Source: Eubacteriaceae bacterium (lineage in GTDB: Bacteria; Bacillota; Clostridia; Lachnospirales; Lachnospiraceae). From it: 64,000 nt of DNA. Location: positions 1-64,000 of the forward strand of contig CAJTDQ010000005.1 in the NCBI GenBank assembly GCA_910574895.1, in the 5' to 3' direction. Below are positions 1 to 64,000 of the stretch, one piece after another. The position numbers were made by a program, and so were the translations under genes. Below the pieces are notes generated by a model. The model was given only the letters and a program-made list of their open reading frames with translations. It was not told the DNA's origin and did not search any database. Positions within the stretch are counted from its first letter, which is position 1, and each line of letters opens with the position of its first letter.

Positions 1-338
<338 letters not shown>

Positions 339-522
339 AGTGTTTGTTCTGTCAGAATGACGTTAGCCATTCATCCATTACTGTTGTTTTTGGAAATCGT
401 TTCGTTTCGAATTTATCAAAACCATAAACAATGTTCGCTCTGAAAATATTTTTTGAATTTTCAGGGATGGTTGCTGTTCAATTATCAATGTTCTTTGTTG
501 TCGTTTTCGCGACAGCCTACTC

Positions 523-551
523 AGTATACCACCGGCAGACTTTCTTGTCAA
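523..551 (-). promoter_or_regulatory. rRNA operon promoter P2
   Basis: On the minus strand TTGACA (551-546) is followed after exactly 17 nt by TATACT (528-523). The -35 box is preceded by an A/T-rich block ending in AAAAAAGTTGTTGACA, the same block that precedes P1, so the two promoters look like tandem duplicates. Confidence 0.8.
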
Positions 552-605
552 CAACTTTTTTCTTCTTTTTTTCAGAAGTTTCTCTGTCTTTGCGACAGCT
601 CGTCT

Positions 606-634
606 AATATATCATAACCTCTGTTTTGTGTCAA
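606..634 (-). promoter_or_regulatory. rRNA operon promoter P1
   Basis: On the minus strand TTGACA (634-629) is separated by 17 nt from TATATT (611-606). It is the upstream member of a tandem rRNA promoter pair. The upstream A/T tracts resemble UP elements. The spacer between P1 and the 16S gene holds no gene. Confidence 0.8.
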
Positions 635-681
635 CAACTTTTTTGAACTTTTTTAAAAGTTTTTAAAGAAGCTTTTCAAAC

Positions 682-769
682 GGAGAAGGAGGGATTTGAA
701 CCCTCGCGCCGCTATTAACGACCTACTCCCTTTCCAGGGGAGCCCCTTCAGCCACTTGGGTACTTCTCC
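682..769 (-). tRNA. tRNA-Ser (GGA)
   Basis: An 88-nt cloverleaf is readable on the minus strand. The 7-bp acceptor stem GGAGAAG pairs with CTTCTCC, the anticodon stem CTCCC encloses the loop CTGGAAA with anticodon GGA, a long class II variable arm is present, and the T-arm contains GGTTCAAATCC. The long variable arm and the anticodon agree on serine. CCA is not encoded. Confidence 0.95.
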
Positions 770-841
770 AAGTAGTTGACTTCTTTTTTACTTATAAAAA
801 ATATATATTATTATTCAACCAAGAATAAACAATATATAAGC

Positions 842-925
842 GGAGAAGGTGGGATTCGAACCCACGGTGGGACTAACCACACCGGTTTTCAAGACCGGCA
901 CCATAAACCACTCGGACACCTCTCC
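842..925 (-). tRNA. tRNA-Ser (TGA)
   Basis: An 84-nt minus-strand class II cloverleaf has acceptor stem GGAGAGG, anticodon stem CCGGT enclosing CTTGAAA (anticodon TGA), an extended variable arm and T-loop GGTTCGAATCC. It lies 72 bp upstream of tRNA-Ser(GGA) on the same strand. The two genes form a serine tRNA pair in front of the rRNA promoters. Confidence 0.95.
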
Positions 926-1002
926 GTGACACGTCTTTTGTGACGTGCTTGACTATATTATCACTATTTTTTTTCACTGTCAACAATTTTTTTACATTTT
1001 TT

Positions 1003-1142
1003 ACAACAGTTCAGCCATGCACAGAAAAATATAGACTCACAAGGACTGCTTGCAGGACTTTGAGTCCTTATTTTTCTGTATATGGTGAGCCATAAAAGCG
1101 AGAAGAAGCGCAGCGGATTCGAGCTTTTGGCTGAACTGTTGT
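1003..1142. repeat. Structured intergenic repeat, copy A
   Basis: An element of about 140 bp has 15-bp terminal inverted repeats (core AACAGTTCAGCCA / TGGCTGAACTGTT). Inside are two hairpins: a long stem (1021-1031 with 1069-1079, continued by GACTCA/TGAGTC) capped by GACTGCTTGCAGG, then a GCCA-AAAAGC / GCTTTTGGC hairpin. It begins 5 bp downstream of the ispD stop. A second copy at 59,819-59,964 has the same loops and outer stem but different internal stem sequences that still pair. It could be a structured RNA, a 3'-end element or a MITE-like repeat; covariation favours function as RNA. Confidence 0.8.
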
Positions 1143-1145
1143 GTC

Positions 1146-1829
1146 TTATTGTTTCAACAGCGATTCTGCAACCAAAATATCTTCCGGGGTTGTTATCTTA
1201 ATATTAGAATAATTTCCTTCCACAAACTTTACTTTATGGTTTGTAAACTGCTCAACCACCATGGCATCATCAGTAATATTGTCAAAATCACTTTTCTGCA
1301 TTTTATCATATGCAGTTTTTACCAATTCATACATAAAACTCTGAGGAGTCTGTGTAATCCACAAACAATTCCTATTCAGAGTATCAATTACTATCTTATT
1401 ATCATTAATAATTTTAATGGTATCTTTTACCGGCATCCCAGCAACACATGCGCCATCCTTTATTGCACCTTCTATACACCGCTCTATGATGTCCTGCGAG
1501 ATTAACGGTCTTGCCCCATCATGTATTAATACAATATCTCCCGTGACTTTCCCCAGTCCATTGTATACCGACTCATAACGTTCTTTTCCACCAGCCACAA
1601 TATCCGTTACTTTCTCAAATCCATATCGCTCAACAATCTCTTTTTTACAATATTCAATATCTTCTTTCCCAGTAACCAGAATAATCTGATCAACACCGTA
1701 TTCTTCAAATGCAAAAAGGGAATACCACAAAATCGGTTTTCCCTTTAGTTCCATAAACTGTTTTTTTGTACTACTCTTCATACGGCTGCCACTGCCTGCT
1801 GCCAGTACTATCGCTGTCACTTTTCTCAT
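1146..1829 (-). CDS. ispD: 2-C-methyl-D-erythritol 4-phosphate cytidylyltransferase
   Basis: IspD transfers CMP from CTP to MEP, the third step of the non-mevalonate isoprenoid pathway in the cytosol. The N-terminal nucleotide-binding motif AIVLAAGSGSRM with the following KQF, the central IHDGARPL and the late DDAMVVE are diagnostic. The reading frame is open from 1841 (MERDMRK), but GGAGAGA lies 6 nt before the second Met, so the start at 1829 is preferred; it gives 227 residues, normal for the family. The gene is last in the tsa/rnz operon, 16 bp or slightly more after tsaD, and is followed almost at once by the structured repeat. Confidence 0.96.
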   Translation of the reverse strand: MRKVTAIVLAAGSGSRMKSSTKKQFMELKGKPILWYSLFAFEEYGVDQIILVTGKEDIEYCKKEIVERYGFEKVTDIVAGGKERYESVYNGLGKVTGDIVLIHDGARPLISQDIIERCIEGAIKDGACVAGMPVKDTIKIINDNKIVIDTLNRNCLWITQTPQSFMYELVKTAYDKMQKSDFDNITDDAMVVEQFTNHKVKFVEGNYSNIKITTPEDILVAESLLKQ

Positions 1830-1857
1830 ATCTCTCTCCATTAATACAAATCCTTTA

Positions 1858-2877
1858 TTATCTTTCCCCTAATTTCAAATTTGGTATAGCATTTAAATCC
1901 CATCCATGCCTTACACCATTCATATATTCATAATACGCTGCCGAACCAATCATCACTGCATTATCTGTACACAAAACAGGAGATGGATGATAAAATTCAA
2001 TTTGTCTTTTTTTGCATTCTTCCTGAAATGCTTTTCGAATGGCTGTATTAGAAGCCACTCCTCCCGCAATTGCCAGTTTTTTCATTCCTGTCTCTTCCAT
2101 GGCAAGCATCGCTCTGGTAAGCAGTGTATCTACAACAGAATTCTGAAATGATGCCGCAATATCCGCAGGGTTGATTTCTTCACCTTTCATCTGAGAGACA
2201 TTCAACTGATTTAACACAGCAGACTTTAAGCCGCTGAAACTGAAATCATAGATACTGTCTGTAATTTTTGCTCTCGGAAATTCATAGGCATGAGGATTTC
2301 CTTCCTTAGACACTCTGTCAATCTTCGGTCCACCCGGATATCCTAAACCTATCGCTCTTGCTACTTTATCAAACGCTTCTCCTGCTGCGTCATCTCTGGT
2401 TTTTCCCAAAATTCTATACTTGCCATAATCTTCAACCACTACAAGATGTGTATGCCCTCCCGAAACAACAAGGCATACAAATGGTGGTTCAAGTTCTTTA
2501 TTTTCTACATAATTAGCACAAATATGTCCTTCGATATGATGTACTCCTACCAGTGGAATATTTTTTGCAAAACAGATTGCTTTGGCTTCTGCTACTCCTA
2601 CCAACAGTGCTCCTACCAGTCCCGGCCCATAAGTAACTCCCACTGCATCAATATCGTCTAAAGTAACTTCTGCATCAGATAAAGCTTTCTCAATCACATG
2701 ATTTATATTTTCAATATGCTTTCTTGAAGCAATTTCAGGTACAACTCCTCCATACAGTGTATGTAAATCAATCTGGGAAGATATCACATTGGACAATACC
2801 TCTCTGCCATTTACAACAACTGCAGCTGCCGTTTCATCACAGGAACTTTCTATCGCTAATATTTTTACCTCTTTCAA
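1858..2877 (-). CDS. tsaD: tRNA N6-adenosine threonylcarbamoyltransferase
   Basis: TsaD (Gcp/Kae1/YgjD) transfers threonylcarbamoyl from TC-AMP to A37 of ANN-decoding tRNAs, working with TsaB and TsaE. Visible motifs are the ASKHA start [16 protein letters not shown], the metal-binding HIEGH near residue 115, the second phosphate loop SGGHTHL, and C-terminal [11 protein letters not shown] and CTDNAVMIG. Its 339 residues match the family length. The start codon is TTG (2877-2875), preceded by AGAGGTG at good spacing; no ATG suits the conserved N-terminus. tsaB and tsaE lie 2 kb upstream in the same orientation, so the whole late part of the t6A pathway is in one operon; tsaC is not in this window. 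Confidence 0.97.
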
Positions 2878-2891
2878 AATAACACCTCTAC

Positions 2892-3800
2892 TTAATCCTC
2901 GAACCGTAAATCTACAGACATTCCATCTTTCCCTGCCTTTGCGTTCGGAAAAATCTCCGTTACCTCATCCATATAGAGCCATGGTTTCACCAGTGACGGA
3001 CTGTAATGAGTCAGCCACATTTCTTTTGGTGCCGCTGTCTTTGCAATCGTAGCAGCCTCTTTGAATGTCATATGTTTATGTTCTATCGCCTTAGCTTCTT
3101 TATCAGGTTCACCATACATTCCCTCACAAATAAACAAGTCTGCCCCTGCTGCTGCGGTAACAATAGAGTCCACAGGTCTGGTATCTGTAGAATATGTTAC
3201 CTTTAATCCCTTTCGTGGTGCACCCATAACCATATCAGGAGTATAAAGATTGCCCTCCCATTCCACAGTCTCACCTTTTTGCAGAACACTCCACTTATTA
3301 ATAGGAATATCTAATTTCTTTGCTTTTTCTGCATCAAACTTTCCACTTCTGTCTATTTCAATAGAATATCCATAACAGGTAACGTTATGTTTTACCTTAA
3401 ATGCATTAATTCTATATTCCTCAAATTGAATCGTCTGTGTATTATTATTTAATTCAATAAAATGAATTTCAAAAGGAAGTTCCGGTGCAATCGTTCTTAA
3501 AGAATTCACCACTCGTTCTAGCCCCTTTGGTCCAATCATGGTAAGTGGTTCTGTTCTCTCTGCATTTCCCATGGTTAACAATAACCCAGGCAGACCACTA
3601 ATATGATCTGCATGGTAATGTGTAATACAAATGACATCAATCGGCTTAAAGGTCCAGCCTTTCTGCTTAATCGCAACCTGAGTTCCTTCTCCACAATCGA
3701 TTAATATATTACTTCCGTTATATCGACACATCAAAGATGTGAGCCATCTTCTTGGAAGAGGCATCATCCCTCCTGTACCTAATAAACAAACATCTAACAT
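2892..3800 (-). CDS. rnz: Ribonuclease Z
   Basis: RNase Z is a metallo-beta-lactamase-fold endonuclease that trims tRNA 3' trailers. The histidine motif [15 protein letters not shown] (residues about 60-74) supplies the two-zinc site, with further ligands expected at [14 protein letters not shown] and the C-terminal WLTHYSPS. At 302 residues it is the short bacterial form with an exosite arm in the middle. A good Shine-Dalgarno (AGGAGGCAGGA) precedes the ATG. Neither tRNA-Ser gene in this window encodes CCA, which fits a need for RNase Z processing. It is part of the tsa operon. Confidence 0.95.
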
Positions 3801-3821
3801 TCCTGCCTCCTGGCGGGCAAC

Positions 3822-4061
3822 TTAAACGAATTCATTATAATCTGCTTCCTCAACAGGATATTCAAAACTTTTTATAATTTCATCATAGCAAGACTCGCAT
3901 AAATCAAATTTATGTCTTCTTCCATCTTTGCCTGAAAAATAATCCCACCGATAGTCTACAGAAAAATTGCCCTCTCTTATTACTTCATTTTCAATCTTAA
4001 TTTGTTTTCCACACTTATTACAATATAGCTCTGTTAAGCGTTCATCCTTATATACTCTCAT
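3822..4061 (-). CDS. Small zinc-ribbon-like protein, function unknown
   Basis: A 79-residue protein has two CxxC pairs (YCNKCGK near residue 14 and CESC near residue 57), as expected for one structural zinc site. Between them lies a hydrophilic stretch with VDYRWDYFSGKDGRRHKFDLC. AGGAGG sits 6 nt before the ATG, so it is well supported as translated. It lies between rimI and rnz in the operon; the role is unknown and no catalytic motif is visible. Confidence 0.8.
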   Translation of the reverse strand: MRVYKDERLTELYCNKCGKQIKIENEVIREGNFSVDYRWDYFSGKDGRRHKFDLCESCYDEIIKSFEYPVEEADYNEFV

Positions 4062-4196
4062 ACTTTCCTCCTAATGCAAAGATCATTGTCACAATTTACA
4101 TGACGTACTCGAAGTTATAACCATTTGTTAATGATTACGAAATATATATCATTTTACATTTTTACAGAAAAAAATAATAGTGGAAAGTAATTCCCT

Positions 4197-4637
4197 TTAT
4201 AGATTTTGTTTCCACATAATCAATGCGTTTTCTATTGGTTCTTTATAATAATTCTTTCTAATTCCTGCCTCACGAAATCCCATACTTTCATATAAACGAA
4301 TTGCTGCCACATTCGTTTCACGAACTTCTAATGTTACATTCCGTACCCCTCCGGACTTTGCCCGAGTGAGAATATATTCTAACATGGACTGTGCAATATG
4401 CTGTCTTCTACATTCTTTTGAAACAGCAACATTAGAAATATCCGCCTCTTCTCCCATGAAATACATCCCCAAATAACCTGAAATCTTTCCTTCTTTCTCA
4501 GCTACAATAAATAATGTGTCTTTTCCTTTCAAAGAGCTTTCAAAAGATTCTTTCGACCAGGGTATGGAGAATATACTTTTTTCTAAATCATATACCTGTC
4601 CCACATCTGCCAGTGTCATTTCTCTTATCTGAATCAT
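4197..4637 (-). CDS. rimI: Ribosomal-protein-alanine N-acetyltransferase RimI
   Basis: A 146-residue GNAT acetyltransferase. The acetyl-CoA site is visible as VSKECRRQHIAQSML (R/Q-x-x-G/A type loop), followed by LEVRETNVAAIRLYESMGF, the classic RimI signature, and the C-terminal YYKEPIENALIM. RimI acetylates the N-terminal Ala of S18 in E. coli. It follows tsaB by 41 bp, and the tsaB-rimI-tsaD grouping is widespread in Firmicutes, which supports the assignment over a generic GNAT. Confidence 0.92.
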   Translation of the reverse strand: MIQIREMTLADVGQVYDLEKSIFSIPWSKESFESSLKGKDTLFIVAEKEGKISGYLGMYFMGEEADISNVAVSKECRRQHIAQSMLEYILTRAKSGGVRNVTLEVRETNVAAIRLYESMGFREAGIRKNYYKEPIENALIMWKQNL

Positions 4638-4678
4638 GCCTGCACCATTCCTATATCTATAAACCTTATATTCTGTTT

Positions 4679-5392
4679 TTACTTATCCTGATTAGACATC
4701 TTCTCTTTTAATTCTCTTTCTGCCTGAGACAATCTCAGATATTCCGGCTTATGATTACCTGCATTTTCATATTTACCATCCTGAAAATAAATCTCAGCTA
4801 ATGACGCCAAAGCAGATGCTTTGTGCCTGTTCATGGACGCTGGTGCATAATAATGTTCTGAACTCATCTTCGTCTCTATTGTTTCTTTTTGTGTATCAAC
4901 ACCATCTCCAAGAAACATTACCGGCATGCCGATTTTATCTAATTCATATATCAGCTCATCTATCATAATAATACACTGTTCTTTAATAGTTACCATCTCA
5001 GTACCATCAAAACGGTAAATTCCGGTATACACCTGTCCTCTTCTTGCATCCATAATAGGACAGACGATATACTGAGAAGAAAACATATTGTATGCGAGTG
5101 CATCCATTGTAGGAACATTGATAATTGGCTTATTTAATGCCAGACCAAAACCTTTCGCTGTGGCACTGCCGATTCTAAGCCCTGTATAAGAACCGGGACC
5201 TCCAGATATGGCAATGGCATCAATACTCTCCATTTCTAATTCAATTGTTTTACAAATCTCATCAATCATAGGCAGTAATGTCTGAGAATGCGTTTTTTTA
5301 TGATTAATTGTGTATTCTGCATTTAACACCCCATCTGTTGTGACTGCCACTGTTGCTACCATTGACGAACTGTCAATCGCTAATATTCTCAT
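4679..5392 (-). CDS. tsaB: tRNA threonylcarbamoyladenosine biosynthesis protein TsaB
   Basis: TsaB is the ASKHA-fold dimerisation partner of TsaD in t6A synthesis. Its N-terminus ILAIDSSSMVATVAV and the conserved ISGGPGSYTGLRIG block (residues about 63-76) are diagnostic. The 237-residue length is normal. Its ATGA start overlaps the tsaE stop by 4 nt, indicating translational coupling, and AGGAGAG precedes the ATG. Confidence 0.96.
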   Translation of the reverse strand: MRILAIDSSSMVATVAVTTDGVLNAEYTINHKKTHSQTLLPMIDEICKTIELEMESIDAIAISGGPGSYTGLRIGSATAKGFGLALNKPIINVPTMDALAYNMFSSQYIVCPIMDARRGQVYTGIYRFDGTEMVTIKEQCIIMIDELIYELDKIGMPVMFLGDGVDTQKETIETKMSSEHYYAPASMNRHKASALASLAEIYFQDGKYENAGNHKPEYLRLSQAERELKEKMSNQDK

Positions 5393-5844
5393 ATACTCTC
5401 TCCTGTATTATCTATGCTTTCATATCCATTGAGCGTAATCCTGCGATAATTCAATCCTTTTTCCAGATTCTTTTCTATGATTACTTTAACTGCCTCTTTG
5501 GGAATCAATTCATCAATTAATTTCGACCATTCAATCAGACAGACCCCTTCACCAAAAAAGTATTCTTCATAACCAATCTCATACATCTCCTCCGGGTCTC
5601 CGATTCTATATACATCAAAATGATATAGTGGTATTCTTCCCTCGTCATATATCTGTACAATCGTAAATGTAGGGCTGTTGACGCTCTCCTCAATGTTTAA
5701 TCCATCTGCAAATCCTTGCGTAAAGACAGTCTTCCCTACACCCAGGTCTCCATCCAGACAAAAAATCTGCCCGGGTTTCGCACCTCTGCCTAATTGTCTG
5801 CCCAATTCAAATGTCTCTTCTTCTGACATTGTTTCAAAAATCAT
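5389..5844 (-). CDS. tsaE: tRNA threonylcarbamoyladenosine biosynthesis ATPase TsaE
   Basis: TsaE is the small P-loop ATPase that resets the TsaB-TsaD complex. The Walker A motif GDLGVGKT (residues about 33-40) and the conserved SPTFTIVQIY and LIEWSKL segments are clear. It has 151 residues, typical of the family. A GGAGG Shine-Dalgarno lies 4-5 nt upstream. It is the first gene of the operon that runs to ispD, behind the promoter at 5926-5954. Confidence 0.96.
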   Translation of the reverse strand: MIFETMSEEETFELGRQLGRGAKPGQIFCLDGDLGVGKTVFTQGFADGLNIEESVNSPTFTIVQIYDEGRIPLYHFDVYRIGDPEEMYEIGYEEYFFGEGVCLIEWSKLIDELIPKEAVKVIIEKNLEKGLNYRRITLNGYESIDNTGESI

Positions 5845-5902
5845 ATTGCCTCCATGAGCTTTTTTAATTCATTTTTTTAGAAATTTCCTAGTATATTAAA
5901 AG

Positions 5903-5954
5903 TAGGAATACTGCTCACTCTGATAAGTATAAACAATATTCCTATGTTTTTCAA
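5903..5954 (-). promoter_or_regulatory. Promoter of the tsaE operon overlapped by an inverted repeat
   Basis: On the minus strand TTGAAA (5954-5949) is followed after 17 nt by TATACT (5931-5926). An inverted repeat TAGGAATA...TATTCCTA places one arm (5944-5937) in the spacer and the other (5910-5903) just past the likely start site. That layout fits an operator, or alternatively a weak hairpin ending the rib operon; no clear U-tract is present. Confidence 0.5.
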
Positions 5955-5964
5955 ATGCTATTCT

Positions 5965-6576
5965 TTATTTTTTATTTCCAATACCTTTGATAAATGTACT
6001 TATCCTCTTATAAACAAGAGCTGTAATCAAACTGTCAATAATTCCTTTTACAATATTAAATGGAGCCACACAAATTAATACAAATGTCCATTTATTGGAA
6101 ATTAACGGATTTATCTTTGCTCCCATATCAAGAATTAGATCTAAAGGCATACCAAATGCTTTCACATAAAACGGAATTAAAATTGCGTAATTAATAACAA
6201 CACCAGCCACAGCCATAAGCATTGTTCCTGTCGCAATACCTATTAATGCAGATTTTTTTGTTTTATTTTTCTTATAAATAACACCTGCCGGCACTATAAA
6301 GCAGCAGCCTATTATAAAATTCGCAAGTTCTCCAACATATGCTGTATCTGTCCCTCTGATAAGCAGAGTCAGCAATATTTTCACCGCCTCAATAATCACA
6401 CCCGCCACTGGTCCCATAATAAACGAGCCTATCAACACCGGAATTTCACTCAAATCTATCTCATAAAAAGAAGGAGCTATAAACGGCAACGGAAATTCTA
6501 AAAGCATTAACACTGCTGCTAATGCTGAAAATATAGCCATCAGTACCAGATTCTTTGTTGCAAATATTTTCTTCAT
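5965..6576 (-). CDS. ribU: Riboflavin ECF transporter S-component RibU
   Basis: A 203-residue membrane protein with about six hydrophobic segments. The N-terminal region with ALAAVLMLLEFPLPFIAPSFYEIDLSEIPVLIG is typical of RibU, and the chain is compatible with EcfT/EcfA partners encoded elsewhere. A longer frame from 6600 exists, but AAAGGAG sits just inside it, so the start is the ATG at 6576, whose first base overlaps the HAD stop codon (TAATG). It is the last gene behind the FMN riboswitch, which supports riboflavin as substrate and predicts repression at high FMN. Confidence 0.92.
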   Translation of the reverse strand: MKKIFATKNLVLMAIFSALAAVLMLLEFPLPFIAPSFYEIDLSEIPVLIGSFIMGPVAGVIIEAVKILLTLLIRGTDTAYVGELANFIIGCCFIVPAGVIYKKNKTKKSALIGIATGTMLMAVAGVVINYAILIPFYVKAFGMPLDLILDMGAKINPLISNKWTFVLICVAPFNIVKGIIDSLITALVYKRISTFIKGIGNKK

Positions 6577-7262
6577 TATTTGTTCTCCTTTGTTTCGCAC
6601 ATATATTCTCTTAGCATTTTAATTTTATCAGGTAAGTCATTAATTGAATGAATTACTTCATCTGCCCCCTGTAATTCTCCATCTTCCCCAAATCCGTATA
6701 GACAACCTATAAATTTTGCACCACATGCTCTTGCACAATCAAAATCACTATCCCTGTCACCAATAACAATGAACTCTCCAGGATTTTCTTTTCTCACTGT
6801 TTTTATAATTTCTGTTTTGGGTGCAAAGTCAAAAGTCTCACAATCATTAAATTTAGAAAACCATTGTGCCATGGAAAACTGTTTCCAATTCACCTCTTTA
6901 TAGGCTGTTTTACAATTACTCAAAACCACCATATTATAACCCATTTTTTTAAGTTCGTCCAATACAAAATCAGTTCCTTTGTACCATGATGCTTTATTGT
7001 TTATAATCTGTTCCACCATGGACGCCCCTATAATATTTTCGGCTTTCTCTTTAATATCTGCTGGAAGTCCCGGTTGAAACGAATTCCACATCTCTTTACT
7101 GTTCATTCCAAGCCATCCCGAAATCCTCTCTGTTGAAACAGACTGTTCTGCCACGTGTCCTTCAGATACAAGCCATTGATAACACTGGCGAAAAGCTCTT
7201 TCATAAATCCTGAGTGTATTATGAAGTGTTCCGTCATAATCAAACACTAATGTAATGTCCAT
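6576..7262 (-). CDS. HAD-family phosphatase, probable riboflavin-pathway (ARPP) phosphatase
   Basis: A 228-residue HAD hydrolase with motif I DYDGTLHNT (nucleophile Asp8, acid Asp10), motif II VVLSNC, a Lys in the PKTEII region and motif IV IGDRDSDFD. A helical cap lies between motifs I and II. It sits between ribH and ribU with spacings of 1 nt upstream and a 1-nt overlap downstream. Riboflavin synthesis needs dephosphorylation of 5-amino-6-ribitylamino-uracil phosphate, a step done by assorted HAD enzymes in other bacteria. Assignment to that step is inference from the operon. Confidence 0.8.
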   Translation of the reverse strand: MDITLVFDYDGTLHNTLRIYERAFRQCYQWLVSEGHVAEQSVSTERISGWLGMNSKEMWNSFQPGLPADIKEKAENIIGASMVEQIINNKASWYKGTDFVLDELKKMGYNMVVLSNCKTAYKEVNWKQFSMAQWFSKFNDCETFDFAPKTEIIKTVRKENPGEFIVIGDRDSDFDCARACGAKFIGCLYGFGEDGELQGADEVIHSINDLPDKIKMLREYMCETKENK

Positions 7263-7263
7263 T

Positions 7264-7737
7264 TTACATCTGCTCCATCAAATTTACCATTTCTATCGCC
7301 GACAAAGCACAGTCATAACCTTTATTTCCTGCTTTACTTCCTGCCCGTGCAATTGCCTGTTCAATATTTTCAGTAGTTATCACACCAAACAATACCGGAA
7401 CTCCTGTGTTAAGCCCAACCTGAGCAACACCTTTTGATACTTCATTGCATACATAGTCATAATGCGTTGTATCACCACGGATCACGGCTCCTACACAGAT
7501 GACTGCATCATATTTTCCGGACTGCGCCATTTTTGATGCAACAACAGGAATTTCGAATGCACCCGGAACCCATGCTGCTGTAATATTATTCTCTTCTACA
7601 CCATGACGAACCAGTCCGTCTACTGCGCCACCCAGAAGTTTATTTACAATAATCTCATTAAATCTGGCTGCTACAATCCCCACTTTCATTCCTTCTTTTG
7701 CTACAACTTTTCCTTCTAGTAACTGAATATTCTTCAT
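7264..7737 (-). CDS. ribH: 6,7-dimethyl-8-ribityllumazine synthase
   Basis: RibH condenses 5-amino-6-ribitylaminouracil with dihydroxybutanone phosphate. The 157-residue chain shows the family pattern: [31 protein letters not shown], the [16 protein letters not shown] stretch containing the active-site His, and [18 protein letters not shown] lies a few bases upstream of the ATG. It follows ribBA by 20 bp. Confidence 0.98.
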
Positions 7738-7757
7738 TTCTTTTCCTCCTGATTCAT

Positions 7758-8969
7758 TTATAAATTTATTTTGTTAAATATATGTCCCATTTTCTGCTGC
7801 TTGGTCTTCATATATCTAAAATCATACTGCTGAGGTGCAATCTCAATAGGCACTCTCTCTTTAATTGTCAATCCAAATCCTTCAAGTCCATATATTTTGT
7901 CCGGATTGTTTGTCAATAAGCGCAGTGACTTCACTCCCAGGTCCGATAAAATTTGTGCACCTACCCAATATTCTCTCAAATCTGCATCAAATCCAAGTTC
8001 AATATTTGCTTCTACAGTATCCAGTCCTTTTTCCTGTAATTCGTATGCCTTTAATTTATTTATCAGTCCAATGCCTCTGCCTTCCTGACGCATGTATAAA
8101 AGGACACCTCTGCCTTCTTCTTCAATCTGCTGCATAGCACTCTGCAGCTGTTCCCCACAGTCACACCGTCTGGAACCAAATGTATCACCGGTAAGACATT
8201 CTGAATGCACACGGCAAAGCACATCTTCTCCATCACCAATATCTCCTTTTACGAGTGCCACATGATGTTCTCCCGTAATATCATTCACATATCCATATAT
8301 TTGAAAATCACCATATAAAGTAGGCATCTTCGCACTTGCTTCCTGAACAACATGTTTCTCATGTATACGACAGTAATCCTGAAGTTCTTTGATTGTAATA
8401 AACTTTAAATGATACTTTTCTGCCAGTTCCCACAATTTCGGTGTCCGCATCATTGTTCCGTCATCTTCCATAATTTCACAACAAATTCCACATTCTTTGA
8501 GTCCTGCTAATCTCATCAGATCTACTGTTGCCTCAGTGTGTCCGTTTCTTACAAGAACTCCACCCTTTCTTGCAACCAATGGGAATACATGCCCCGGTCT
8601 TCTTAAATCCTCAGGTTTTGTATTATCATCTACACACTTCATCATTGTATAAGAACGCTCTGCCGCTGAAATTCCGGTTGTTGTATCCACATGATCTATG
8701 GAAACCGTAAATGCCGTACCATGATTATCAGTGTTTTCTGATACCATCTGTGGCAGTCCAAGTTTTGCTGCCATCCCGGCGCTCATAGGAGTACAGATAA
8801 GACCTTTGGCATGACATGCCATAAAGTTAATATTCTCCTGCGTCGCAAATTCAGCCGCACAAATCATATCACCTTCATTTTCTCTATCTTCGTCATCTGT
8901 TACAAGAATAATTTTTCCTTTTCTTAAATCGTCCAATGCCTCTTCAATTGTATTATATTGATAATTCAT
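7758..8969 (-). CDS. ribBA: Bifunctional DHBP synthase / GTP cyclohydrolase II
   Basis: The 403-residue fusion carries RibB (residues 1 to about 200), with [16 protein letters not shown] and [24 protein letters not shown] split across the domain, and RibA (about 205-400), with the zinc site [18 protein letters not shown] and the catalytic RQEGRGIGL. Together these supply both entry substrates of riboflavin synthesis, from ribulose 5-phosphate and GTP. Both active sites look intact. Ends are tightly packed between ribE and ribH. Confidence 0.98.
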
Positions 8970-8980
8970 ATGAACCTCCT

Positions 8981-9634
8981 CTATATACCATACTTTTCTA
9001 AAAACTCCATCGTAATTCCCTGTTCCTGATTACTTTGCAGTTCTGTCTTTAATCCCAATAATTTTTGAACATATTTTCCAACGACATCATTTTCTAAATT
9101 AACCACATCCCCTGTTTTCTTTTTCAACAACGTCGTTTCTTCTCCGGTATGTGGAATGACCGATACCTGAAATTCTCCTTCACTTACCGTTGCCACTGTC
9201 AGACTTATTCCATCAATACAGATAGAACCCTTTTCTATAATGAGCTTTAATATTTTCTCAGAAGCCTTAATCGTGACCCATACAGCATTTTCTTCTTTTT
9301 TATATGCGGTTATTGTTCCCATTCCATCAATATGCCCTGAAACAATATGTCCTCCAAATCTTCCATCTGTAGGCATGGCACGTTCCAAATTTACCTTATC
9401 TCCATTCTTTACAATAGAAAGACTGCTTCTTCGTACAGTTTCTGCCATAATGTCTGCTGTAAAACCGTCCGGCTGTAAAGAAGTCACTGTAAGACATACT
9501 CCATTGACCGCAATGCTGTCTCCAATCCTTGTTCCCTCTAGTACTTTCATCGCTTTAATTGCAACTTGCCCTGAATTTCCATATAGACTGATATGTTCTA
9601 TTTTCCCTACTTCCTCAATAATTCCTGTGAACAT
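8981..9634 (-). CDS. ribE: Riboflavin synthase alpha subunit
   Basis: The protein dismutates two lumazine molecules to riboflavin. Two internally repeated lumazine-binding barrels are visible: [12 protein letters not shown]...AVNGVCLTV in the first half and [13 protein letters not shown]...[10 protein letters not shown] in the second. Its 217 residues are normal. The ATG lies only 4 nt after the ribD stop, and its GAGG ribosome-binding site is inside the end of ribD. Confidence 0.97.
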
Positions 9635-9638
9635 CTTT

Positions 9639-10739
9639 TTACCTCATTTCATATTCCAATAGCAAATCCTCACCGACTTGTTTTACACCTTTCAAGTTCA
9701 TTCCGACTGCTTCTGCCGGTTCATTGACTCCTGCTCCTTCCACCGGAGTTTTACTCTCTTCTCCGCCAAACAGTTTCGGTGCTACAAAAACCATAAGTTT
9801 TTGAACAATCCCTGCCTGTAACGCATTATCATTGAGAGTTCCTCCCCCTTCTAAAAGGATACTGTCAATCCCCTGTTCGCCTAAATACTCCATCAATTTA
9901 ACTAAATCAACTTTCCCATTTTTACCCGGACAATGAATCAACTGTATTCCCAATTCAAGGAGCTGATTTACTTTATCTTCCTCTCCAACACTGTAAGCAA
10001 TAATTGTTTTATATACTTTCGCTGTTTTGCATATCTGGGAATCAAGAGGCATTCTTAATTTGCTGTCACATATTATACGAACAGGACTTTTTTTCCCTTC
10101 AATACGAGTATTCAACAACGGGTTATCTGCAAGTACCGTTCCTATGCCTGCCATAATTCCCATATACTTATGCCTCATCCGTTGAACTTCATTTCTTGCT
10201 TCTTCTCCTGTAATCCACTTTGAAGCTCCTGTTTTCGTCGCAATTTTTCCGTCAGCAGTCATTGCATATTTCATAACAACATACGGTGTTTTATTTGTAA
10301 TGTAATGAAAGAAAACAGGATTCAATTCATCACACTCTTCTCTCATAAAGTCCTCCTGTACCTGAAGGCCTGCTCTGCGCAAAATTTCAGCACCCTTCCC
10401 TGCCACTTTTGGATTAGGATCTCTTGAGCCAATCACCACTCTTGCAATTTTTTGTTCTAAAATAGCTTCTGTGCATGGAGGCGTCTTCCCGTAGTGACAA
10501 CATGGTTCTAAGGTTACATAAATGGTTGCACCTTCCGCAGATTCTGTAAGGGATGCTATTGCGTTGCGTTCTGCATGTAACTGCCCACACTTTTCGTGAT
10601 ACCCTTCCCCGATAATCTTTCCGTTTTTAACAATTACTGCTCCGACCATAGGATTAGGATTCGTCCAGCCCTTACCTTTTTTTGCCAATTCAATTGCTCT
10701 CATCATAAAATCTCTATCTGTCATGATTTTTATCTTCAT
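9639..10739 (-). CDS. ribD: Bifunctional diaminohydroxyphosphoribosylaminopyrimidine deaminase / reductase
   Basis: A 366-residue fusion. The N-terminal deaminase has the zinc ligands in HAERNAI and ECCHYGKTPPC. The C-terminal reductase (from about 150) has VMKYAMTADGKIATKTGASKWI and the late LLEGGGTLN. It performs the second and third steps of the guanine-derived branch. The ATG at 10,739 has AGGAG directly abutting it, which is unusually close; the second Met (10,724, MTDRDFMMRAI) matches the common RibD start but lies about 15 nt from AGGAG. The true start is therefore uncertain by five codons. First gene after the FMN riboswitch. Confidence 0.96.
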   Translation of the reverse strand: MKIKIMTDRDFMMRAIELAKKGKGWTNPNPMVGAVIVKNGKIIGEGYHEKCGQLHAERNAIASLTESAEGATIYVTLEPCCHYGKTPPCTEAILEQKIARVVIGSRDPNPKVAGKGAEILRRAGLQVQEDFMREECDELNPVFFHYITNKTPYVVMKYAMTADGKIATKTGASKWITGEEARNEVQRMRHKYMGIMAGIGTVLADNPLLNTRIEGKKSPVRIICDSKLRMPLDSQICKTAKVYKTIIAYSVGEEDKVNQLLELGIQLIHCPGKNGKVDLVKLMEYLGEQGIDSILLEGGGTLNDNALQAGIVQKLMVFVAPKLFGGEESKTPVEGAGVNEPAEAVGMNLKGVKQVGEDLLLEYEMR

Positions 10740-10794
10740 CTCCTAATCATTTTTCTAAATTTCCAAGTCAAATTTTTTTTACTAATTTATGCAT

Positions 10795-10822
10795 AAGAAA
10801 AACCCCGGATACATTCCGGGGC
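10795..10822 (-). terminator. Rho-independent terminator of the FMN riboswitch expression platform
   Basis: On the minus strand CCCCGGA-ATGTA-TCCGGGG (10,821-10,803) is followed by GTTTTTCTT. It lies between the FMN aptamer and ribD with no gene between, so it is the expected transcription-attenuation hairpin. Confidence 0.9.
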
Positions 10823-10907
10823 CTATAGCACATCAAAATTGTAATGATTACTCAACACAAATATCATTAAAATCTGATATTCATTTATCAATCCAATCAT
10901 TACCTTA

Positions 10908-11026
10908 CCTTCTCTCATCCAGACTATACTGTCGGTTATGGAATCACACCATATCATGCCTTGCGGCTCGCTGACTTATGCACCTGCAAACACAGCCGGT
11001 AGGGAATTGCACCCTGCCCCGAAGAA
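10908..11026 (-). promoter_or_regulatory. FMN riboswitch (RFN element)
   Basis: The minus strand contains the ordered conserved blocks of the RFN aptamer: CTTCGGGGCAGGGTG, AATTCCCTACCGGC, GTCAGCGAGCCGC, GGTGTGATTCCATAACCGAC and AGTCTGGATGAGAGAAGG. The first and last blocks pair to close P1. A terminator follows about 90 nt downstream. FMN binding should end transcription of ribD-ribE-ribBA-ribH-HAD-ribU. Confidence 0.97.
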
Positions 11027-11049
11027 TTTATATTAAATTATTCTTTTAC

Positions 11050-11078
11050 ATACTAATACTATATTATCGTTCTGTCAA
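11050..11078 (-). promoter_or_regulatory. Promoter of the riboflavin operon
   Basis: TTGACA (11,078-11,073 on the minus strand) is followed after 17 nt by TAGTAT (11,055-11,050), about 24 nt before the FMN aptamer. It lies between the lysC stop and the riboswitch. Confidence 0.75.
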
Positions 11079-11091
11079 GAAGTTCAAAAAC

Positions 11092-12420
11092 TTATTTTTT
11101 CACTTCAATAAATGCATCATAAATTGCACGCATTGCAACCTCAAAGTCCTCATCCGCAACACCAATAATAATGTTAAGTTCAGATGAACCCTGGTCAATC
11201 ATTTTAATGTTTACACGTGCTTCTGCCAATGCTGTAAACAGAATTGCTGCTGTTCCTCTGGCACTCTTCATACCACGGCCGACCACTGCAATTAATGCCA
11301 GATCACTTTCGATAAATAACTGATCCGGATGAACTCTGGAACGGATTTCATCCAGTATTGTTGTTTCTTTACCAGCCAATGCATCTGTCTGAATCACGAC
11401 ACTCATCGTGTCAACACCGGAAGGCATATGCTCAAAACTTACATTACTCTTCTCTAAAGCACGAAGTACATTTCTACCAAATCCCACTTCGCTGTTCATT
11501 TTATCTTTTTCTATATTAATAACGGACATGCCTTTCTTTCCTGCGATACCTGTAATAATATGCTCGCAAGGTTCTGCTGTCTCTGAAACAATCATTGTTC
11601 CCCTGTCTTTTGGACAGTTTGTATTTTTAATATTTACAGGAATACCTGCTGCTCTTACCGGAAAGATTGCATCCTCATGAAGAACTGTAGCTCCCATGTA
11701 AGCAAGTTCACGAAGTTCTGCATAGGTAATTGTATTAATTGCCTCCGGGTTATTGATAATTCTAGGATCACAAATTAAAAATCCACTAACATCTGTCCAG
11801 TTTTCATAAATCTTTGCATCTGCTGCTCTTGCCACAATAGAACCTGTAACATCTGAACCGCCTCTGGAAAATGTCTTAATTGTTCCATTCGGCATAGAAC
11901 CATAGAATCCAGGTATTACCGCATACTCTGTCTTTGCAAGTTTTGGAGTTAATTTCTCTGCTGTTTTATCCCAGTCAAAATTTCCTCTCTCGTCAAAGAA
12001 AATATATTTTGCCGCATCGATAAAATCAAAACCTAAATATTTTGCCAAAACTTTACTATTCAAAAATTCTCCACGGCTGGCTGCATAATCTCTGCCCGCC
12101 ATATGTGAAAATGCACCTTTGATTGTCTCAAAATCTTCATCTAATGAGAAATCTGCAAGACCCAGTTCCTTAATAATTCCATTATATCTATCCTTTATCG
12201 ACTGAAACTGTTCCTCGAACTCTTCTCCTTCTGATGCAAGTTCATAACAGTTATACAGCATATCTGTAACCTTTATATCTTCAACAAAACGCTTTCCCGG
12301 TGCTGATGCTACTACGAAACGTCTTGTCGGGTCTTCTAATATAATATCCGCAACCTTTTTAAACTGCTTTGCATCAGCAAGCGAGCTTCCACCAAATTTT
12401 ACAACCTTTGTCTCTTTCAT
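11092..12420 (-). CDS. lysC: Aspartate kinase
   Basis: The enzyme phosphorylates L-aspartate, the entry step to Lys, Thr and Met. The N-terminal VVKFGGSSLAD (phosphate loop), FLNSKVLAKYLGF and the FSRGGSDVTGSIVARA motif define the kinase domain, and tandem ACT repeats occupy the last 140 residues (GKKGMSVINIEKDKMNSEVGFGR and DLALIAVVGRGMKS). At 442 residues it is the long monofunctional type. Downstream of hom in the same direction, it is probably feedback regulated by threonine or lysine; which one is not readable from sequence. AGGAGG precedes the ATG. Confidence 0.96.
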   Translation of the reverse strand: MKETKVVKFGGSSLADAKQFKKVADIILEDPTRRFVVASAPGKRFVEDIKVTDMLYNCYELASEGEEFEEQFQSIKDRYNGIIKELGLADFSLDEDFETIKGAFSHMAGRDYAASRGEFLNSKVLAKYLGFDFIDAAKYIFFDERGNFDWDKTAEKLTPKLAKTEYAVIPGFYGSMPNGTIKTFSRGGSDVTGSIVARAADAKIYENWTDVSGFLICDPRIINNPEAINTITYAELRELAYMGATVLHEDAIFPVRAAGIPVNIKNTNCPKDRGTMIVSETAEPCEHIITGIAGKKGMSVINIEKDKMNSEVGFGRNVLRALEKSNVSFEHMPSGVDTMSVVIQTDALAGKETTILDEIRSRVHPDQLFIESDLALIAVVGRGMKSARGTAAILFTALAEARVNIKMIDQGSSELNIIIGVADEDFEVAMRAIYDAFIEVKK

Positions 12421-12475
12421 TTTTTGCCTCCTATTGCTTCATCTTATATTTTATGTAAATTCTGCATTAAGTCAA

Positions 12476-13678
12476 CTACTTTGATAGTAAATAATTCATC
12501 ATTTCATATCCATTTGCCATAAACAAACCACTTTCCTTACCACATTTTTCATTATAATCCAATGTGCTATCTTTGTTATCTGTACTGTCAAAAAGCATAT
12601 ATGGAACCGGATTGCTGGTATGGGTTCTCACGCATATTGGTGTTGGATGATCCGGCATAACAAGCATACGGTAATCCTCTCCTGCTTTATCCAATGCATC
12701 TTTTATCACTTTAATAACTCTGGAATCCAGATTTTCTATTGCCTTTATTTTTCTCTCTACACTTCCCTGATGTCCCATTTCATCCGGGGCTTCTACATGC
12801 ACATACGCCATGTCATATCCTTCATTCAGAAGAACATCTACTGCAGCTTCTGCCTTCCCCTCATAATTGGTATCCAGTCCGCCATTCGCACCTTCTACTT
12901 CAATGACTTTCATATCTGCTCCTATAGCAATTCCTTTTAAAAGGTCTACTGCTGAAATCATTGCACCCTTTTTGTGATTCTTCTCTTCAAAAGAAGTTAC
13001 GCAAGGTCTGGTTCCGGCACCCCAGAACCATAAAGAATTTGCAGGATTTAATCCCTTCTTAATTCTCTCAATATTAATTGGATGATTTGCTAATATTTCA
13101 TAACTTTTCTCCTGCATCTTGCGAAGAATTTCATCCTGTGGCAGATACTGTCCAATTTTCTGTCCCAATACATCATGAGGTGGAGTAAGTGTTACAACTT
13201 CTCCATGATCCCATATCGTAAGATGCCTATAACTGGTTCCAACATAAAATTTGTACACATCTGTTTCTAACTCTTTGCGTACTGCTTCTAATAATACAGC
13301 AGCATCTTCTGTACCGATTTCACTGGAACTGTGATCTATAATCGTCTTTTCTTCATATGGTAAATCATCTGTAGATACAGTCACAATATTGCATCGGAGT
13401 GCCACATCTGTAGATTTCATATCTACACCGATACTTAATGCCTCCAATGGAGAACGACCTGTATAATATCTTTTTGGATCATATCCTAAAACAGATAAAT
13501 TTGCTGTATCACTCCCAGGACTCATTCCTTCCGGTATTGTATGTACTAAACCAACCTCTGCCTGTTTTGACATTTTATCCATGGTTGGTGTATCTGCATA
13601 TTCTAATGGTGTTCTTCCTCCCAATTCTTCAATTGGTTCATCGGCCATACCGTCACCTAAAACAACTATATATTTCAT
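12476..13678 (-). CDS. ApgM-like phosphoglycerate mutase family protein, putative homoserine kinase
   Basis: A 400-residue alkaline-phosphatase-superfamily protein. MKYIVVLGDGMADEP starts the metal site, GSDTANLSVLGYDP holds the serine nucleophile, and DEMGHQG plus VMPDHPTPICVRTHTSNP supply the remaining metal ligands. The fold is that of archaeal-type cofactor-independent phosphoglycerate mutase, but this subfamily has been proposed as a non-homologous homoserine kinase. Here it lies exactly between hom and lysC, where thrB would be, which favours the homoserine kinase role. No thrB or thrC is in the window. The function is inference. Confidence 0.85.
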   Translation of the reverse strand: MKYIVVLGDGMADEPIEELGGRTPLEYADTPTMDKMSKQAEVGLVHTIPEGMSPGSDTANLSVLGYDPKRYYTGRSPLEALSIGVDMKSTDVALRCNIVTVSTDDLPYEEKTIIDHSSSEIGTEDAAVLLEAVRKELETDVYKFYVGTSYRHLTIWDHGEVVTLTPPHDVLGQKIGQYLPQDEILRKMQEKSYEILANHPINIERIKKGLNPANSLWFWGAGTRPCVTSFEEKNHKKGAMISAVDLLKGIAIGADMKVIEVEGANGGLDTNYEGKAEAAVDVLLNEGYDMAYVHVEAPDEMGHQGSVERKIKAIENLDSRVIKVIKDALDKAGEDYRMLVMPDHPTPICVRTHTSNPVPYMLFDSTDNKDSTLDYNEKCGKESGLFMANGYEMMNYLLSK

Positions 13679-13782
13679 ATTTTACTCCATTCTGCTACAA
13701 TGCTACTTATAAAATATTATGAATTCTATTCTTACGCTGCTATATAATGTATAATATTAAAACGCAACTAATCAGAGCCGGC

Positions 13783-14985
13783 TTACGCCTCGACTCTGAT
13801 TCTTGTTATAACTTTTCCAAGTTTGTATGCTTTTCCGTCAAAATCTTCTTCGCTCATCTTCGATGTGATAAATCCGATTTCTCCTTCAATTCCTGCATCA
13901 ACATATTCTACATTTCCAAATACTGCTTCTGCTTCTTCTTTTGACACATTCGCTCTTACAAAGAACTGTTTCTTTGACTGTGCGAAATCCTCTAACTCTA
14001 ATTTTTCTTCATCCCACATTACCGTTGTTGAAACATTGAGATGTCTTACGCTATCTACCACATCAGATACAACTGCACTGGCTGTTGGAAGTTTACCGGC
14101 TCCACTGCCGATAAATACTAAATCTCCTACCATATTTCCACGAACCAGAATACCATTGACAACATCACTTACATTGTATAATGGATGATCCGGTGCTAAT
14201 AATCTTGGAGCAACAGATGCAACGACTGCATCATCTTCATTTTTACACTTTCCAAGTAATTTAATAGAACGTCCCATAGCCTTTGCATATTTAAAATCAG
14301 TCGCTGTGATTTTTGAAATACCCTCTGTATAAATTTCTTCAAAATCTACTGTCTTTCCTTTTGCAAGAGATGCCAGAATCGCAATCTTTCTTACAGCATC
14401 AAAGCCTTCGATATCAGCTTCCGGGTTACGCTCTGCATATCCCAAATCCTGCGCCGTCTTTAATGTGCTGTCAAAATCAGCACCTTCTTTATCCATCTTT
14501 GTGAGAATATAGTTTGTTGTTCCATTTAATATTCCGGTAATCTCACAGATCTTATCTGCTGTGATATGCATATTAATTGGACGGATAATAGGAATACCAC
14601 CACCTACGGCAGCTTCAAATAAGAAGTTTCTATTATTTGACTGAGCAATTTTGATTAATTCTGCGCCATACTTTGCAACCAATTCCTTGTTTGATGTACA
14701 AACACTCTTTCCTGCTTCTAATGCTGACTTTACAAAATCATATGCAGGCTTTAGTCCACCCATAACTTCGATAACAACTTCCACTTCCGGATCGTTTAAT
14801 ATCACATTATAATCATGAACCAAAACACTCTCACAAGGGTCGCCAGGAAAATCTCTTAAGTCAAGCACATACTTAACTTCAATTTCCTCTCCTGCATTGG
14901 CTGTAATTAAATCCTTATTCTCATTTATTATTTCAAATACTCCTGAACCCACAGTTCCATATCCTAATATTGCAACTTTAATCAT
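13783..14985 (-). CDS. hom: Homoserine dehydrogenase
   Basis: The enzyme reduces aspartate semialdehyde to homoserine. The NAD(P)-binding start VAILGYGTVGSGVFEII, the CTSNKELVAKYGAELI segment and the catalytic region GILNGTTNYILTKM...PEADIEGFDAVRKIAILA are all present. The C-terminal about 80 residues resemble an ACT domain (GIEGEIGFITSKM), slightly shorter than in larger homologues. AGGAGGAG precedes the ATG. First gene of the hom-apgM-lysC operon. Confidence 0.97.
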   Translation of the reverse strand: MIKVAILGYGTVGSGVFEIINENKDLITANAGEEIEVKYVLDLRDFPGDPCESVLVHDYNVILNDPEVEVVIEVMGGLKPAYDFVKSALEAGKSVCTSNKELVAKYGAELIKIAQSNNRNFLFEAAVGGGIPIIRPINMHITADKICEITGILNGTTNYILTKMDKEGADFDSTLKTAQDLGYAERNPEADIEGFDAVRKIAILASLAKGKTVDFEEIYTEGISKITATDFKYAKAMGRSIKLLGKCKNEDDAVVASVAPRLLAPDHPLYNVSDVVNGILVRGNMVGDLVFIGSGAGKLPTASAVVSDVVDSVRHLNVSTTVMWDEEKLELEDFAQSKKQFFVRANVSKEEAEAVFGNVEYVDAGIEGEIGFITSKMSEEDFDGKAYKLGKVITRIRVEA

Positions 14986-15046
14986 ATTCTCCTCCTAATG
15001 TCATATGAAAGAGTATTTCAACTCCCTTTAAAAATTATACTTGTAG

Positions 15047-15075
15047 ATTTTAGCATGGTTACATACAATTATCAA
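15047..15075 (-). promoter_or_regulatory. Probable promoter of the hom operon
   Basis: TTGATA (15,075-15,070 on the minus strand) and TAAAAT (15,052-15,047) are separated by 17 nt. The -35 box overlaps the prfB stop codon. The 86-bp gap upstream of hom has no room for a T-box leader and none is seen. Confidence 0.55.
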
Positions 15076-16196
15076 CTAATTTCATTATCTTTATCAAGAT
15101 TTATCCATTTCAGGTAAGCATTAATAAACGGATCCAGATATCCATCCAATACTTTGCTCACATCTGCAACCTCTTCATTTGTCCTATGGTCTTTCACCAT
15201 AGTATATGGCTGCATAACATAGGAACGAATCTGATTTCCCCAGCCAATCTCCTTTACCTCACCTCTGATACCGGAACGTTTTTCTTCCTCTTCTTGTTTC
15301 TTTAATATATACAACTTTGATTTTAACATCTTCATTGCCCTGTCTTTATTCTGCAGCTGGGAACGTTCATTCTGGCATTGAACGACAATACCTGTTGGAA
15401 AATGAGTAATACGAATGGCTGATGATGTTTTATTAATATGCTGTCCACCGGCCCCACTGGAACGATAGGTATCAATTCTAATATCATCATCACTGATTTC
15501 TACATCCAAATCCTCCTCAATATCCGGCATAACATCTAGAGATGCAAATGATGTCTGCCTCTTTCCTGCCGCATTAAACGGAGAGATTCTTACCAGTCTG
15601 TGTACTCCCTTTTCTGATTTCAAATAACCATAGGCATTTTCCCCGGATACCTGAAATGTAATTGATTTGAGTCCAGCCTCATCACCGTCCAGAAAATCAA
15701 GAACCTCTGTTTTATATCCCTTTGATTCTGCCCATCTGTTAAACATACGATAAAGCATATTTGCCCAGTCACAGGACTCTGTTCCTCCTGCACCTGCATT
15801 AATCTTCAGAACCGCATTACATTTATCATAGTTACCGGAAAGAAGCGTCTCAATTTTTACCTTATCAAATTCTTTTACAAAGGCTTTCCACTCTGCTTCC
15901 ACCTCTTCCACCATATCCGGATCTTCTTCTTCATTACCCATCTCTATTAAAACACCTAAGTCTTCATACTGACTCTGAAGATGGTCAATCAATTCCAGAC
16001 TGCCTTTGAGCATTTTTAACTCTTTCATGATTTCACTTGATTTTTCTATATTGTCCCAAAATCCTGCCTCTTCCATCATCTGTTCAATTTCTTCAATTCT
16101 CGCCTGTCTGATATCAATATGAAACGAATCTGCTAATTCCTTTACCATGCTTTCATATTGACTCCATTCGTATTTGTACTGCTCTAATTCAACCAC
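15072..16196 (-). CDS. prfB: Peptide chain release factor 2
   Basis: RF2 reads UGA and UAA. The GGQ catalytic motif is visible in YRSSGAGGQHINKTSSA, and the specificity region has SGENAYGYLKSEKGVHRLVRISPFNA in two parts. The 374-residue frame begins at a GTG (16,196-16,194) with GAGG 7 nt upstream. The conserved N-terminal helix runs straight into IRQARIEEIEQMMEE with no in-frame UGA and no CUUUGA slippery site, so the usual autoregulatory +1 frameshift is absent. It lies downstream of secA, separated by a terminator hairpin. Confidence 0.96.
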   Translation of the reverse strand: MVELEQYKYEWSQYESMVKELADSFHIDIRQARIEEIEQMMEEAGFWDNIEKSSEIMKELKMLKGSLELIDHLQSQYEDLGVLIEMGNEEEDPDMVEEVEAEWKAFVKEFDKVKIETLLSGNYDKCNAVLKINAGAGGTESCDWANMLYRMFNRWAESKGYKTEVLDFLDGDEAGLKSITFQVSGENAYGYLKSEKGVHRLVRISPFNAAGKRQTSFASLDVMPDIEEDLDVEISDDDIRIDTYRSSGAGGQHINKTSSAIRITHFPTGIVVQCQNERSQLQNKDRAMKMLKSKLYILKKQEEEEKRSGIRGEVKEIGWGNQIRSYVMQPYTMVKDHRTNEEVADVSKVLDGYLDPFINAYLKWINLDKDNEIS

Positions 16197-16223
16197 AAAA
16201 ATACCTCAACATTAATCTTCAAA

Positions 16224-16267
16224 AAGGTGCTGTCGCACGAAATATTTTCTTTGTACGGCAACACCTT
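16224..16267 (-). terminator. Terminator downstream of secA
   Basis: On the minus strand AAGGTGTTGCCG pairs imperfectly with CGACAGCACCTT and is followed by TTTTTGAAG. It lies 30 bp after the secA stop and just before the prfB start region. Confidence 0.75.
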
Positions 16268-16296
16268 TATTTATTTTATAAAAAACACAAATTCAC

Positions 16297-18870
16297 TTAT
16301 GCTTTTCTGCCACAGCAATTTTTATACTTTTTACCACTTCCACAAGGACATGGATCGTTTGGATAAACTTTTGCCTCTTCTCTCTGCTTTGGCTTTTTCA
16401 CTCCGCTGTCATCATCCTTGTTCGTTCCGGTAACCTTTGCTACCTCTTCACGCTCTACATTCTGCTCCACCTGAATATGATACAAAGTCTTTACTGTGTC
16501 TATCTTAATGTTTTCAATCATAAATCCAAACATCTCAAAGCCCTGAATCTTATACTCAATCGCAGGATCCTTCTGACCATAAGCCATAAGCCCGATTCCC
16601 TGCTTTAACTGTTCCATGTCATCTAAGTGATCCATCCACTTTCTATCAATAACTTTCAAAAGAACAATTCTTTCCAACTCTCTGATATGTTCCGGCTCTG
16701 GGAATTCTGCTTCCTTTGCCTCGTATAATTTCAATGCTTCTTCTTTTAACATCTGTTTAAATTCAGATTTATTTAAGTCTTCCATTTCTTCCTGTTTCAT
16801 AGAAAGTTTAAAAGGAATAATTTCAAATAATGACTGAGCAAGTCCTGCCAAATCCCAGTCCTTTGCCTGTTGGTCATCACGGATGAACATATCTACCTGA
16901 GATTCAATGACTTCATTTACCATTTTGATAATGGCATCTCTCATATTTTCGCCATTGAGCACTCTTGCTCTTTCTGCATAAATTATTTCTCTCTGGTCAT
17001 TGTTTACCTTATCATATTCCATAAGGTTCTTTCTAATACCAAAATTATTTCCTTCAATCTTCTTCTGTGCTCTTTCGATTGTGTTGGTAAGAGATTTATG
17101 GTGTAATTCTTCGTCTTCCGGAACTCCCAGTGCATTAAAGATTGACATCAATTTTTCAGAAGCAAATAATCTCATAATATCATCTTCTAAAGAGATAAAG
17201 AATTTTGATTCACCGACATCTCCCTGACGACCGGAACGACCACGCAGCTGATTATCAATACGTCTGGATTCATGTCTCTCTGTACCAACAATCTTTAATC
17301 CACCTGCTGCCTTTGCCTCTTCATCAAGTTTAATATCAGTACCACGACCAGCCATATTTGTGGCAATCGTTACTGCCCCATGGCGTCCAGCCTCTGCTAC
17401 GATTTCAGCCTCCATCTCATGGAACTTCGCATTCAATACCTTATGTGGAATACCACGTTTTTTTAACACTGTACTAATCTCTTCTGAAGAATCAATATTG
17501 ATTGTACCTACCAATACGGGCTGTCCCTTTTTGTATGCCTCTTCTATTTCATTTGCCACTGCATTTAATTTGCCACGTTTTGTCTTAAATACAGCATCAT
17601 TTTTATCAATTCTTGCAATTGGTTTGTTTGTTGGAATTTCAACAACATCCATACTGTAGATATCTCTGAATTCTTTTTCCTCTGTTAAAGCGGTACCTGT
17701 CATACCTGCTTTCTTTTCATACTTATTAAAGAAATTCTGAAATGTAATTGTAGCAAGAGTTTTGCTTTCACGGTTTACCTTTACATGCTCTTTTGCTTCA
17801 ATCGCCTGATGTAATCCATCAGAGTATCTTCTACCCGGCATAATACGTCCGGTAAACTCATCTACAATTAAAACCTCATTGTCCTTTACTACATAATCCT
17901 GATCTCTATGCATCAGGTTATGTGCACGCAGAGCCAAAATCACATTGTGCTGTAACTCAAGATTCTCTGCATCCGCATAATTGTCAATATGGAAAAACTT
18001 TTCAACCTTTGCAATACCATCCTGTGTCAGTGTGACAATCTTGTCCTTTTCGTTTACAAGGAAATCTCCATCTTCTTCTATATCAACACCCATAATGGCA
18101 TCCATTTTACTAAGTTCAGGATTTGCAGTACCACGCTCCATCTGTCTTGCCAGAATGTCACACATTTCATATAACTTCGTAGACTTTCCACTCTGTCCCG
18201 AAATAATCAAAGGAGTTCTTGCCTCATCAATTAAAACGGAATCGACCTCATCAATAATACAGTATGATAATCCACGCTGAACCAATTGTTCTTTGTAGAC
18301 AACCATATTGTCTCGCAGATAATCAAATCCCAGTTCATTATTTGTAATATATGTGATATCACAGTCATATGCTGCCTTCTTGTCCTCGTGTTCCATATCT
18401 GCCAGCACACAGCCGACGGAAAGCCCCAGATATCTGTGAACCTGTCCCATCCATTCCGCATCACGGGTAGCAAGGTACTCATTAACTGTTACAATATGAA
18501 CACCTTTTCCTTCTAATGCATTCAGATATGCAGGAAGTAAACATGTCTGTGTCTTACCTTCACCTGTTTTCATCTCTGCGATTCGACCTTCATGAAGGAT
18601 AATTCCACCTAAAATCTGGCATGGATAATGTTCTGTCCCAAGAGTTCTTTTTGTTGCTTCTCTAACCAAAGCAAATGCCTCCGGCAAAATATCATCTAAT
18701 GTCTCGCCCTCTTTTAATCTCTTCTTAAACTCTTCCGTTTTTGCTTTCATCTGTTCCTCAGAAAGCTTTTCCATTTCCGGTTTAAATGCAAGAACTTTTT
18801 CTAAAGTCCCATTATGTCTTTTTAATTCACGCTCACTATGTGTTCCTATAATCTTACTAATTACACTCAT
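16297..18870 (-). CDS. secA: Preprotein translocase ATPase SecA
   Basis: SecA drives secretory proteins through SecYEG. Visible are the Walker A motif [20 protein letters not shown], the DEAD-like [17 protein letters not shown], the crosslinking-domain region, [21 protein letters not shown], the second-half [12 protein letters not shown] and [17 protein letters not shown], and the C-terminal zinc-binding SEC-C motif [19 protein letters not shown]. At 857 residues it is full length. GGAG precedes the ATG. A terminator separates it from the upstream hpf gene. Confidence 0.99.
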
Positions 18871-19023
18871 GGTAATCTCCTCTAATATATTTGTGAAATC
18901 TATTTCACACGCTAATCAATATATTACCATTTTCGTCATAGTAATTCAACATCTTAGATTTTATATTATTGTAAATATTGTAAACTTTCCATGAACAAGC
19001 ATAAATTTACTATAAAAAGAAAA

Positions 19024-19050
19024 AAGGCGGTGCCATTTTAGCACCACCTT
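19024..19050 (-). terminator. Terminator downstream of hpf
   Basis: AAGGTGGTGC pairs with GCACCGCCTT (minus strand, 19,050-19,024) and is followed by TTTTTC. It lies a few bases after the hpf stop codon. Confidence 0.85.
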
Positions 19051-19062
19051 ATAAATATTCTT

Positions 19063-19599
19063 TTAGTCGAAAATCGGTTCAATTAATCCGTATGTTCCAC
19101 CTTTTCTCTTGTAAACTACATTTACTTCATCTGTATCTGCATTTAAGAAAACAAAGAAGTTATGTCCTAATAATTCCATTTGTACACAAGCCTCTTCTGC
19201 ATCCATAGGTTTTACACCAAAACTTTTGGTTCTTACAATCTTAACTGCATCCTCGTCATCCTCATAATCAGCATCAATATAGTCCGCTGTAAAATTATCT
19301 CGATATGATTTTTTCTTATCAATCAGTTTGTTCTTATACTTTACTAACTGACGCTCTATTGTCTCCTCAACCATGTCAATAGAAGCATACATATCTTCAC
19401 TAATCTCTTCCGCTCTAATAATATTGCCTTTTACAGGAATTGTTACCTCCACCTTGTGATCGTTTCGGTTCACGCTGAGAGTTACATCTGCTCTAATCTC
19501 TTCTGCAAAGTACTTGTCCAACTTACCTAGTTTCTCATCAATAGCACTTTTGATGCCTTCTGTAACTTCAATATTTTTTCCGAAAATTTTAATTTTCAT
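19063..19599 (-). CDS. hpf: Ribosome hibernation promoting factor, long form
   Basis: Long HPF dimerises 70S ribosomes into 100S particles in stationary phase. The N-terminal S30AE domain (residues 1 to about 100, with IDEKLGKLDKYF and VEVTIPVKGNIIRAEE) is followed by the C-terminal dimerisation domain (VRTKSFGVKPMDAEEACVQ, LGHNFFVFLNADTDEVNVVY). The 178-residue length is that of the long form, so no separate RMF is needed. A strong extended -10 promoter lies about 35 bp upstream. Confidence 0.97.
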   Translation of the reverse strand: MKIKIFGKNIEVTEGIKSAIDEKLGKLDKYFAEEIRADVTLSVNRNDHKVEVTIPVKGNIIRAEEISEDMYASIDMVEETIERQLVKYKNKLIDKKKSYRDNFTADYIDADYEDDEDAVKIVRTKSFGVKPMDAEEACVQMELLGHNFFVFLNADTDEVNVVYKRKGGTYGLIEPIFD

Positions 19600-19631
19600 G
19601 GTACCACTTCCTTTCCTTATCTAGTACCTAA

Positions 19632-19661
19632 ATTATACCATACTCTGCATATGTTTAACAA
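19632..19661 (-). promoter_or_regulatory. Promoter of hpf with extended -10
   Basis: On the minus strand TTGTTA (19,661-19,656) is followed after 18 nt by TATAAT (19,637-19,632), and TGG immediately precedes the -10 box (TGnTATAAT extended form). It is the closest promoter to hpf. Confidence 0.7.
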
Positions 19662-19719
19662 TGAAAAACACAAAATTTTCATTAGTTATATTTTTAACTA
19701 AGTTATTGTGCAATTTACA

Positions 19720-19960
19720 CAATATTATGCCTTTTTTCCTTTTTCGACGAATATTGACATAATTGTGTTAAACTCAAGTTATTAACATATTTTTTTCTGC
19801 AATTTTTCTCGAAAATATGGGTTATTAACCGAGTTATTAACATTGTTAACCTTTTTTCGTGTTTTTTTATGTAAATCTTTGTCGAATCAAAAAAGAACAA
19901 ATGTTTTGTAAACATGTAATGAAATTGTGCATTTTCTACATAAGTTCTTGACAACATATT
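19720..19960. other. AT-rich intergenic region with repeated GTTATTAAC
   Basis: The 440-bp gap between hpf and the NlpC/P60 gene holds no credible gene; a 93-codon frame here is low-complexity. It carries GTTATTAAC-type near-palindromes at about 19,778, 19,821 and 19,832 and a related GTTAAC shortly after. These could be protein-binding sites, but with this base composition chance occurrence is not excluded. Confidence 0.35.
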
Positions 19961-19989
19961 GAAATATATACGTATAAAATAAGAAAAAA

Positions 19990-20021
19990 CTATCACAATG
20001 AAAGTGGTTTCATCATAATAG
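19990..20021 (-). terminator. Bidirectional terminator hairpin after the NlpC/P60 gene
   Basis: CTAT and ATGAAA segments pair with TTTCAT and ATAG across a GTGG loop, with A and T tracts on both sides. On the minus strand it follows the stop at 20,041 by about 20 bp and is followed by TTTTTTCTT. Confidence 0.75.
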
Positions 20022-20040
20022 CTTTTTTTATATTTGTTTT

Positions 20041-21348
20041 TTAATTTATAATTCTTCTAGCCGCACATGGTGAACCCATTCCACTGATAATAATACCTGT
20101 AGATGGTGTTGACGCATGTATAATCTGTCCACCGCCAATATACATAGCTACATGGCTGATTGTAGAACTGTTATATTTGTAGAATAACAAGTCTCCCGGT
20201 AATAATGCACTCATAGAAACTGCTCTTCCATTATATACCTGAGTATAAGATGAACGGTTTAATGAATAGCCAAAATGTGCATACACTGACATTGTAAACC
20301 CTGAACAATCTGTTCCGTTTGTTAAACTGGAACCTCCATATACGTATGGATTTCCAAGGAACTGTTTTGCATATGCTACGACCGCTGACGCACCGGAACC
20401 TGATGCATTGCCATAAGATGGCTTCGATGTTGGCTTTGGTGTATTTGTCTTTGGTGGTGTATATGTATTATTACTATTATTGCTGTTGTTGTTTGCGTTT
20501 ATATTACTGTTCTGAGCCGGCTCATCATTGTTATCAGACTGCTTATTCTGTTCAGCCTCTGCTGCTAACTGTGCCTGTCGTTCTCTTTCTTCCTGTTCTT
20601 TCTGTGCTTTAATCTTTGCTTTCTCTTCAGCATTGGTGATTGCTGTTTCCATATCTACACTTACTTTTACATAATCGGAAGATACCCAGCCACTGACACC
20701 ATCGCCGATTTTCACTTTTACCCATTTACCATCATCACTGAATTTTTTAATAACATAATTTTCATTGTGGTAAACGTTCGTTACAATACTTCCTTTAGTA
20801 TTGGCTGATTTTCTTACATGTACACCGGAATCTTTTACATTTGCAAATACATATCCGTTATCTAACGCATTTGACTGTGCTTTTTTTCCTGTCACAAAAT
20901 ATTCAGCCTTAATATAACCTCTACAGTTTCCTGATACAATTTTGTACCATCCGCTTTTTGTTGTTTCAACAATTCTTGCACCACAGTTATTATATATCTT
21001 ACCTACACGCTTTGATTTTGCGTTCGGCTTTTTTCTGACATTTACATAATCTTCCCGACCACCACTCACACGGGCAATGGCAATATCTGAAAACATCTTA
21101 CTTTCTTTGCTTTCGTTTTTGTTTTCTACCTTTTGTACAGGCTGTGTTTTCTGCTCCGGCGCCGGAAGATATTTTGACAAGTCTTCTTCACTTCCAACAT
21201 TATTTATATATTCTTCTATCGCAACAGTAGCACCTGCGCTTGGTATTTCAGTATTTAATTCTTCTGCAAACACTGGCTGTGCAAGTGTTGTAGTCATCAC
21301 TACTGTAAGCACTCCACTAATAATTTTCTCCACATTATAGCGTCTCAT
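20041..21348 (-). CDS. Secreted SH3 / NlpC-P60 peptidoglycan endopeptidase
   Basis: A 435-residue exported wall hydrolase. A signal peptide spans about residues 1-28 (VLTVVMTTTLAQPVFAEE). Two bacterial SH3 domains follow (about 90-155 with YVNVRKKPNAKSKRVGKIY, and 165-235 with VHVRKSANTKGSIVTNVY), then a Lys/Glu-rich helical stretch and an Asn/Pro/Thr linker. The C-terminal NlpC/P60 domain (about 320-435) has the catalytic DCSGF cysteine, the SHVAMYIG histidine and the third residue in HASTP. Such enzymes cut gamma-D-Glu-diamino-acid links in stem peptides. No c-di-AMP riboswitch is found upstream; a consensus promoter is. Confidence 0.95.
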   Translation of the reverse strand: MRRYNVEKIISGVLTVVMTTTLAQPVFAEELNTEIPSAGATVAIEEYINNVGSEEDLSKYLPAPEQKTQPVQKVENKNESKESKMFSDIAIARVSGGREDYVNVRKKPNAKSKRVGKIYNNCGARIVETTKSGWYKIVSGNCRGYIKAEYFVTGKKAQSNALDNGYVFANVKDSGVHVRKSANTKGSIVTNVYHNENYVIKKFSDDGKWVKVKIGDGVSGWVSSDYVKVSVDMETAITNAEEKAKIKAQKEQEERERQAQLAAEAEQNKQSDNNDEPAQNSNINANNNSNNSNNTYTPPKTNTPKPTSKPSYGNASGSGASAVVAYAKQFLGNPYVYGGSSLTNGTDCSGFTMSVYAHFGYSLNRSSYTQVYNGRAVSMSALLPGDLLFYKYNSSTISHVAMYIGGGQIIHASTPSTGIIISGMGSPCAARRIIN

Positions 21349-21403
21349 TTTTATACGCCTCCGTTATTTATTTTTATAGCCTAAATGTTACAAATTTATT
21401 ACA

Positions 21404-21432
21404 ATCATAACATTGCAGACAAACTATGTCAA
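21404..21432 (-). promoter_or_regulatory. Promoter of the NlpC/P60 gene
   Basis: On the minus strand TTGACA (21,432-21,427) and TATGAT (21,409-21,404) are separated by 17 nt, about 56 bp upstream of the start codon. Confidence 0.75.
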
Positions 21433-21528
21433 CCAGTTTTATTATCATCTTGTAGCAATTCTTTTTTATCTATGGTATTTTATACGTAGAATATTATTTT
21501 TTGTTGAAACACTTAATGGGAGATTATC

Positions 21529-22251
21529 ATGAAAAAATCAGCAATCGTAACCGGCGCTTCAGGGGAAATTGGAGCCGCCATTTCAGAACTATTAATAACT
21601 CAGGGCTATTCTGTGATAGGTACTTATTACAGCAACGAAAAATCTATTGACGAATTGGCTCTGCGGCTTGGAAATAATTTTTTTCCTTTTCAGTGTGATT
21701 TATCAGATTTTGATACTGCAAAAAGTTTACTTACTTATATAGAAGAAAAACAATTTCAGGTAGAGGTTTTAATTAATAATGCAGGTATTTCTATTATCGG
21801 ATTACTACAGGATTTGACACGAGAATCCTGGAACAATATATGGAATACAAATGTTACATCTGCCATTTCTCTTAGTCAGGCAGTAATTCCAGTCTTTTTG
21901 AAAGAAGGTAGTGGGAAAATCATTAATATTTCTTCTGTCTGGGGAAGCTGCGGAGCTTCCTGCGAGACAGCATACTCTGCAACAAAGGGGGCCGTCAATA
22001 CATTTACCAAAGCGCTTGCCAAAGAACTGGCTCCTTCCAATATTCAGGTAAATGCTATTGCCTGTGGCATTATTGACACGAAAATGAACGCTCACCTAAC
22101 CGACGAAGATATAAAACAAATCGTAGATGAGATTCCTGCCGGACGTCTCGGAACACCGGCTGACGTTGCAAAGACCGTCTGTGCTCTCCTTACAGCCAGC
22201 CCATACATGACCGGTCAGATTATCACCTTAGATGGCGGCTGGACAGTATAA
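21529..22251 (+). CDS. SDR-family oxidoreductase, EF-P 5-aminopentanone reductase-like
   Basis: A 240-residue short-chain dehydrogenase. The NAD(P)-binding TGASGEIGAAIS, the NNAGIS motif and the catalytic Ser-Tyr-Lys set (INISSVWG, then YSATKGAVNTF) are intact. The segment SSVWGSCGASCETAYSATKG resembles proteins now called elongation factor P 5-aminopentanone reductase (YmfI), more than FabG. It is a monocistronic plus-strand gene, divergent from the NlpC/P60 gene and followed by its own terminator. The substrate cannot be proven from sequence. Confidence 0.85.
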   Translation: MKKSAIVTGASGEIGAAISELLITQGYSVIGTYYSNEKSIDELALRLGNNFFPFQCDLSDFDTAKSLLTYIEEKQFQVEVLINNAGISIIGLLQDLTRESWNNIWNTNVTSAISLSQAVIPVFLKEGSGKIINISSVWGSCGASCETAYSATKGAVNTFTKALAKELAPSNIQVNAIACGIIDTKMNAHLTDEDIKQIVDEIPAGRLGTPADVAKTVCALLTASPYMTGQIITLDGGWTV

Positions 22252-22286
22252 AAACAACATATTGTAAAATCTCTAAAAATACATAC

Positions 22287-22334
22287 AAGGGGCATATCAC
22301 ACTAAAAACTCTAGTACGATAGCCCCTTTTTTTA
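22287..22334 (+). terminator. Terminator of the SDR gene
   Basis: AAGGGGC (from 22,287) pairs with GCCCCTT and is followed by seven T residues. It ends the only plus-strand gene in this stretch. Confidence 0.85.
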
Positions 22335-22438
22335 TCTTTTTTCTAAAATATTATCAACTAATTTTTGTAATTCTTCTTTATTAGATAAATATAATTCATA
22401 TTTTAATACGAATAAAATACTATCTATACCATGAGATA
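22332..22438 (-). pseudogene. Short open remnant downstream of the aldo/keto reductase
   Basis: Immediately after the aldo/keto reductase stop, the +1 frame on the minus strand stays open for about 33 codons with protein-like composition (HGIDSILFVLKYEL, then YLSNKEELQKLVDNILEKR) and ends in TAA at 22,332. It has no start codon or ribosome-binding site of its own. It is best read as the 3' remnant of a deleted gene; a frameshifted extension of the reductase is less likely because that protein is already full length. Confidence 0.3.
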
Positions 22439-22440
22439 CC

Positions 22441-23244
22441 TTATTTTTTATCCAGATATGCCATATCCTCGTCACTAATTTCAAAATCAACCTGTACGTT
22501 TGAAATAATTCTCTCTTCTTTTGTTGATTTCGGAATTGCTACTGCACCTTTCTGGATACAATATCTCACGCAAATCTGTGGAATTGTTGCATTGTATTTC
22601 TCAGCAATCTTTGCAACATACTCATCATTTACCAACCCACCTGTAGCCAATGGTGAGTATGCCATCAACTGTATATTGTTCTCCTTACATTTTGCTACAA
22701 TATGCTCCTGTCTGTTTCCTACATGAAAACTTATCTGGTCTACCATAGGAACTACCTTACAATTATCCAGTATCGGCTGTATATGCTCCGGTGCAAAATT
22801 GGAAATTCCAATCGCTCTTGCTTTTCCACTCTCGTATATTTCTTCTAAAGCTTTCCAACTTTCAATATTTCCTTCTGTGCAGTCCATTCCCATTTTGTCC
22901 CATGGCCATGGTGCGTGAATCAAATACAAATCAATATATCCAAGTCCTAAATCTGACAATGACTCCTCAAAACATTTTTTTGCAATATCATATCCTTTGC
23001 ATTCTGCCGGAAGTTTTGTTGTCACAAAGATATCTTCTCTTGCAATTCCGAAATCCTTTATTGCTCTTCCTACGCTTGCCTCATTTCCATACGCTTTCGC
23101 AGTATCAATATGACGATAACCGTTTTTTAGTGCAAACATTACCGAATTATATGTATCTTCTCCGTCCGGTATCTGCCATGTACCAAGCCCAATCTTCGGA
23201 ATCTTCACCCCATTTGCCAATGTGTAAGTTTCTTGTAATATCAT
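22441..23244 (-). CDS. Aldo/keto reductase
   Basis: A 267-residue NADPH-dependent TIM-barrel reductase of the AKR5-like group. The signature GYRHIDTAKAYGNEASVG contains catalytic Asp and Tyr, the Lys is in VTTKLPAE, and the His is in DLYLIHAPWPW. The C-terminal IPKSTKEERIISN binds cofactor phosphate. A strong AAGGAGG precedes the ATG. It is third in a row with two beta-helix proteins (49-bp gap), so it may act on a sugar released by them; the substrate is unknown. Confidence 0.93.
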   Translation of the reverse strand: MILQETYTLANGVKIPKIGLGTWQIPDGEDTYNSVMFALKNGYRHIDTAKAYGNEASVGRAIKDFGIAREDIFVTTKLPAECKGYDIAKKCFEESLSDLGLGYIDLYLIHAPWPWDKMGMDCTEGNIESWKALEEIYESGKARAIGISNFAPEHIQPILDNCKVVPMVDQISFHVGNRQEHIVAKCKENNIQLMAYSPLATGGLVNDEYVAKIAEKYNATIPQICVRYCIQKGAVAIPKSTKEERIISNVQVDFEISDEDMAYLDKK

Positions 23245-23292
23245 TTCAACCTCCTTATATTTGCAAAATTCAACTTTTAATTAATAAACACC

Positions 23293-25107
23293 TTATTGTA
23301 TCAATCCATTTTCATATTCCATAATACGGGATGCATTTCCACCAAATTCTGTAGCATCACCTTTATCATTGATAACATGCAAAATCTTTCCATTTCCGTT
23401 TAATTTTACAGTACATGTATTATGTAATTTTACCCCCTTCTTATCGGGTACTTCTACGGCACTGAAAATCTCTATATCTGCATCTCTGTTATAACAATAA
23501 GCACCGATACCATAACTTTCAAATTTGTTTACACCATCATCTACTTTAATGGATGCATACCCTTTCACTTGACCATCATGGCTCATATATGCTTTCTGCT
23601 TTGGTGCATCATATGGCATTTCACTCTGATAGAAATATAATTTTCCATTGTCACCATTCCAAATTGTCTGATACTCCTGAAAATGTTCTACAAATAATCC
23701 ATACATAATGGCATTATCTCCATTAATAATAATGCCATTTGGAGCAGTGTTGACATCCCATCCTACATTCGTACTGTGGTCAGCCCGCCATACCCAGAAA
23801 TTGTCTCCTATTACATCATTGCTGTTTACAATAACACAGGTCTTAACCTTTCCTGCATATTTTCCACCGCCTACTCTAAAGTAAACATCACTGAAACATA
23901 GAGGATTATCTGCATGAGATACATCTGTTTTCTCTTCTCCTATTCTCAAAAGAGTTTCTGATTCTTTTTCTCCTGCATCGAATAAGAGCCCGCAAACCTT
24001 AATGCCATCGACATCCGCAATTTCCATACATGCATTTCCATCTGCCGTCTCAAGCGTAGCCAATCCCATTCCATACATAATTGTATTTTCCTTAGACACT
24101 TTTAATGCCTTTTCTAACTTATAAATACCCGGTGTAAATAAAATATGTTTTCCACTTTCTAATGCCTTGTTGATAGTATCAGCATTATCCTTTGGATTTG
24201 CTATATAAAATGTGTTTAAGCTATAAAATGTTCCTTTTACTCCATCTTTCCATGATATTCCCTGTGCATCCTTTCTGATTTCCGGAACCATAATACCATA
24301 GCCATTTTTTTCATCATAACAGATATATGGTTTTTCCTGAACCTTTGGTGCCTGTTTTACCGTAGTATAAGGGGCATACGGCCAAACGCCTGATGGTATG
24401 CTTGACGGGTCCTCTCCCACAAATACCATGTTCCATACGCCATTTTCCCAGAATCTCCATTGATTATTTCTACATAAATACTGCTGTTGGGAGCCGGATG
24501 AAACCATTCCGTCAAAATTAGAATCTGCAATAAATCCACCACTGGACCATCCCTCTCCGTCACTTAAAACAACTCCATCACTGGAATTTACTCTCCTGAG
24601 GGAAACTGCCTGAGAATTTGCCCACATACAATATTCATTGATACTAAAATTTTCTGCACTTCTCCAGAAATTGCATGTAGCATTGTGATACATCCAGTTT
24701 GCATCTACCCAGAGTTTATTGATATTTGTATCTTTCGGTGAAATGCCAAGACCTGCTGCCTGCGTGTAGTATCCCACATTTACAAGCAACGACTTATCAT
24801 ATGTACCCGGCTTGAATAAAAGAGCATATCTTTCGTCACCAAACTGGTTTGTCTCCTGTTTTTTAAAAATCTCTGTCACTTTACTTTGTATGTCTTCTGC
24901 TTTGTCTTCTGTATCAAAAACATAAACATTTTTTCCTAAAACAGCATCATCTGTTACCGCATCACCATCAGTAATATACTTTATTTGATTTCCTGTCTTT
25001 TCATCTGAAATAACAGTAGTTTTTTTATTATCTGTTTTACCGCTATCACAGCCAAAGCACATGGCTGCCATCAATATGATTATGGTTGCAATTAAATATT
25101 TTCTCAT
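23293..25107 (-). CDS. Lipoprotein with right-handed beta-helix (pectate-lyase-like) fold
   Basis: A 604-residue lipoprotein. The signal sequence ends in a CFGC lipobox with Cys20 as the lipidated residue. The rest contains repeated short strands in two stretches resembling parallel beta-helix proteins: residues about 70-260 with NFWRSAENFSI and the unusual VSSGSQQQYLCRNNQWRFW, and about 280-560 with HILFTPGIYKLEKALKV and TIMYGMGLATL. As I recall, actinobacterial homologues with the SSGSQQQ region are often labelled adenylyl cyclase; nothing here supports cyclase activity. It starts 12 bp after the next beta-helix gene, so the pair is co-transcribed. A carbohydrate-active role is inference. 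Confidence 0.75.
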   Translation of the reverse strand: MRKYLIATIIILMAAMCFGCDSGKTDNKKTTVISDEKTGNQIKYITDGDAVTDDAVLGKNVYVFDTEDKAEDIQSKVTEIFKKQETNQFGDERYALLFKPGTYDKSLLVNVGYYTQAAGLGISPKDTNINKLWVDANWMYHNATCNFWRSAENFSINEYCMWANSQAVSLRRVNSSDGVVLSDGEGWSSGGFIADSNFDGMVSSGSQQQYLCRNNQWRFWENGVWNMVFVGEDPSSIPSGVWPYAPYTTVKQAPKVQEKPYICYDEKNGYGIMVPEIRKDAQGISWKDGVKGTFYSLNTFYIANPKDNADTINKALESGKHILFTPGIYKLEKALKVSKENTIMYGMGLATLETADGNACMEIADVDGIKVCGLLFDAGEKESETLLRIGEEKTDVSHADNPLCFSDVYFRVGGGKYAGKVKTCVIVNSNDVIGDNFWVWRADHSTNVGWDVNTAPNGIIINGDNAIMYGLFVEHFQEYQTIWNGDNGKLYFYQSEMPYDAPKQKAYMSHDGQVKGYASIKVDDGVNKFESYGIGAYCYNRDADIEIFSAVEVPDKKGVKLHNTCTVKLNGNGKILHVINDKGDATEFGGNASRIMEYENGLIQ

Positions 25108-25119
25108 GTCTTTCTCCTT

Positions 25120-28032
25120 CTAACATTTCTTAACTAAATATACTGCATGCCTTGTAGTTACAATCAAATTATTTCGTTTTTCGCCTCCAAAATCAAAAGT
25201 AGTAGGACGCTCTGGAAGACAGATCGTCTCTGACAACTTACCATTTTCGTACACTTTGATATTGTCATCTCCTACATATATTTTATGGTTAAACTTACGA
25301 ACCTTAAAATCCCCTTCTTCTATAATCGGCACCGGATTCGTCAGTATCCCTTCTTTTGTAATGTCACACTGCCAGACACGCTTGTACATCTCATCGACAG
25401 AATACAACTTGCGTCCCGGCTTTGATCTTGAAAGATTATTGGCACGAATCAAATCGTAATGACATGGTATTATCGTAGAGCCATCCGGTGCAATAAATGC
25501 TTTTCTTGGATTATACTCACACACCTCGCCAAAATCTGTACTGTCTCTCCAACGGTTTCCCGGATACAATACCCGCTCCGGTTCCACATCTCCGATATTT
25601 ATCTTCTCCAGTCTTTCAATATTGCCGTCTTTATCTATCGTAAATGCTACAACACTTGCACGATTGTCATACCAAAATCCATAAGAAGTACCAAAACTGT
25701 CAGGTGGAAGCTGGTTCACAATCTCTTTTCCATTTAATGTAGCTTCCATTGGAATAGAATACTCACCAATTACAATGATATTGTCTCTCGTATCAAATCC
25801 AAGAGAATTAATTTTAAATGGAGATTCAAAAATCATGGAAAGTTTCAGTGATTTTCCATCAAGACGGTAAACTTTCTTATCCATACTGTCCAGAAAATAA
25901 AAATTTCCTCTTCCATCACAACACCCGCCATCTGCGAACCGGAATCCTGAATATAATAACTCCACACTGTATTTATTTTTGTCTTCTTCTCCGGTCTCTG
26001 TTTTCAGTCTTTGTTTTTTATCTGCATTTCCTTTTATCTCAATGCGTGAAGCCTGCCAAGGTCTTATCTCTGTACCTGAATTCACATCCAGTAAAAAATT
26101 GTCTATTGTGTATTTCATCTGAGAATAATTATGTACATTTAAAAACCTGATGTCTTTACAATCCCATATTTTCACACAATAAGGAAATGGTTTTTGTACA
26201 AATACAGTTCTAAAACAATAGGTTGATGCAAATGTAATATTTTCACAATTGTGAAGTTCTATCGGGAGAGCAAACTCTCCTTCTGCCTTTTCCTCTTCGC
26301 TCTGAAATCCATATATCGTAATGTTTTTTGCATTTATCATTCTGATTTCACACCGTGCATGATGTTCCAAAGATAAACAGTATATCTTTGTAGGAACCTC
26401 TGTATTCTGTATTTTCACTCCCGCTGTCACATATGGACTGGCAGACCAGATGTCTTTAAATATACCGCCTCCGCCGTATATAAAAAGACTCGGATACTGA
26501 TAATCCCAGATTCTGTCTAATCTTGCATCTCTTGCCCTGCCTTCATCATAAGGCATTTCAAATGCACCTGTTCCTTTTACCAGATTTCCATGACCTCCGA
26601 AAAACTTTACATCGTTCATATAGGAGTTCTTGTCTGCCTGCCAGTATACGCCGCAGGCTCTCGGGTTTTTTCCTCCTGTGTTCACTCCCAGCCCGAACAT
26701 AATATTTTTCTTTTTAGATGTCTTAATAAACGGTCTGACCTTTCCAAAACCTGTAAATTTCTCTGCATTTTCTTTTAATATCAACTGTGTTGAAGCCGGA
26801 TTCATTCCAATGAAAACAGTATTTTCTTTTAGTGCAATCGTATCTGTAAGGATATATTCCCCTTGTGGAAAATAAATTACTTCATACTTTTCTATGGCTG
26901 CTTTTAGTGCTGCTGTATCATCCGTAACCCCATCTCCCTGCAACCCTGCTTTCTTCGCATTTATCCACCGCTCCATCGGAGAAAGTGCAGGCAAATCTGT
27001 TTTTAAAATATCATAATCAATCTCTCTGGAATAACGGTATATCTCATCATGAAACTGTTTTTCCGGATTTTCATCGCTGACCACCACGCCATGTATATAT
27101 TTTTCTAATTTGCATGGATTATCTTCACTGCCAATTTTCTTGTCTGTATCTTTAAACCTTACAATATTTTCTACTGTCTTCAAATAACAGTTCTTTACGT
27201 TAATCTGGGTAAGTTCGTTTTTTTCCTGAGCAATATCTAACAAAATATCCATATTCTCAAAAACGGAATCTTCAATAATAAGCTTTTCAAAATATCCTTC
27301 TTCCACATCAATAAACTTTGATGTATTGACACTATGAGTCCTGATAATATTAAGTCCGGCTTCTCTTGTTTTTATGGCAGCGGCTTTCTGTCCACAAAAT
27401 CTGGTATCTACCATAACAAAGGGCCAGCCCGGTGAACATTTTGTCGTAATAATTCCATACTGCCCACCATTAATATAAATGTCTTCCATCTCGTTACCTA
27501 CATCATAGATTCCAGCCATTCCGGACTCCACGTAAATATCAATATGGTTAATAAAACAGTGCTGGGCATAATGTGTACGAAATGCTACTCCATAAGGATT
27601 TCCTTTTCCCATTCTTACGTTGATATTGGATATCGCACTATAAAAAGTCCCCGGATTCGCATCCTCAATAAGATTTTCATCCTCCTGCATCATATTGGTA
27701 AACCAGAACAGATATTTAAATCCACCTTTCTGCTTAGGATGAGGTATATCAAAACCATCTGCATTGTCTTTTAAAATAAACTCCGGTCTGTTCTTTCCAT
27801 ATCCAATCATTCTTACTGCCTTTGGCATATAGATTGTCCTGCTGAGTAGGTATTTTCCTTCCGGCACAAAAAGAACACCGTAACCCTGCTGCTCTACAAC
27901 AGAATAAATAGCTTTCTGTAACTGTTCACTGACATCTACAGTCCCATCCCTCTTAATATCATAATACTCTTCAGTAAAATAGACTGCCTTTTCGTCTTTT
28001 AATCTCTCCTGATAAAATGATAATCCGTTCAT
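25120..28032 (-). CDS. Large cytoplasmic double beta-helix protein with C-terminal propeller-like region
   Basis: About 970 residues without a signal peptide or membrane segment. A first pectate-lyase-3-like unit begins at about residue 30 (GVLFVPEGKYLLSRTIYMP). A second begins at about 370 (GDGVTDDTAALKAAI then VIYFPQGEYILTDTIAL), the hallmark of this superfamily. Residues about 700-975 contain DGRGNFYFLDSMDKKVYRL and similar blocks that look like an SMP-30/NHL-type propeller. The frame opens at 28,047, but AAAGG sits 7 nt before the Met at 28,032, which is preferred. First of the operon with the lipoprotein and the aldo/keto reductase. Substrate unknown. Confidence 0.72.
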   Translation of the reverse strand: MNGLSFYQERLKDEKAVYFTEEYYDIKRDGTVDVSEQLQKAIYSVVEQQGYGVLFVPEGKYLLSRTIYMPKAVRMIGYGKNRPEFILKDNADGFDIPHPKQKGGFKYLFWFTNMMQEDENLIEDANPGTFYSAISNINVRMGKGNPYGVAFRTHYAQHCFINHIDIYVESGMAGIYDVGNEMEDIYINGGQYGIITTKCSPGWPFVMVDTRFCGQKAAAIKTREAGLNIIRTHSVNTSKFIDVEEGYFEKLIIEDSVFENMDILLDIAQEKNELTQINVKNCYLKTVENIVRFKDTDKKIGSEDNPCKLEKYIHGVVVSDENPEKQFHDEIYRYSREIDYDILKTDLPALSPMERWINAKKAGLQGDGVTDDTAALKAAIEKYEVIYFPQGEYILTDTIALKENTVFIGMNPASTQLILKENAEKFTGFGKVRPFIKTSKKKNIMFGLGVNTGGKNPRACGVYWQADKNSYMNDVKFFGGHGNLVKGTGAFEMPYDEGRARDARLDRIWDYQYPSLFIYGGGGIFKDIWSASPYVTAGVKIQNTEVPTKIYCLSLEHHARCEIRMINAKNITIYGFQSEEEKAEGEFALPIELHNCENITFASTYCFRTVFVQKPFPYCVKIWDCKDIRFLNVHNYSQMKYTIDNFLLDVNSGTEIRPWQASRIEIKGNADKKQRLKTETGEEDKNKYSVELLYSGFRFADGGCCDGRGNFYFLDSMDKKVYRLDGKSLKLSMIFESPFKINSLGFDTRDNIIVIGEYSIPMEATLNGKEIVNQLPPDSFGTSYGFWYDNRASVVAFTIDKDGNIERLEKINIGDVEPERVLYPGNRWRDSTDFGEVCEYNPRKAFIAPDGSTIIPCHYDLIRANNLSRSKPGRKLYSVDEMYKRVWQCDITKEGILTNPVPIIEEGDFKVRKFNHKIYVGDDNIKVYENGKLSETICLPERPTTFDFGGEKRNNLIVTTRHAVYLVKKC

Positions 28033-28074
28033 CCCATAACCTTTCATTTAGAATATTTTAATCTTCTTTTATAT

Positions 28075-28758
28075 CTATTTTTTCTTTTTGATTCTTTTTC
28101 TAATGGCTTCCATTCGATGATCTAAATCTGCACTTTGCTCTGCACATTCTGTCAGATCTTTCGCCAATTGTTCCATTAACTCAGGATTAATGTCTTTTTT
28201 ATATCTCAATTTGTGTTCCAGACTTGCCCAAAAATCCATAGCTATTGTTCGAAACTGTACTTCAACTTTCATTGGACGTTTTTCATCCTCCAGAAAAATC
28301 GGTACCTCTACAATTAGATGAAGACTTCTATACCCGCTTTCTTTTGGACTTGCAATATAGTCCTTCTGTTCTATTAAAGTTACATCATCCTGCTGCAGCA
28401 AAAGTTTTGCCATCTTATAAATATCTTCTTCAAAAGAACAGATAATTCTGATTCCTGCGATGTCCGTTATATGCTCTTCAATAGCATCCGTGTTCATAGG
28501 TATTCCCTTTTTTTTCATTTTCTTCATAATACTATCGGGAGATTTCAATCTGGACTTTATCGTTTCAATAGGATTTTCATCATATTTCAAAGAAAACTGC
28601 TCATTTAAAACTTTAAATTTCGTTTCCACTTCCATAATGGCACACTTATAATATGACATTAAGCGGTTATATGGTAATGCCCCCTCCTTTATCTTTTCCA
28701 AGTGTTCTTCTTTGGTTAACTCCTTAAAAAAGTGTTCCTTTAAATGTTTAATTATCAT
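28075..28758 (-). CDS. relQ: Small alarmone synthetase, GTP pyrophosphokinase RelQ family
   Basis: A 227-residue stand-alone (p)ppGpp synthetase. The synthetase motifs DIAGIRIICSFEEDIYKMA, SPKESGYRSLHLIVEVP and KVEVQFRTIAMDFWASLEHKLRYKK are clear; the last is split over the normal SpoT/RelA synthetase core. There is no hydrolase, TGS or ACT domain. The length matches RelQ (YjbM) rather than RelP. It lies just upstream of the beta-helix operon with a 42-bp gap, perhaps by chance. Confidence 0.93.
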   Translation of the reverse strand: MIIKHLKEHFFKELTKEEHLEKIKEGALPYNRLMSYYKCAIMEVETKFKVLNEQFSLKYDENPIETIKSRLKSPDSIMKKMKKKGIPMNTDAIEEHITDIAGIRIICSFEEDIYKMAKLLLQQDDVTLIEQKDYIASPKESGYRSLHLIVEVPIFLEDEKRPMKVEVQFRTIAMDFWASLEHKLRYKKDINPELMEQLAKDLTECAEQSADLDHRMEAIRKRIKKKK

Positions 28759-28922
28759 ATTTTTTCCCCGTACTTAAAAACTAAATATTATTATAACATT
28801 TCAAAAGCAAGAATGAAACAATTTTATTACAAAAAAACAATATTAAAAAATTCATTGTCTTAAACCAATTTATGATTTGATTAATTACTCTATCTTCTTT
28901 TACCAACAAAACATTATTCAAT

Positions 28923-28965
28923 AAAAAAGGGACTAAGGAACCAAATCATTTTTATCCCTTAACCC
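28923..28965 (-). terminator. Terminator after the broken lipoprotein gene
   Basis: On the minus strand GGGTTAAGG pairs with CCTTAGTCCC (28,965-28,929) and is followed by TTTTTTATT. It ends the transcript of the disrupted lipoprotein gene. Confidence 0.7.
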
Positions 28966-29011
28966 TTTTCACATCTTACTTAAATATTCAATTCTTAATC
29001 AAATCGCCTTT

Positions 29012-30067
29012 TTATTTTGCATACATAGCTGATAAATATTCTTCGTCTCCCACTTCTAGTTCTATTTTATTTTTTTCTATTAAATTTCCCTTTTCTATTT
29101 TATATTTTACTAATTCATTATCAAAATTTATAACATACAAGTCAGTTCCTACAACATCAAACTGAAGAATGCATGAATTAATATTATATTCTGCTTCAAT
29201 TTTATCCGAATCCATATTGTATTTAATAATTTTTGAATTATCATTTTCTGCAAACAATGAGGATACTGCCATGTACAAATACTTTCCTACACCTTTTAAT
29301 AATCGTGGATTTATATTATCTAAAACTTATATTTTAGTTTTCTTAACTTTATTATTTTTAATGCACAGCTAATTTTCCTTAGCAGGTACATAAAGCTTAT
29401 CCTTGTAGTCATAAAATGATGAAGGCTCTGTATCTTCGTCAATATATTTCGTCAATTCTATTTTATTAACTGATGCGCCTTTCTCGTCAAAATCAACTTC
29501 GGCTAAAAATATTCTTCCATTTTTCCAATCCGTTAATCTGTATAAAACCCCATTATATATGCAGCATTCCATACACATCTCATTTTTCACTTCTATTTCT
29601 TCTATTTTGTTGTCTTTAATGGTTGTTCTACTAACTGTTGTGTCTCCATTAAGATTAGCGATTCCATATATGTATCTTCCATCAACATATATGTCATTTA
29701 CATGTTTGCACACTTTATATTCTTTAATTTTTCCATTTTTACTATTCAACTGTAAAACCTTGCAGTCTTCTTCATCTACTCCATAACCAAGGCTTAATTC
29801 GTAAACATATTTTCCTTCTTTAAAAGGCAATCCCCAATTTGTTCTACCAACACCTCCATATAAATACTTGTTCACTTTGATTAACTTTAAGTCTTTGTCA
29901 TATAGCTCTATTTTTGTTTTTCTAAATAAACTATCAGTTTTTGGTGTTCGCATTACTGCCACACTATAATCTCTTTCCTGCTCATTTAACTTATTTACTG
30001 ATCTCGCACATCCACTTGCTACTATTATAAAACTAAAAATGACAGACAACATTACATACTTTTTCAA
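29012..30067 (-). pseudogene. Lipoprotein gene interrupted by two in-frame stops
   Basis: A 351-codon frame starts with a lipoprotein signal (IIVASGC, Cys20) and reads through 232 codons to a TAG at 29,371-29,369. It continues in the same frame to a TAA at 29,329-29,327 and then through a further open stretch to 29,012. The coding-like text continues across both stops (KENxLCIKNNKVKKTKIxVLDNINPRLLKGVGKYLYM). The protein has repeated YxxGxxxxNWG/LYVINF-type strands suggesting a beta-propeller-like surface protein. It appears to be decaying; a short secreted 232-residue product could still be made. Confidence 0.8.
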
Positions 30068-30157
30068 CTTTATCTATCATCACTCCTTTTCTCTTTTTAC
30101 TAATTATACCCAATTCACTTTATCATCGCCAAACAATCCTGCCTTAAAAATTGGTAT

Positions 30158-30199
30158 AATAATAGTTTCTAGCATTATTATTCACTAGAAACTATTATT
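30158..30199 (-). terminator. Perfect hairpin downstream of nrdD
   Basis: A perfect 15-bp stem (AATAATAGTTTCTAG / CTAGAAACTATTATT) with a 12-nt loop lies 20 bp after the nrdD stop. No uninterrupted U-tract follows, so termination is likely but not proven. Confidence 0.6.
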
Positions 30200-30219
30200 A
30201 AATCCTATTGTTCTGTATC

Positions 30220-32409
30220 TTATAAATGCAGCACTCTCTCTTTAATCTCCTGTGTCCTTCCCTGATTCCAGAACTGTGTTCCAATATATCCACAGGTTCT
30301 TCTGGCTACACTCATCTTATCCTGATTTCTGTTACCACAGCTTGGGCATTCCCAAACAAGTTTGCCTGATTCTTCATCAGAGATAATCTGTATTTCTCCA
30401 TTATATCCACAACATTCGCAATAATCTGACTTCGTATTCAACTCTGCATACATGATATTGTCATAAATAAACTTCATCACTTCAATAACTGCTTCGATAT
30501 TATCCTGAAGATTTGGAACTTCTACATAACTGATAGCTCCACCCGGTGATAATTTCTGAAAATCTGATTCGAATTTCAATTTACTGAATGCATCAATTTC
30601 TTCTGTTACATGCACATGATAACTATTTGTAATATAATTCTTATCTGTAACCCCCTGTATTACACCAAATCTCTTCTGTAAACATTTTGAGAACTTATAT
30701 GTAGTAGATTCCATCGGTGTTCCATATACAGAATAACTGATATTCTCTGCTTCCTTCCATTCTTTGCACTTGTCATTCAGTCGCTGCATAACCTTAATTG
30801 CAAATGGTTTTGCTTCCGGATCTGTATGAGACTTTCCAGTCATTCTTACACACATCTCATAAAGTCCTGCATAACCAAGAGAAATAGTTGAATATCCATT
30901 GTATAATAATTTGTCAATAGTTTCACCCTTCTTCAGGCGTGCCAATGCTCCATTCTGCCAAAGAATCGGTGCCACATCTGACGGTGTTCCGAGAAGTCTC
31001 TCATGTCTGCATCTCAGCGCTCTATGACAAAGCTCCAGTCTTTCGTCTAATATCTTCCAGAATAAATCCATATCTCCATTAGAAGAGCATGCCACATCTA
31101 CTAAGTTTATCGTAACAACTCCCTGGTTAAAACGTCCATAAAACTTGTGGCTGCCGTCAGCATTTCGCTGACTGTCTTCTACTGTAAGGAAAGAACGGCA
31201 TCCCATACATGTATATACATTTCCGTTTTTCATTTCCTTCATAACCTTTGCAGATATATAATCCGGAACCATTCTTTTTGCTGTACATTTTGCAGCTAAC
31301 TCTGTTATATGCCAATACTGTGAATCCGGGGTTACATTATCCTCATCTAAAACATAGATAATCTTCGGAAACGCCGGTGTAATCCATACACCTTTTTCAT
31401 TCTTTACACCCTGCATACGCTGCTTTAATGCTTCCTCTATAATCATTGCAAGATCATCTCTTGTCTGACCTGCCGGAACTTCATCAAGATACATAAACAT
31501 TGTAACAAACGGTGCCTGACCATTACATGTCATTAATGTAATCAACTGATATTGAATCGTCTGAATACCTCTGTTGATTTCATCTTTTAATCTTCTTTCG
31601 ACAATCTTCTTTATCTGCCCGTCTGTGTATTGTACACCGATTTCTTCCTGCTCAGCCAGTACTTCCTTTGTAATCTTTTCACGACTGACCTGAACAAAAG
31701 GTGCTAAATGTGCGAGCGAGAATGACTGACCACCATACTGATTGCTTGCTACCTGCGCCACAATCTGTGTCGTTACATTACATGCTGTATAAAAACTATG
31801 TGGCTTATCTATCTTTGTTTCAGAAATACATGTACCATTCTGAAGCATATCCTCTAAATTAATCAAATCACAGTTGTGCTCTTTCTGAGCAAAATAGTCC
31901 GAATCATGAAAATGAATAATCCCCTGCTCATGAGCCTGCACAATCTCTTCTGGTAGTAAAATACGTTTGGTCAAATCCTTACTAACCTCTCCGGCCATGT
32001 AATCTCTCTGTGTAGAGTTAATCGTAGGATTCTTATTAGAGTTTTCCTGCTTTACTTCTTCATTCAACTGTTCAATCAGAGCCAAAATTCCTTCGTCAGT
32101 TGTATTTGATTTACGGGCTAATTCACGTACATAGCGATATCTTACATACTTCTGTGCCACTTCATAACCACGCATTTCCATAATTCCACGTTCTACCATA
32201 TCCTGAATATCTTCCACTGATACAGCGTGCTGTGCAGCTTCAATCTGTGCTGTAACATTTTTTCCAACAGCTGCAATCTGATATTCGTTCAGCTTATAAA
32301 TCGGCTCAATCTCCTTGTTTGCAGCTCTGATAGCGTTAAGAATCTTATTAACGTCAAACGATACCTCTTCCCCATTTCTCTTAATGACCTTCTGTACTTT
32401 TACATCCAT
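30220..32409 (-). CDS. nrdD: Anaerobic ribonucleoside-triphosphate reductase
   Basis: NrdD makes dNTPs from NTPs without oxygen, using a glycyl radical. Residues 1 to about 90 form the regulatory ATP-cone (VIKRNGEEVSFDVNKIL). The catalytic barrel follows, then a zinc site with CECCGYNGEI and WECPSCGNRNQD, and the glycyl-radical loop RTCGYIGTQFWNQGRTQEIK near the C-terminus. The 729-residue length is normal. The activating enzyme NrdG is not encoded next to it, which is unusual; it must be elsewhere. Two NrdR-type boxes lie about 110-150 bp upstream. GGAGAGG precedes the ATG. Confidence 0.97.
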   Translation of the reverse strand: MDVKVQKVIKRNGEEVSFDVNKILNAIRAANKEIEPIYKLNEYQIAAVGKNVTAQIEAAQHAVSVEDIQDMVERGIMEMRGYEVAQKYVRYRYVRELARKSNTTDEGILALIEQLNEEVKQENSNKNPTINSTQRDYMAGEVSKDLTKRILLPEEIVQAHEQGIIHFHDSDYFAQKEHNCDLINLEDMLQNGTCISETKIDKPHSFYTACNVTTQIVAQVASNQYGGQSFSLAHLAPFVQVSREKITKEVLAEQEEIGVQYTDGQIKKIVERRLKDEINRGIQTIQYQLITLMTCNGQAPFVTMFMYLDEVPAGQTRDDLAMIIEEALKQRMQGVKNEKGVWITPAFPKIIYVLDEDNVTPDSQYWHITELAAKCTAKRMVPDYISAKVMKEMKNGNVYTCMGCRSFLTVEDSQRNADGSHKFYGRFNQGVVTINLVDVACSSNGDMDLFWKILDERLELCHRALRCRHERLLGTPSDVAPILWQNGALARLKKGETIDKLLYNGYSTISLGYAGLYEMCVRMTGKSHTDPEAKPFAIKVMQRLNDKCKEWKEAENISYSVYGTPMESTTYKFSKCLQKRFGVIQGVTDKNYITNSYHVHVTEEIDAFSKLKFESDFQKLSPGGAISYVEVPNLQDNIEAVIEVMKFIYDNIMYAELNTKSDYCECCGYNGEIQIISDEESGKLVWECPSCGNRNQDKMSVARRTCGYIGTQFWNQGRTQEIKERVLHL

Positions 32410-32514
32410 TTTTTCCTCTCCTTTTTTTGATGCAATAATCCTTAATAAATATATAATTTTTGTGCATCTGCCCTAAATCCAGGCAGTCTGCAAAATATGT
32501 ATCATTTTGCCAAA

Positions 32515-32563
32515 ACACTATATCTTGTGTCCACCTTTTGAATTATAGCACAATATATTCCAT
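32515..32563 (-). promoter_or_regulatory. Tandem NrdR boxes upstream of nrdD
   Basis: On the minus strand ACACAAGATATAGTGT (32,530-32,515) is a close match to the 16-bp NrdR palindrome. A second, half-degenerate site (GCACAATATATTCCAT on the plus strand, 32,548-32,563) is centred 33 bp away, about three helical turns, the usual spacing of paired NrdR boxes. ATP/dATP-controlled repression of nrdD is predicted. Confidence 0.75.
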
Positions 32564-32609
32564 TTTGTACAGTAAAAATAAGGAAATTTTCCAAGAAAAT
32601 ATAAATCAC

Positions 32610-32661
32610 AAAAAAACAGTATATATGGAATTGCTCACAACTCCAATATATACTGTTTTTT
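32610..32661 (-). terminator. Strong bidirectional terminator between the DUF4234 gene and nrdD
   Basis: A near-perfect stem (ACAGTATATATGGA / TCCAATATATACTGT) has A6 on one side and T6 on the other, so it can terminate in both directions. It lies 11 bp after the DUF4234 stop codon. Confidence 0.9.
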
Positions 32662-32671
32662 CATAATGTGC

Positions 32672-33016
32672 TTATGCAATGCTATTTAACTCATTTTGCA
32701 TCAATGCATATGAGATAATTGATAGACCAAAGAAACTTAATATCAGATATAAAATACCTGTGTTGCTCGAAGGAATCCCTCTTGCAGTCTTGATTCTGTC
32801 AATCTTTTCACCTTGTTTGTACATCCAGTACAGACCATAAATATTACAGGTAATAATTGTAAATAAAAGTGCCATACCTCCGGATGTTTCGTTCTGTGCA
32901 TCTTCCAACATTCTGTTGGTGTCGTCTGTCAGAACTACAAGCCAATACAAACCATAAATACCACATGTAATAATGCTTAAAACAATACACATGCCAATGC
33001 TTCTCTTTTGAATCAT
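32672..33016 (-). CDS. DUF4234 membrane protein
   Basis: A 114-residue protein with two related halves, each containing the helix motif TCGIYGLYWL or TCNIYGLYWM followed by a charged stretch, and a third hydrophobic segment near the C-terminus (LYLILSFFGLSIISYALM). This is the DUF4234 pattern. Function is unknown. A good Shine-Dalgarno (GGGGAGCG) precedes the start. It is an independent unit between MATE and nrdD with its own terminator. Confidence 0.85.
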   Translation of the reverse strand: MIQKRSIGMCIVLSIITCGIYGLYWLVVLTDDTNRMLEDAQNETSGGMALLFTIITCNIYGLYWMYKQGEKIDRIKTARGIPSSNTGILYLILSFFGLSIISYALMQNELNSIA

Positions 33017-33083
33017 TCTTTCGCTCCCCTTTTCTTTATTTTTATATTTATATTTTACACTAGAGAGCTTTATCTGTAAATAA

Positions 33084-34478
33084 TTATCCTAATTTTTTAA
33101 ATACCTTCTTTATAACGATTAGTGACAATACCGCCGCCAGAAAATCCGAGACCGGAGCTACATACATAACACCTTCAATTCCATAAGATGCACCACCCAA
33201 ATAACTAAATACTGCCGGGAACAACAACATCAACGGAATAAAACAAATTACCTGTCTTGTAAGAGACAAAAAAGTTCCTTTGTTCGGCTCGCCAATAACT
33301 GTACAAAAAGTAGATGTAATCGGCTGGATTCCATCTAAAAAGGTCATAAACAGGAAAATTCTGAAAAAACTTTCTGCAAACTGAAAATATTCCGGACTTC
33401 CTGAGCCAAAAATACTGATAATCTGTCTTGGAAGCGTTTGAAATACAACAAATGCAATACATGAAATTGTAGTATTACAAATCAACGCCAGACGATATGT
33501 CTTCTTTACTCTGTCAATCTTTCCGGCACCTCTGTTAAAACTTGCAATAGGCTGCATCCCCTGTGCCACACCAATACATACAGAAAAATAAACCTGATTA
33601 ACCTTCATTACAATACCTGTACATGCTAAAGGAATATCAGCACCATATACACTCAATGCCCCATAATGCGTTAATGTCTTATTCATAACAACCTGAACCA
33701 ACATAATTGCCAGCTGATTTAGACCCTGTGCCATTCCTAAATGGCATGCTCTTAGGCATACACCTGCTTTCGGCATAAAATGTTCTTTCTTTAACTTGAT
33801 TGTCTTAAAGTGCAGTAAATACCATACTACCATAACGGCTGCCACAAACTGTCCGATAATAGTCGCTGCTGCCGCTCCGGACATTCCCCAGTCAAAGACA
33901 ATTACAAATAAATAGTCCAAAACAACATTGATGGCTGCACCAACAAGATTGCATACCATAGAAAATTTTGGACTTCCATCAGCTCTTACTAAATGGGCAC
34001 CGCCTGCAGATAAAATTCCTACCGGAAATCCAATCGCAATAATTCTTGTATACTCAACTGCGAATGGAAGAATATTTTCGGTCGAGCCAAAAAACAACAA
34101 CAGTGGTTTCATTGCCACGCTTGTAATCAATGTTAAAAGCAGACCAATGACAAACATCATTGTTGTGCCGTTTCCTATAAAATATGGTGCTTTCTTTTCA
34201 TCACCGGCACCAAGATTCAAATTAAATCCGGACGCACCACCTATACCAAAAGTCAATGCTGTAGCAATACACAGCGTCGTTAACGGAAATGCAACATTCG
34301 TAGCAGCATTACCTAATTCTCCTACTGTCTGTCCTATAAAAATCTGGTCTACAATATTATACAGAGACATAACTACCATAGAAATAATACTAGGAACAGC
34401 AAATTTTCGAAGTAATTTTCCTATTGGTTCTGTTCCCAGGGGATTACCCTGATTCTTTTCTTCATATGTTCTTGACAT
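33084..34478 (-). CDS. MATE-family multidrug/organic cation exporter
   Basis: A 464-residue inner-membrane protein with twelve predicted helices in two halves. The first half has VPSIISMVVMSLYNIVDQIFIG, whose NIVDQIFIG is the common MATE helix-1 motif, and the second half has the equivalent ACHLGMAQGLNQLAIMLVQ. Sodium- or proton-coupled export of cationic compounds is the family role; the substrate is unknown. Divergent from the hydrogenase operon across a 300-bp AT-rich spacer. Confidence 0.93.
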   Translation of the reverse strand: MSRTYEEKNQGNPLGTEPIGKLLRKFAVPSIISMVVMSLYNIVDQIFIGQTVGELGNAATNVAFPLTTLCIATALTFGIGGASGFNLNLGAGDEKKAPYFIGNGTTMMFVIGLLLTLITSVAMKPLLLFFGSTENILPFAVEYTRIIAIGFPVGILSAGGAHLVRADGSPKFSMVCNLVGAAINVVLDYLFVIVFDWGMSGAAAATIIGQFVAAVMVVWYLLHFKTIKLKKEHFMPKAGVCLRACHLGMAQGLNQLAIMLVQVVMNKTLTHYGALSVYGADIPLACTGIVMKVNQVYFSVCIGVAQGMQPIASFNRGAGKIDRVKKTYRLALICNTTISCIAFVVFQTLPRQIISIFGSGSPEYFQFAESFFRIFLFMTFLDGIQPITSTFCTVIGEPNKGTFLSLTRQVICFIPLMLLFPAVFSYLGGASYGIEGVMYVAPVSDFLAAVLSLIVIKKVFKKLG

Positions 34479-34706
34479 TACTTAATCCTCACCTGACCAA
34501 TTTACCTTTGGTCATTCTTTATCTTTCTATTAAATATCATTATCGCCAACACATATAATACAACTTCATATCCAAAAATTTCAAGCAAAAATTTTAATTA
34601 CTGTCAAATTTTGCTGAAAAAACAATTTTTGTCACAAACAATAAATAATTATAAAATGAGTTTTGCTTTAAAAAATGAGTTTGTTAATTTTTTAACTATT
34701 TTCTGC

Positions 34707-34736
34707 TTGTACCTATTAGGATTGCTATGTTATAAT
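34707..34736 (+). promoter_or_regulatory. Probable promoter of the hydrogenase operon
   Basis: TTGTAC (34,707-34,712) and TATAAT (34,731-34,736) are 18 nt apart, 39 bp before the start codon. The rest of the 296-bp divergent spacer is AT-rich with a repeated AAAATGAGTTT and no gene. Confidence 0.5.
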
Positions 34737-34774
34737 TTATGTAATATTTTTATCGTTACAGAAATGGAGAAAAA

Positions 34775-36313
34775 ATGAGAGGAATATATTCAAATAAAAC
34801 AGCGATTCGTCATAAAGTATTTATGGAAATTGCCAAAATGGCATATGAAGATCGTCCATTATCTCATATAGAGGATCTTCCTTATGAAATCATTCCCGGT
34901 GAAATTGGAAAAAACTATGACAATATTTTTCTTGAGAGAGCCATTATTGGAGAACGCCTTCGTGCAACGATTGGCCTTCCTATCAGAAATATGTCAGAAC
35001 ATGCTCCACTATCTGCCGGAATTGATGCCACTGCCATTGATGAAAAATACTATGACCCACCACTAATTAATATTATCAAGTTCGCATGTCATTCCTGTCC
35101 GGAAAAACGTGTCCTAATTACAAATGGCTGTCAGGGATGCATTGAACATCCTTGCATCGAAGTCTGTCCGAAAGATGCTATTCATATGGAAAACGGGCGC
35201 TCTGTCATTGATCAGGAAAAATGTATTAAATGCGGTAAATGTGTCAGCGCCTGTCCATATAATGCAATCATTAAGCAGGAGCGTCCTTGTGCTGCTGCCT
35301 GTGGTATGAATGCAATTAAATCCGATGAATATGGACGGGCAGATATCGACTATGACCAGTGTGTATCCTGTGGTATGTGTCTGGTCAGCTGTCCGTTTAG
35401 TGCGATTGTTGATAAAAGCCAGATATTTCAGACAGTTTTAGCACTGAAAAGCGATACGCCTATTTATGCTGCTATCGCTCCTTCTTTTGTGAAGCAGTTT
35501 GGTGACAATGTCACACCGGAGCAGGTTCGTGCAGCATTAAAAACTGTAGGATTCGAAGACATGGTGGAAGTTGCTATCGGTGCTGACCTATGTGCTGTAC
35601 AGGAAGCTGTAGACTTTTTAAAAGAAGTTCCGGCGAAACATTCCTGGCTTGGTACTTCCTGCTGTCCTGCCTGGTCTGTTATGGCAAAGAAAACATATCC
35701 GGAATATGCAGAACACATTTCCATGACTTTAACGCCTATGGTTCTTACAGGACGTATGACGAAGAAACAGCACCCTGACTGTAAAGTCGTATTCATTGGA
35801 CCATGTGCCGCAAAAAAATTAGAGGCAAGCCGTACTTCTGTAAGAAGCGATATCGACTTTGTCTTAACCTTTGAAGAAATGGCCGGTATCTTTGATGCAA
35901 AAGGAATCGAATTTGATAAATTAGAAGTGGAAGAACCGATAAAAACTTCCAGTTCTTTAGGAAAAGGATTTGCTTCCAGCGGTGGTGTTGCTGCTGCGGT
36001 AGTCAACGCTATCAATTGTGTCGAACCGGATATGGAAGTGAAAACTGTAAAAGCCGAAGGATTAAAAGAATGCAAAAAAATGCTTGCCTTGGCAAAAGCC
36101 GGAAAGTATGATGGTTACCTTTTAGAAGGCATGGCATGTCCCGGTGGCTGTATGGGTGGTGCCGGTGTATTGGCCGATGTAAAAAAAGCTACTGCCGCAT
36201 TAGAGCAACAGAAAAAAGAATCTGAATTTGAAAAGCCTTCACATTCCGATTTCTTAAAATATTTACACTTAATAACGAAGGAGGAATTATACAAAAATGA
36301 AGATGAGAACTAG
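34775..36313 (+). CDS. Monomeric [FeFe]-hydrogenase, group B type
   Basis: A 512-residue iron-sulfur protein. The N-terminal third has cysteine clusters (CHSCPEK, CQGCIEHPCIEVCP, CIKCGKCVSACP, CAAACGM, CVSCGMCLVSCP) for several [4Fe-4S] centres. The H-cluster motifs are L1 TSCCPAW (about 290), L2 GPCAAKK (about 345) and L3 EGMACPGGCMGGAG (about 445). L2 lacks the Met of group A enzymes, as in the group B family. The physiological electron partner is unknown. The gene overlaps the following ECF S-component by 17 nt. HydEFG maturases are not in the window. Confidence 0.9.
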   Translation: MRGIYSNKTAIRHKVFMEIAKMAYEDRPLSHIEDLPYEIIPGEIGKNYDNIFLERAIIGERLRATIGLPIRNMSEHAPLSAGIDATAIDEKYYDPPLINIIKFACHSCPEKRVLITNGCQGCIEHPCIEVCPKDAIHMENGRSVIDQEKCIKCGKCVSACPYNAIIKQERPCAAACGMNAIKSDEYGRADIDYDQCVSCGMCLVSCPFSAIVDKSQIFQTVLALKSDTPIYAAIAPSFVKQFGDNVTPEQVRAALKTVGFEDMVEVAIGADLCAVQEAVDFLKEVPAKHSWLGTSCCPAWSVMAKKTYPEYAEHISMTLTPMVLTGRMTKKQHPDCKVVFIGPCAAKKLEASRTSVRSDIDFVLTFEEMAGIFDAKGIEFDKLEVEEPIKTSSSLGKGFASSGGVAAAVVNAINCVEPDMEVKTVKAEGLKECKKMLALAKAGKYDGYLLEGMACPGGCMGGAGVLADVKKATAALEQQKKESEFEKPSHSDFLKYLHLITKEELYKNEDEN

Positions 36314-36839
36314 AACAATTACTGTTACTGCTATTATGATTGCACTTTGTGTTGTCGTACAGTTATTTAAAAACCCGGGAACTATTCCAATTACAGGAGG
36401 ATTAATTAATCTTATAATTATTATTGACACTCTTTACTGTGGACTGTTAAGTGGAATTATTATTTCTGCGATAGCACCGATTACATCATTTATCATCACA
36501 CAGTCTCCTATTATCGCTGCAGTACCTATGATTTTACCATTTATTATGGTTGGAAATATTGTAATGGTCCTATTTGTCTGGGCTGTAAGATGCAAGAAAT
36601 TAGAGCTGAATCTGTTACCATTAAGTCTGGTAGCCGGCTCCTTTGCCAAATGGGGTGTGATGACTCTTACTATTGTTAAATGGATACTTCCTACTTTTGG
36701 TTTAAATCTTGCACCAAAGATGTACAAAATAGCTGCTACCACTTACTCTTTAACACAGTTGTATGCTGCACTTGCCGGAACTGCATTGGCATGTGTCATC
36801 TGGCCTATTGTAAGACTTGGTATCAAAAGAAGCAGATAG
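36297..36839 (+). CDS. ECF transporter S-component, substrate unknown
   Basis: A 180-residue membrane protein of about five to six helices, resembling ECF-type substrate-binding components (TITVTAIMIALCVVVQLF at the N-terminus). AAGGAGG lies 11 nt upstream of the ATG, inside the end of the hydrogenase gene; the overlap implies co-translation. No vitamin riboswitch is seen. The link to the hydrogenase is consistent in position but its meaning is unknown; a cofactor or precursor needed by the hydrogenase would be one guess. Confidence 0.8.
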   Translation: MKMRTRTITVTAIMIALCVVVQLFKNPGTIPITGGLINLIIIIDTLYCGLLSGIIISAIAPITSFIITQSPIIAAVPMILPFIMVGNIVMVLFVWAVRCKKLELNLLPLSLVAGSFAKWGVMTLTIVKWILPTFGLNLAPKMYKIAATTYSLTQLYAALAGTALACVIWPIVRLGIKRSR

Positions 36840-36897
36840 AAAGAATTATCTGTCAGAGTCTGGAAAAATAACAAATAAAATTGTGAAAAACAGAAAT

Positions 36898-36935
36898 AAA
36901 AAAGTCCTCCAAGGTTGACATTCTATAAGGATGTT
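36898..36935. repeat. Left terminal inverted repeat of the mobile element
   Basis: Begins with AAAAAAGTCC and ends with GGATGTT. Its reverse complement aligns with 46,226-46,265 over about 40 positions with about 30 matches and one 2-bp gap. Confidence 0.75.
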
Positions 36936-37009
36936 AAATCCAAAGACTTCGTAATCAGCCAGAATGATTGGATTGTAGGAAAATTCAAATCATACGGAGG
37001 AATTGCAAA

Positions 37010-37384
37010 ATGGCAAAATCAATCTTTGAGAGATTAGGCGGCGAATATGAACAGCAAGGAGATTATCTAATACCACGCTTGACTGTATCCACCGAAGAAA
37101 AACATGCAATAGGAATATGGGGACAGCGGCATCTGGACTATCTAAAGCAGTACCGCAAAATTACATACACCAATCTTCTCACAAGTGGCAAACTGAACGC
37201 CTACCTCGCCGACATCAATGAACAGGCACAGGAATGCTCCCACAGGCTCATAGAGGACATGAAGCAGGCACAGGGCATAACGGAACAGCTAAAGGCAGAA
37301 AACGCCTTAGAATGGACAGGAAAGATGAACAACATATTGGCTTGTGCAAGGGAGATTGTAAATAAAGAGCTTATTTACACATAA
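37010..37384 (+). CDS. tnpV: TnpV-family transposon-encoded protein
   Basis: A 124-residue protein resembling TnpV, a small accessory protein of Tn4451-type elements. Visible signature stretches are IWGQRHLDYLKQYRKITYTNLLTSGKLNAYL and a long helical C-terminal half, so cannot be a shadow ORF; both are quoted here in outline only: the first starts near residue 36. The frame is open from 36,968, but CGGAGG lies 9 nt before the Met at 37,010 (MAKSIFERLGGEYE), which is the proper start. Its biochemical function is not established. It is the first gene inside the left end. Confidence 0.88.
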   Translation: MAKSIFERLGGEYEQQGDYLIPRLTVSTEEKHAIGIWGQRHLDYLKQYRKITYTNLLTSGKLNAYLADINEQAQECSHRLIEDMKQAQGITEQLKAENALEWTGKMNNILACAREIVNKELIYT

Positions 37385-37617
37385 GAAAAGATTTGGGCAG
37401 AGGGAAGAAATTACCCCCTGCTCTTTCTGCATCTGAAAAACTATATAGCCAGGCAATAGAAATGTTCCTACTTGTGTTGCTATTAGGGAAATATTTATTG
37501 CTGTTCACGAATGATTTATGAAAACGTCAGATAATCTGATAAACAAAAAATCTTTGCAAAATACCTATATGGCAAAATATGTTAGATAGACAAATTGTTC
37601 TGTCTTATAGCAATCAA

Positions 37618-37646
37618 GGCGGATAAACAAAAATCGCTTATCCGCC
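37618..37646 (-). terminator. Hairpin downstream of the repressor gene
   Basis: GGCGGATAA pairs perfectly with TTATCCGCC across an 11-nt loop, 32 bp after the stop of the 37,678-37,890 gene. There is no U-tract, so it may be an end-of-transcript hairpin or a recognition structure. The remaining gap back to tnpV (37,385-37,617) shows no gene. Confidence 0.45.
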
Positions 37647-37677
37647 TGTCCATAATTATAAGCAAGAAATTTACCAT

Positions 37678-37890
37678 TTAGAAGAAATTATCATCTGGTA
37701 TATGTTCCATAATATCGCTGATATCGCACTCTAAAATATTACAAAGGCGGTCAAGCGTATTCGTGCTTACCGGCTGATTGTATCTTAAACGGTAAAGCTG
37801 AGCCTTGCTCACATTATACTTTTTCGTCAGCATTGATTTTGTGATGCCCCTTTTTTCTGCCGTCTCCCAAAGTTTGTCATACTTAATCAT
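37678..37890 (-). CDS. Cro/CI-type HTH regulator, copy 1
   Basis: A 70-residue single-domain XRE protein with helix-turn-helix around residues 15-37 (GITKSMLTKKYNVSKAQLYR) and the dimer-like tail LCNILECDISDIMEHIPDD. It is paralogous to the next gene; the last 69 bp of coding sequence are identical between the two, while the recognition region differs. An 18-bp operator GGTTCCACATTCGGAACC lies 55 bp upstream, so autorepression is likely. Confidence 0.88.
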   Translation of the reverse strand: MIKYDKLWETAEKRGITKSMLTKKYNVSKAQLYRLRYNQPVSTNTLDRLCNILECDISDIMEHIPDDNFF

Positions 37891-37944
37891 GTCAGCCCTT
37901 CTTTACTTTTTTTCTATTATCGCAGGAAAAAAAGCAGGCTATAA

Positions 37945-37962
37945 GGTTCCACATTCGGAACC
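37945..37962. promoter_or_regulatory. Operator-like palindrome 1
   Basis: GGTTCC-ACATTC-GGAACC, a perfect 6-6-6 inverted repeat between the two repressor genes. It differs from operator 2 at one position in the spacer. Confidence 0.75.
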
Positions 37963-37969
37963 ATAAAGG

Positions 37970-38182
37970 CTAAAAAAAATTATCATCTGGTATATGTTCC
38001 ATAATATCGCTGATATCGCACTCTAAAATATTACAAAGGCGGTCAACCGTACAAGTTGTCACCCCTTCGTTGTGGCGCAATCTGGAAAGCTGCGCCTTAC
38101 TGATATTATATTTTTCATGGAGGGCATTATTTGAAATCCCTTTCGCTTCAGCCTTTTCCCATAGTTTGTCAAACTTTATCAT
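37970..38182 (-). CDS. Cro/CI-type HTH regulator, copy 2
   Basis: A 70-residue paralogue of copy 1 (MIKFDKLWEKAEAKGISNN start). The frame is open further upstream to 38,269, but that would run through the operator, and the aligned start at 38,182 matches copy 1. The C-terminal 23 residues are the same in both proteins. Recognition-helix residues differ (KAQLSRLRHNEG versus KAQLYRLRYNQP). Divergent from the accessory gene at 38,298, sharing operator 2. Confidence 0.85.
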   Translation of the reverse strand: MIKFDKLWEKAEAKGISNNALHEKYNISKAQLSRLRHNEGVTTCTVDRLCNILECDISDIMEHIPDDNFF

Positions 38183-38244
38183 AATCCGTCGAACTCTTTC
38201 CCTTGATTTTCTTTTATTATTGCAGTAATATTTAGTTGTCGGAA

Positions 38245-38262
38245 GGTTCCATATTCGGAACC
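38245..38262. promoter_or_regulatory. Operator-like palindrome 2
   Basis: GGTTCC-ATATTC-GGAACC, matching operator 1 except for one spacer base. It lies in the divergent spacer between repressor copy 2 and the plus-strand accessory genes, where it could control both directions. Confidence 0.75.
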
Positions 38263-38297
38263 CCAACAAAAATAAATCAGCTTAAGGAGGGTAAACC

Positions 38298-38600
38298 GTG
38301 GACAAGAAGAAAAATACTTATTTGTCTGAATTATTTTTGGAGAATTTGAATGGGGATTTCTCACGTCAGGCAGTGTTAAGGGCATTGGAAAAATGCAATG
38401 ACGAAATACGAAAGAGAATGGGCGCATATCCCTGCGCCAGAGGGCTAATCGGCAACATTTTTAACAGTGGGAAACAAACGAGGAAACTGTCAAGGCAGCT
38501 GACGCAGGAATTGGTGGATTTTTGGGACGTTTACGGAGAGTTTGACAATATGCTCAGACCGGGCGCAAAAAGAAACTATTTAATCCTGCAAATGCTTTAG
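38298..38600 (+). CDS. Accessory protein of the mobile element, function unknown
   Basis: A 100-residue protein starting at GTG (38,298) with AAGGAGG 7 nt upstream. It is mostly helical and charged (QAVLRALEKCNDEIRKRMGAY); no known motif is visible. First of three small plus-strand genes that read away from the repressors. Confidence 0.7.
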   Translation: MDKKKNTYLSELFLENLNGDFSRQAVLRALEKCNDEIRKRMGAYPCARGLIGNIFNSGKQTRKLSRQLTQELVDFWDVYGEFDNMLRPGAKRNYLILQML

Positions 38601-38631
38601 GCATACATGGATGCATTTAGTAGGTGAAATT

Positions 38632-38922
38632 ATGAATACAATATTGCAGCAGCTATATAACGGGGAAATCTGTTTAATAGAACAATACCGCCCCATCTTG
38701 GAAGAATATAAAGCAATCAGAAAAAAGCATATGGACAATTACAAGGGTTTCATTGAAAAACTTGGCAACCCTCTTGATAAGGAATTTATTAAAATTATGG
38801 ATGAACAATTTGAAACTGCTCCCCTTGACTTCTTCCAGATGTTTTCGGACGGTTTTAAACTGGGAGCAAAAATGATGATAGAAGTCCTTTACAGCGGGGA
38901 TGGAAAGGAAACTGCTGAATAG
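38632..38922 (+). CDS. DUF6809-like protein
   Basis: A 96-residue protein. The pattern LYNGEICLIEQYRPILEEY...EKLGNPLDKEF...FSDGFKLGAKMMIEVL resembles the DUF6809 family common on Lachnospiraceae elements. The frame opens at 38,611 but AGGTG lies 6 nt before the Met at 38,632. Function unknown. Confidence 0.72.
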   Translation: MNTILQQLYNGEICLIEQYRPILEEYKAIRKKHMDNYKGFIEKLGNPLDKEFIKIMDEQFETAPLDFFQMFSDGFKLGAKMMIEVLYSGDGKETAE

Positions 38923-38958
38923 TTAATGAGCGAAAAACAATAGGAGACAATAGTTAAA

Positions 38959-39363
38959 ATGGAAAAGGATTATATACAATTACCGCCAATGCCATCCGAT
39001 ACACCGACAGAACTCGTGGCGATTGTCTGGATATATGCCAAGATGGAGGAGCCAGAGAAGGTACAGATTTTAGATTTTATACGGGAAAACGTCAAACCTG
39101 GCACAAATGAGGGCGAGAAAGAAAAATTGATGGAACTGATGGAGAAATCAAAATTAAACCCAAGCCCATATGTTGAAGAATTCCATTCGCTGATGCAGGA
39201 ATTAATCGGGACGCTCATCGCACAGGCATGTGAAATGTCGGCTTGTATTTACCAGAAATATTGCATTGAAGAAAAATCCACAAAAGAAATATCTGAAGCA
39301 ATCCATGTGCCGCAGGATGCCGTTGAACTTATGGCGCAGTACTATGAGAAAAATATAAAATAA
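38959..39363 (+). CDS. Helical accessory protein, function unknown
   Basis: A 134-residue soluble protein. Its C-terminal part (STKEISEAIHVPQDAVELMAQYYEK) resembles a short helix-turn-helix like segment, which suggests DNA binding but is not conclusive. GGAG lies upstream of the ATG. Last of three small genes before a strong terminator. Confidence 0.65.
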   Translation: MEKDYIQLPPMPSDTPTELVAIVWIYAKMEEPEKVQILDFIRENVKPGTNEGEKEKLMELMEKSKLNPSPYVEEFHSLMQELIGTLIAQACEMSACIYQKYCIEEKSTKEISEAIHVPQDAVELMAQYYEKNIK

Positions 39364-39387
39364 TGTTTTATCAAACACACATAAAGG

Positions 39388-39430
39388 CGGTGAACCCATG
39401 AAAAGATAAAGGTTCACCGTTTTTATTTTT
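39388..39430 (+). terminator. Terminator after the accessory genes
   Basis: CGGTGAACC pairs with GGTTCACCG and is followed by TTTTTATTTTT. It separates the accessory operon from the AT-rich cargo. Confidence 0.9.
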
Positions 39431-39567
39431 CTAAAATCGGAAGTCTATGTAACAAATGAACAATACCCAACATTTAAACATGATAAATTTACCACGAAAA
39501 CTCATACCAAAAAATAAGCGTATAAAATTCCAGTCCACAGGGAATACTAAAAAGTTTGCCCAAAATC

Positions 39568-39597
39568 TTGACATGGGTACAGCCGTTATGGTATTCT
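39568..39597 (+). promoter_or_regulatory. Promoter of the AT-rich cargo module
   Basis: TTGACA (39,568-39,573) and TATTCT (39,592-39,597) are 18 nt apart, 50 bp before the first cargo ORF. It comes directly after the terminator at 39,388, so the cargo appears to be an independent transcription unit. Confidence 0.6.
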
Positions 39598-39646
39598 GAA
39601 ATACTTATAGGAGAATTAGAACTAATCCAGAAATGGAGTTGTCAGA

Positions 39647-39844
39647 ATGGCATCAGATAAACTATTGAATTACTGCCTTGAAAATCTTGAAGGGACGGTC
39701 TTTGTTGAGAGTTGGGGGAAAAAAGGATTTTCTATAACCCATACCATGTACTGCAACGGTTGTATTGCCCCCACAAAAAACCTGACAAGCGTAATCAACG
39801 TATATAGAAGCGAAATATGGTTTCAAGGTACATATCGCATATAA
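39647..39844 (+). CDS. Small cargo protein or 5' part of a frameshifted gene
   Basis: A 65-residue ORF with GGAGT 8 nt before its ATG. It contains two cysteines in TMYCNGCIAPTKN, which could be a half metal site. The +1 frame continues open from its end into the 36-codon ORF that follows, so this could be the first part of one longer gene split by a frameshift. Not recognised. Confidence 0.45.
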   Translation: MASDKLLNYCLENLEGTVFVESWGKKGFSITHTMYCNGCIAPTKNLTSVINVYRSEIWFQGTYRI

Positions 39845-39875
39845 AGCAAAGGTAAAGAGGAGTTTAGGATTGCTA

Positions 39876-39986
39876 ATGTATGATGTTCCTGATGCAGTAG
39901 AGGCATTGAAAAAGCCGAGGAAACATACGACAGCGGAGAAAGTGGAAACAACAAAGGATGCTTTGAAACATTTTAAGATTTTATGA
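39876..39986 (+). CDS. Possible 36-residue small protein before the HEPN gene
   Basis: ATG at 39,876 is preceded by AGGA at 6-7 nt and runs 36 codons (MYDVPDAVEALKKPRKH...KDALKHFKIL) to a TGA 10 bp before the HEPN-like gene. The protein is basic and short; a role as antitoxin-like partner is only a guess. It may instead be the C-terminal part of the preceding ORF. Confidence 0.4.
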   Translation: MYDVPDAVEALKKPRKHTTAEKVETTKDALKHFKIL

Positions 39987-39995
39987 GGTTAAAAG

Positions 39996-40748
39996 ATGGA
40001 AAGTATTACAAAATTGAAAGATATGGCTCAATTTATTTTACAGACAAATGAAATAGAGCGTGATGGGAGTAATGGTTCGGAGATAAGTATTCCTATATAT
40101 GATATTTCATCTGAAGAATTTCTATATTTTGCTGAAAATGCAATTGCATCTGAAACGAAAGAAGGAATTGTAAATGCTGTTTCGAATCTAAAAAGAGCAT
40201 TAGATTGTGAAATGGATATGTTTTTTGAGAGCATAAATCTAAAAAGAATTTTTGATAAAAGGAATTTGAAGTTCGAAAAGAAGACCCAGTTTTTAGCTAA
40301 TATAGGATTATTCCCTATTCAGACTATTAATAAATTAAATTTTATGAGAAATAAACTGGAACATGAATATAAAACGCCAGAAATATATGATTTACATACA
40401 TATTATGAATTGGTATGGAGTGTTGTAAAAATATTGGATTTGTATCTTGAATTGTTATATACAAACGGAGAGATAAATTTAGAACTTCATATTGAAAATA
40501 ACGTGTATTATCTTACGATGAAGCATGATATAAAAGAATGTGCATTTGAATTTGAAATAATAGATTGGACTAAGGGAAAAGAGAGAGAACATAAAAAACT
40601 AAATGTAAGTTTGAAGAACCAAGGGGATGCAGATGATTTTATAGAAGCATTTAATATATATTTGTTATCTATACAATACTTTGATTATGGAAATCTTAAT
40701 TTATACAAAAAGAAAATAAAGAAACTGATAGAAACAGAAAGAGTATAG
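39996..40748 (+). CDS. HEPN-like domain protein
   Basis: A 250-residue, AT-rich-coded protein. Residues about 50-165 are helical and include FMRNKLEHEYKTPEI, whose R-x4-H spacing (RNKLEH) matches the catalytic motif of HEPN RNases. The preceding helix (AVSNLKRALDCEMDMFF) and following helix (YYELVWSVVKILDLYLELLY) fit a HEPN bundle. The C-terminal 85 residues look like mixed alpha/beta of unknown type. GAGG precedes the ATG. It is co-directional with the YhcG nuclease 45 bp downstream. HEPN proteins often act in toxin or antiviral systems; that role is inferred. Confidence 0.65.
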   Translation: MESITKLKDMAQFILQTNEIERDGSNGSEISIPIYDISSEEFLYFAENAIASETKEGIVNAVSNLKRALDCEMDMFFESINLKRIFDKRNLKFEKKTQFLANIGLFPIQTINKLNFMRNKLEHEYKTPEIYDLHTYYELVWSVVKILDLYLELLYTNGEINLELHIENNVYYLTMKHDIKECAFEFEIIDWTKGKEREHKKLNVSLKNQGDADDFIEAFNIYLLSIQYFDYGNLNLYKKKIKKLIETERV

Positions 40749-40793
40749 ATATTTGTTATGCAAAAAATTATGCGGTCAAATGGGAGATTTTAA

Positions 40794-41807
40794 ATGAACG
40801 AAAAATTTTATAATGAAATTAAGAATATATTGAATATAGCAAGAAATAAAGTCTATAAAACAGCCAATTTTGTAATGGTTGAAGCGTATTGGAATATAGG
40901 AAAATCCATCATAGAGGAACAAGGCGGCAACGAAAAGGCAGAGTATGGGGCAGGTTTGATAAAAGAATTGTCAAAACAAATGACACAGGATTTCGGCAAA
41001 GGGTTTACAGTGACAAATTTGAAATATATGAGGCAGTTTTATTTGATGTTTCCAAATAGTCACGCACTGCGTGACGAATTGAGCTGGACACATTATAGAC
41101 TTTTGATAAAAGTGGAAAATGATAATGCACGAGAATTTTATATGCAGGAAGCTGCAAAATCACAATGGAGTACCAGACAGCTTGAGAGGCAGATAAATTC
41201 TTTTTTCTATGAAAGGCTATTATCCAGCAAAAACAAGAAACAGATTGCAGATGAAATCCAAACATTAGAGCCTGCAAAGAAACCAGAAGACATCATCCGT
41301 GACCCATATGTTCTGGAATTTCTTGGTTTAAGTTCAAATGATGATTTTTATGAAAGTGATTTGGAGCAGGCATTGATTACTCATTTGCAAAAATTCCTTT
41401 TGGAGCTTGGGAGAGGTTTTTCGTTTGTTGCCAGACAAAAGCAAATCACTTTTGACGGGCGGCATTTTAGAATTGACCTTGTATTCTATAATTATGTTTT
41501 GAAATGTTTTGTTTTGATAGATTTAAAGGTTGGGGATTTGACACATCAGGATTTAGGGCAGATGCAGATGTATGTCCATTATTATGAGCGAGAGCTTATG
41601 AACGAAGGAGATAACCCGCCAATTGGTATTGTATTATGTGCAGATAAAAGTGAATCTGTGGTTAAATATACGTTGCCCGAAAAAGAAACACAGATTTTTG
41701 CTTCAAAATATAAGTTATATTTGCCAAGCGAGGAAGAATTGCTCAGGGAATTGAATCAGGAATACCAAGCATTGGAATGTTGCAAAGTAGAGGAAGAAAA
41801 TAGATAG
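40794..41807 (+). CDS. YhcG-family PD-(D/E)XK nuclease (DUF1016)
   Basis: A 337-residue protein with the DUF1016 N-terminal domain (YWNIGKSIIEEQGGNEKAEYG, FTVTNLKYMRQFY, LSWTHYRLL) and a C-terminal PD-(D/E)XK nuclease domain. The nuclease motif is RIDLVFYN followed by LIDLKVG, with Asp and Asp-x-Lys in place. YhcG-like nucleases are frequent near restriction-modification and other defence genes. Here the only close partner is the HEPN-like gene. The family's target is not established. Confidence 0.92.
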   Translation: MNEKFYNEIKNILNIARNKVYKTANFVMVEAYWNIGKSIIEEQGGNEKAEYGAGLIKELSKQMTQDFGKGFTVTNLKYMRQFYLMFPNSHALRDELSWTHYRLLIKVENDNAREFYMQEAAKSQWSTRQLERQINSFFYERLLSSKNKKQIADEIQTLEPAKKPEDIIRDPYVLEFLGLSSNDDFYESDLEQALITHLQKFLLELGRGFSFVARQKQITFDGRHFRIDLVFYNYVLKCFVLIDLKVGDLTHQDLGQMQMYVHYYERELMNEGDNPPIGIVLCADKSESVVKYTLPEKETQIFASKYKLYLPSEEELLRELNQEYQALECCKVEEENR

Positions 41808-42405
41808 TTTTCATTTTTGTCGGGAAAAGGGTAACATGAACGATATTAGAAATGTAGAAATATTCCCCATTTTTTTGATTTTGTAGGGATATGTCTCAAT
41901 TTGGCACTCATTGTGGAAATTAAGAAATGCAAAAGGTAATCTTGAAAATAGAAAAATAAATAAACACATAAATTAGAGAATGAAATGTCAGCCAACGGAC
42001 AAGGCTGACCGCCGCCGAACGTATACTGCCCTTTTCGGTTGGCGTATGGCAGCATGGTTTTGAATCCCAAAGCCGTTACATAGCATTGCGAATCCGAGCA
42101 GGAGAAAACACTCCTGTCATTCGTGGTGCGGTGTGGCGGCTTTTTCATTTATCCAAAAGTCAAGAGAAATCAAATCCAGAACGGAGGTGCAGGGACATAG
42201 GATTTTCTTTTCGGAGGGTAAGACAGGTATGGAAGAATGGCGGCTGCACTGGAAAAATGCTCTGCGGCGTTGTCCACAGAGATAGCGAGCATCGGATTGT
42301 GTCAGCCACAATCCCAATCCATGCCGCTTGTGGGCATGGACTAACTCAGGGGACAGCCCCTGAATACCCCAAAGAAAGGAATTTAAGACTGGGGGATTAA
42401 GGAAA
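41808..42405 (+). other. Non-coding region upstream of mobC, candidate oriT
   Basis: About 600 bp without a convincing gene. It is AT-rich up to about 42,000 and then GC-rich. It holds an inverted repeat CAGGAG-AAAACA-CTCCTG (42,099-42,116) and another TCAGGGG-ACAG-CCCCTGA (42,346-42,363). Position directly before a mobC-relaxase pair is where oriT lies in this class of element. A 104-codon frame at 42,086-42,400 lacks a ribosome-binding site and is not called. Confidence 0.45.
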
Positions 42406-42762
42406 ATGAGCAAAGAAAAATCAGAAAAGGACGTGCGGAATGTCCCGATTACCGTCCGATTGAACGAGGAAGAACATGAAAAATTAAAGCAGTGCGCAGC
42501 CGCTTGCGGTCTGTCCGTAGCAGAATTTATGCGCCAGTTATGCAAAGGAAATGCCCCGCAGCCACAGCCAGAGAAAGAGTTTTGGGCGTTGCTGGATACA
42601 CTTTATGAGGTACACGCCGCGTTTAAAAAGTGTGTTCCCTACTTTCCTTATGCCATTGAAATCTGTAAGGAGATTGAGGATTTTATCTTAGAATTGCAAC
42701 AGAAAACAACTCTCCCACAACGATTTAACGTAGAAGAATTGATGGAACAGGGGGCGGTCTGA
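42406..42762 (+). CDS. mobC: MobC-like relaxosome accessory protein
   Basis: A 118-residue protein with an N-terminal ribbon-helix-helix (NVPITVRLNEEEHEKLKQCA followed by GLSVAEFMRQL), as in MobC proteins that bind oriT and assist the relaxase. It ends in TGA just before the relaxase ATG (1-nt spacing), so translation is coupled. Confidence 0.88.
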   Translation: MSKEKSEKDVRNVPITVRLNEEEHEKLKQCAAACGLSVAEFMRQLCKGNAPQPQPEKEFWALLDTLYEVHAAFKKCVPYFPYAIEICKEIEDFILELQQKTTLPQRFNVEELMEQGAV

Positions 42763-42763
42763 T

Positions 42764-44128
42764 ATGGCGACAACGAGTTTATGGCATATCAAAGGGCGGC
42801 TGAAAGACCTCATTGATTATGTGGAAAATCCAGAAAAGACCGTGCCGAATGAAGATATGCAGGACTTTTTTGACGTGTTCTCCTATGTGAGAAATCCGTC
42901 AAAAACAAATGAGGGCGAGTATGTTTCCGCAATCAACTGTCTGAAAGAAACTGCCTTACACCAGATGATTTTGACAAAGAAACAGTACCAAAAGACAGGC
43001 GGATATATCGCATGGCACGGCTACCAGAGCTTCAAGCCAGACGAGGTAACGCCCGAACAGTGCCATGAAATCGGGTTGAAATTAGCAAGGGAAATGTGGG
43101 GCGGCAAGTACCAGATTATCGTTGCCACCCATCTTGACAAAGGGCATCTTCACAACCATTTCTGTTTCAATTCCGTTTCCTTCATAAACGGACAGAAATA
43201 TAATTATTCAAAATCAGAACAGAAAAGGTTGAGGGAAGTGTCCGACCGATTGTGCCGAGAGTACGGATTGTCGGTGATTGAAAACCCCAAGAAAGCCCCA
43301 TCAAGACCGCTTTATCTGGATGAAAAAAGCGGAAAGCCGACACGCTACAACGTCTATCGGAAAGATTTAAGGGAGGCAATCAACGGGAGCAGGGATTTAC
43401 AGCACATGTTGAAATACCTTGCCGACAAAGGCTATGAGATTGATTTTTCGGGCAGCCATTGGAAAATGAAGCTGCCGCAGTATAGGCATTTCACAAGGTT
43501 AGACACCCTTGACGAACGCTTGACACCCGATTTTATACGGTCATGTTTAGGCGGAACTTCCCGATATGGAAACTACAAAGCAAGGATTTCCTACTCTCCC
43601 CATATGCCAGAGCAGTATAAAAACGCATGGAAACCGTATCAGAAAACCACGGGGATTTTAGCATTATATTACTATTGGTGTTATCAGTTGGGGATATTTC
43701 CCAAAGGCACTGACTACAAGCCGACAAGCCCGCTGATGAAAGAGGAGCTTCGGAAACTGGACGAGATTACTGCACATGTAAGGTATATGTCCAAGCATAA
43801 CATCTCCACTCTTTCCGACTTACACGCCGACAGAGAGAAAAACCAGACCGAAATGAATAAACTGATTGACTATCGCCAGCACTTGCGCAACAAGGTACGC
43901 CGTGCTACACCAGCCGAAAAAGAAACACTCCGAGCCGAAAAACAGAGTGTGACAGAACAGATAACGGAACTTAGAAAGCGGCTGAAATATGCAGATAGGA
44001 TTGAAAAACGCTCTACCCATATCGACAACTGCTTAGACCAAATCCACGACACGATTGAAAACCAACGTCCAAACCGACAGAAACAGACCGTTAAAACAGA
44101 ACGCAAGAGGGAGGAATCATTTCGATGA
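42764..44128 (+). CDS. Relaxase / mobilization nuclease (MOBP type)
   Basis: A 454-residue relaxase that nicks oriT and pilots the strand. The N-terminal nuclease domain has the metal-binding histidine triad in THLDKGHLHNHFCFN (about residue 125) and an upstream YQSFKPDE motif. The C-terminal part is a basic coiled coil (DYRQHLRNKVRRATPAEKE). The following gene overlaps the stop by 4 nt. Codon use is more GC-rich than in the host genes and cargo. Confidence 0.94.
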   Translation: MATTSLWHIKGRLKDLIDYVENPEKTVPNEDMQDFFDVFSYVRNPSKTNEGEYVSAINCLKETALHQMILTKKQYQKTGGYIAWHGYQSFKPDEVTPEQCHEIGLKLAREMWGGKYQIIVATHLDKGHLHNHFCFNSVSFINGQKYNYSKSEQKRLREVSDRLCREYGLSVIENPKKAPSRPLYLDEKSGKPTRYNVYRKDLREAINGSRDLQHMLKYLADKGYEIDFSGSHWKMKLPQYRHFTRLDTLDERLTPDFIRSCLGGTSRYGNYKARISYSPHMPEQYKNAWKPYQKTTGILALYYYWCYQLGIFPKGTDYKPTSPLMKEELRKLDEITAHVRYMSKHNISTLSDLHADREKNQTEMNKLIDYRQHLRNKVRRATPAEKETLRAEKQSVTEQITELRKRLKYADRIEKRSTHIDNCLDQIHDTIENQRPNRQKQTVKTERKREESFR

Positions 44129-44388
44129 ATGAGCTTTTTAGCGACACAGAAAAAGAAGAATTTTCAGAAGAAACTGTCATCCGTCAGATGATTGATGGGA
44201 TTACGGACTGCCTTGCATCCATGACAAAAGAAGAACGGTTAGCATGGTTTCGCAGGTCACAATATCCCCATCCACTCAATTTCCAGAAAAAGATAGACGG
44301 CACAGTTTATACAGTCAATGCCTATTTTAACGCCGCCGCTTCTGAGAGCATTCAGGAAAAAGCCGAGCGCATTCTCCTAAAACTATAA
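44125..44388 (+). CDS. TnpW-like small transposon protein
   Basis: An 87-residue protein overlapping the relaxase stop (ATGA). The C-terminal half (KKIDGTVYTVNAYFNAAASES then KAERILLKL) resembles TnpW-family proteins of Tn4451-type elements, preceded here by a 45-residue acidic extension. Function unknown. Confidence 0.65.
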   Translation: MNELFSDTEKEEFSEETVIRQMIDGITDCLASMTKEERLAWFRRSQYPHPLNFQKKIDGTVYTVNAYFNAAASESIQEKAERILLKL

Positions 44389-44428
44389 TCGGCATTCGAA
44401 TTAAGGCTTTAAAGCGTTGAAGTATTCT

Positions 44429-46169
<1,741 letters not shown>

Positions 46170-46225
46170 CCCCAAGGCTACACTGTCTACATAATCACAT
46201 CATTATATTTTGTCTTTGAAGAAAA

Positions 46226-46265
46226 AACATCCTTAGGGAATACCACCCAATATGGGGACTTTTTT
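46226..46265. repeat. Right terminal inverted repeat of the mobile element
   Basis: Begins AACATCCTTA and ends GGACTTTTTT. It pairs with the left end at 36,898-36,935. The TAA stop of mgtE (46,266-46,264) straddles its outer edge. Confidence 0.75.
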
Positions 46266-47733
46266 ACATTCCTATTACACTAATTAAAAGTATCCATGCC
46301 AATCCATAGTATGTTACAGCAGCTACTAAGTCGTTAATCGTTGAAATCAGCGGGCCGGATGCTACTGCCGGGTCAAAACCGATTTTATCCAGTATAATCG
46401 GAATAATTGTTCCTACAAAGCTTGAAATCAACATAGCAAGTGCCAATGCTCCACCAATGCAGCCTGAAATTGCGAATGCACTGCCTATCTGCTGCCCTCT
46501 TGCAAGCCATATAAACAAGCCCGTAAATACAACCGATATTCCGCCAACAATAAGTCCATTGCATAACCCTACACGGATTTCTTTAAAGATAAACCCAATC
46601 TTCTGCTTAAATTCTAACTCTTCATCCATTAAAACACGAATAGTTACAGCCAGCGACTGCGTCCCAACATTACCGGACATTCCAAGAATCACCGATTGAA
46701 AAGTTACAATAATCGGCAGACCGACGATAACTGTTTCAAACATATTTATCACAGATGAAACTACCATTCCTAACATTAAAAGTACTAAAAGCCACGGCAC
46801 TCTTTTTTTCAGACTCTGTCCAAGCGGCTCTTCTAATTCTTCTTCCGCAGCAAGACCGGCCAGCTTCGCATAGTCCTCACCCATTTCCTCATCTACCACT
46901 TCTACCAAGTCCTGAGAAGTAATAACACCGAGAATATGCATATCCTTATCCAGTACCGGTATGGAATCTTCGGAATAATCTTTTAATTCCTCAATACAGT
47001 CATCCACTGTCTCATGGTCATGAACATACGGATATGATGTAGTAACCAAAGACTCTAACTCTACATATTCTCTTGCTACAATTAAGTCCGTCAAATCTAT
47101 AGCGCCATAAAATGTGCCATCTTCCTTTTTAACATACAAGGTCGTAATATTATCATTGTCAGCAGCCTGCTCCACTAACCTTTTCATTGCCTGTTTTATC
47201 GTCAGATCAAGTGTCAGGCTGACATAATTGGTAGTCATTTTACTACCTATCTCATCCTCGTCATAAGACTGAATCAAATCAATGTCTTTCTTTGCATCTT
47301 CATCAATTAACTCAATCAGTTCGCTGCTGGTGTCATCCTCTAACTCTTCGAGAATATCAACCGCATCGTCAGCCTCCATGTTTCCAAGAATTCTGGCTGC
47401 CACTTCCGGTTGTAACTCTTCAATATATTCTGCCGGATCATCAATATAAGAGAAAATATCTGACACTTTCTCTACTCCCAAAAGTGAATACAGTCTGCCC
47501 CTCTCTTCACTCTCCAGATACTCAAGTGCTGCTGCAATATCATTCTCATGATAATCATCTAATCGGTCTAGTTTATTTAATGACGGTTCATCACTACGTA
47601 TAATTTGCAGAAGTTCCTCTGCATAATTAGCTCTCTCCGGTATTTCATGTACACTTTCTTCTATTATATTAGAAGTACTTTTCTCTATTTCTTTTTCCTG
47701 TATCTCTTTTTCGAATTTCTCTTCCACTTTCAT
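46264..47733 (-). CDS. mgtE: Magnesium transporter MgtE
   Basis: MgtE is a dimeric Mg2+ channel gated by its cytosolic domain. The N domain (residues about 40-160, with DDAVDILEELEDD), two CBS domains (about 165-290, with ITSQDLVEVVDEEMGEDYAKLAGLA at the end) and five membrane helices (from about 320, with the pore segment GMSGNVGTQSLAVTIRVL) are all visible. The frame opens at 47,748; AAGGAGG lies just before the Met at 47,733, which I prefer. The element has inserted right at its 3' end, and the stop lies at the junction, so the native C-terminus may have differed by a few residues. Confidence 0.95.
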   Translation of the reverse strand: MKVEEKFEKEIQEKEIEKSTSNIIEESVHEIPERANYAEELLQIIRSDEPSLNKLDRLDDYHENDIAAALEYLESEERGRLYSLLGVEKVSDIFSYIDDPAEYIEELQPEVAARILGNMEADDAVDILEELEDDTSSELIELIDEDAKKDIDLIQSYDEDEIGSKMTTNYVSLTLDLTIKQAMKRLVEQAADNDNITTLYVKKEDGTFYGAIDLTDLIVAREYVELESLVTTSYPYVHDHETVDDCIEELKDYSEDSIPVLDKDMHILGVITSQDLVEVVDEEMGEDYAKLAGLAAEEELEEPLGQSLKKRVPWLLVLLMLGMVVSSVINMFETVIVGLPIIVTFQSVILGMSGNVGTQSLAVTIRVLMDEELEFKQKIGFIFKEIRVGLCNGLIVGGISVVFTGLFIWLARGQQIGSAFAISGCIGGALALAMLISSFVGTIIPIILDKIGFDPAVASGPLISTINDLVAAVTYYGLAWILLISVIGM

Positions 47734-47768
47734 ATACCTCCTTTTCATATCCTAAGGAACTATCCTTT

Positions 47769-47799
47769 CAGAACTCCTGCCTGTCTAAGGAACGTTCTG
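47769..47799 (-). promoter_or_regulatory. Hairpin in the mgtE leader
   Basis: CAGAAC and GTTCTG pair across 19 nt, between the possible leader ORF and mgtE; a GTTCCTTAG motif occurs in the loop and again just before the mgtE start. No M-box (ykoK) aptamer consensus is seen. Confidence 0.35.
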
Positions 47800-47821
47800 T
47801 ATATGCGGGAAGTCTGCCTGT

Positions 47822-47914
47822 TTATTGTTTCGAACTAAACGAATAATATGTATCAGTTTTTTTCAAAACAATTTTATACGTCAAACTTCGCTCATAACTG
47901 TCACAACTATCCAT
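47822..47914 (-). CDS. Possible 30-codon leader peptide of mgtE
   Basis: A short ORF (MDSCDSYERSLTYKIVLKK...) starts at 47,914 behind a strong GAAAGGAGAAC Shine-Dalgarno, 6 nt from the ATG, and ends 89 bp before the mgtE start. The strong initiation signal argues it is translated. A Mg-responsive leader role like that known upstream of mgtA in enterics is a speculation; a small membrane-free peptide of its own is the alternative. Confidence 0.5.
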   Translation of the reverse strand: MDSCDSYERSLTYKIVLKKTDTYYSFSSKQ

Positions 47915-47940
47915 TTCGTTCTCCTTTCTAAAACACTCTG

Positions 47941-47972
47941 AAAAACAAAGACTTATGGCAATGACCATAAGC
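47941..47972 (-). terminator. Terminator of pyk
   Basis: CTTATGG and CCATAAG pair across TCATTG (minus strand, 47,971-47,952) and are followed by TCTTTGTTTTT. It lies about 60 bp past the pyk stop. Confidence 0.8.
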
Positions 47973-48032
47973 CTTATTTAACTCCATAAATACTTTAACA
48001 CTCAAAACCTTAATGTGTCAACAAAAAATCCA

Positions 48033-49481
48033 TTATTCGACTGTGTGCACTTTTATCATATTTGTAGTTCCTGACTTTCCAAGAGGAACTCCGGAAGTAA
48101 TGACTACAATATCGTCTTTTGTTACCAGTCCCTTTTCTTTTGCCACGTCTACTGCATAATCAAACAGTTCCAATACATGTTCTTTTTCCTGAATTAATAC
48201 CGGAGATACTCCCCAGGACATATTTAACTGTCTTACAACCTTTTCCTCGGTACTGCCTGCAATAATCATACAATCCGGTCTGTATTTTGAAATCATTTTG
48301 GCAGACCTTCCTGACTTTGTTACCGTCAGTATCGCTTTTGCCTCTAAATCATAAGCATTCATACAAGTTGCATGACATACAGCTTCCGTAATATCGCTTC
48401 TCTGTTTTCTATGATTATTTAAAAATCTCTGTTTATAATTAATATCCATTTCTGTACGTTCTGCTATTCTTGCCATAGTAGCTACTGCCTCTGCCGGATA
48501 TTTCCCGGCAGCAGTTTCTCCTGATAACATAATTGCACTTGTTCCATCATAAATTGCATTTGCTACGTCAGTTGTTTCTGCACGCGTAGGACGTGGATTC
48601 GTAATCATTGACTCCAACATCTGTGTAGCAATAATAACCTGTTTCCCTGCCTCATAAACTTTTTTTATAATCATCTTCTGAATAATCGGCACTTCTTCCT
48701 CCGGTAATTCTACACCCATATCCCCTCTGGCAACCATAACTGCATCTGCCTCTTCAATAATGGCATCTACATTTAATATTCCCTCACTATTTTCGATTTT
48801 AGCAATAATATGAATATCACTGCCGCCATTTTCATCCAAAAACTTTCGTAACTCTTTTACATCTTCTGCTGTCCTTGTAAATGATGCAGCAATATAATCC
48901 ACATCTTCTCTGATTCCAAATAAAATATCTTCTTTATCCTGGACACTCATATATGGCATATTAATATGAATATCAGGAACATTCACTCCTTTATGATTGG
49001 ATATCTTTCCATCATTTTTTACCTGACAGATAATATCTGTTCCCTCTATTTTCGTTACTTCCATCTTAATTAATCCATCGTCAATTAATATAACTGTTCC
49101 TATCTGAATATCCTTATATAAATCAGGAAATGTTATCCCTGCCTTTTCATTGTTTCCAATATAATTTTTATCCTGCACCAAAGTAAAGGTTTGTCCTGCT
49201 GACACATGGACAGTACCATTCTCAAAGTCTCCTGTACGAATCTCCGGTCCTTTTGTATCTAATAAAATAGCAACCGGTTTATCACACTTTTTACGAATTT
49301 CTTTTATTTTATCCATTCTTGTTTTATGTTGTTCATAAGTACTGTGCGAGAAATTACATCTAGCAACATTCATTCCATTAAGAATCAAATCCTCCAGTAC
49401 CTTATCATTATCAGTAGCCGGTCCCAATGTACATACAATCTTTGTCTTCCTCATTTTTGTCTGGTTCAGGTATATACCCAA
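48033..49481 (-). CDS. pyk: Pyruvate kinase
   Basis: The last ATP-forming glycolytic step. The barrel motifs RKTKIVCTLGPATD, RCNFSHSTYEQH, LLDTKGPEIRTG, the catalytic IAKIENSEGI with VARGDMGVELP, and IATQMLESMITNPRPTRAE are all clear, as is the C-terminal allosteric domain. There is no extra PEP-utiliser domain. The frame opens at 49,508, but the only well-placed Shine-Dalgarno (AAAGGAG) serves a TTG at 49,481 (Leu10 of the long frame); the conventional Met is at 49,454. The start is therefore tentative. Confidence 0.97.
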   Translation of the reverse strand: MGIYLNQTKMRKTKIVCTLGPATDNDKVLEDLILNGMNVARCNFSHSTYEQHKTRMDKIKEIRKKCDKPVAILLDTKGPEIRTGDFENGTVHVSAGQTFTLVQDKNYIGNNEKAGITFPDLYKDIQIGTVILIDDGLIKMEVTKIEGTDIICQVKNDGKISNHKGVNVPDIHINMPYMSVQDKEDILFGIREDVDYIAASFTRTAEDVKELRKFLDENGGSDIHIIAKIENSEGILNVDAIIEEADAVMVARGDMGVELPEEEVPIIQKMIIKKVYEAGKQVIIATQMLESMITNPRPTRAETTDVANAIYDGTSAIMLSGETAAGKYPAEAVATMARIAERTEMDINYKQRFLNNHRKQRSDITEAVCHATCMNAYDLEAKAILTVTKSGRSAKMISKYRPDCMIIAGSTEEKVVRQLNMSWGVSPVLIQEKEHVLELFDYAVDVAKEKGLVTKDDIVVITSGVPLGKSGTTNMIKVHTVE

Positions 49482-49673
49482 ACCTTCTCCTTTCACCATA
49501 TTTTTCAAGTCATTTTTTAACCTATATTACTATAACAATCTCTTACAGATTACACAAGAAAAAACACGATTTTTCTTTAATATATATTTTATGAAGATTT
49601 CTGTAAAATATTAAGGTGATTTTTCGGATAAAAAAGCAAAAATCTGTATATTCTTTTTCTATTATTATGTAAA

Positions 49674-49720
49674 AGACCATAGACACTCTACCTTTGCAAT
49701 CAGTATAGTATCTATGGTCT
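49674..49720 (-). terminator. Probable terminator of the GH81 gene
   Basis: AGACCATAGA and TCTATGGTCT pair with a long loop and are followed on the minus strand by TTTTAC. It lies 11 bp after the GH81 stop. Confidence 0.6.
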
Positions 49721-49730
49721 ATTTTATCTG

Positions 49731-52700
49731 TTAACGTTTTACTGCTTTACGCTTACTCCATCTTCCAAAAACTCTCTTTTTGTTTACAATTTTATAAGCT
49801 CTGGCTTTCACATATAACTTTTTAGCTTTCTTTAATTTCTTTGCATTTACTTTAATTTTGTATACTTTTCTGTTTTTCTTCACAACACGGGTAATTGTAT
49901 ACTTTTTCTTAAAGTTCTTCTTCTTTGAGATTTTTATCTGATATCCACGAATTCCTTTTAATTTCTTGAATGTCAGTTTGATTTTTTTCTTTGAAAGTTT
50001 CTTTACTTTCTTAATCTTAGCTCTTTTAACTGTTACTTTTCTAGTCGTTGTTTTCACTGATGTTGTAACTTTCTGTGAATCATTTGTTGTAGTTACAACA
50101 GGTGTTGTATCATTCTGTGAATCCTTAGTTGTTATATCATCACCTGATGTCGTATCATCATGTGAATCCTTAGTCGTTCCCGGTTCATCAGTAATTACCT
50201 CACCAAGTACCTTAATAGTATCTGAAATACCTTGTGACTCATATCCGTTCAAAACAGCTTTTACTGTCACTTTACGATTTCCGGCTTCAATGCCGTCAAT
50301 CATATATGTTCCAGCAGATACTCCTGATAATTTTGCCACATCATCTACATAAATATTATAAACCTGTCCTTTTTCATTCTGCTCTTCTGTAGTTCTGAAA
50401 GTTACAGACACAACATTATCAGATGGTGTTCCTAAAATTAATCCCAATGCCTCTGTCGGTTTGTCCGGATCCGGTGTTGTAATTGGTTCATTACTTTCAA
50501 AATCAGATAAATCCGGTGCCTCTGTCGGATTGCCATATTTTATTAATACATATACCTGTTTACCGCCACTGACTAATTTTACAGTATTATATGAATCCGG
50601 CTTTAATGTGCTTTTCACCGAAAGTTTAAACACTCCTGTAAAAGCACTGCTGTCTGTTCTATTAACAGAAGCTTGTGTGTTATCTGCTGTATATTCTCCC
50701 GAATATTCCATATAGAATGTATCATTTGCATCTAATAATTTAACGCCTGCTCCAAAATCATCTCGAAGTAATGTATAAGATATTGGGTATCCATTAGAAT
50801 CTCCCAATGAAGTATACTTGTTATCATCTTCATATGGCGTTGTAGTTTTAATCTCTGCCACATCATAGTACAGTTTCAATACCAGACTTCCATCTTCTAC
50901 AACAATTCCTTCTGCCACAGTACCTTCTATAGATGTATTTATTTCATACCCTGGATATTTTTTCGCTGCTGCTGTTACTGCGGCACCAATCTTTCCACTT
51001 TTGATTTCGGTATTTACTAAATTAAACCCATCATTACCATCAGATAAATAATGTTCTACTTTATATTTTGCTTTACTTGAAATCTGACCATCTCCTGCAA
51101 CCGCCATTGAATGTGGCTGAACTACTAATTCCGCTCCATCTGAGAATGTTACAGTCTTCTCTATATCAGATGCATTATATGCCACATAAGTCATTTCATC
51201 ATCTGCATTTTTAAAGACGCATGCCAACGGATTATCACTGGTTATATCCAGTTCTGGTGTTCCTGCTTTATCCATTGCCATAATCCAATGATAAGCATGT
51301 GCTTTTGATTCTCCTGCTTCCGGATCGCACTGATCATCAAAATATTCCATAGCCTGTGCCGGATCAGCCATTGCCAGATACTCACTCCAGATTTCGTTCC
51401 AGCGTTTTGTCTGTTTTTCTGAAAGTCCGGCATAACTATTTTCGTTTCTCACTGCAGTCTTCCAGTTATTAATAATATATTCTTTATTTCTTGCTGCATA
51501 GAATGATGCTGCTGTCATAGGAAGTATATTAATACCCTGTACCTGCAGCGGCTCATCTGTCCACCATGTAGAATATGTGTATTTGCCTCCCCAAACCATA
51601 GAGGACTGAATATACTTAGCAGATGCACCTGTTCCTTCTGTATACTTAGGGTCTAAAATATCTCCATCAATATCGAACCAATAGCAGTTTACAGATGATA
51701 CTTCTGTCTCATATAAATATACACCAAGTTCAGTCAACTCTTCATCTCCCATTGCCTGACCATATAGAATAAGACCTGCCCATGCATTGATAGCCTCTGA
51801 ACTGGATTCCTGATTATTTCCATCACCGAAATTTGCATGACCGGATGCCCATGAATGTCCCTCATATGTAGAGAAGTTTCTTAAAAACGGGTATCTGGAA
51901 TCTTTATGGTTTTCCTCATATGTAGCTACATCACCAATAATTTCATTTATAATATTGCTGTACTGTTTTATAAATCCAGGATCACGCATTGCTACCTGCG
52001 CTGCTGCATTAATAAAATAACCATAATGGAAATGATGATCTGTCATTCCATCAACAGTATAATATGCCTGTGGGAAACCAAACAAACTTCCTGTCCCCTC
52101 ATCATAATAAAAGTATTTATCCTCTTCACTACCGTCTGCCGTAAACCAGTCAGCCAGCTCATTTTTAATCCCTTCCAGTATTTTGGCAGCCGCTGCTGTA
52201 TCTCCACATTCCTCTGCTGCTTCCATTGCCTGCACCGCACGATTTAATTTTTTCCCGGTGTCGTATGTATTAACACTGTAGTTCTCTTTTGTAAGTCCAC
52301 CATCATCTGTCGGTCCATATTTCTCCATAAACTCATCTACATATCCCTGTAAAGTAGCTTTATCAGCCTCTTCTATTCCTGGAAGTGAAGGAAGAATTCC
52401 TCCAAACTTTAGTGTCGTCTGATATGTATCTCCCACTAAAAATTTCATTGTTCCACGAATCGTTCTAGCAGTATTATTAAGATATGTATAATCACTCATA
52501 TGTTTATACTGATGTGGCATAATTCCCATAATTGTACCATCTGCTGTACTCTCTGCTTTTTTATCAACAGTATATTTGTATGTAGTTGTAACAATACCTG
52601 CATCATATGTAAATGATGTCTTTGTATCTGTAATAAAGTTATATGCATAAGGTGCATATTCTTCTGCAATTGCTTTTGCATCTGCATCTTTCTGACCTGT

Positions 52701-53621
52701 TGTTTCACAAAGCCATGCAATTGACATATATGCTTTATCTTCACTTGCAAAAGTAACTGTTAAATCCCCCATTTTATTATCAGCATATTTTGCTGTTGCA
52801 TCTGCCTGTGTTACCGTTGCACCTTCCGGAAGATATATTCCATAGTAATCATAATCACCATACCCTGTCAATTGGTCTGCATTATCAAAAACCCTTATAA
52901 TAAGCATAGTAGAATCTGCAATAGATGTACCATTATACCCTACTATAGCACTAGGAAGATTTCTTGCCGGTCTCTGCACTGTAAGTCTCGTGCTTCCCTT
53001 TAACTGAAAATATCCAAACGGGCTGCCTTGAACTATAGTTGTTTTCATATATTGTGATGAGTCCGACGGATTCTCCATAACAACGTCTGTAGACCACTCA
53101 TCTGACTTATCTACTTTTGTATTTGTAAAGGAATAATCTGTTCCCACAACAAAATCTGACATTGTCCCCAGATTGTTCATAGACATCATTACCGTCTGTG
53201 TCCATGTCTGCTTATCAATCAATGTGGAGGGTTTTGCTAAAAGCATACCGTCTGCAGTTCCACAATATGCCATAGGTATTGCATAAACACATTCACCAAA
53301 AGGTGATGTGCTATAATTCCATAACATAGACGTAGAAAATCCACCGATGTCTATAGCACCATTATTTGCATCATAATTTTCGGTAGTAAATCTGTATGTT
53401 CCCTGATTAGCCCTTGTTGGCAGTTTATCCAACAGCATCTTATTTGTTTGTACAACGTCCTTCTCTCCATCCCAGTAAGACCATGTGCCTGTAACCTCTG
53501 TTGCAAGGCTTCCAAGCTGTTCCGCTTTCACTTCAGTAGGCTGTCCCATCTCTACCGGAACAGTGACTAATGACAAAGCTAAGTCAATGGTCAAAGCCTT
53601 TCTCCATAATCCTCTCATCAT
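49731..53621 (-). CDS. Secreted GH81 endo-beta-1,3-glucanase with Ig-like and Lys-rich tail
   Basis: A 1296-residue exported enzyme. A signal peptide covers about residues 1-33. The GH81 catalytic region (about 60-820) has the signatures DHHFHYGYFINAAAQVA, FLRNFSTYEGHSWASGHANF and GDGNNQESSSEAINAWAG, with the catalytic acid/base and nucleophile glutamates expected in the NQESSSE stretch. It should cut laminarin or fungal/yeast beta-1,3-glucan. A MucBP-like repeat (about 855-925), an Ig/Fn3-like domain, a Thr/Ser/Asp-rich linker with repeated TKDSxxDTT, and a Lys-rich C-terminal Fn3-like domain follow. No sortase motif is seen; the basic tail may bind wall polymers. Confidence 0.93.
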   Translation of the reverse strand: MMRGLWRKALTIDLALSLVTVPVEMGQPTEVKAEQLGSLATEVTGTWSYWDGEKDVVQTNKMLLDKLPTRANQGTYRFTTENYDANNGAIDIGGFSTSMLWNYSTSPFGECVYAIPMAYCGTADGMLLAKPSTLIDKQTWTQTVMMSMNNLGTMSDFVVGTDYSFTNTKVDKSDEWSTDVVMENPSDSSQYMKTTIVQGSPFGYFQLKGSTRLTVQRPARNLPSAIVGYNGTSIADSTMLIIRVFDNADQLTGYGDYDYYGIYLPEGATVTQADATAKYADNKMGDLTVTFASEDKAYMSIAWLCETTGQKDADAKAIAEEYAPYAYNFITDTKTSFTYDAGIVTTTYKYTVDKKAESTADGTIMGIMPHQYKHMSDYTYLNNTARTIRGTMKFLVGDTYQTTLKFGGILPSLPGIEEADKATLQGYVDEFMEKYGPTDDGGLTKENYSVNTYDTGKKLNRAVQAMEAAEECGDTAAAAKILEGIKNELADWFTADGSEEDKYFYYDEGTGSLFGFPQAYYTVDGMTDHHFHYGYFINAAAQVAMRDPGFIKQYSNIINEIIGDVATYEENHKDSRYPFLRNFSTYEGHSWASGHANFGDGNNQESSSEAINAWAGLILYGQAMGDEELTELGVYLYETEVSSVNCYWFDIDGDILDPKYTEGTGASAKYIQSSMVWGGKYTYSTWWTDEPLQVQGINILPMTAASFYAARNKEYIINNWKTAVRNENSYAGLSEKQTKRWNEIWSEYLAMADPAQAMEYFDDQCDPEAGESKAHAYHWIMAMDKAGTPELDITSDNPLACVFKNADDEMTYVAYNASDIEKTVTFSDGAELVVQPHSMAVAGDGQISSKAKYKVEHYLSDGNDGFNLVNTEIKSGKIGAAVTAAAKKYPGYEINTSIEGTVAEGIVVEDGSLVLKLYYDVAEIKTTTPYEDDNKYTSLGDSNGYPISYTLLRDDFGAGVKLLDANDTFYMEYSGEYTADNTQASVNRTDSSAFTGVFKLSVKSTLKPDSYNTVKLVSGGKQVYVLIKYGNPTEAPDLSDFESNEPITTPDPDKPTEALGLILGTPSDNVVSVTFRTTEEQNEKGQVYNIYVDDVAKLSGVSAGTYMIDGIEAGNRKVTVKAVLNGYESQGISDTIKVLGEVITDEPGTTKDSHDDTTSGDDITTKDSQNDTTPVVTTTNDSQKVTTSVKTTTRKVTVKRAKIKKVKKLSKKKIKLTFKKLKGIRGYQIKISKKKNFKKKYTITRVVKKNRKVYKIKVNAKKLKKAKKLYVKARAYKIVNKKRVFGRWSKRKAVKR

Positions 53622-53777
53622 TTAACCTCCTACGATATTCATTTGTTTGTAATCCGTCCGAAATTTTTCATTATTTTGATTATAACATATGTTTTTTTAT
53701 TACAACATTCTCTTTTTTTTATGTGGTGTCATTTTTTATAATAGTGCATTTTTTATATATTTTAAAACCTGTAATAT

Positions 53778-53815
53778 AAAAACCGGTGGAAACCATATGA
53801 TTTCTACCGGTTTTT
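53778..53815 (-). terminator. Bidirectional terminator after the VTT-domain gene
   Basis: AAAACCGGT and ACCGGTTTTT arms with GGAAA/TTTCT inner pairs flank a short loop and have A and T tracts on the two sides. It lies 13 bp past the stop at 53,828. Confidence 0.85.
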
Positions 53816-53827
53816 ACATTGTATTAC

Positions 53828-54553
53828 TCATCCCTCTTTTTTATTATGATAATTACATAGTATTTTATATCCAATCGTGCCAACAGCACTCACAACCACA
53901 ATTACTACAAGTACAATTAACGCCGCCAAGTATTGGCCCTTTCCTAATGCCTGACCTCCCATAGCCGAAACAATAATAGCCGGAATTCTTGCCACAGTAG
54001 ATATTACCAGCCATCTTGATAACTTAATATTGGTAAAACCCATAAAATACGAAATCAGGTCTTTTGGCATTCCCGGAATCAAAAATATCACAAAAGCAAG
54101 AACATCACGCTTTTTTTCATTTTGTAAGAACTTTAGATTCTGTATCTTCTCTATTGGGAAAAATGCCTCAACAAACTTGATGCCAAATGCTTTTACAAAC
54201 CAGAAAACAATTGCACATCCTATAATAGAGCCAAGAGTACAAAGAATTGTTGCTTCAACTGTTCCAAATGCATATCCTGCTCCAATCTCCATCGCACCAC
54301 CTGGAATGATAGCAACGACAATCTGCAATACCATAGCACTGATGCATACCAGCCATCCCCACATTCCAAATCCGGCTACCCAATTCTGAAACATTTCCGG
54401 TTCTTTAAAAAACTTAATAAATGGAAAAGCAATGGCTGCTGATAATATAAAAAATATTAGCAGACCCAAAATACTTACAATTCTTCTCTTACGTTTTGCT
54501 GCCAGTTCATCCTTCGATTCAATTTTTTCCATTTTCTGATTGTAATTTGTCAT
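53828..54553 (-). CDS. TVP38/TMEM64 (VTT-domain) membrane protein
   Basis: A 241-residue inner-membrane protein with five to six helices. The VTT/SNARE-associated core has VVAIIPGGAMEIGAGYAFG and the conserved FLIPGMPKDLISYFMGFTNI. These proteins, related to DedA, are thought to flip or move lipids such as undecaprenyl phosphate. Gene order next to uppP supports a lipid-carrier connection. A three-fold TTAAAT-type repeat at about 54,680-54,708 lies upstream and may bind an OmpR-type regulator. Confidence 0.9.
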   Translation of the reverse strand: MTNYNQKMEKIESKDELAAKRKRRIVSILGLLIFFILSAAIAFPFIKFFKEPEMFQNWVAGFGMWGWLVCISAMVLQIVVAIIPGGAMEIGAGYAFGTVEATILCTLGSIIGCAIVFWFVKAFGIKFVEAFFPIEKIQNLKFLQNEKKRDVLAFVIFLIPGMPKDLISYFMGFTNIKLSRWLVISTVARIPAIIVSAMGGQALGKGQYLAALIVLVVIVVVSAVGTIGYKILCNYHNKKEG

Positions 54554-54680
54554 AAACCCCTACTTTCCTATACAGTTTATTTTCTCCTCTGCACCTTAAT
54601 ATATTCAATGACTTCATATTATTGTGAACTTTTTACAGTATAGCATACGAAAACATATCTGTGGTAAAATCCCCCGATTA

Positions 54681-54708
54681 TTTAAGAAATCTTAAATAAA
54701 ACTTAAAT
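54681..54708 (-). promoter_or_regulatory. Direct TTAAAT repeats upstream of the VTT gene
   Basis: TTAAG, TTAAAT and TTAAAT occur at 54,682, 54,692 and 54,703, 10-11 bp apart. That is the helical spacing used by OmpR/PhoB-type response regulators. Base composition makes chance occurrence plausible. Confidence 0.35.
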
Positions 54709-54743
54709 ATATGTTCATAATTTCATAAATCTGAAACACTATT

Positions 54744-55586
54744 TTATAAAAAATAAATTAATACCAGTATTCCAAGTACAATACGATACCACCCAAAAAT
54801 CTGAAAATCATGTTTTTTAATATACCCCATTAAGAACTTGATAACTACAACAGACACAACAAAAGCTACAATCATACTTAAAATCAGAATAAACGCCTCT
54901 TCTCCTGTCATTGCGAACCCCATTTTTACCATCTTTAATGCACTCATTCCAAACATTACGGGTACTGCCAGGAAAAATGTAAACTCTGCTGCTGCAACAC
55001 GTGACACTCCAATGAGCAATGCACCAATTATAGTTGCACCCGATCTGGAAGTTCCCGGTATAATGGATAAGACCTGAAACAATCCAATCATAAATGCGGT
55101 CTGATATGTAATATCCGCAAGTCCCGAAACCTTTGGTGTTCTAGTCTTGTTCCATCTTTCGATAAGAATAAAAGCAACACCATAAAATATTAATGTAATA
55201 GCAATCACAATTGGTGTATGTAAATGTTCTTCAATAAAATCGTCAAAAGCTATCGTTACTACAGCACCAGGAATACATGCTACCACTACCTTAAACCATA
55301 ATGACCAGACATCTTTTCTCAGAACACTTCCAACTGTATTGATTCCATCATTTGTAGACTTCTTTTTAAAAGGCCACATCTTACCCCAGAATAATACGAC
55401 CACTGCCAGAATTGCTCCTAACTGTATCACAAAGAAAAACATCTCTTTAAAACTTTCGTCTGCATTCAACTTAATAAACTCATCTACCAACAACATATGT
55501 CCTGTACTGCTGATTGGCAGCCATTCTGTAATTCCTTCTACAATTCCAAGAAAGATTACTTTTAAAATTTCCACTAATTCTAACAT
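54744..55586 (-). CDS. uppP: Undecaprenyl-diphosphatase (BacA type)
   Basis: A 280-residue integral membrane enzyme that recycles the lipid carrier for cell-wall synthesis and gives bacitracin tolerance. Family motifs are LGIVEGITEWLPISSTGHMLL (first half) and SIIPGTSRSGATIIGALLIG (second half), each with catalytic Glu/Ser/Arg. The arrangement of about eight helices is normal. Flanked by the VTT gene and the RND exporter in the same direction. Confidence 0.97.
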   Translation of the reverse strand: MLELVEILKVIFLGIVEGITEWLPISSTGHMLLVDEFIKLNADESFKEMFFFVIQLGAILAVVVLFWGKMWPFKKKSTNDGINTVGSVLRKDVWSLWFKVVVACIPGAVVTIAFDDFIEEHLHTPIVIAITLIFYGVAFILIERWNKTRTPKVSGLADITYQTAFMIGLFQVLSIIPGTSRSGATIIGALLIGVSRVAAAEFTFFLAVPVMFGMSALKMVKMGFAMTGEEAFILILSMIVAFVVSVVVIKFLMGYIKKHDFQIFGWYRIVLGILVLIYFL

Positions 55587-55698
55587 CCTTTTATCCTCTC
55601 TTTTTTATCATATCCTCGGATATTTCCCGCAGTTTATTTTATAACATTCTATGTTACTTTTCCATAACTTATTTCAAGGAAACGATAAATCCATTTTC

Positions 55699-58600
55699 CT
55701 ATTTTTCTTTCTTCTGTATTTCTATCTGCATCTGGGCCATCAATTCTGCCGCCTCGTCCGGTACTTCATCCAGATTATCTGAACCTACATCAATTTCTTT
55801 TGGCTGTCTTCGATATAATACATCATAAAGCACCGGTACGATAAACAATGTCATAAACGTAGCATAAAGTAAACCAAAACTTACTACAATCGCCATACTT
55901 TTCTGCATCGCATTTCCTGCATCCTGAGAAAATACCATAACGCTCATAGAGAGGATTGTTGTAATAGCAGTCATCAATATCGGTCGCATACGGGTCTTCC
56001 CTGTAGCTACCAATGCCGTCCGTTTCTCTACTCCCTGAATTCTTAATTTATTGACATAGTCCACAAACACAATTCCATTGTTCACGACAGTTCCCATAAG
56101 TATCATGAATCCCATCAATGCCATAGCCGAAATCTGCTGTCCAAATATCATCAGTCCTATCATACCACCGGTAAATGCCAATGGTATGGTAAAAATAATA
56201 ATAAACGGCGATAATAAACTTTGAAACTGTGCAACCATAACAAGATAAACTAATAAGAATCCTAATAATAATGCAAGCACCAACTGGGTTATCATTTCCA
56301 TAACCTGCTCAGACTCACCCTGAATTTCTGCAGTATATCCCTCTGAAATCTTATAATTCTCTAACTTTTCCTCTAATTCTCTTGATAAGAGTGTAGCATT
56401 ATATCCGTCTTTTACTTCTGCCGTTACAGAAATATAGTCTCTTTGATTTTCTCTTCTAATTTCTTTTAATGCATCCTGTTTTGTAACTTCTGCAAATTTA
56501 GATAACTTATATTTTTTTGTAATGTCCTTTCCTTCACTGTCTTTTGTTGTTGCCTTAATTGTAGTATTTAGCAGATTGTCATAATCCGGTTTATTATTCT
56601 CGTTTACTATCTTTACCTCATACTCCTTATTATCGGATGTAATTGATATAGAAGTCTTATCTGTAGTAATTTTTTCTGACATCTGCTGATAAATGCCTGC
56701 AACGGTCAATCCATATTCTGCTGCCTTATTTCTATCAATTGTTAAATGAAGCTGTTTTGTATCATCTCCAATTCCATTATCTGTGTTTTCTGTTCCTTTG
56801 ATGTCTGCCAACATTTTTATAACATCTTTGCTAATAGAAATGAGTTTCTGCTGGTTTTCTCCATAAATACGCACTTCCAGTCCCTGACTCATCATTCCAT
56901 TCATGCCTCCAAGTGCTGATGAAGACACATTTAGCTCTTCGCATGGAATATCTTTTGCTTTCTTCTCTATATTTTTTATAATCCGCTGATACTCATTTGT
57001 TGTTGATATGTCATCATCTGCAATCACCTGAAATGTAAAACGGCTGTAATTATCAGCAGAACCACCTGTTAAACCTGTAGCAGCTCCTGCATTTCCATCC
57101 ATGGCACCAACTTTTTTCACACCATCTACTTTCATAATGGCATTCATAACTTTATCAGCAGTCTCATATGCTGTATCTTTATCGGTATCTTCATCCATAA
57201 CGAGACTGACTGAAATATAATTGCTTACCATATCGTCCATCATAACCAGTCCTGTACGAAATACCTGTACAACACATAAAACAAATAATACAATTGCAAG
57301 TACAATAGGTATTAACTTATGGTGGAGACATTTTTCCAATGTTCTTCCATATATTTGCTGAACTTTATCAAACCACTTATGTTTTTTTGTTTTCGTATTT
57401 TTTAAGATAGATGCCCCTATCGTCGGCACTACTGTTAAAGCCACAATCAAAGATGCCACCAACGCATACGTCATCGTAAAAGCAAAAGGAATCAACATAT
57501 CGCTGACAGTTCCCTTTACATAAACCATTGGCAAAAATACACACACTGTAGTAAGTGTTGATGCAACAATTGGCCCTGCTACCTGTTTTGCTCCCTGTAC
57601 AGCCGCCCGCGGCGCTGATATTCCTAAGTTTCTTAATCTGTAGATATTCTCCATAACAACAATTGAATTGTCTACCAGCATACCAATTCCAAGACATAAA
57701 CCTGCCAATGACATTACATTTAAATTAATTCCTGTAAAATACATGATAATAACGGCAAAAAGTACACTAAACGGTATACTGAACGCTACGATTAATGTCG
57801 GCTTTACATCTTTTAAAAACAATGCAAGTACTAGAATTGCGAGAAGTGCACCTAGTAATATACTCTGCAGTACTGCTTTTACAATAATATTAATGTACTC
57901 ACTCTGGTCCATTAACGCAGTACATGAAAGACCATCATATTTATTTTCTAATTCCTCAAAAGCCTCAGATATATTATCTGCCACTGCACTTGTATTTGCT
58001 GTACTGGATTTATAAATAGCAAGAAGAACAGCCGGATTTCCATCAATCTTTGAATAACTCTCTCCTGCATTATCTACTATAGTTACGTCTGCTACATCAG
58101 ACAGCCTGATTTTTCCTATACCGGGCAGTTTCGTCAACACCATAGAAGATAACTGCTTTTTACTTGTATAATTATCTCCTACATCTACCAGCCACTGATT
58201 ATCTTCTTTATCGTCAATATAACCTGCCGGCATAGCAAAATTTTGTGCATATATGAGTTGAGATAAAGTCTCGAGAGAAAGTAATGTGTCAATATTGGCA
58301 CTTTCTATCGCTGCCTGCCTTGAGTCCTTTAATTTGTCCTTCGCATCTTTTAATTCTTTTCTGGAAGAATCTAAGCCGGACTTAGCAGATGCCATCTGTG
58401 CCTGCCCTGCTCCAAATCCTGCTGCTGCAGAATACCCACCGGATATTGCATCTGACTGTGTTTTATCCATACCTTCCATCTGTTTCTCAATCTGCTCTAC
58501 CACGGCTTTTGCTGCAGCAATTTTCGTTTTCAGATTTGCCAGTTCTGTGTCTATCTGTGGAAGTCTGACTTTCACAACATCATACATCTGCTTCAGCCTA

Positions 58601-59652
58601 TCGTATGACAATTCTTTTACCTGTTCTCCATACCCGAGTTTTTTTATCCATGAGGCAAATTCGTTAAAAGACTGTTTATTTTTCACAGCCGCTTCTACAC
58701 TGTCCGGAACAGTAACTCCTGCTGTCTGTGCTAGCTTTTCTAACTGACTGTGGAAGGTCTGAAACATTTTATCTGCTTTTTGATATGTATCTTCCAGTTT
58801 TGCATCTTTATATGCCTTCTGTTCTGCTTTCAAGGCACTTTCACTTGCTCTCAGACTGTTTAGATTTGCCTGATACGCTGCCTTTGTTGCCTGAGCTTCT
58901 GCCAGTTTCACCTGTGCCTGTGCCAGTTTCTTATTTGTATCATTCTGCTTAGAATCCAGTTTTTCTTTTTGACGCTCTAACTGGCTTTCCCCTTCTTTTA
59001 TTTTCTGTTCAGCTTTTTCTATTTCTTCACTGGCATCTGCTAGTTTATCATTCGTCTTTCCTAAAATTTTATCATTAATTTTATCTATTTTTTTCTTATT
59101 TAATTTTACTTCAATAGAATCTGTTGTTAATCCCATGGTAGTGATACTTGCCACACCTTCCTGCCTCTCCAGATAAGGATTTAGTGTCTTTGTAGTAAAA
59201 TCAGATAATTCCTTGATATCTTTTCCTTTATAATCTATTCCGGCATACATGGTAGCCATCATATCCATACTGACTTCCATTAAATTCGGAGTTCCACATT
59301 CCTCCGGCAGATTGACTGTATTAATAACTTTCGACACTCTGACCAGTGCTGAATCCATGTCTGTATCATCAGCAAACTCTATCATAACCATGCTATAATT
59401 ATTTGCAGAACTGCTGATAATATTTTCCACTCCATTTACTGTGCCTAAAGCACTTTCCAGCGGCTTTGTCACATCATTTTCCACCTTAGTCGGTGATGCT
59501 CCCGGTTCTGTGGTAATAACCATCATATATGGAATTTCCATATCCGGCATCAAATCAGTATTCATGTTGCCAAGACTTACACCTCCGATGATTAATATAA
59601 TAATTACCGCCACGACTACAAAAAATGGTTTTTTTACAAAAAATTTTGTCAT
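55699..59652 (-). CDS. RND-family exporter with long coiled-coil insertion
   Basis: A 1317-residue transporter of the AcrB/SwrC (HAE1) type. The N-terminal helix and TEPGASPTKVENDVTKPLESAL porter region, the transmembrane cores with FSIPFSVLFAVIIMYFTGINLN and LAGLCLGIGMLVDNSIVVMENI, and the C-terminal repeat of the core (FTIPLAFTGGMIGLMIFG, ALMGFMILMGTVVNNGIV) are complete. About 265 extra residues at about 195-460 are Lys/Glu/Gln-rich coiled coil interrupted by a short domain, absent from E. coli AcrB. No separate membrane-fusion protein is next to it, so the insertion may replace one. Substrate unknown. Confidence 0.93.
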   Translation of the reverse strand: MTKFFVKKPFFVVVAVIIILIIGGVSLGNMNTDLMPDMEIPYMMVITTEPGASPTKVENDVTKPLESALGTVNGVENIISSSANNYSMVMIEFADDTDMDSALVRVSKVINTVNLPEECGTPNLMEVSMDMMATMYAGIDYKGKDIKELSDFTTKTLNPYLERQEGVASITTMGLTTDSIEVKLNKKKIDKINDKILGKTNDKLADASEEIEKAEQKIKEGESQLERQKEKLDSKQNDTNKKLAQAQVKLAEAQATKAAYQANLNSLRASESALKAEQKAYKDAKLEDTYQKADKMFQTFHSQLEKLAQTAGVTVPDSVEAAVKNKQSFNEFASWIKKLGYGEQVKELSYDRLKQMYDVVKVRLPQIDTELANLKTKIAAAKAVVEQIEKQMEGMDKTQSDAISGGYSAAAGFGAGQAQMASAKSGLDSSRKELKDAKDKLKDSRQAAIESANIDTLLSLETLSQLIYAQNFAMPAGYIDDKEDNQWLVDVGDNYTSKKQLSSMVLTKLPGIGKIRLSDVADVTIVDNAGESYSKIDGNPAVLLAIYKSSTANTSAVADNISEAFEELENKYDGLSCTALMDQSEYINIIVKAVLQSILLGALLAILVLALFLKDVKPTLIVAFSIPFSVLFAVIIMYFTGINLNVMSLAGLCLGIGMLVDNSIVVMENIYRLRNLGISAPRAAVQGAKQVAGPIVASTLTTVCVFLPMVYVKGTVSDMLIPFAFTMTYALVASLIVALTVVPTIGASILKNTKTKKHKWFDKVQQIYGRTLEKCLHHKLIPIVLAIVLFVLCVVQVFRTGLVMMDDMVSNYISVSLVMDEDTDKDTAYETADKVMNAIMKVDGVKKVGAMDGNAGAATGLTGGSADNYSRFTFQVIADDDISTTNEYQRIIKNIEKKAKDIPCEELNVSSSALGGMNGMMSQGLEVRIYGENQQKLISISKDVIKMLADIKGTENTDNGIGDDTKQLHLTIDRNKAAEYGLTVAGIYQQMSEKITTDKTSISITSDNKEYEVKIVNENNKPDYDNLLNTTIKATTKDSEGKDITKKYKLSKFAEVTKQDALKEIRRENQRDYISVTAEVKDGYNATLLSRELEEKLENYKISEGYTAEIQGESEQVMEMITQLVLALLLGFLLVYLVMVAQFQSLLSPFIIIFTIPLAFTGGMIGLMIFGQQISAMALMGFMILMGTVVNNGIVFVDYVNKLRIQGVEKRTALVATGKTRMRPILMTAITTILSMSVMVFSQDAGNAMQKSMAIVVSFGLLYATFMTLFIVPVLYDVLYRRQPKEIDVGSDNLDEVPDEAAELMAQMQIEIQKKEK

Positions 59653-59733
59653 TAACTATTCAGTCCTTTCTACTCTTCCAGCAATGTCTAATATATGCTG
59701 ATTTATTTCTATATAAGAATCCCTTTTCACAAT

Positions 59734-59763
59734 ATACCCTGTCTATTTTAAAAGACAGGGTAT
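59734..59763 (-). promoter_or_regulatory. Perfect inverted repeat upstream of the RND gene
   Basis: ATACCCTGTCT and AGACAGGGTAT are perfect 11-bp arms around an 8-nt spacer, about 82 bp before the RND start. No U-tract follows. An operator for a TetR/MarR-like regulator is plausible; a hairpin in the leader is the alternative. Confidence 0.5.
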
Positions 59764-59818
59764 TATTAATCAATCATAAATATTTATTTTTGCAAAACTT
59801 TTACATTTTATTAATATT

Positions 59819-59964
59819 TTGTAACAGTTCAGCCATGCGATACAAAATAAATACAGACAATGACTGCTTGCAGGCAATTGACTGTATTTATTTCGTATCA
59901 TATGGTGAGCCAAATCAGCGAAAAAGAGCGAAGCTCATTTGAGCTGATGGCTGAACTGTTACAA
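59819..59964. repeat. Structured intergenic repeat, copy B
   Basis: A second copy of the element at 1,003-1,142, in the same orientation on the plus strand. The outer stem is 17 bp. The long stem (59,838-59,855 with 59,882-59,899) has a sequence unrelated to copy A yet pairs fully except one position, and has the same loop core GACTGCTTGCAGG. ATATGGTGAGCCA is shared exactly, and the second hairpin changes from AAAAGC/GCTTTT to ATCAGC/GCTGAT. Base pairs at the ends covary too (AC/GT in A, GT/AC in B). Confidence 0.82.
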
Positions 59965-59973
59965 TAATACAGC

Positions 59974-60030
59974 GGTGAGCCAAATCAGCGAAAAAGAGCA
60001 AAGCTCATTTGAGCTGATGGCTGAACTGTT
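59974..60030. repeat. Structured intergenic repeat, partial copy C
   Basis: A 57-bp exact duplicate, save one base, of the second hairpin of copy B (59,904-59,960), displaced by 70 bp. The change GCGAAGC to GCAAAGC affects only the tip of a small inner hairpin. It ends 11 bp from the PTS stop codon. Without the first hairpin it shows that the second half can duplicate as a unit. Confidence 0.85.
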
Positions 60031-60040
60031 ACAATATATT

Positions 60041-62221
60041 TTATTCCATAATGTCAACGGCAAATAACTCCTCGCCTGCATGGATATTTCCCTTATTTAA
60101 AAGTCTGATGCGCTGGTTTTCTTTCATCTCTGTACATAGTACCGGTGATGCCATGGAAGGTGCATTTTGGTTCAGATATTTCAAATCCAGTTTTATGAGA
60201 TTATCGCCTTTTTTAACCCGGTCTCCACCTTTCACATATACTTCAAAACCTTTTCCGTTTAATTTTACTGTATCAATTCCTACATGCACTATAATATCAA
60301 GCCCTGAATCAGTATGAATTCCCAAAGCGTGTTTCGTGTCAAACACAAAACTGACAACTCCATCTGCCGGTGACATTACAATTGGTTCACTCGGTGTTAC
60401 AACAGCCCCATCTCCCATCATTTTGCCTGAAAAAGCTTCATCAGGAGCATTCTCTATTTTATCGGCTGTTCCTGTCATTGGACTTGCAATGATAATTGTT
60501 TCCCTTATTTTTTCTTTATTCGGTTTTGTAACAGCCTCTTTATCTTTTTCCACTTTGTTGTCCTGCCTTGATGTGTGTTCTTTATCAATATTCTGCGATG
60601 TTTTTACCCTGCTCTTTACAGTTTTTGCAGCTGCCCCGCTTTCAAGATAATCCTCAAAATTTGATTTTATAACTGTAACTTTGGGGCCATAAATAATCTG
60701 TACACCATTTCCTTTATGAACCACTCCGGATGCTCCTGTCAGTCTCAGTCTGGAGTCATTCACCAGTGTAGCATCATGTACGGTAATTCGAAGTCTTGTT
60801 GCACAACAGTCCACATCTGAAATATTTTCTTTTCCACCTAATCCCTCACAGATTCCAGCAGACAATTCATCTACAACCGGTACATTTTCATCATTTTGTC
60901 TTTTTGCCTCCACATCACTTCTTCCGTAAAGCTTTATCTCATCTTCATCAAAACGTCCTGGTGTTCTTAAATTTAATTTTTTGATTAAAAAACTAAACAG
61001 GAAGTAATAAATAACAAAATAGAAAACACCTACAATTACTACCCATATCCAGTTTGTCTTTTGATTTCCCTGTAAAATACCGAACAGGAACAAATCAATT
61101 AATCCTCCGGAAAAAGTCATTCCAACACCTACTCCAAAGAAATGCATTAACGCATAAGCAAGTCCTGCAAATACACAGTGTATACCATATAAAAGCGGTG
61201 CTACAAATAAAAATGTAAATTCCAACGGTTCTGTGATACCTGTTATCATAGATGTAAGTGCCGCTGATAACAACAATCCTGACACTAATTTTCTTTTTTC
61301 TGTTTTTGCAGTCTTATACATGGCAAGCGCTGCACCCGGTAGCCCAAATATCATTAGAGGGAACTTTCCTGACATAAATCTTGTTGCAGATACTGCAAAT
61401 TCTTTCACTGCAGGATCGGCTAACTGTGCAAAGAAAATATTCTGGGCACCTTCGATTAATTTTCCACCAACTTCCATTGTCCCACCAACAGCTGTCTGCC
61501 AGAATGGTATATAAAATACATGATGCAGACCAAAAGGTATCAGTAGTCTTTCCATAAATCCATATACCCATGTTCCGGCATATCCTGAATTTAAAACAAC
61601 TTCCCCCACTGCATTAATTCCCGACTGTACAACCGGCCAGATAAAGAACATCAGGATTCCGACTAATGTATATACTAAGGCACTGATAATTGGAACAAAT
61701 CTTGTTCCTCCAAAAAAGGACAATACTTGTGGAAGTTCAATTTTATAAAACCGATTGTGGAGAGCTGCTGTTCCAAGCCCCACAATAATTCCTCCAAATA
61801 CACCCATCTGAAGAGATGTAATGCCACACACATCTGCCACCGCACCTTGAAGCATATTCTCTGCTCCACCATTAATTGTAATCAGCGCACTAATAGATGC
61901 ATGCATGATAAAAAATGCAATTACTGAAGAAAGTGCCGCCACTTCTTTTTCTTTCTTCGCCATACCGATTGCTACACCTATGGCAAATAATATTGGCAGG
62001 TTTGCAAAAACAATATTTCCTGCATCATTCATTACCTGAAAAATCGCATGAAATACTGTTCCACTTCCCATTATATTTTCCAAACCATAAGTTTTTAGCG
62101 TGGTTTCATTTGTAAATGAACCACCAATTCCCAGCAGAAGACCTGCCACCGGCAATATGGCAATGGGAAGCATAAAACTTCTTCCAACCCTCTGTAAAAC
62201 TCCAAATATTTTGTCTTTCAT
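60041..62221 (-). CDS. PTS EIICBA permease, glucose/N-acetylglucosamine/maltose family
   Basis: A 726-residue phosphotransferase permease. The membrane EIIC domain (about 1-415) has PILFAIGVAIGMAKKEKEV and the signature GITEPLEFTFLFVAPLLYGIH. EIIB (about 445-525) has the phosphorylated Cys in DVDCCATRLRITV. A charged linker of about 45 residues leads to EIIA (about 570-726) with its active His in DIIVHVGIDTVKLNG. A glucose-type sugar is likely; exact substrate unresolved. A 14-bp palindrome in the leader may be an operator. Confidence 0.92.
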   Translation of the reverse strand: MKDKIFGVLQRVGRSFMLPIAILPVAGLLLGIGGSFTNETTLKTYGLENIMGSGTVFHAIFQVMNDAGNIVFANLPILFAIGVAIGMAKKEKEVAALSSVIAFFIMHASISALITINGGAENMLQGAVADVCGITSLQMGVFGGIIVGLGTAALHNRFYKIELPQVLSFFGGTRFVPIISALVYTLVGILMFFIWPVVQSGINAVGEVVLNSGYAGTWVYGFMERLLIPFGLHHVFYIPFWQTAVGGTMEVGGKLIEGAQNIFFAQLADPAVKEFAVSATRFMSGKFPLMIFGLPGAALAMYKTAKTEKRKLVSGLLLSAALTSMITGITEPLEFTFLFVAPLLYGIHCVFAGLAYALMHFFGVGVGMTFSGGLIDLFLFGILQGNQKTNWIWVVIVGVFYFVIYYFLFSFLIKKLNLRTPGRFDEDEIKLYGRSDVEAKRQNDENVPVVDELSAGICEGLGGKENISDVDCCATRLRITVHDATLVNDSRLRLTGASGVVHKGNGVQIIYGPKVTVIKSNFEDYLESGAAAKTVKSRVKTSQNIDKEHTSRQDNKVEKDKEAVTKPNKEKIRETIIIASPMTGTADKIENAPDEAFSGKMMGDGAVVTPSEPIVMSPADGVVSFVFDTKHALGIHTDSGLDIIVHVGIDTVKLNGKGFEVYVKGGDRVKKGDNLIKLDLKYLNQNAPSMASPVLCTEMKENQRIRLLNKGNIHAGEELFAVDIME

Positions 62222-62236
62222 ATGAATCTCCTTATT

Positions 62237-62250
62237 GTTACATGTGTAAC
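62237..62250 (-). promoter_or_regulatory. Palindromic operator candidate in the PTS leader
   Basis: GTTACA-TG-TGTAAC is a perfect 6-2-6 palindrome lying directly before the AAGGAG of the PTS gene. A GntR- or LacI-type sugar repressor site would fit. Confidence 0.45.
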
Positions 62251-62309
62251 CATATTTTTACTCATTAATATTTTAGACACAATCAGAGAAAACATACATT
62301 TTTATTAAT

Positions 62310-62400
62310 TCTGGTTTGTCGAGGTGGGCGACATGCGAAGCAAGGATTTTCTATGGGCAATCTGCCCATCCTTTCCTGTTTGATAAATTTGGTTTTGCAG
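62310..62400. other. GC-richer structured stretch upstream of the PTS gene
   Basis: In an otherwise AT-rich gap this segment contains GTCG-N7-CGAC (62,327 onwards) and the perfect hairpin ATGGGCA-ATC-TGCCCAT enclosed by AGGAT/ATCCT. It is not similar to the repeat copies A-C. It could be a regulatory RNA structure or an old insertion remnant. Confidence 0.4.
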
Positions 62401-62439
62401 GGATGGAGACCTGACATGATATATATGTGAGAATGTTTA

Positions 62440-62665
62440 ATATCAATAACTGGTAAAAGTATATTACATATATATTTCTATCAGACCGAAAAACATATAT
62501 GTAAAAATTTTGAAAATATGTGGCAAGTAAAAATATTTTACATATATATCTTTTTTAACCAACAAAACATATATGTAAAAAGTGTTTGAAATTTATGGCA
62601 AATGAATATATATTACATATCTATTACAAAAAATAAGAATTAATATATGTAAATTTGTATTACAA
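62440..62665. repeat. Three iterated AT-rich palindromic units
   Basis: Three tandem units of about 72-76 bp begin near TGGTAAAAG, TGGCAAGTAAAAAT and TGGCAAATGAATAT. Each contains the arms TTACATATAT...ATATATGTAA separated by 19-24 nt. The loop sequences differ while the arms are kept. Nothing here looks like a gene. The arrangement suggests repeated protein-binding sites or RNA hairpins in front of the PTS gene. Confidence 0.6.
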
Positions 62666-62746
62666 GGCAGAATAGTATATTGAAAATACATGGGAAAACT
62701 TAAAGAATCATACTTTATATATGTAAATCTTAAATATGTTTTGTGG

Positions 62747-62799
62747 AAAAGTGATGTATTTTCTATATACATCACTCTGGCAGCGAAATGTCTCTGCCA
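62747..62799 (-). terminator. Double hairpin downstream of the discoidin-domain gene
   Basis: On the minus strand TGGCAG/CTGCCA (62,799-62,778) is followed by GTGATGTAT/ATACATCAC (62,775-62,751) and TTTTCC. It lies 150 bp past the stop of the partial gene, consistent with its terminator. Confidence 0.5.
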
Positions 62800-62947
62800 C
62801 AACAATTACACTTTATAATCTTGCGATTTGTAGTGGCGGGAGGAGATATAAAAGAAATACACTTGGAAACATTGAATTTCATAAACGGATTTGTATAGAA
62901 AAAAGAAGTAAGTAATTAAAACTAAAACTTGATTTCCGAATCAAATT

Positions 62948-64000
62948 TTAAGGATTCACTCCTGATGGAACAGTAGGATTATTGTTTTCACCCTGAGGCA
63001 TTGTAACCGGCTCTGTTGGTTTTTCGGTTGGAGCCGATGTTGTTGGCACAGGTGTCGTTACTTCTGTCTCAACATTAACTTCATATTCTTCTGAACTGCG
63101 TTCCATTCCGTTAACTACAGCACTTACTGCAATTTTATGTGTTCCTGCTGCAACGGTAAGTGTTTTCTCATTAACTCCTGCCGGTTCATTCATTACCAGA
63201 ATGTTTCCATCCATATAAATATTATATTTTGCATTTTCATCAGCAATATCCTCCCATTTAACTACAATGGTGTCATATTCTGGTGAACTTACTGAAACGT
63301 TCTTTGGTGCTTCCGGAAGAAGAGACTCTTTTCCCATTACCGCGAGTTCGCATAAATGGTATCCATCAGAACCCCAGTTGATACTACCGTCAGCATTATA
63401 ATGTCTTCCATAATTTCCTGTAATAATATGCAGCTTAACAAATCTTATCGTATCCTGTGTATACTCTGTCATGTCTAATACATCATTTCCAAATACCGGT
63501 CTTGTTTCATTAGGAAATGTTTTTAATTTTGCATTCTTTACATAAAATACTTTTTCATATGTATCCTCTTCGCCTGTTGAAGACACATAGATTTCATATT
63601 CTGTTGCCGCATTGCTATTTGCCTCATACATAGAAATTACAGAATGAATATCATTTTTATTATATTCTTTTCCTAAATCATAAATGATGTTTGCCTCATC
63701 ATTGTCCGGTCTTGTCTGCAGATATCCTGAATGATGAGCATAATCCGTATAAACACCATTATTTAAAGCCCATACACCTGCACTGATATCCTGAGAGCCA
63801 GTTAAATAATTATCTCTATAATTATCATTGTCACATGTAGCCGTTACATCACTATGCTTACTCATTAACGCAAGATTCAATGATGTTTTAACATAGTTAA
63901 TATACCCATCTACAACAACACTCTTCGTTATTCCCTTTGATAACCATCCGTCTTCTAAATGACTGACCTTAATTTCATAAGTTCCAGCCTCTATACCACC
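62948..64000 (-). CDS. Secreted discoidin (F5/8C) and Fn3-like protein, C-terminal part
   Basis: The frame is open to the right edge, so the N-terminus and any catalytic domain lie outside the window. The visible 350 residues hold the end of an Fn3-like domain (AGTYEIKVSHLEDGWLSKG), an F5/8C-like carbohydrate-binding domain (NLALMSKHSDVTATCDNDNY through FVKLHIITGNYGRHYNADG), a second Fn3 domain (APKNVSVSSPEYDTIVVKWE), and a Thr/Pro-rich tail ending PTVPSGVNP. It lacks the Lys-rich domain of the GH81 protein but shares Fn3 style. It is probably part of a large exported glycan-active or adhesive protein. Confidence 0.85.
   Translation of the reverse strand, partial: GGIEAGTYEIKVSHLEDGWLSKGITKSVVVDGYINYVKTSLNLALMSKHSDVTATCDNDNYRDNYLTGSQDISAGVWALNNGVYTDYAHHSGYLQTRPDNDEANIIYDLGKEYNKNDIHSVISMYEANSNAATEYEIYVSSTGEEDTYEKVFYVKNAKLKTFPNETRPVFGNDVLDMTEYTQDTIRFVKLHIITGNYGRHYNADGSINWGSDGYHLCELAVMGKESLLPEAPKNVSVSSPEYDTIVVKWEDIADENAKYNIYMDGNILVMNEPAGVNEKTLTVAAGTHKIAVSAVVNGMERSSEEYEVNVETEVTTPVPTTSAPTEKPTEPVTMPQGENNNPTVPSGVNP

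Follow-up and report, generated by a model that had tools for sequence, protein, structure and literature searches.

Short interspersed repeats of bacteria have for the most part been regarded as parasites in decay or else as RNAs; the family described here shows marks of mobility together with strand-biased structural selection. REP elements and their RAYT partners are short hairpin repeats that often lie behind stop codons. The present element is unlike them in that Y1 does not track its copies and in that its inverted-repeat ends are accompanied by an 8-bp duplication. BOX and RUP of Streptococcus pneumoniae share with it MITE ends and a target duplication, BOX also a variable number of inner modules and SPRITE a location near the 3' ends of coding sequences, and for all three stem-loops are predicted upon transcription (PMC3049150). 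The word "compensatory" does not occur in the main text of that paper, whereas in the element described here the fold outlives its stem sequences and the mismatches are biased to one strand. The IS66 family and its MITEs resemble the element in their 8-bp direct repeats and, as far as some of its copies are concerned, in ends that begin with GTAA (PMC11946415 and the IS66 element L312), the IS66 elements seen here having only GTAA or GTAAC, and not a full inverted repeat, in common with it.

Among RNAs, the element is most like Clostridiales-1 RNA (RF01699), which the table of the 2010 paper gives as a probable RNA that is not cis-regulatory (PMC2864571). Both have, on the same strand, a closing P1, a long P2 with a GCUUGC tip and two more hairpins, and Clostridiales-1 RNA is likewise multi-copy in one genome of this genus; it differs in its long P3 and in its P4 loop. 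The window copies (loci L017 and L028) gave no match to RF01699 up to an E value of 5, and two of six own-genome loci matched below the 48-bit gathering cut-off (L037 with 38.5 bits and L022 with 37.3 bits). Such sub-threshold matches lie on the same strand and occur also in a few relatives, and one alignment seen rests mainly on P1 and P2, its 3' half being poorly aligned. The view that all copies are RF01699 was rejected, the 48-bit gathering score not being reached. Clostridiales-1 RNA is a structural sister that belongs to another family, and the element is a candidate relative of this Rfam RNA, for which no function is known. The sole own-genome RF01699 match above the cut-off is at L093 (G000:C1:84004-84155), directly 5' of an ORF starting MCGIVGYVG, which we take to be glmS; at the gathering cut-off, L093 has no match to the glmS ribozyme.

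The window, that is, the whole 64,000-nucleotide stretch of DNA that was analysed, holds two copies of the element on the + strand, where the earlier note had placed them. Copy 1 (1003-1142; 139.3 bits at 1005-1141 with the covariance model R1 described below) is composed, from 5' to 3' on the element strand, of the P1 5' arm ACAACAGTTCAGCCA (1003-1017), which is also the left inverted repeat, the long hairpin P2 (1021-1079) with its GCTTGC tip within GACTGCTTGCAGG, the short hairpin P3 TATGGTGAGCCATA (1081-1094), the P4 hairpin (1095-1127) with a CGAG/CGAG internal loop and a GCGCAGC tip, and the P1 3' arm TGGCTGAACTGTTGT (1128-1142), which is the right inverted repeat. The first full unit of copy 2 (P1-P2-P3-P4-P1'; 59819-59964; R1 149.9 bits at 59823-59961) contains a long P2 (59839-59899) and a P4 hairpin with a GCGAAGC tip (59914-59948). 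The 3' module (P3 half, P4 and P1 3' arm) then follows once more in tandem (59973-60032), so that the whole mobile unit (GTAACAGTTCAGCC ... GGCTGAACTGTTAC) spans 59821-60032. With the last tandem module as its end, and thus enclosing the extra 3' module, this unit is flanked by target-site duplications, AATATTTT (59813-59820) on the left and AATATATT (60033-60040) on the right, that match at 7/8 positions.

Both copies contain GACTGCTTGCAGG (1044-1056 and 59862-59874), ATATGGTGAGCCA and the inner part of the outer stem, ACAGTTCAGCCA/TGGCTGAACTGT, in agreement with the shared loop core, block and outer stem reported in the earlier note; as it also stated, the P2 arms are unrelated in sequence between the copies yet fold in both, and the end pairs switch from AC/GT to GT/AC (ACAACAG..CTGTTGT in copy 1, GTAACAG..CTGTTAC in copy 2). 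The pattern GTTCAGCCAT-N{20,50}-CTGCTTGCAG-N{20,50}-GAGCCA has seven own-genome matches versus none for the reversed control. Single short motifs alone are not above chance within the window; what is above chance is the combination of motifs together with the copy number. The stop codon (1146-1148) of ispD (1146-1841, - strand; PF01128, E 1e-60) abuts copy 1, and that of the PTS EIICBA gene (60041-62221, - strand; stop codon 60041-60043) adjoins copy 2 at its end. Each copy runs antisense to the genes that flank it. The earlier note claimed a minus-strand stop codon within about 11 bp of either copy, and this is true of copy 1, with the ispD stop 3 nt beyond it; in copy 2 it applies only to the extra tandem 3' module (ending at 60032, within 8 nt), the first unit ending at 59964, 76 nt from the PTS stop. 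Rfam at gathering matched only rRNA, tRNA and an FMN riboswitch in the window, the last at 10903-11030 on the - strand.

A blastn search with copy 1 of its own genome (2.48 Mb, 27 contigs) revealed a dispersed family of a non-coding, multi-copy element of ~140 bp. The covariance model R1, built from 20 copies and a structure written by hand, gave 73 matches in this genome at E ≤ 0.1, tandem modules and reverse-strand palindrome echoes included. A search of 50 loci from the own genome and 94 from relatives gave 204 matches; removal of pieces shorter than 115 nt and of duplicates left 147, of which 140 have a clear P2 (46 from the own genome) and 114 are non-redundant. One of these (L143:600-722) is a reverse-strand echo, and its removal leaves 113 copies and main counts unchanged in direction. 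A covariance model, R2, matched 96 of 150 evenly drawn Lachnospiraceae genomes at E ≤ 1e-6, with a maximum of 21 scored candidates in each genome. By comparison, it matched two of 149 phylum-drawn genomes, both of them Lachnospiraceae, and the 20 listed among the 147 without a match belong to other families. The family is widespread in a major gut-bacterial family, with diverged copies at gene ends, and a description of the repeat was not found among the titles and abstract openings returned by a literature search.

P1 closes the structure, and P2 is a long hairpin of ~35 aligned positions per arm. Its loop reads GCTTGC in 69 of 114 copies (a few more have a wider open loop) and GTTTAC in nine. 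P4, which is strongly conserved in sequence, combines a paired CGAG/CGAG, a tandem G-A motif, with a tip of three bases (for example GAA, GCA or GTA), often within GCGNAGC; the pattern used for the count picked out this tip cleanly in some of the rows only. GCGNAGC tips match mini-hairpins of DNA that are known for their high stability (PMC4686876). As the stems change, the GCTTGC tip and the internal loop of P4 persist. Single copies with 12-nt flanks have minimum free energies of about -50 to -76 kcal/mol (22 own-genome copies). In the lowest-energy folds, read by eye, P3 forms alone in copy 1 and others, and in L020, L022 and L028 (window copy 2) the P3 strands pair with P1 and P2 instead; a mechanical count, which may also catch P4, finds a P3-like hairpin in 36 of 38 own copies. 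The P3 strand might compete with P1 as a switch. Several copies carry the 3' module (P3 half, P4 and P1 3' arm) in tandem, and orthologs differ in how many of these modules they have (1 vs 2, 2 vs 1 and 3 vs 1). L147 (G017:C120:2414-2590) has extra P4 sequence relative to its ortholog L065.

On balance, and with moderate confidence, we read the element as a MITE that carries a structured RNA domain and has been retained as an mRNA 3'-end element. The first part of this reading departs from the earlier note, which had set a conserved RNA shape against a plain MITE. The element is a MITE, being short and multi-copy with inverted-repeat ends and a duplication of fixed length, and inverted-repeat ends, 8-bp duplications and shortened forms are all present in the GTTCAGCC subfamily, to which the two window copies belong. 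Young copies in other genera have ends GT(A/T)ACAG, again inverted repeats, together with 8-bp target duplications and shortened forms. The sequence ACAGTTCAGCC has 99 matches in G051, from another Lachnospiraceae genus, versus one when reversed, and 48 versus none in the own genome, many of them in facing pairs that represent terminal inverted repeats. The facing pairs of G051 are spaced at 196 bp (11), 137 bp (6), 92 bp (3) and 40 bp (3), with singles from 30 to 213 bp. Among the same-ended forms inspected there (two of 196 bp, two of 92 bp, the 40-bp forms and the 30-bp form), the 196-bp forms (L292 and L293) have a hairpin-like stretch of ~55 nt added in the P4 loop, and the two 92-bp forms read consist of P1 and P2 only.

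Target duplications were assessed in 19 GT..AC-ended elements with at most two substitutions per end, drawn from 60 loci with others dropped (15 from G051 and four from G104). Their 8-bp flanks match at a mean of 5.74/8 positions versus 3.26 ± 0.30 in shuffles, eight of the 19 at seven or more positions and six perfectly, and the signal peaks at a width of 8 (z 8.4, compared with 3.7 at 7 and 2.3 at 9). It is weaker in the own genus, where the flanks of 40 copies match at a mean of 3.55 versus 2.94 ± 0.19 (2/3000 shuffles); copy 1 matches at 4/8, and inner module ends give a mean of 2.2 (n = 18). A TA target duplication, suggested by the complementary flanks GTA..TAC, was dropped, the 8-bp direct repeats being found outside GTAAC. 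L079 compared with G017, the sole empty-site candidate, is not clean and resembles a decayed copy. PF03050 was matched in four of the 11 genomes examined and had no match in the own genome. The IS66 element L312 (G145) bears GTAACCGTCAAATAAC at its ends, with a duplication that matches at 8/8, and the PF03050 locus L313 has a different inverted repeat, which holds GTAATCATCC; neither ACAGTTCAGCC, with one mismatch allowed, nor the inner end sequence CAGTTCAGCC is present in the seven PF03050 loci L312-L318. The ends of the MITE read GTAAC in copy 2 and G051, GTTAC in G104 and ACAAC in copy 1, and not GTAAGCG. A search of twelve G051 regions for an autonomous partner returned no facing pair with a duplication of at least 6/8 at a distance of 250-3500 bp.

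The structured domain is supported by covariation. In A1, a sequence-based MAFFT alignment of 20 copies that was not fitted to the structure, 137 cells are changed on both sides and still paired, compared with 46 ± 5 in shuffles (none of 500 reaching 137) and with 22-34 when partners were slid by 1-3 columns. The corresponding values are 1114 versus 290 in A4, in which 71 diverse copies were fitted to the model and the alignment is biased towards the structure. Orthologs were compared in 74 cross-species flank-matched pairs, some matched by one flank only and a few weakly, of which 42 were alignable (at least 72% identity). In these pairs, which share species and are not all independent, 1895 of 2357 paired sites in the minimum-free-energy fold of the first sequence are unchanged, and 164 are double changes versus 41 expected from single-side rates, with pairing kept in 135 of the 164. 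Constraint on single pairs is loose, because single changes break pairing at 205 sites and keep it at 93. Covariation lies beyond that of the controls, one of the marks of a conserved structured RNA. A covariance-model search of the host and its relatives, the check put forward in the earlier note, also returned many copies with covarying stems.

The mismatches that remain in P2 are strand-biased. Among 113 non-redundant copies, isolated P2 mismatches, defined by two Watson-Crick pairs on each side and with all mismatches treated alike by the aligner, comprise 56 G.T versus 15 A.C (p = 1e-6) and 44 G.A versus 4 C.T (56/16 and 44/5 before removal of the echo). The bias is present in the GTTCAGCC type (22 to 7) and in the others (34 to 9), and was weaker in a first count that included a conserved unpaired joint (147 G.T, 96 A.C). 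A symmetric double-strand process would give no such bias, and therefore selection seems to act on the element strand in single-stranded form, as RNA or as DNA; a mutation pattern that favours one strand could add to the mismatch bias. The earlier note took compensatory change to indicate a conserved RNA shape; covariation, strand bias and orthologs agree on a folded single strand, and we infer from the sequences that the conserved molecule is RNA.

A plain MITE under no RNA selection, in which replication slippage keeps the stems paired by copying arm onto arm (template-switch palindrome correction), is in our judgement unlikely. The double changes are often A-T to T-A or G-C to C-G, that is, transversions with no G-U step to bridge them, and G-U pairs are scarce; therefore, palindrome repair at the DNA level fits them as well as RNA selection does. 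The ends and duplications are of the MITE type, and in some copies P1 perfectly complements the coding end. However, such a process predicts strand-symmetric mismatches, unlike those counted above (mutation bias could explain part); the GCTTGC tip and the internal loop of P4 persist although the stems change; and the sense-only adjacency of diverged copies to stop codons is not predicted by it. Palindrome repair may add to the covariation, but by itself it accounts for neither the strand bias nor the location of the diverged copies.

That position bears on the preferred reading of a MITE-borne RNA domain retained at mRNA 3' ends. Gene context was taken from simple ORF calls, among which a few genes may be miscalled, and the true 3' ends are shifted outward by tandem modules. 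On this basis, 38 of 58 non-redundant copies with a same-strand upstream gene start at -15 to +20 nt from its stop codon (median 4), and nine of 35 antisense copies end near a stop codon. Copies with a diverged P1 tend to start at stop codons, as the earlier note had expected of the family as a whole: 26 of 37 sense copies versus two of 26 antisense copies lie there (400-bp contexts). This sense preference, significant in the diverged copies, is not significant for the window's own subfamily, the own-genus GTTCAGCC type (8/13 sense versus 7/19 antisense, p = 0.28), and young copies in three other genera (n = 40) lie at a stop codon in 2/15 sense and 6/16 antisense cases. The frequent location of diverged, and hence older, copies behind stop codons suggests that the fold acts in mRNA. 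In seven genomes the element lies at the same place behind a gene that we take to be purA, its stems differing. At three of these loci (L107, L127 and L174), P1 is a perfect complement of 21-26 nt that extends into the coding end, its 3' arm pairing with the last codons of the gene and differing accordingly between species. This is more than the fold needs and counts against the preferred reading, as does the antisense orientation of the window copies to both neighbours. In 11 of 39 sense copies the longest perfect arm extends at least 6 nt into the gene, several arms being 7-8 nt, maybe by chance.

According to the preferred reading, the inverted-repeat ends of a small non-autonomous DNA transposon would double as the closing helix P1 around an RNA-like interior, namely P2 with its GCTTGC tip, P3, and P4 with its tandem G-A motif and G-N-A tip. 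A transposase in trans, perhaps IS66-like in view of the ends and the duplication, would act on the ends, insert the element and leave the 8-bp target duplication. Sense copies directly behind a stop codon would be preferentially kept, and compensatory change would maintain the fold of the retained copies on the sense strand across the genus. We suggest that the transcribed strand then folds where the mRNA ends, its P1 closing at the stop codon, and that the fold may protect or define this 3' end. More tentatively, and with some doubt, we suggest that the transposon family repeatedly supplies a ready-made folded RNA domain, of which sense copies behind stops become domesticated as mRNA 3'-end devices with P1 closing where the ribosome terminates; the fold, not the sequence, would be inherited down the genus, and Clostridiales-1 RNA would be a sister domesticated lineage.

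The same abutment on stop codons could reflect a bidirectional intrinsic terminator, in which P2, through its A-rich 5' arm, upper stem and T-rich 3' arm, would stop transcription in both directions, a function that we consider decidedly improbable. The P2 5' arms have 1526 A-T versus 765 T-A pairs, and there is one terminator-like site in copy 1 (+ strand, in P2) and there are two in copy 2 (- strand, in its P4 hairpins), compared with 0.3 per region in shuffles. However, the T-richness of the P2 3' arm is independent of gene context (behind genes vs the rest, p = 0.20), P4 and the far P1 arm still covary although a stop in P2 would precede them, the sequence of P4 is strongly conserved, and 24 of 114 copies lie between divergent genes. 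Less probable still is a family of stand-alone small RNA genes like that labelled Clostridiales-1 in Rfam: some copies do give full-length, same-strand RF01699 matches below the threshold (the two of six loci above), but promoter-like sites around the window copies are no commoner than in shuffles, the 5' end lies at the stop codon in most copies with a same-strand upstream gene, and target duplications indicate a DNA element.

A single-strand DNA element whose G-N-A tip forms a DNA hairpin and which is recognised by a transposase of the Y1 or RAYT type is very improbable, for although the mini-hairpin tips, the strand-specific fold and two Y1_Tnp matches in the own genome would suit it, an 8-bp direct duplication is, to our knowledge, not a feature of IS200/IS605 and mobilisation by Y1/RAYT was rejected because Y1_Tnp does not track copy number, being matched in G020, which has no copies, and unmatched in copy-bearing G002, G009, G012, G017, G018, G021 and G022.

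A family that combines marks of mobility, strand-biased structural selection, wide occurrence and diverged copies at gene ends allows a direct test of whether MITEs are domesticated as elements of mRNA 3' ends. As regards neighbouring RNA elements, the copy at L243 (G148) adjoins a Moco riboswitch, and that at L248 (G302) lies near a TPP riboswitch.
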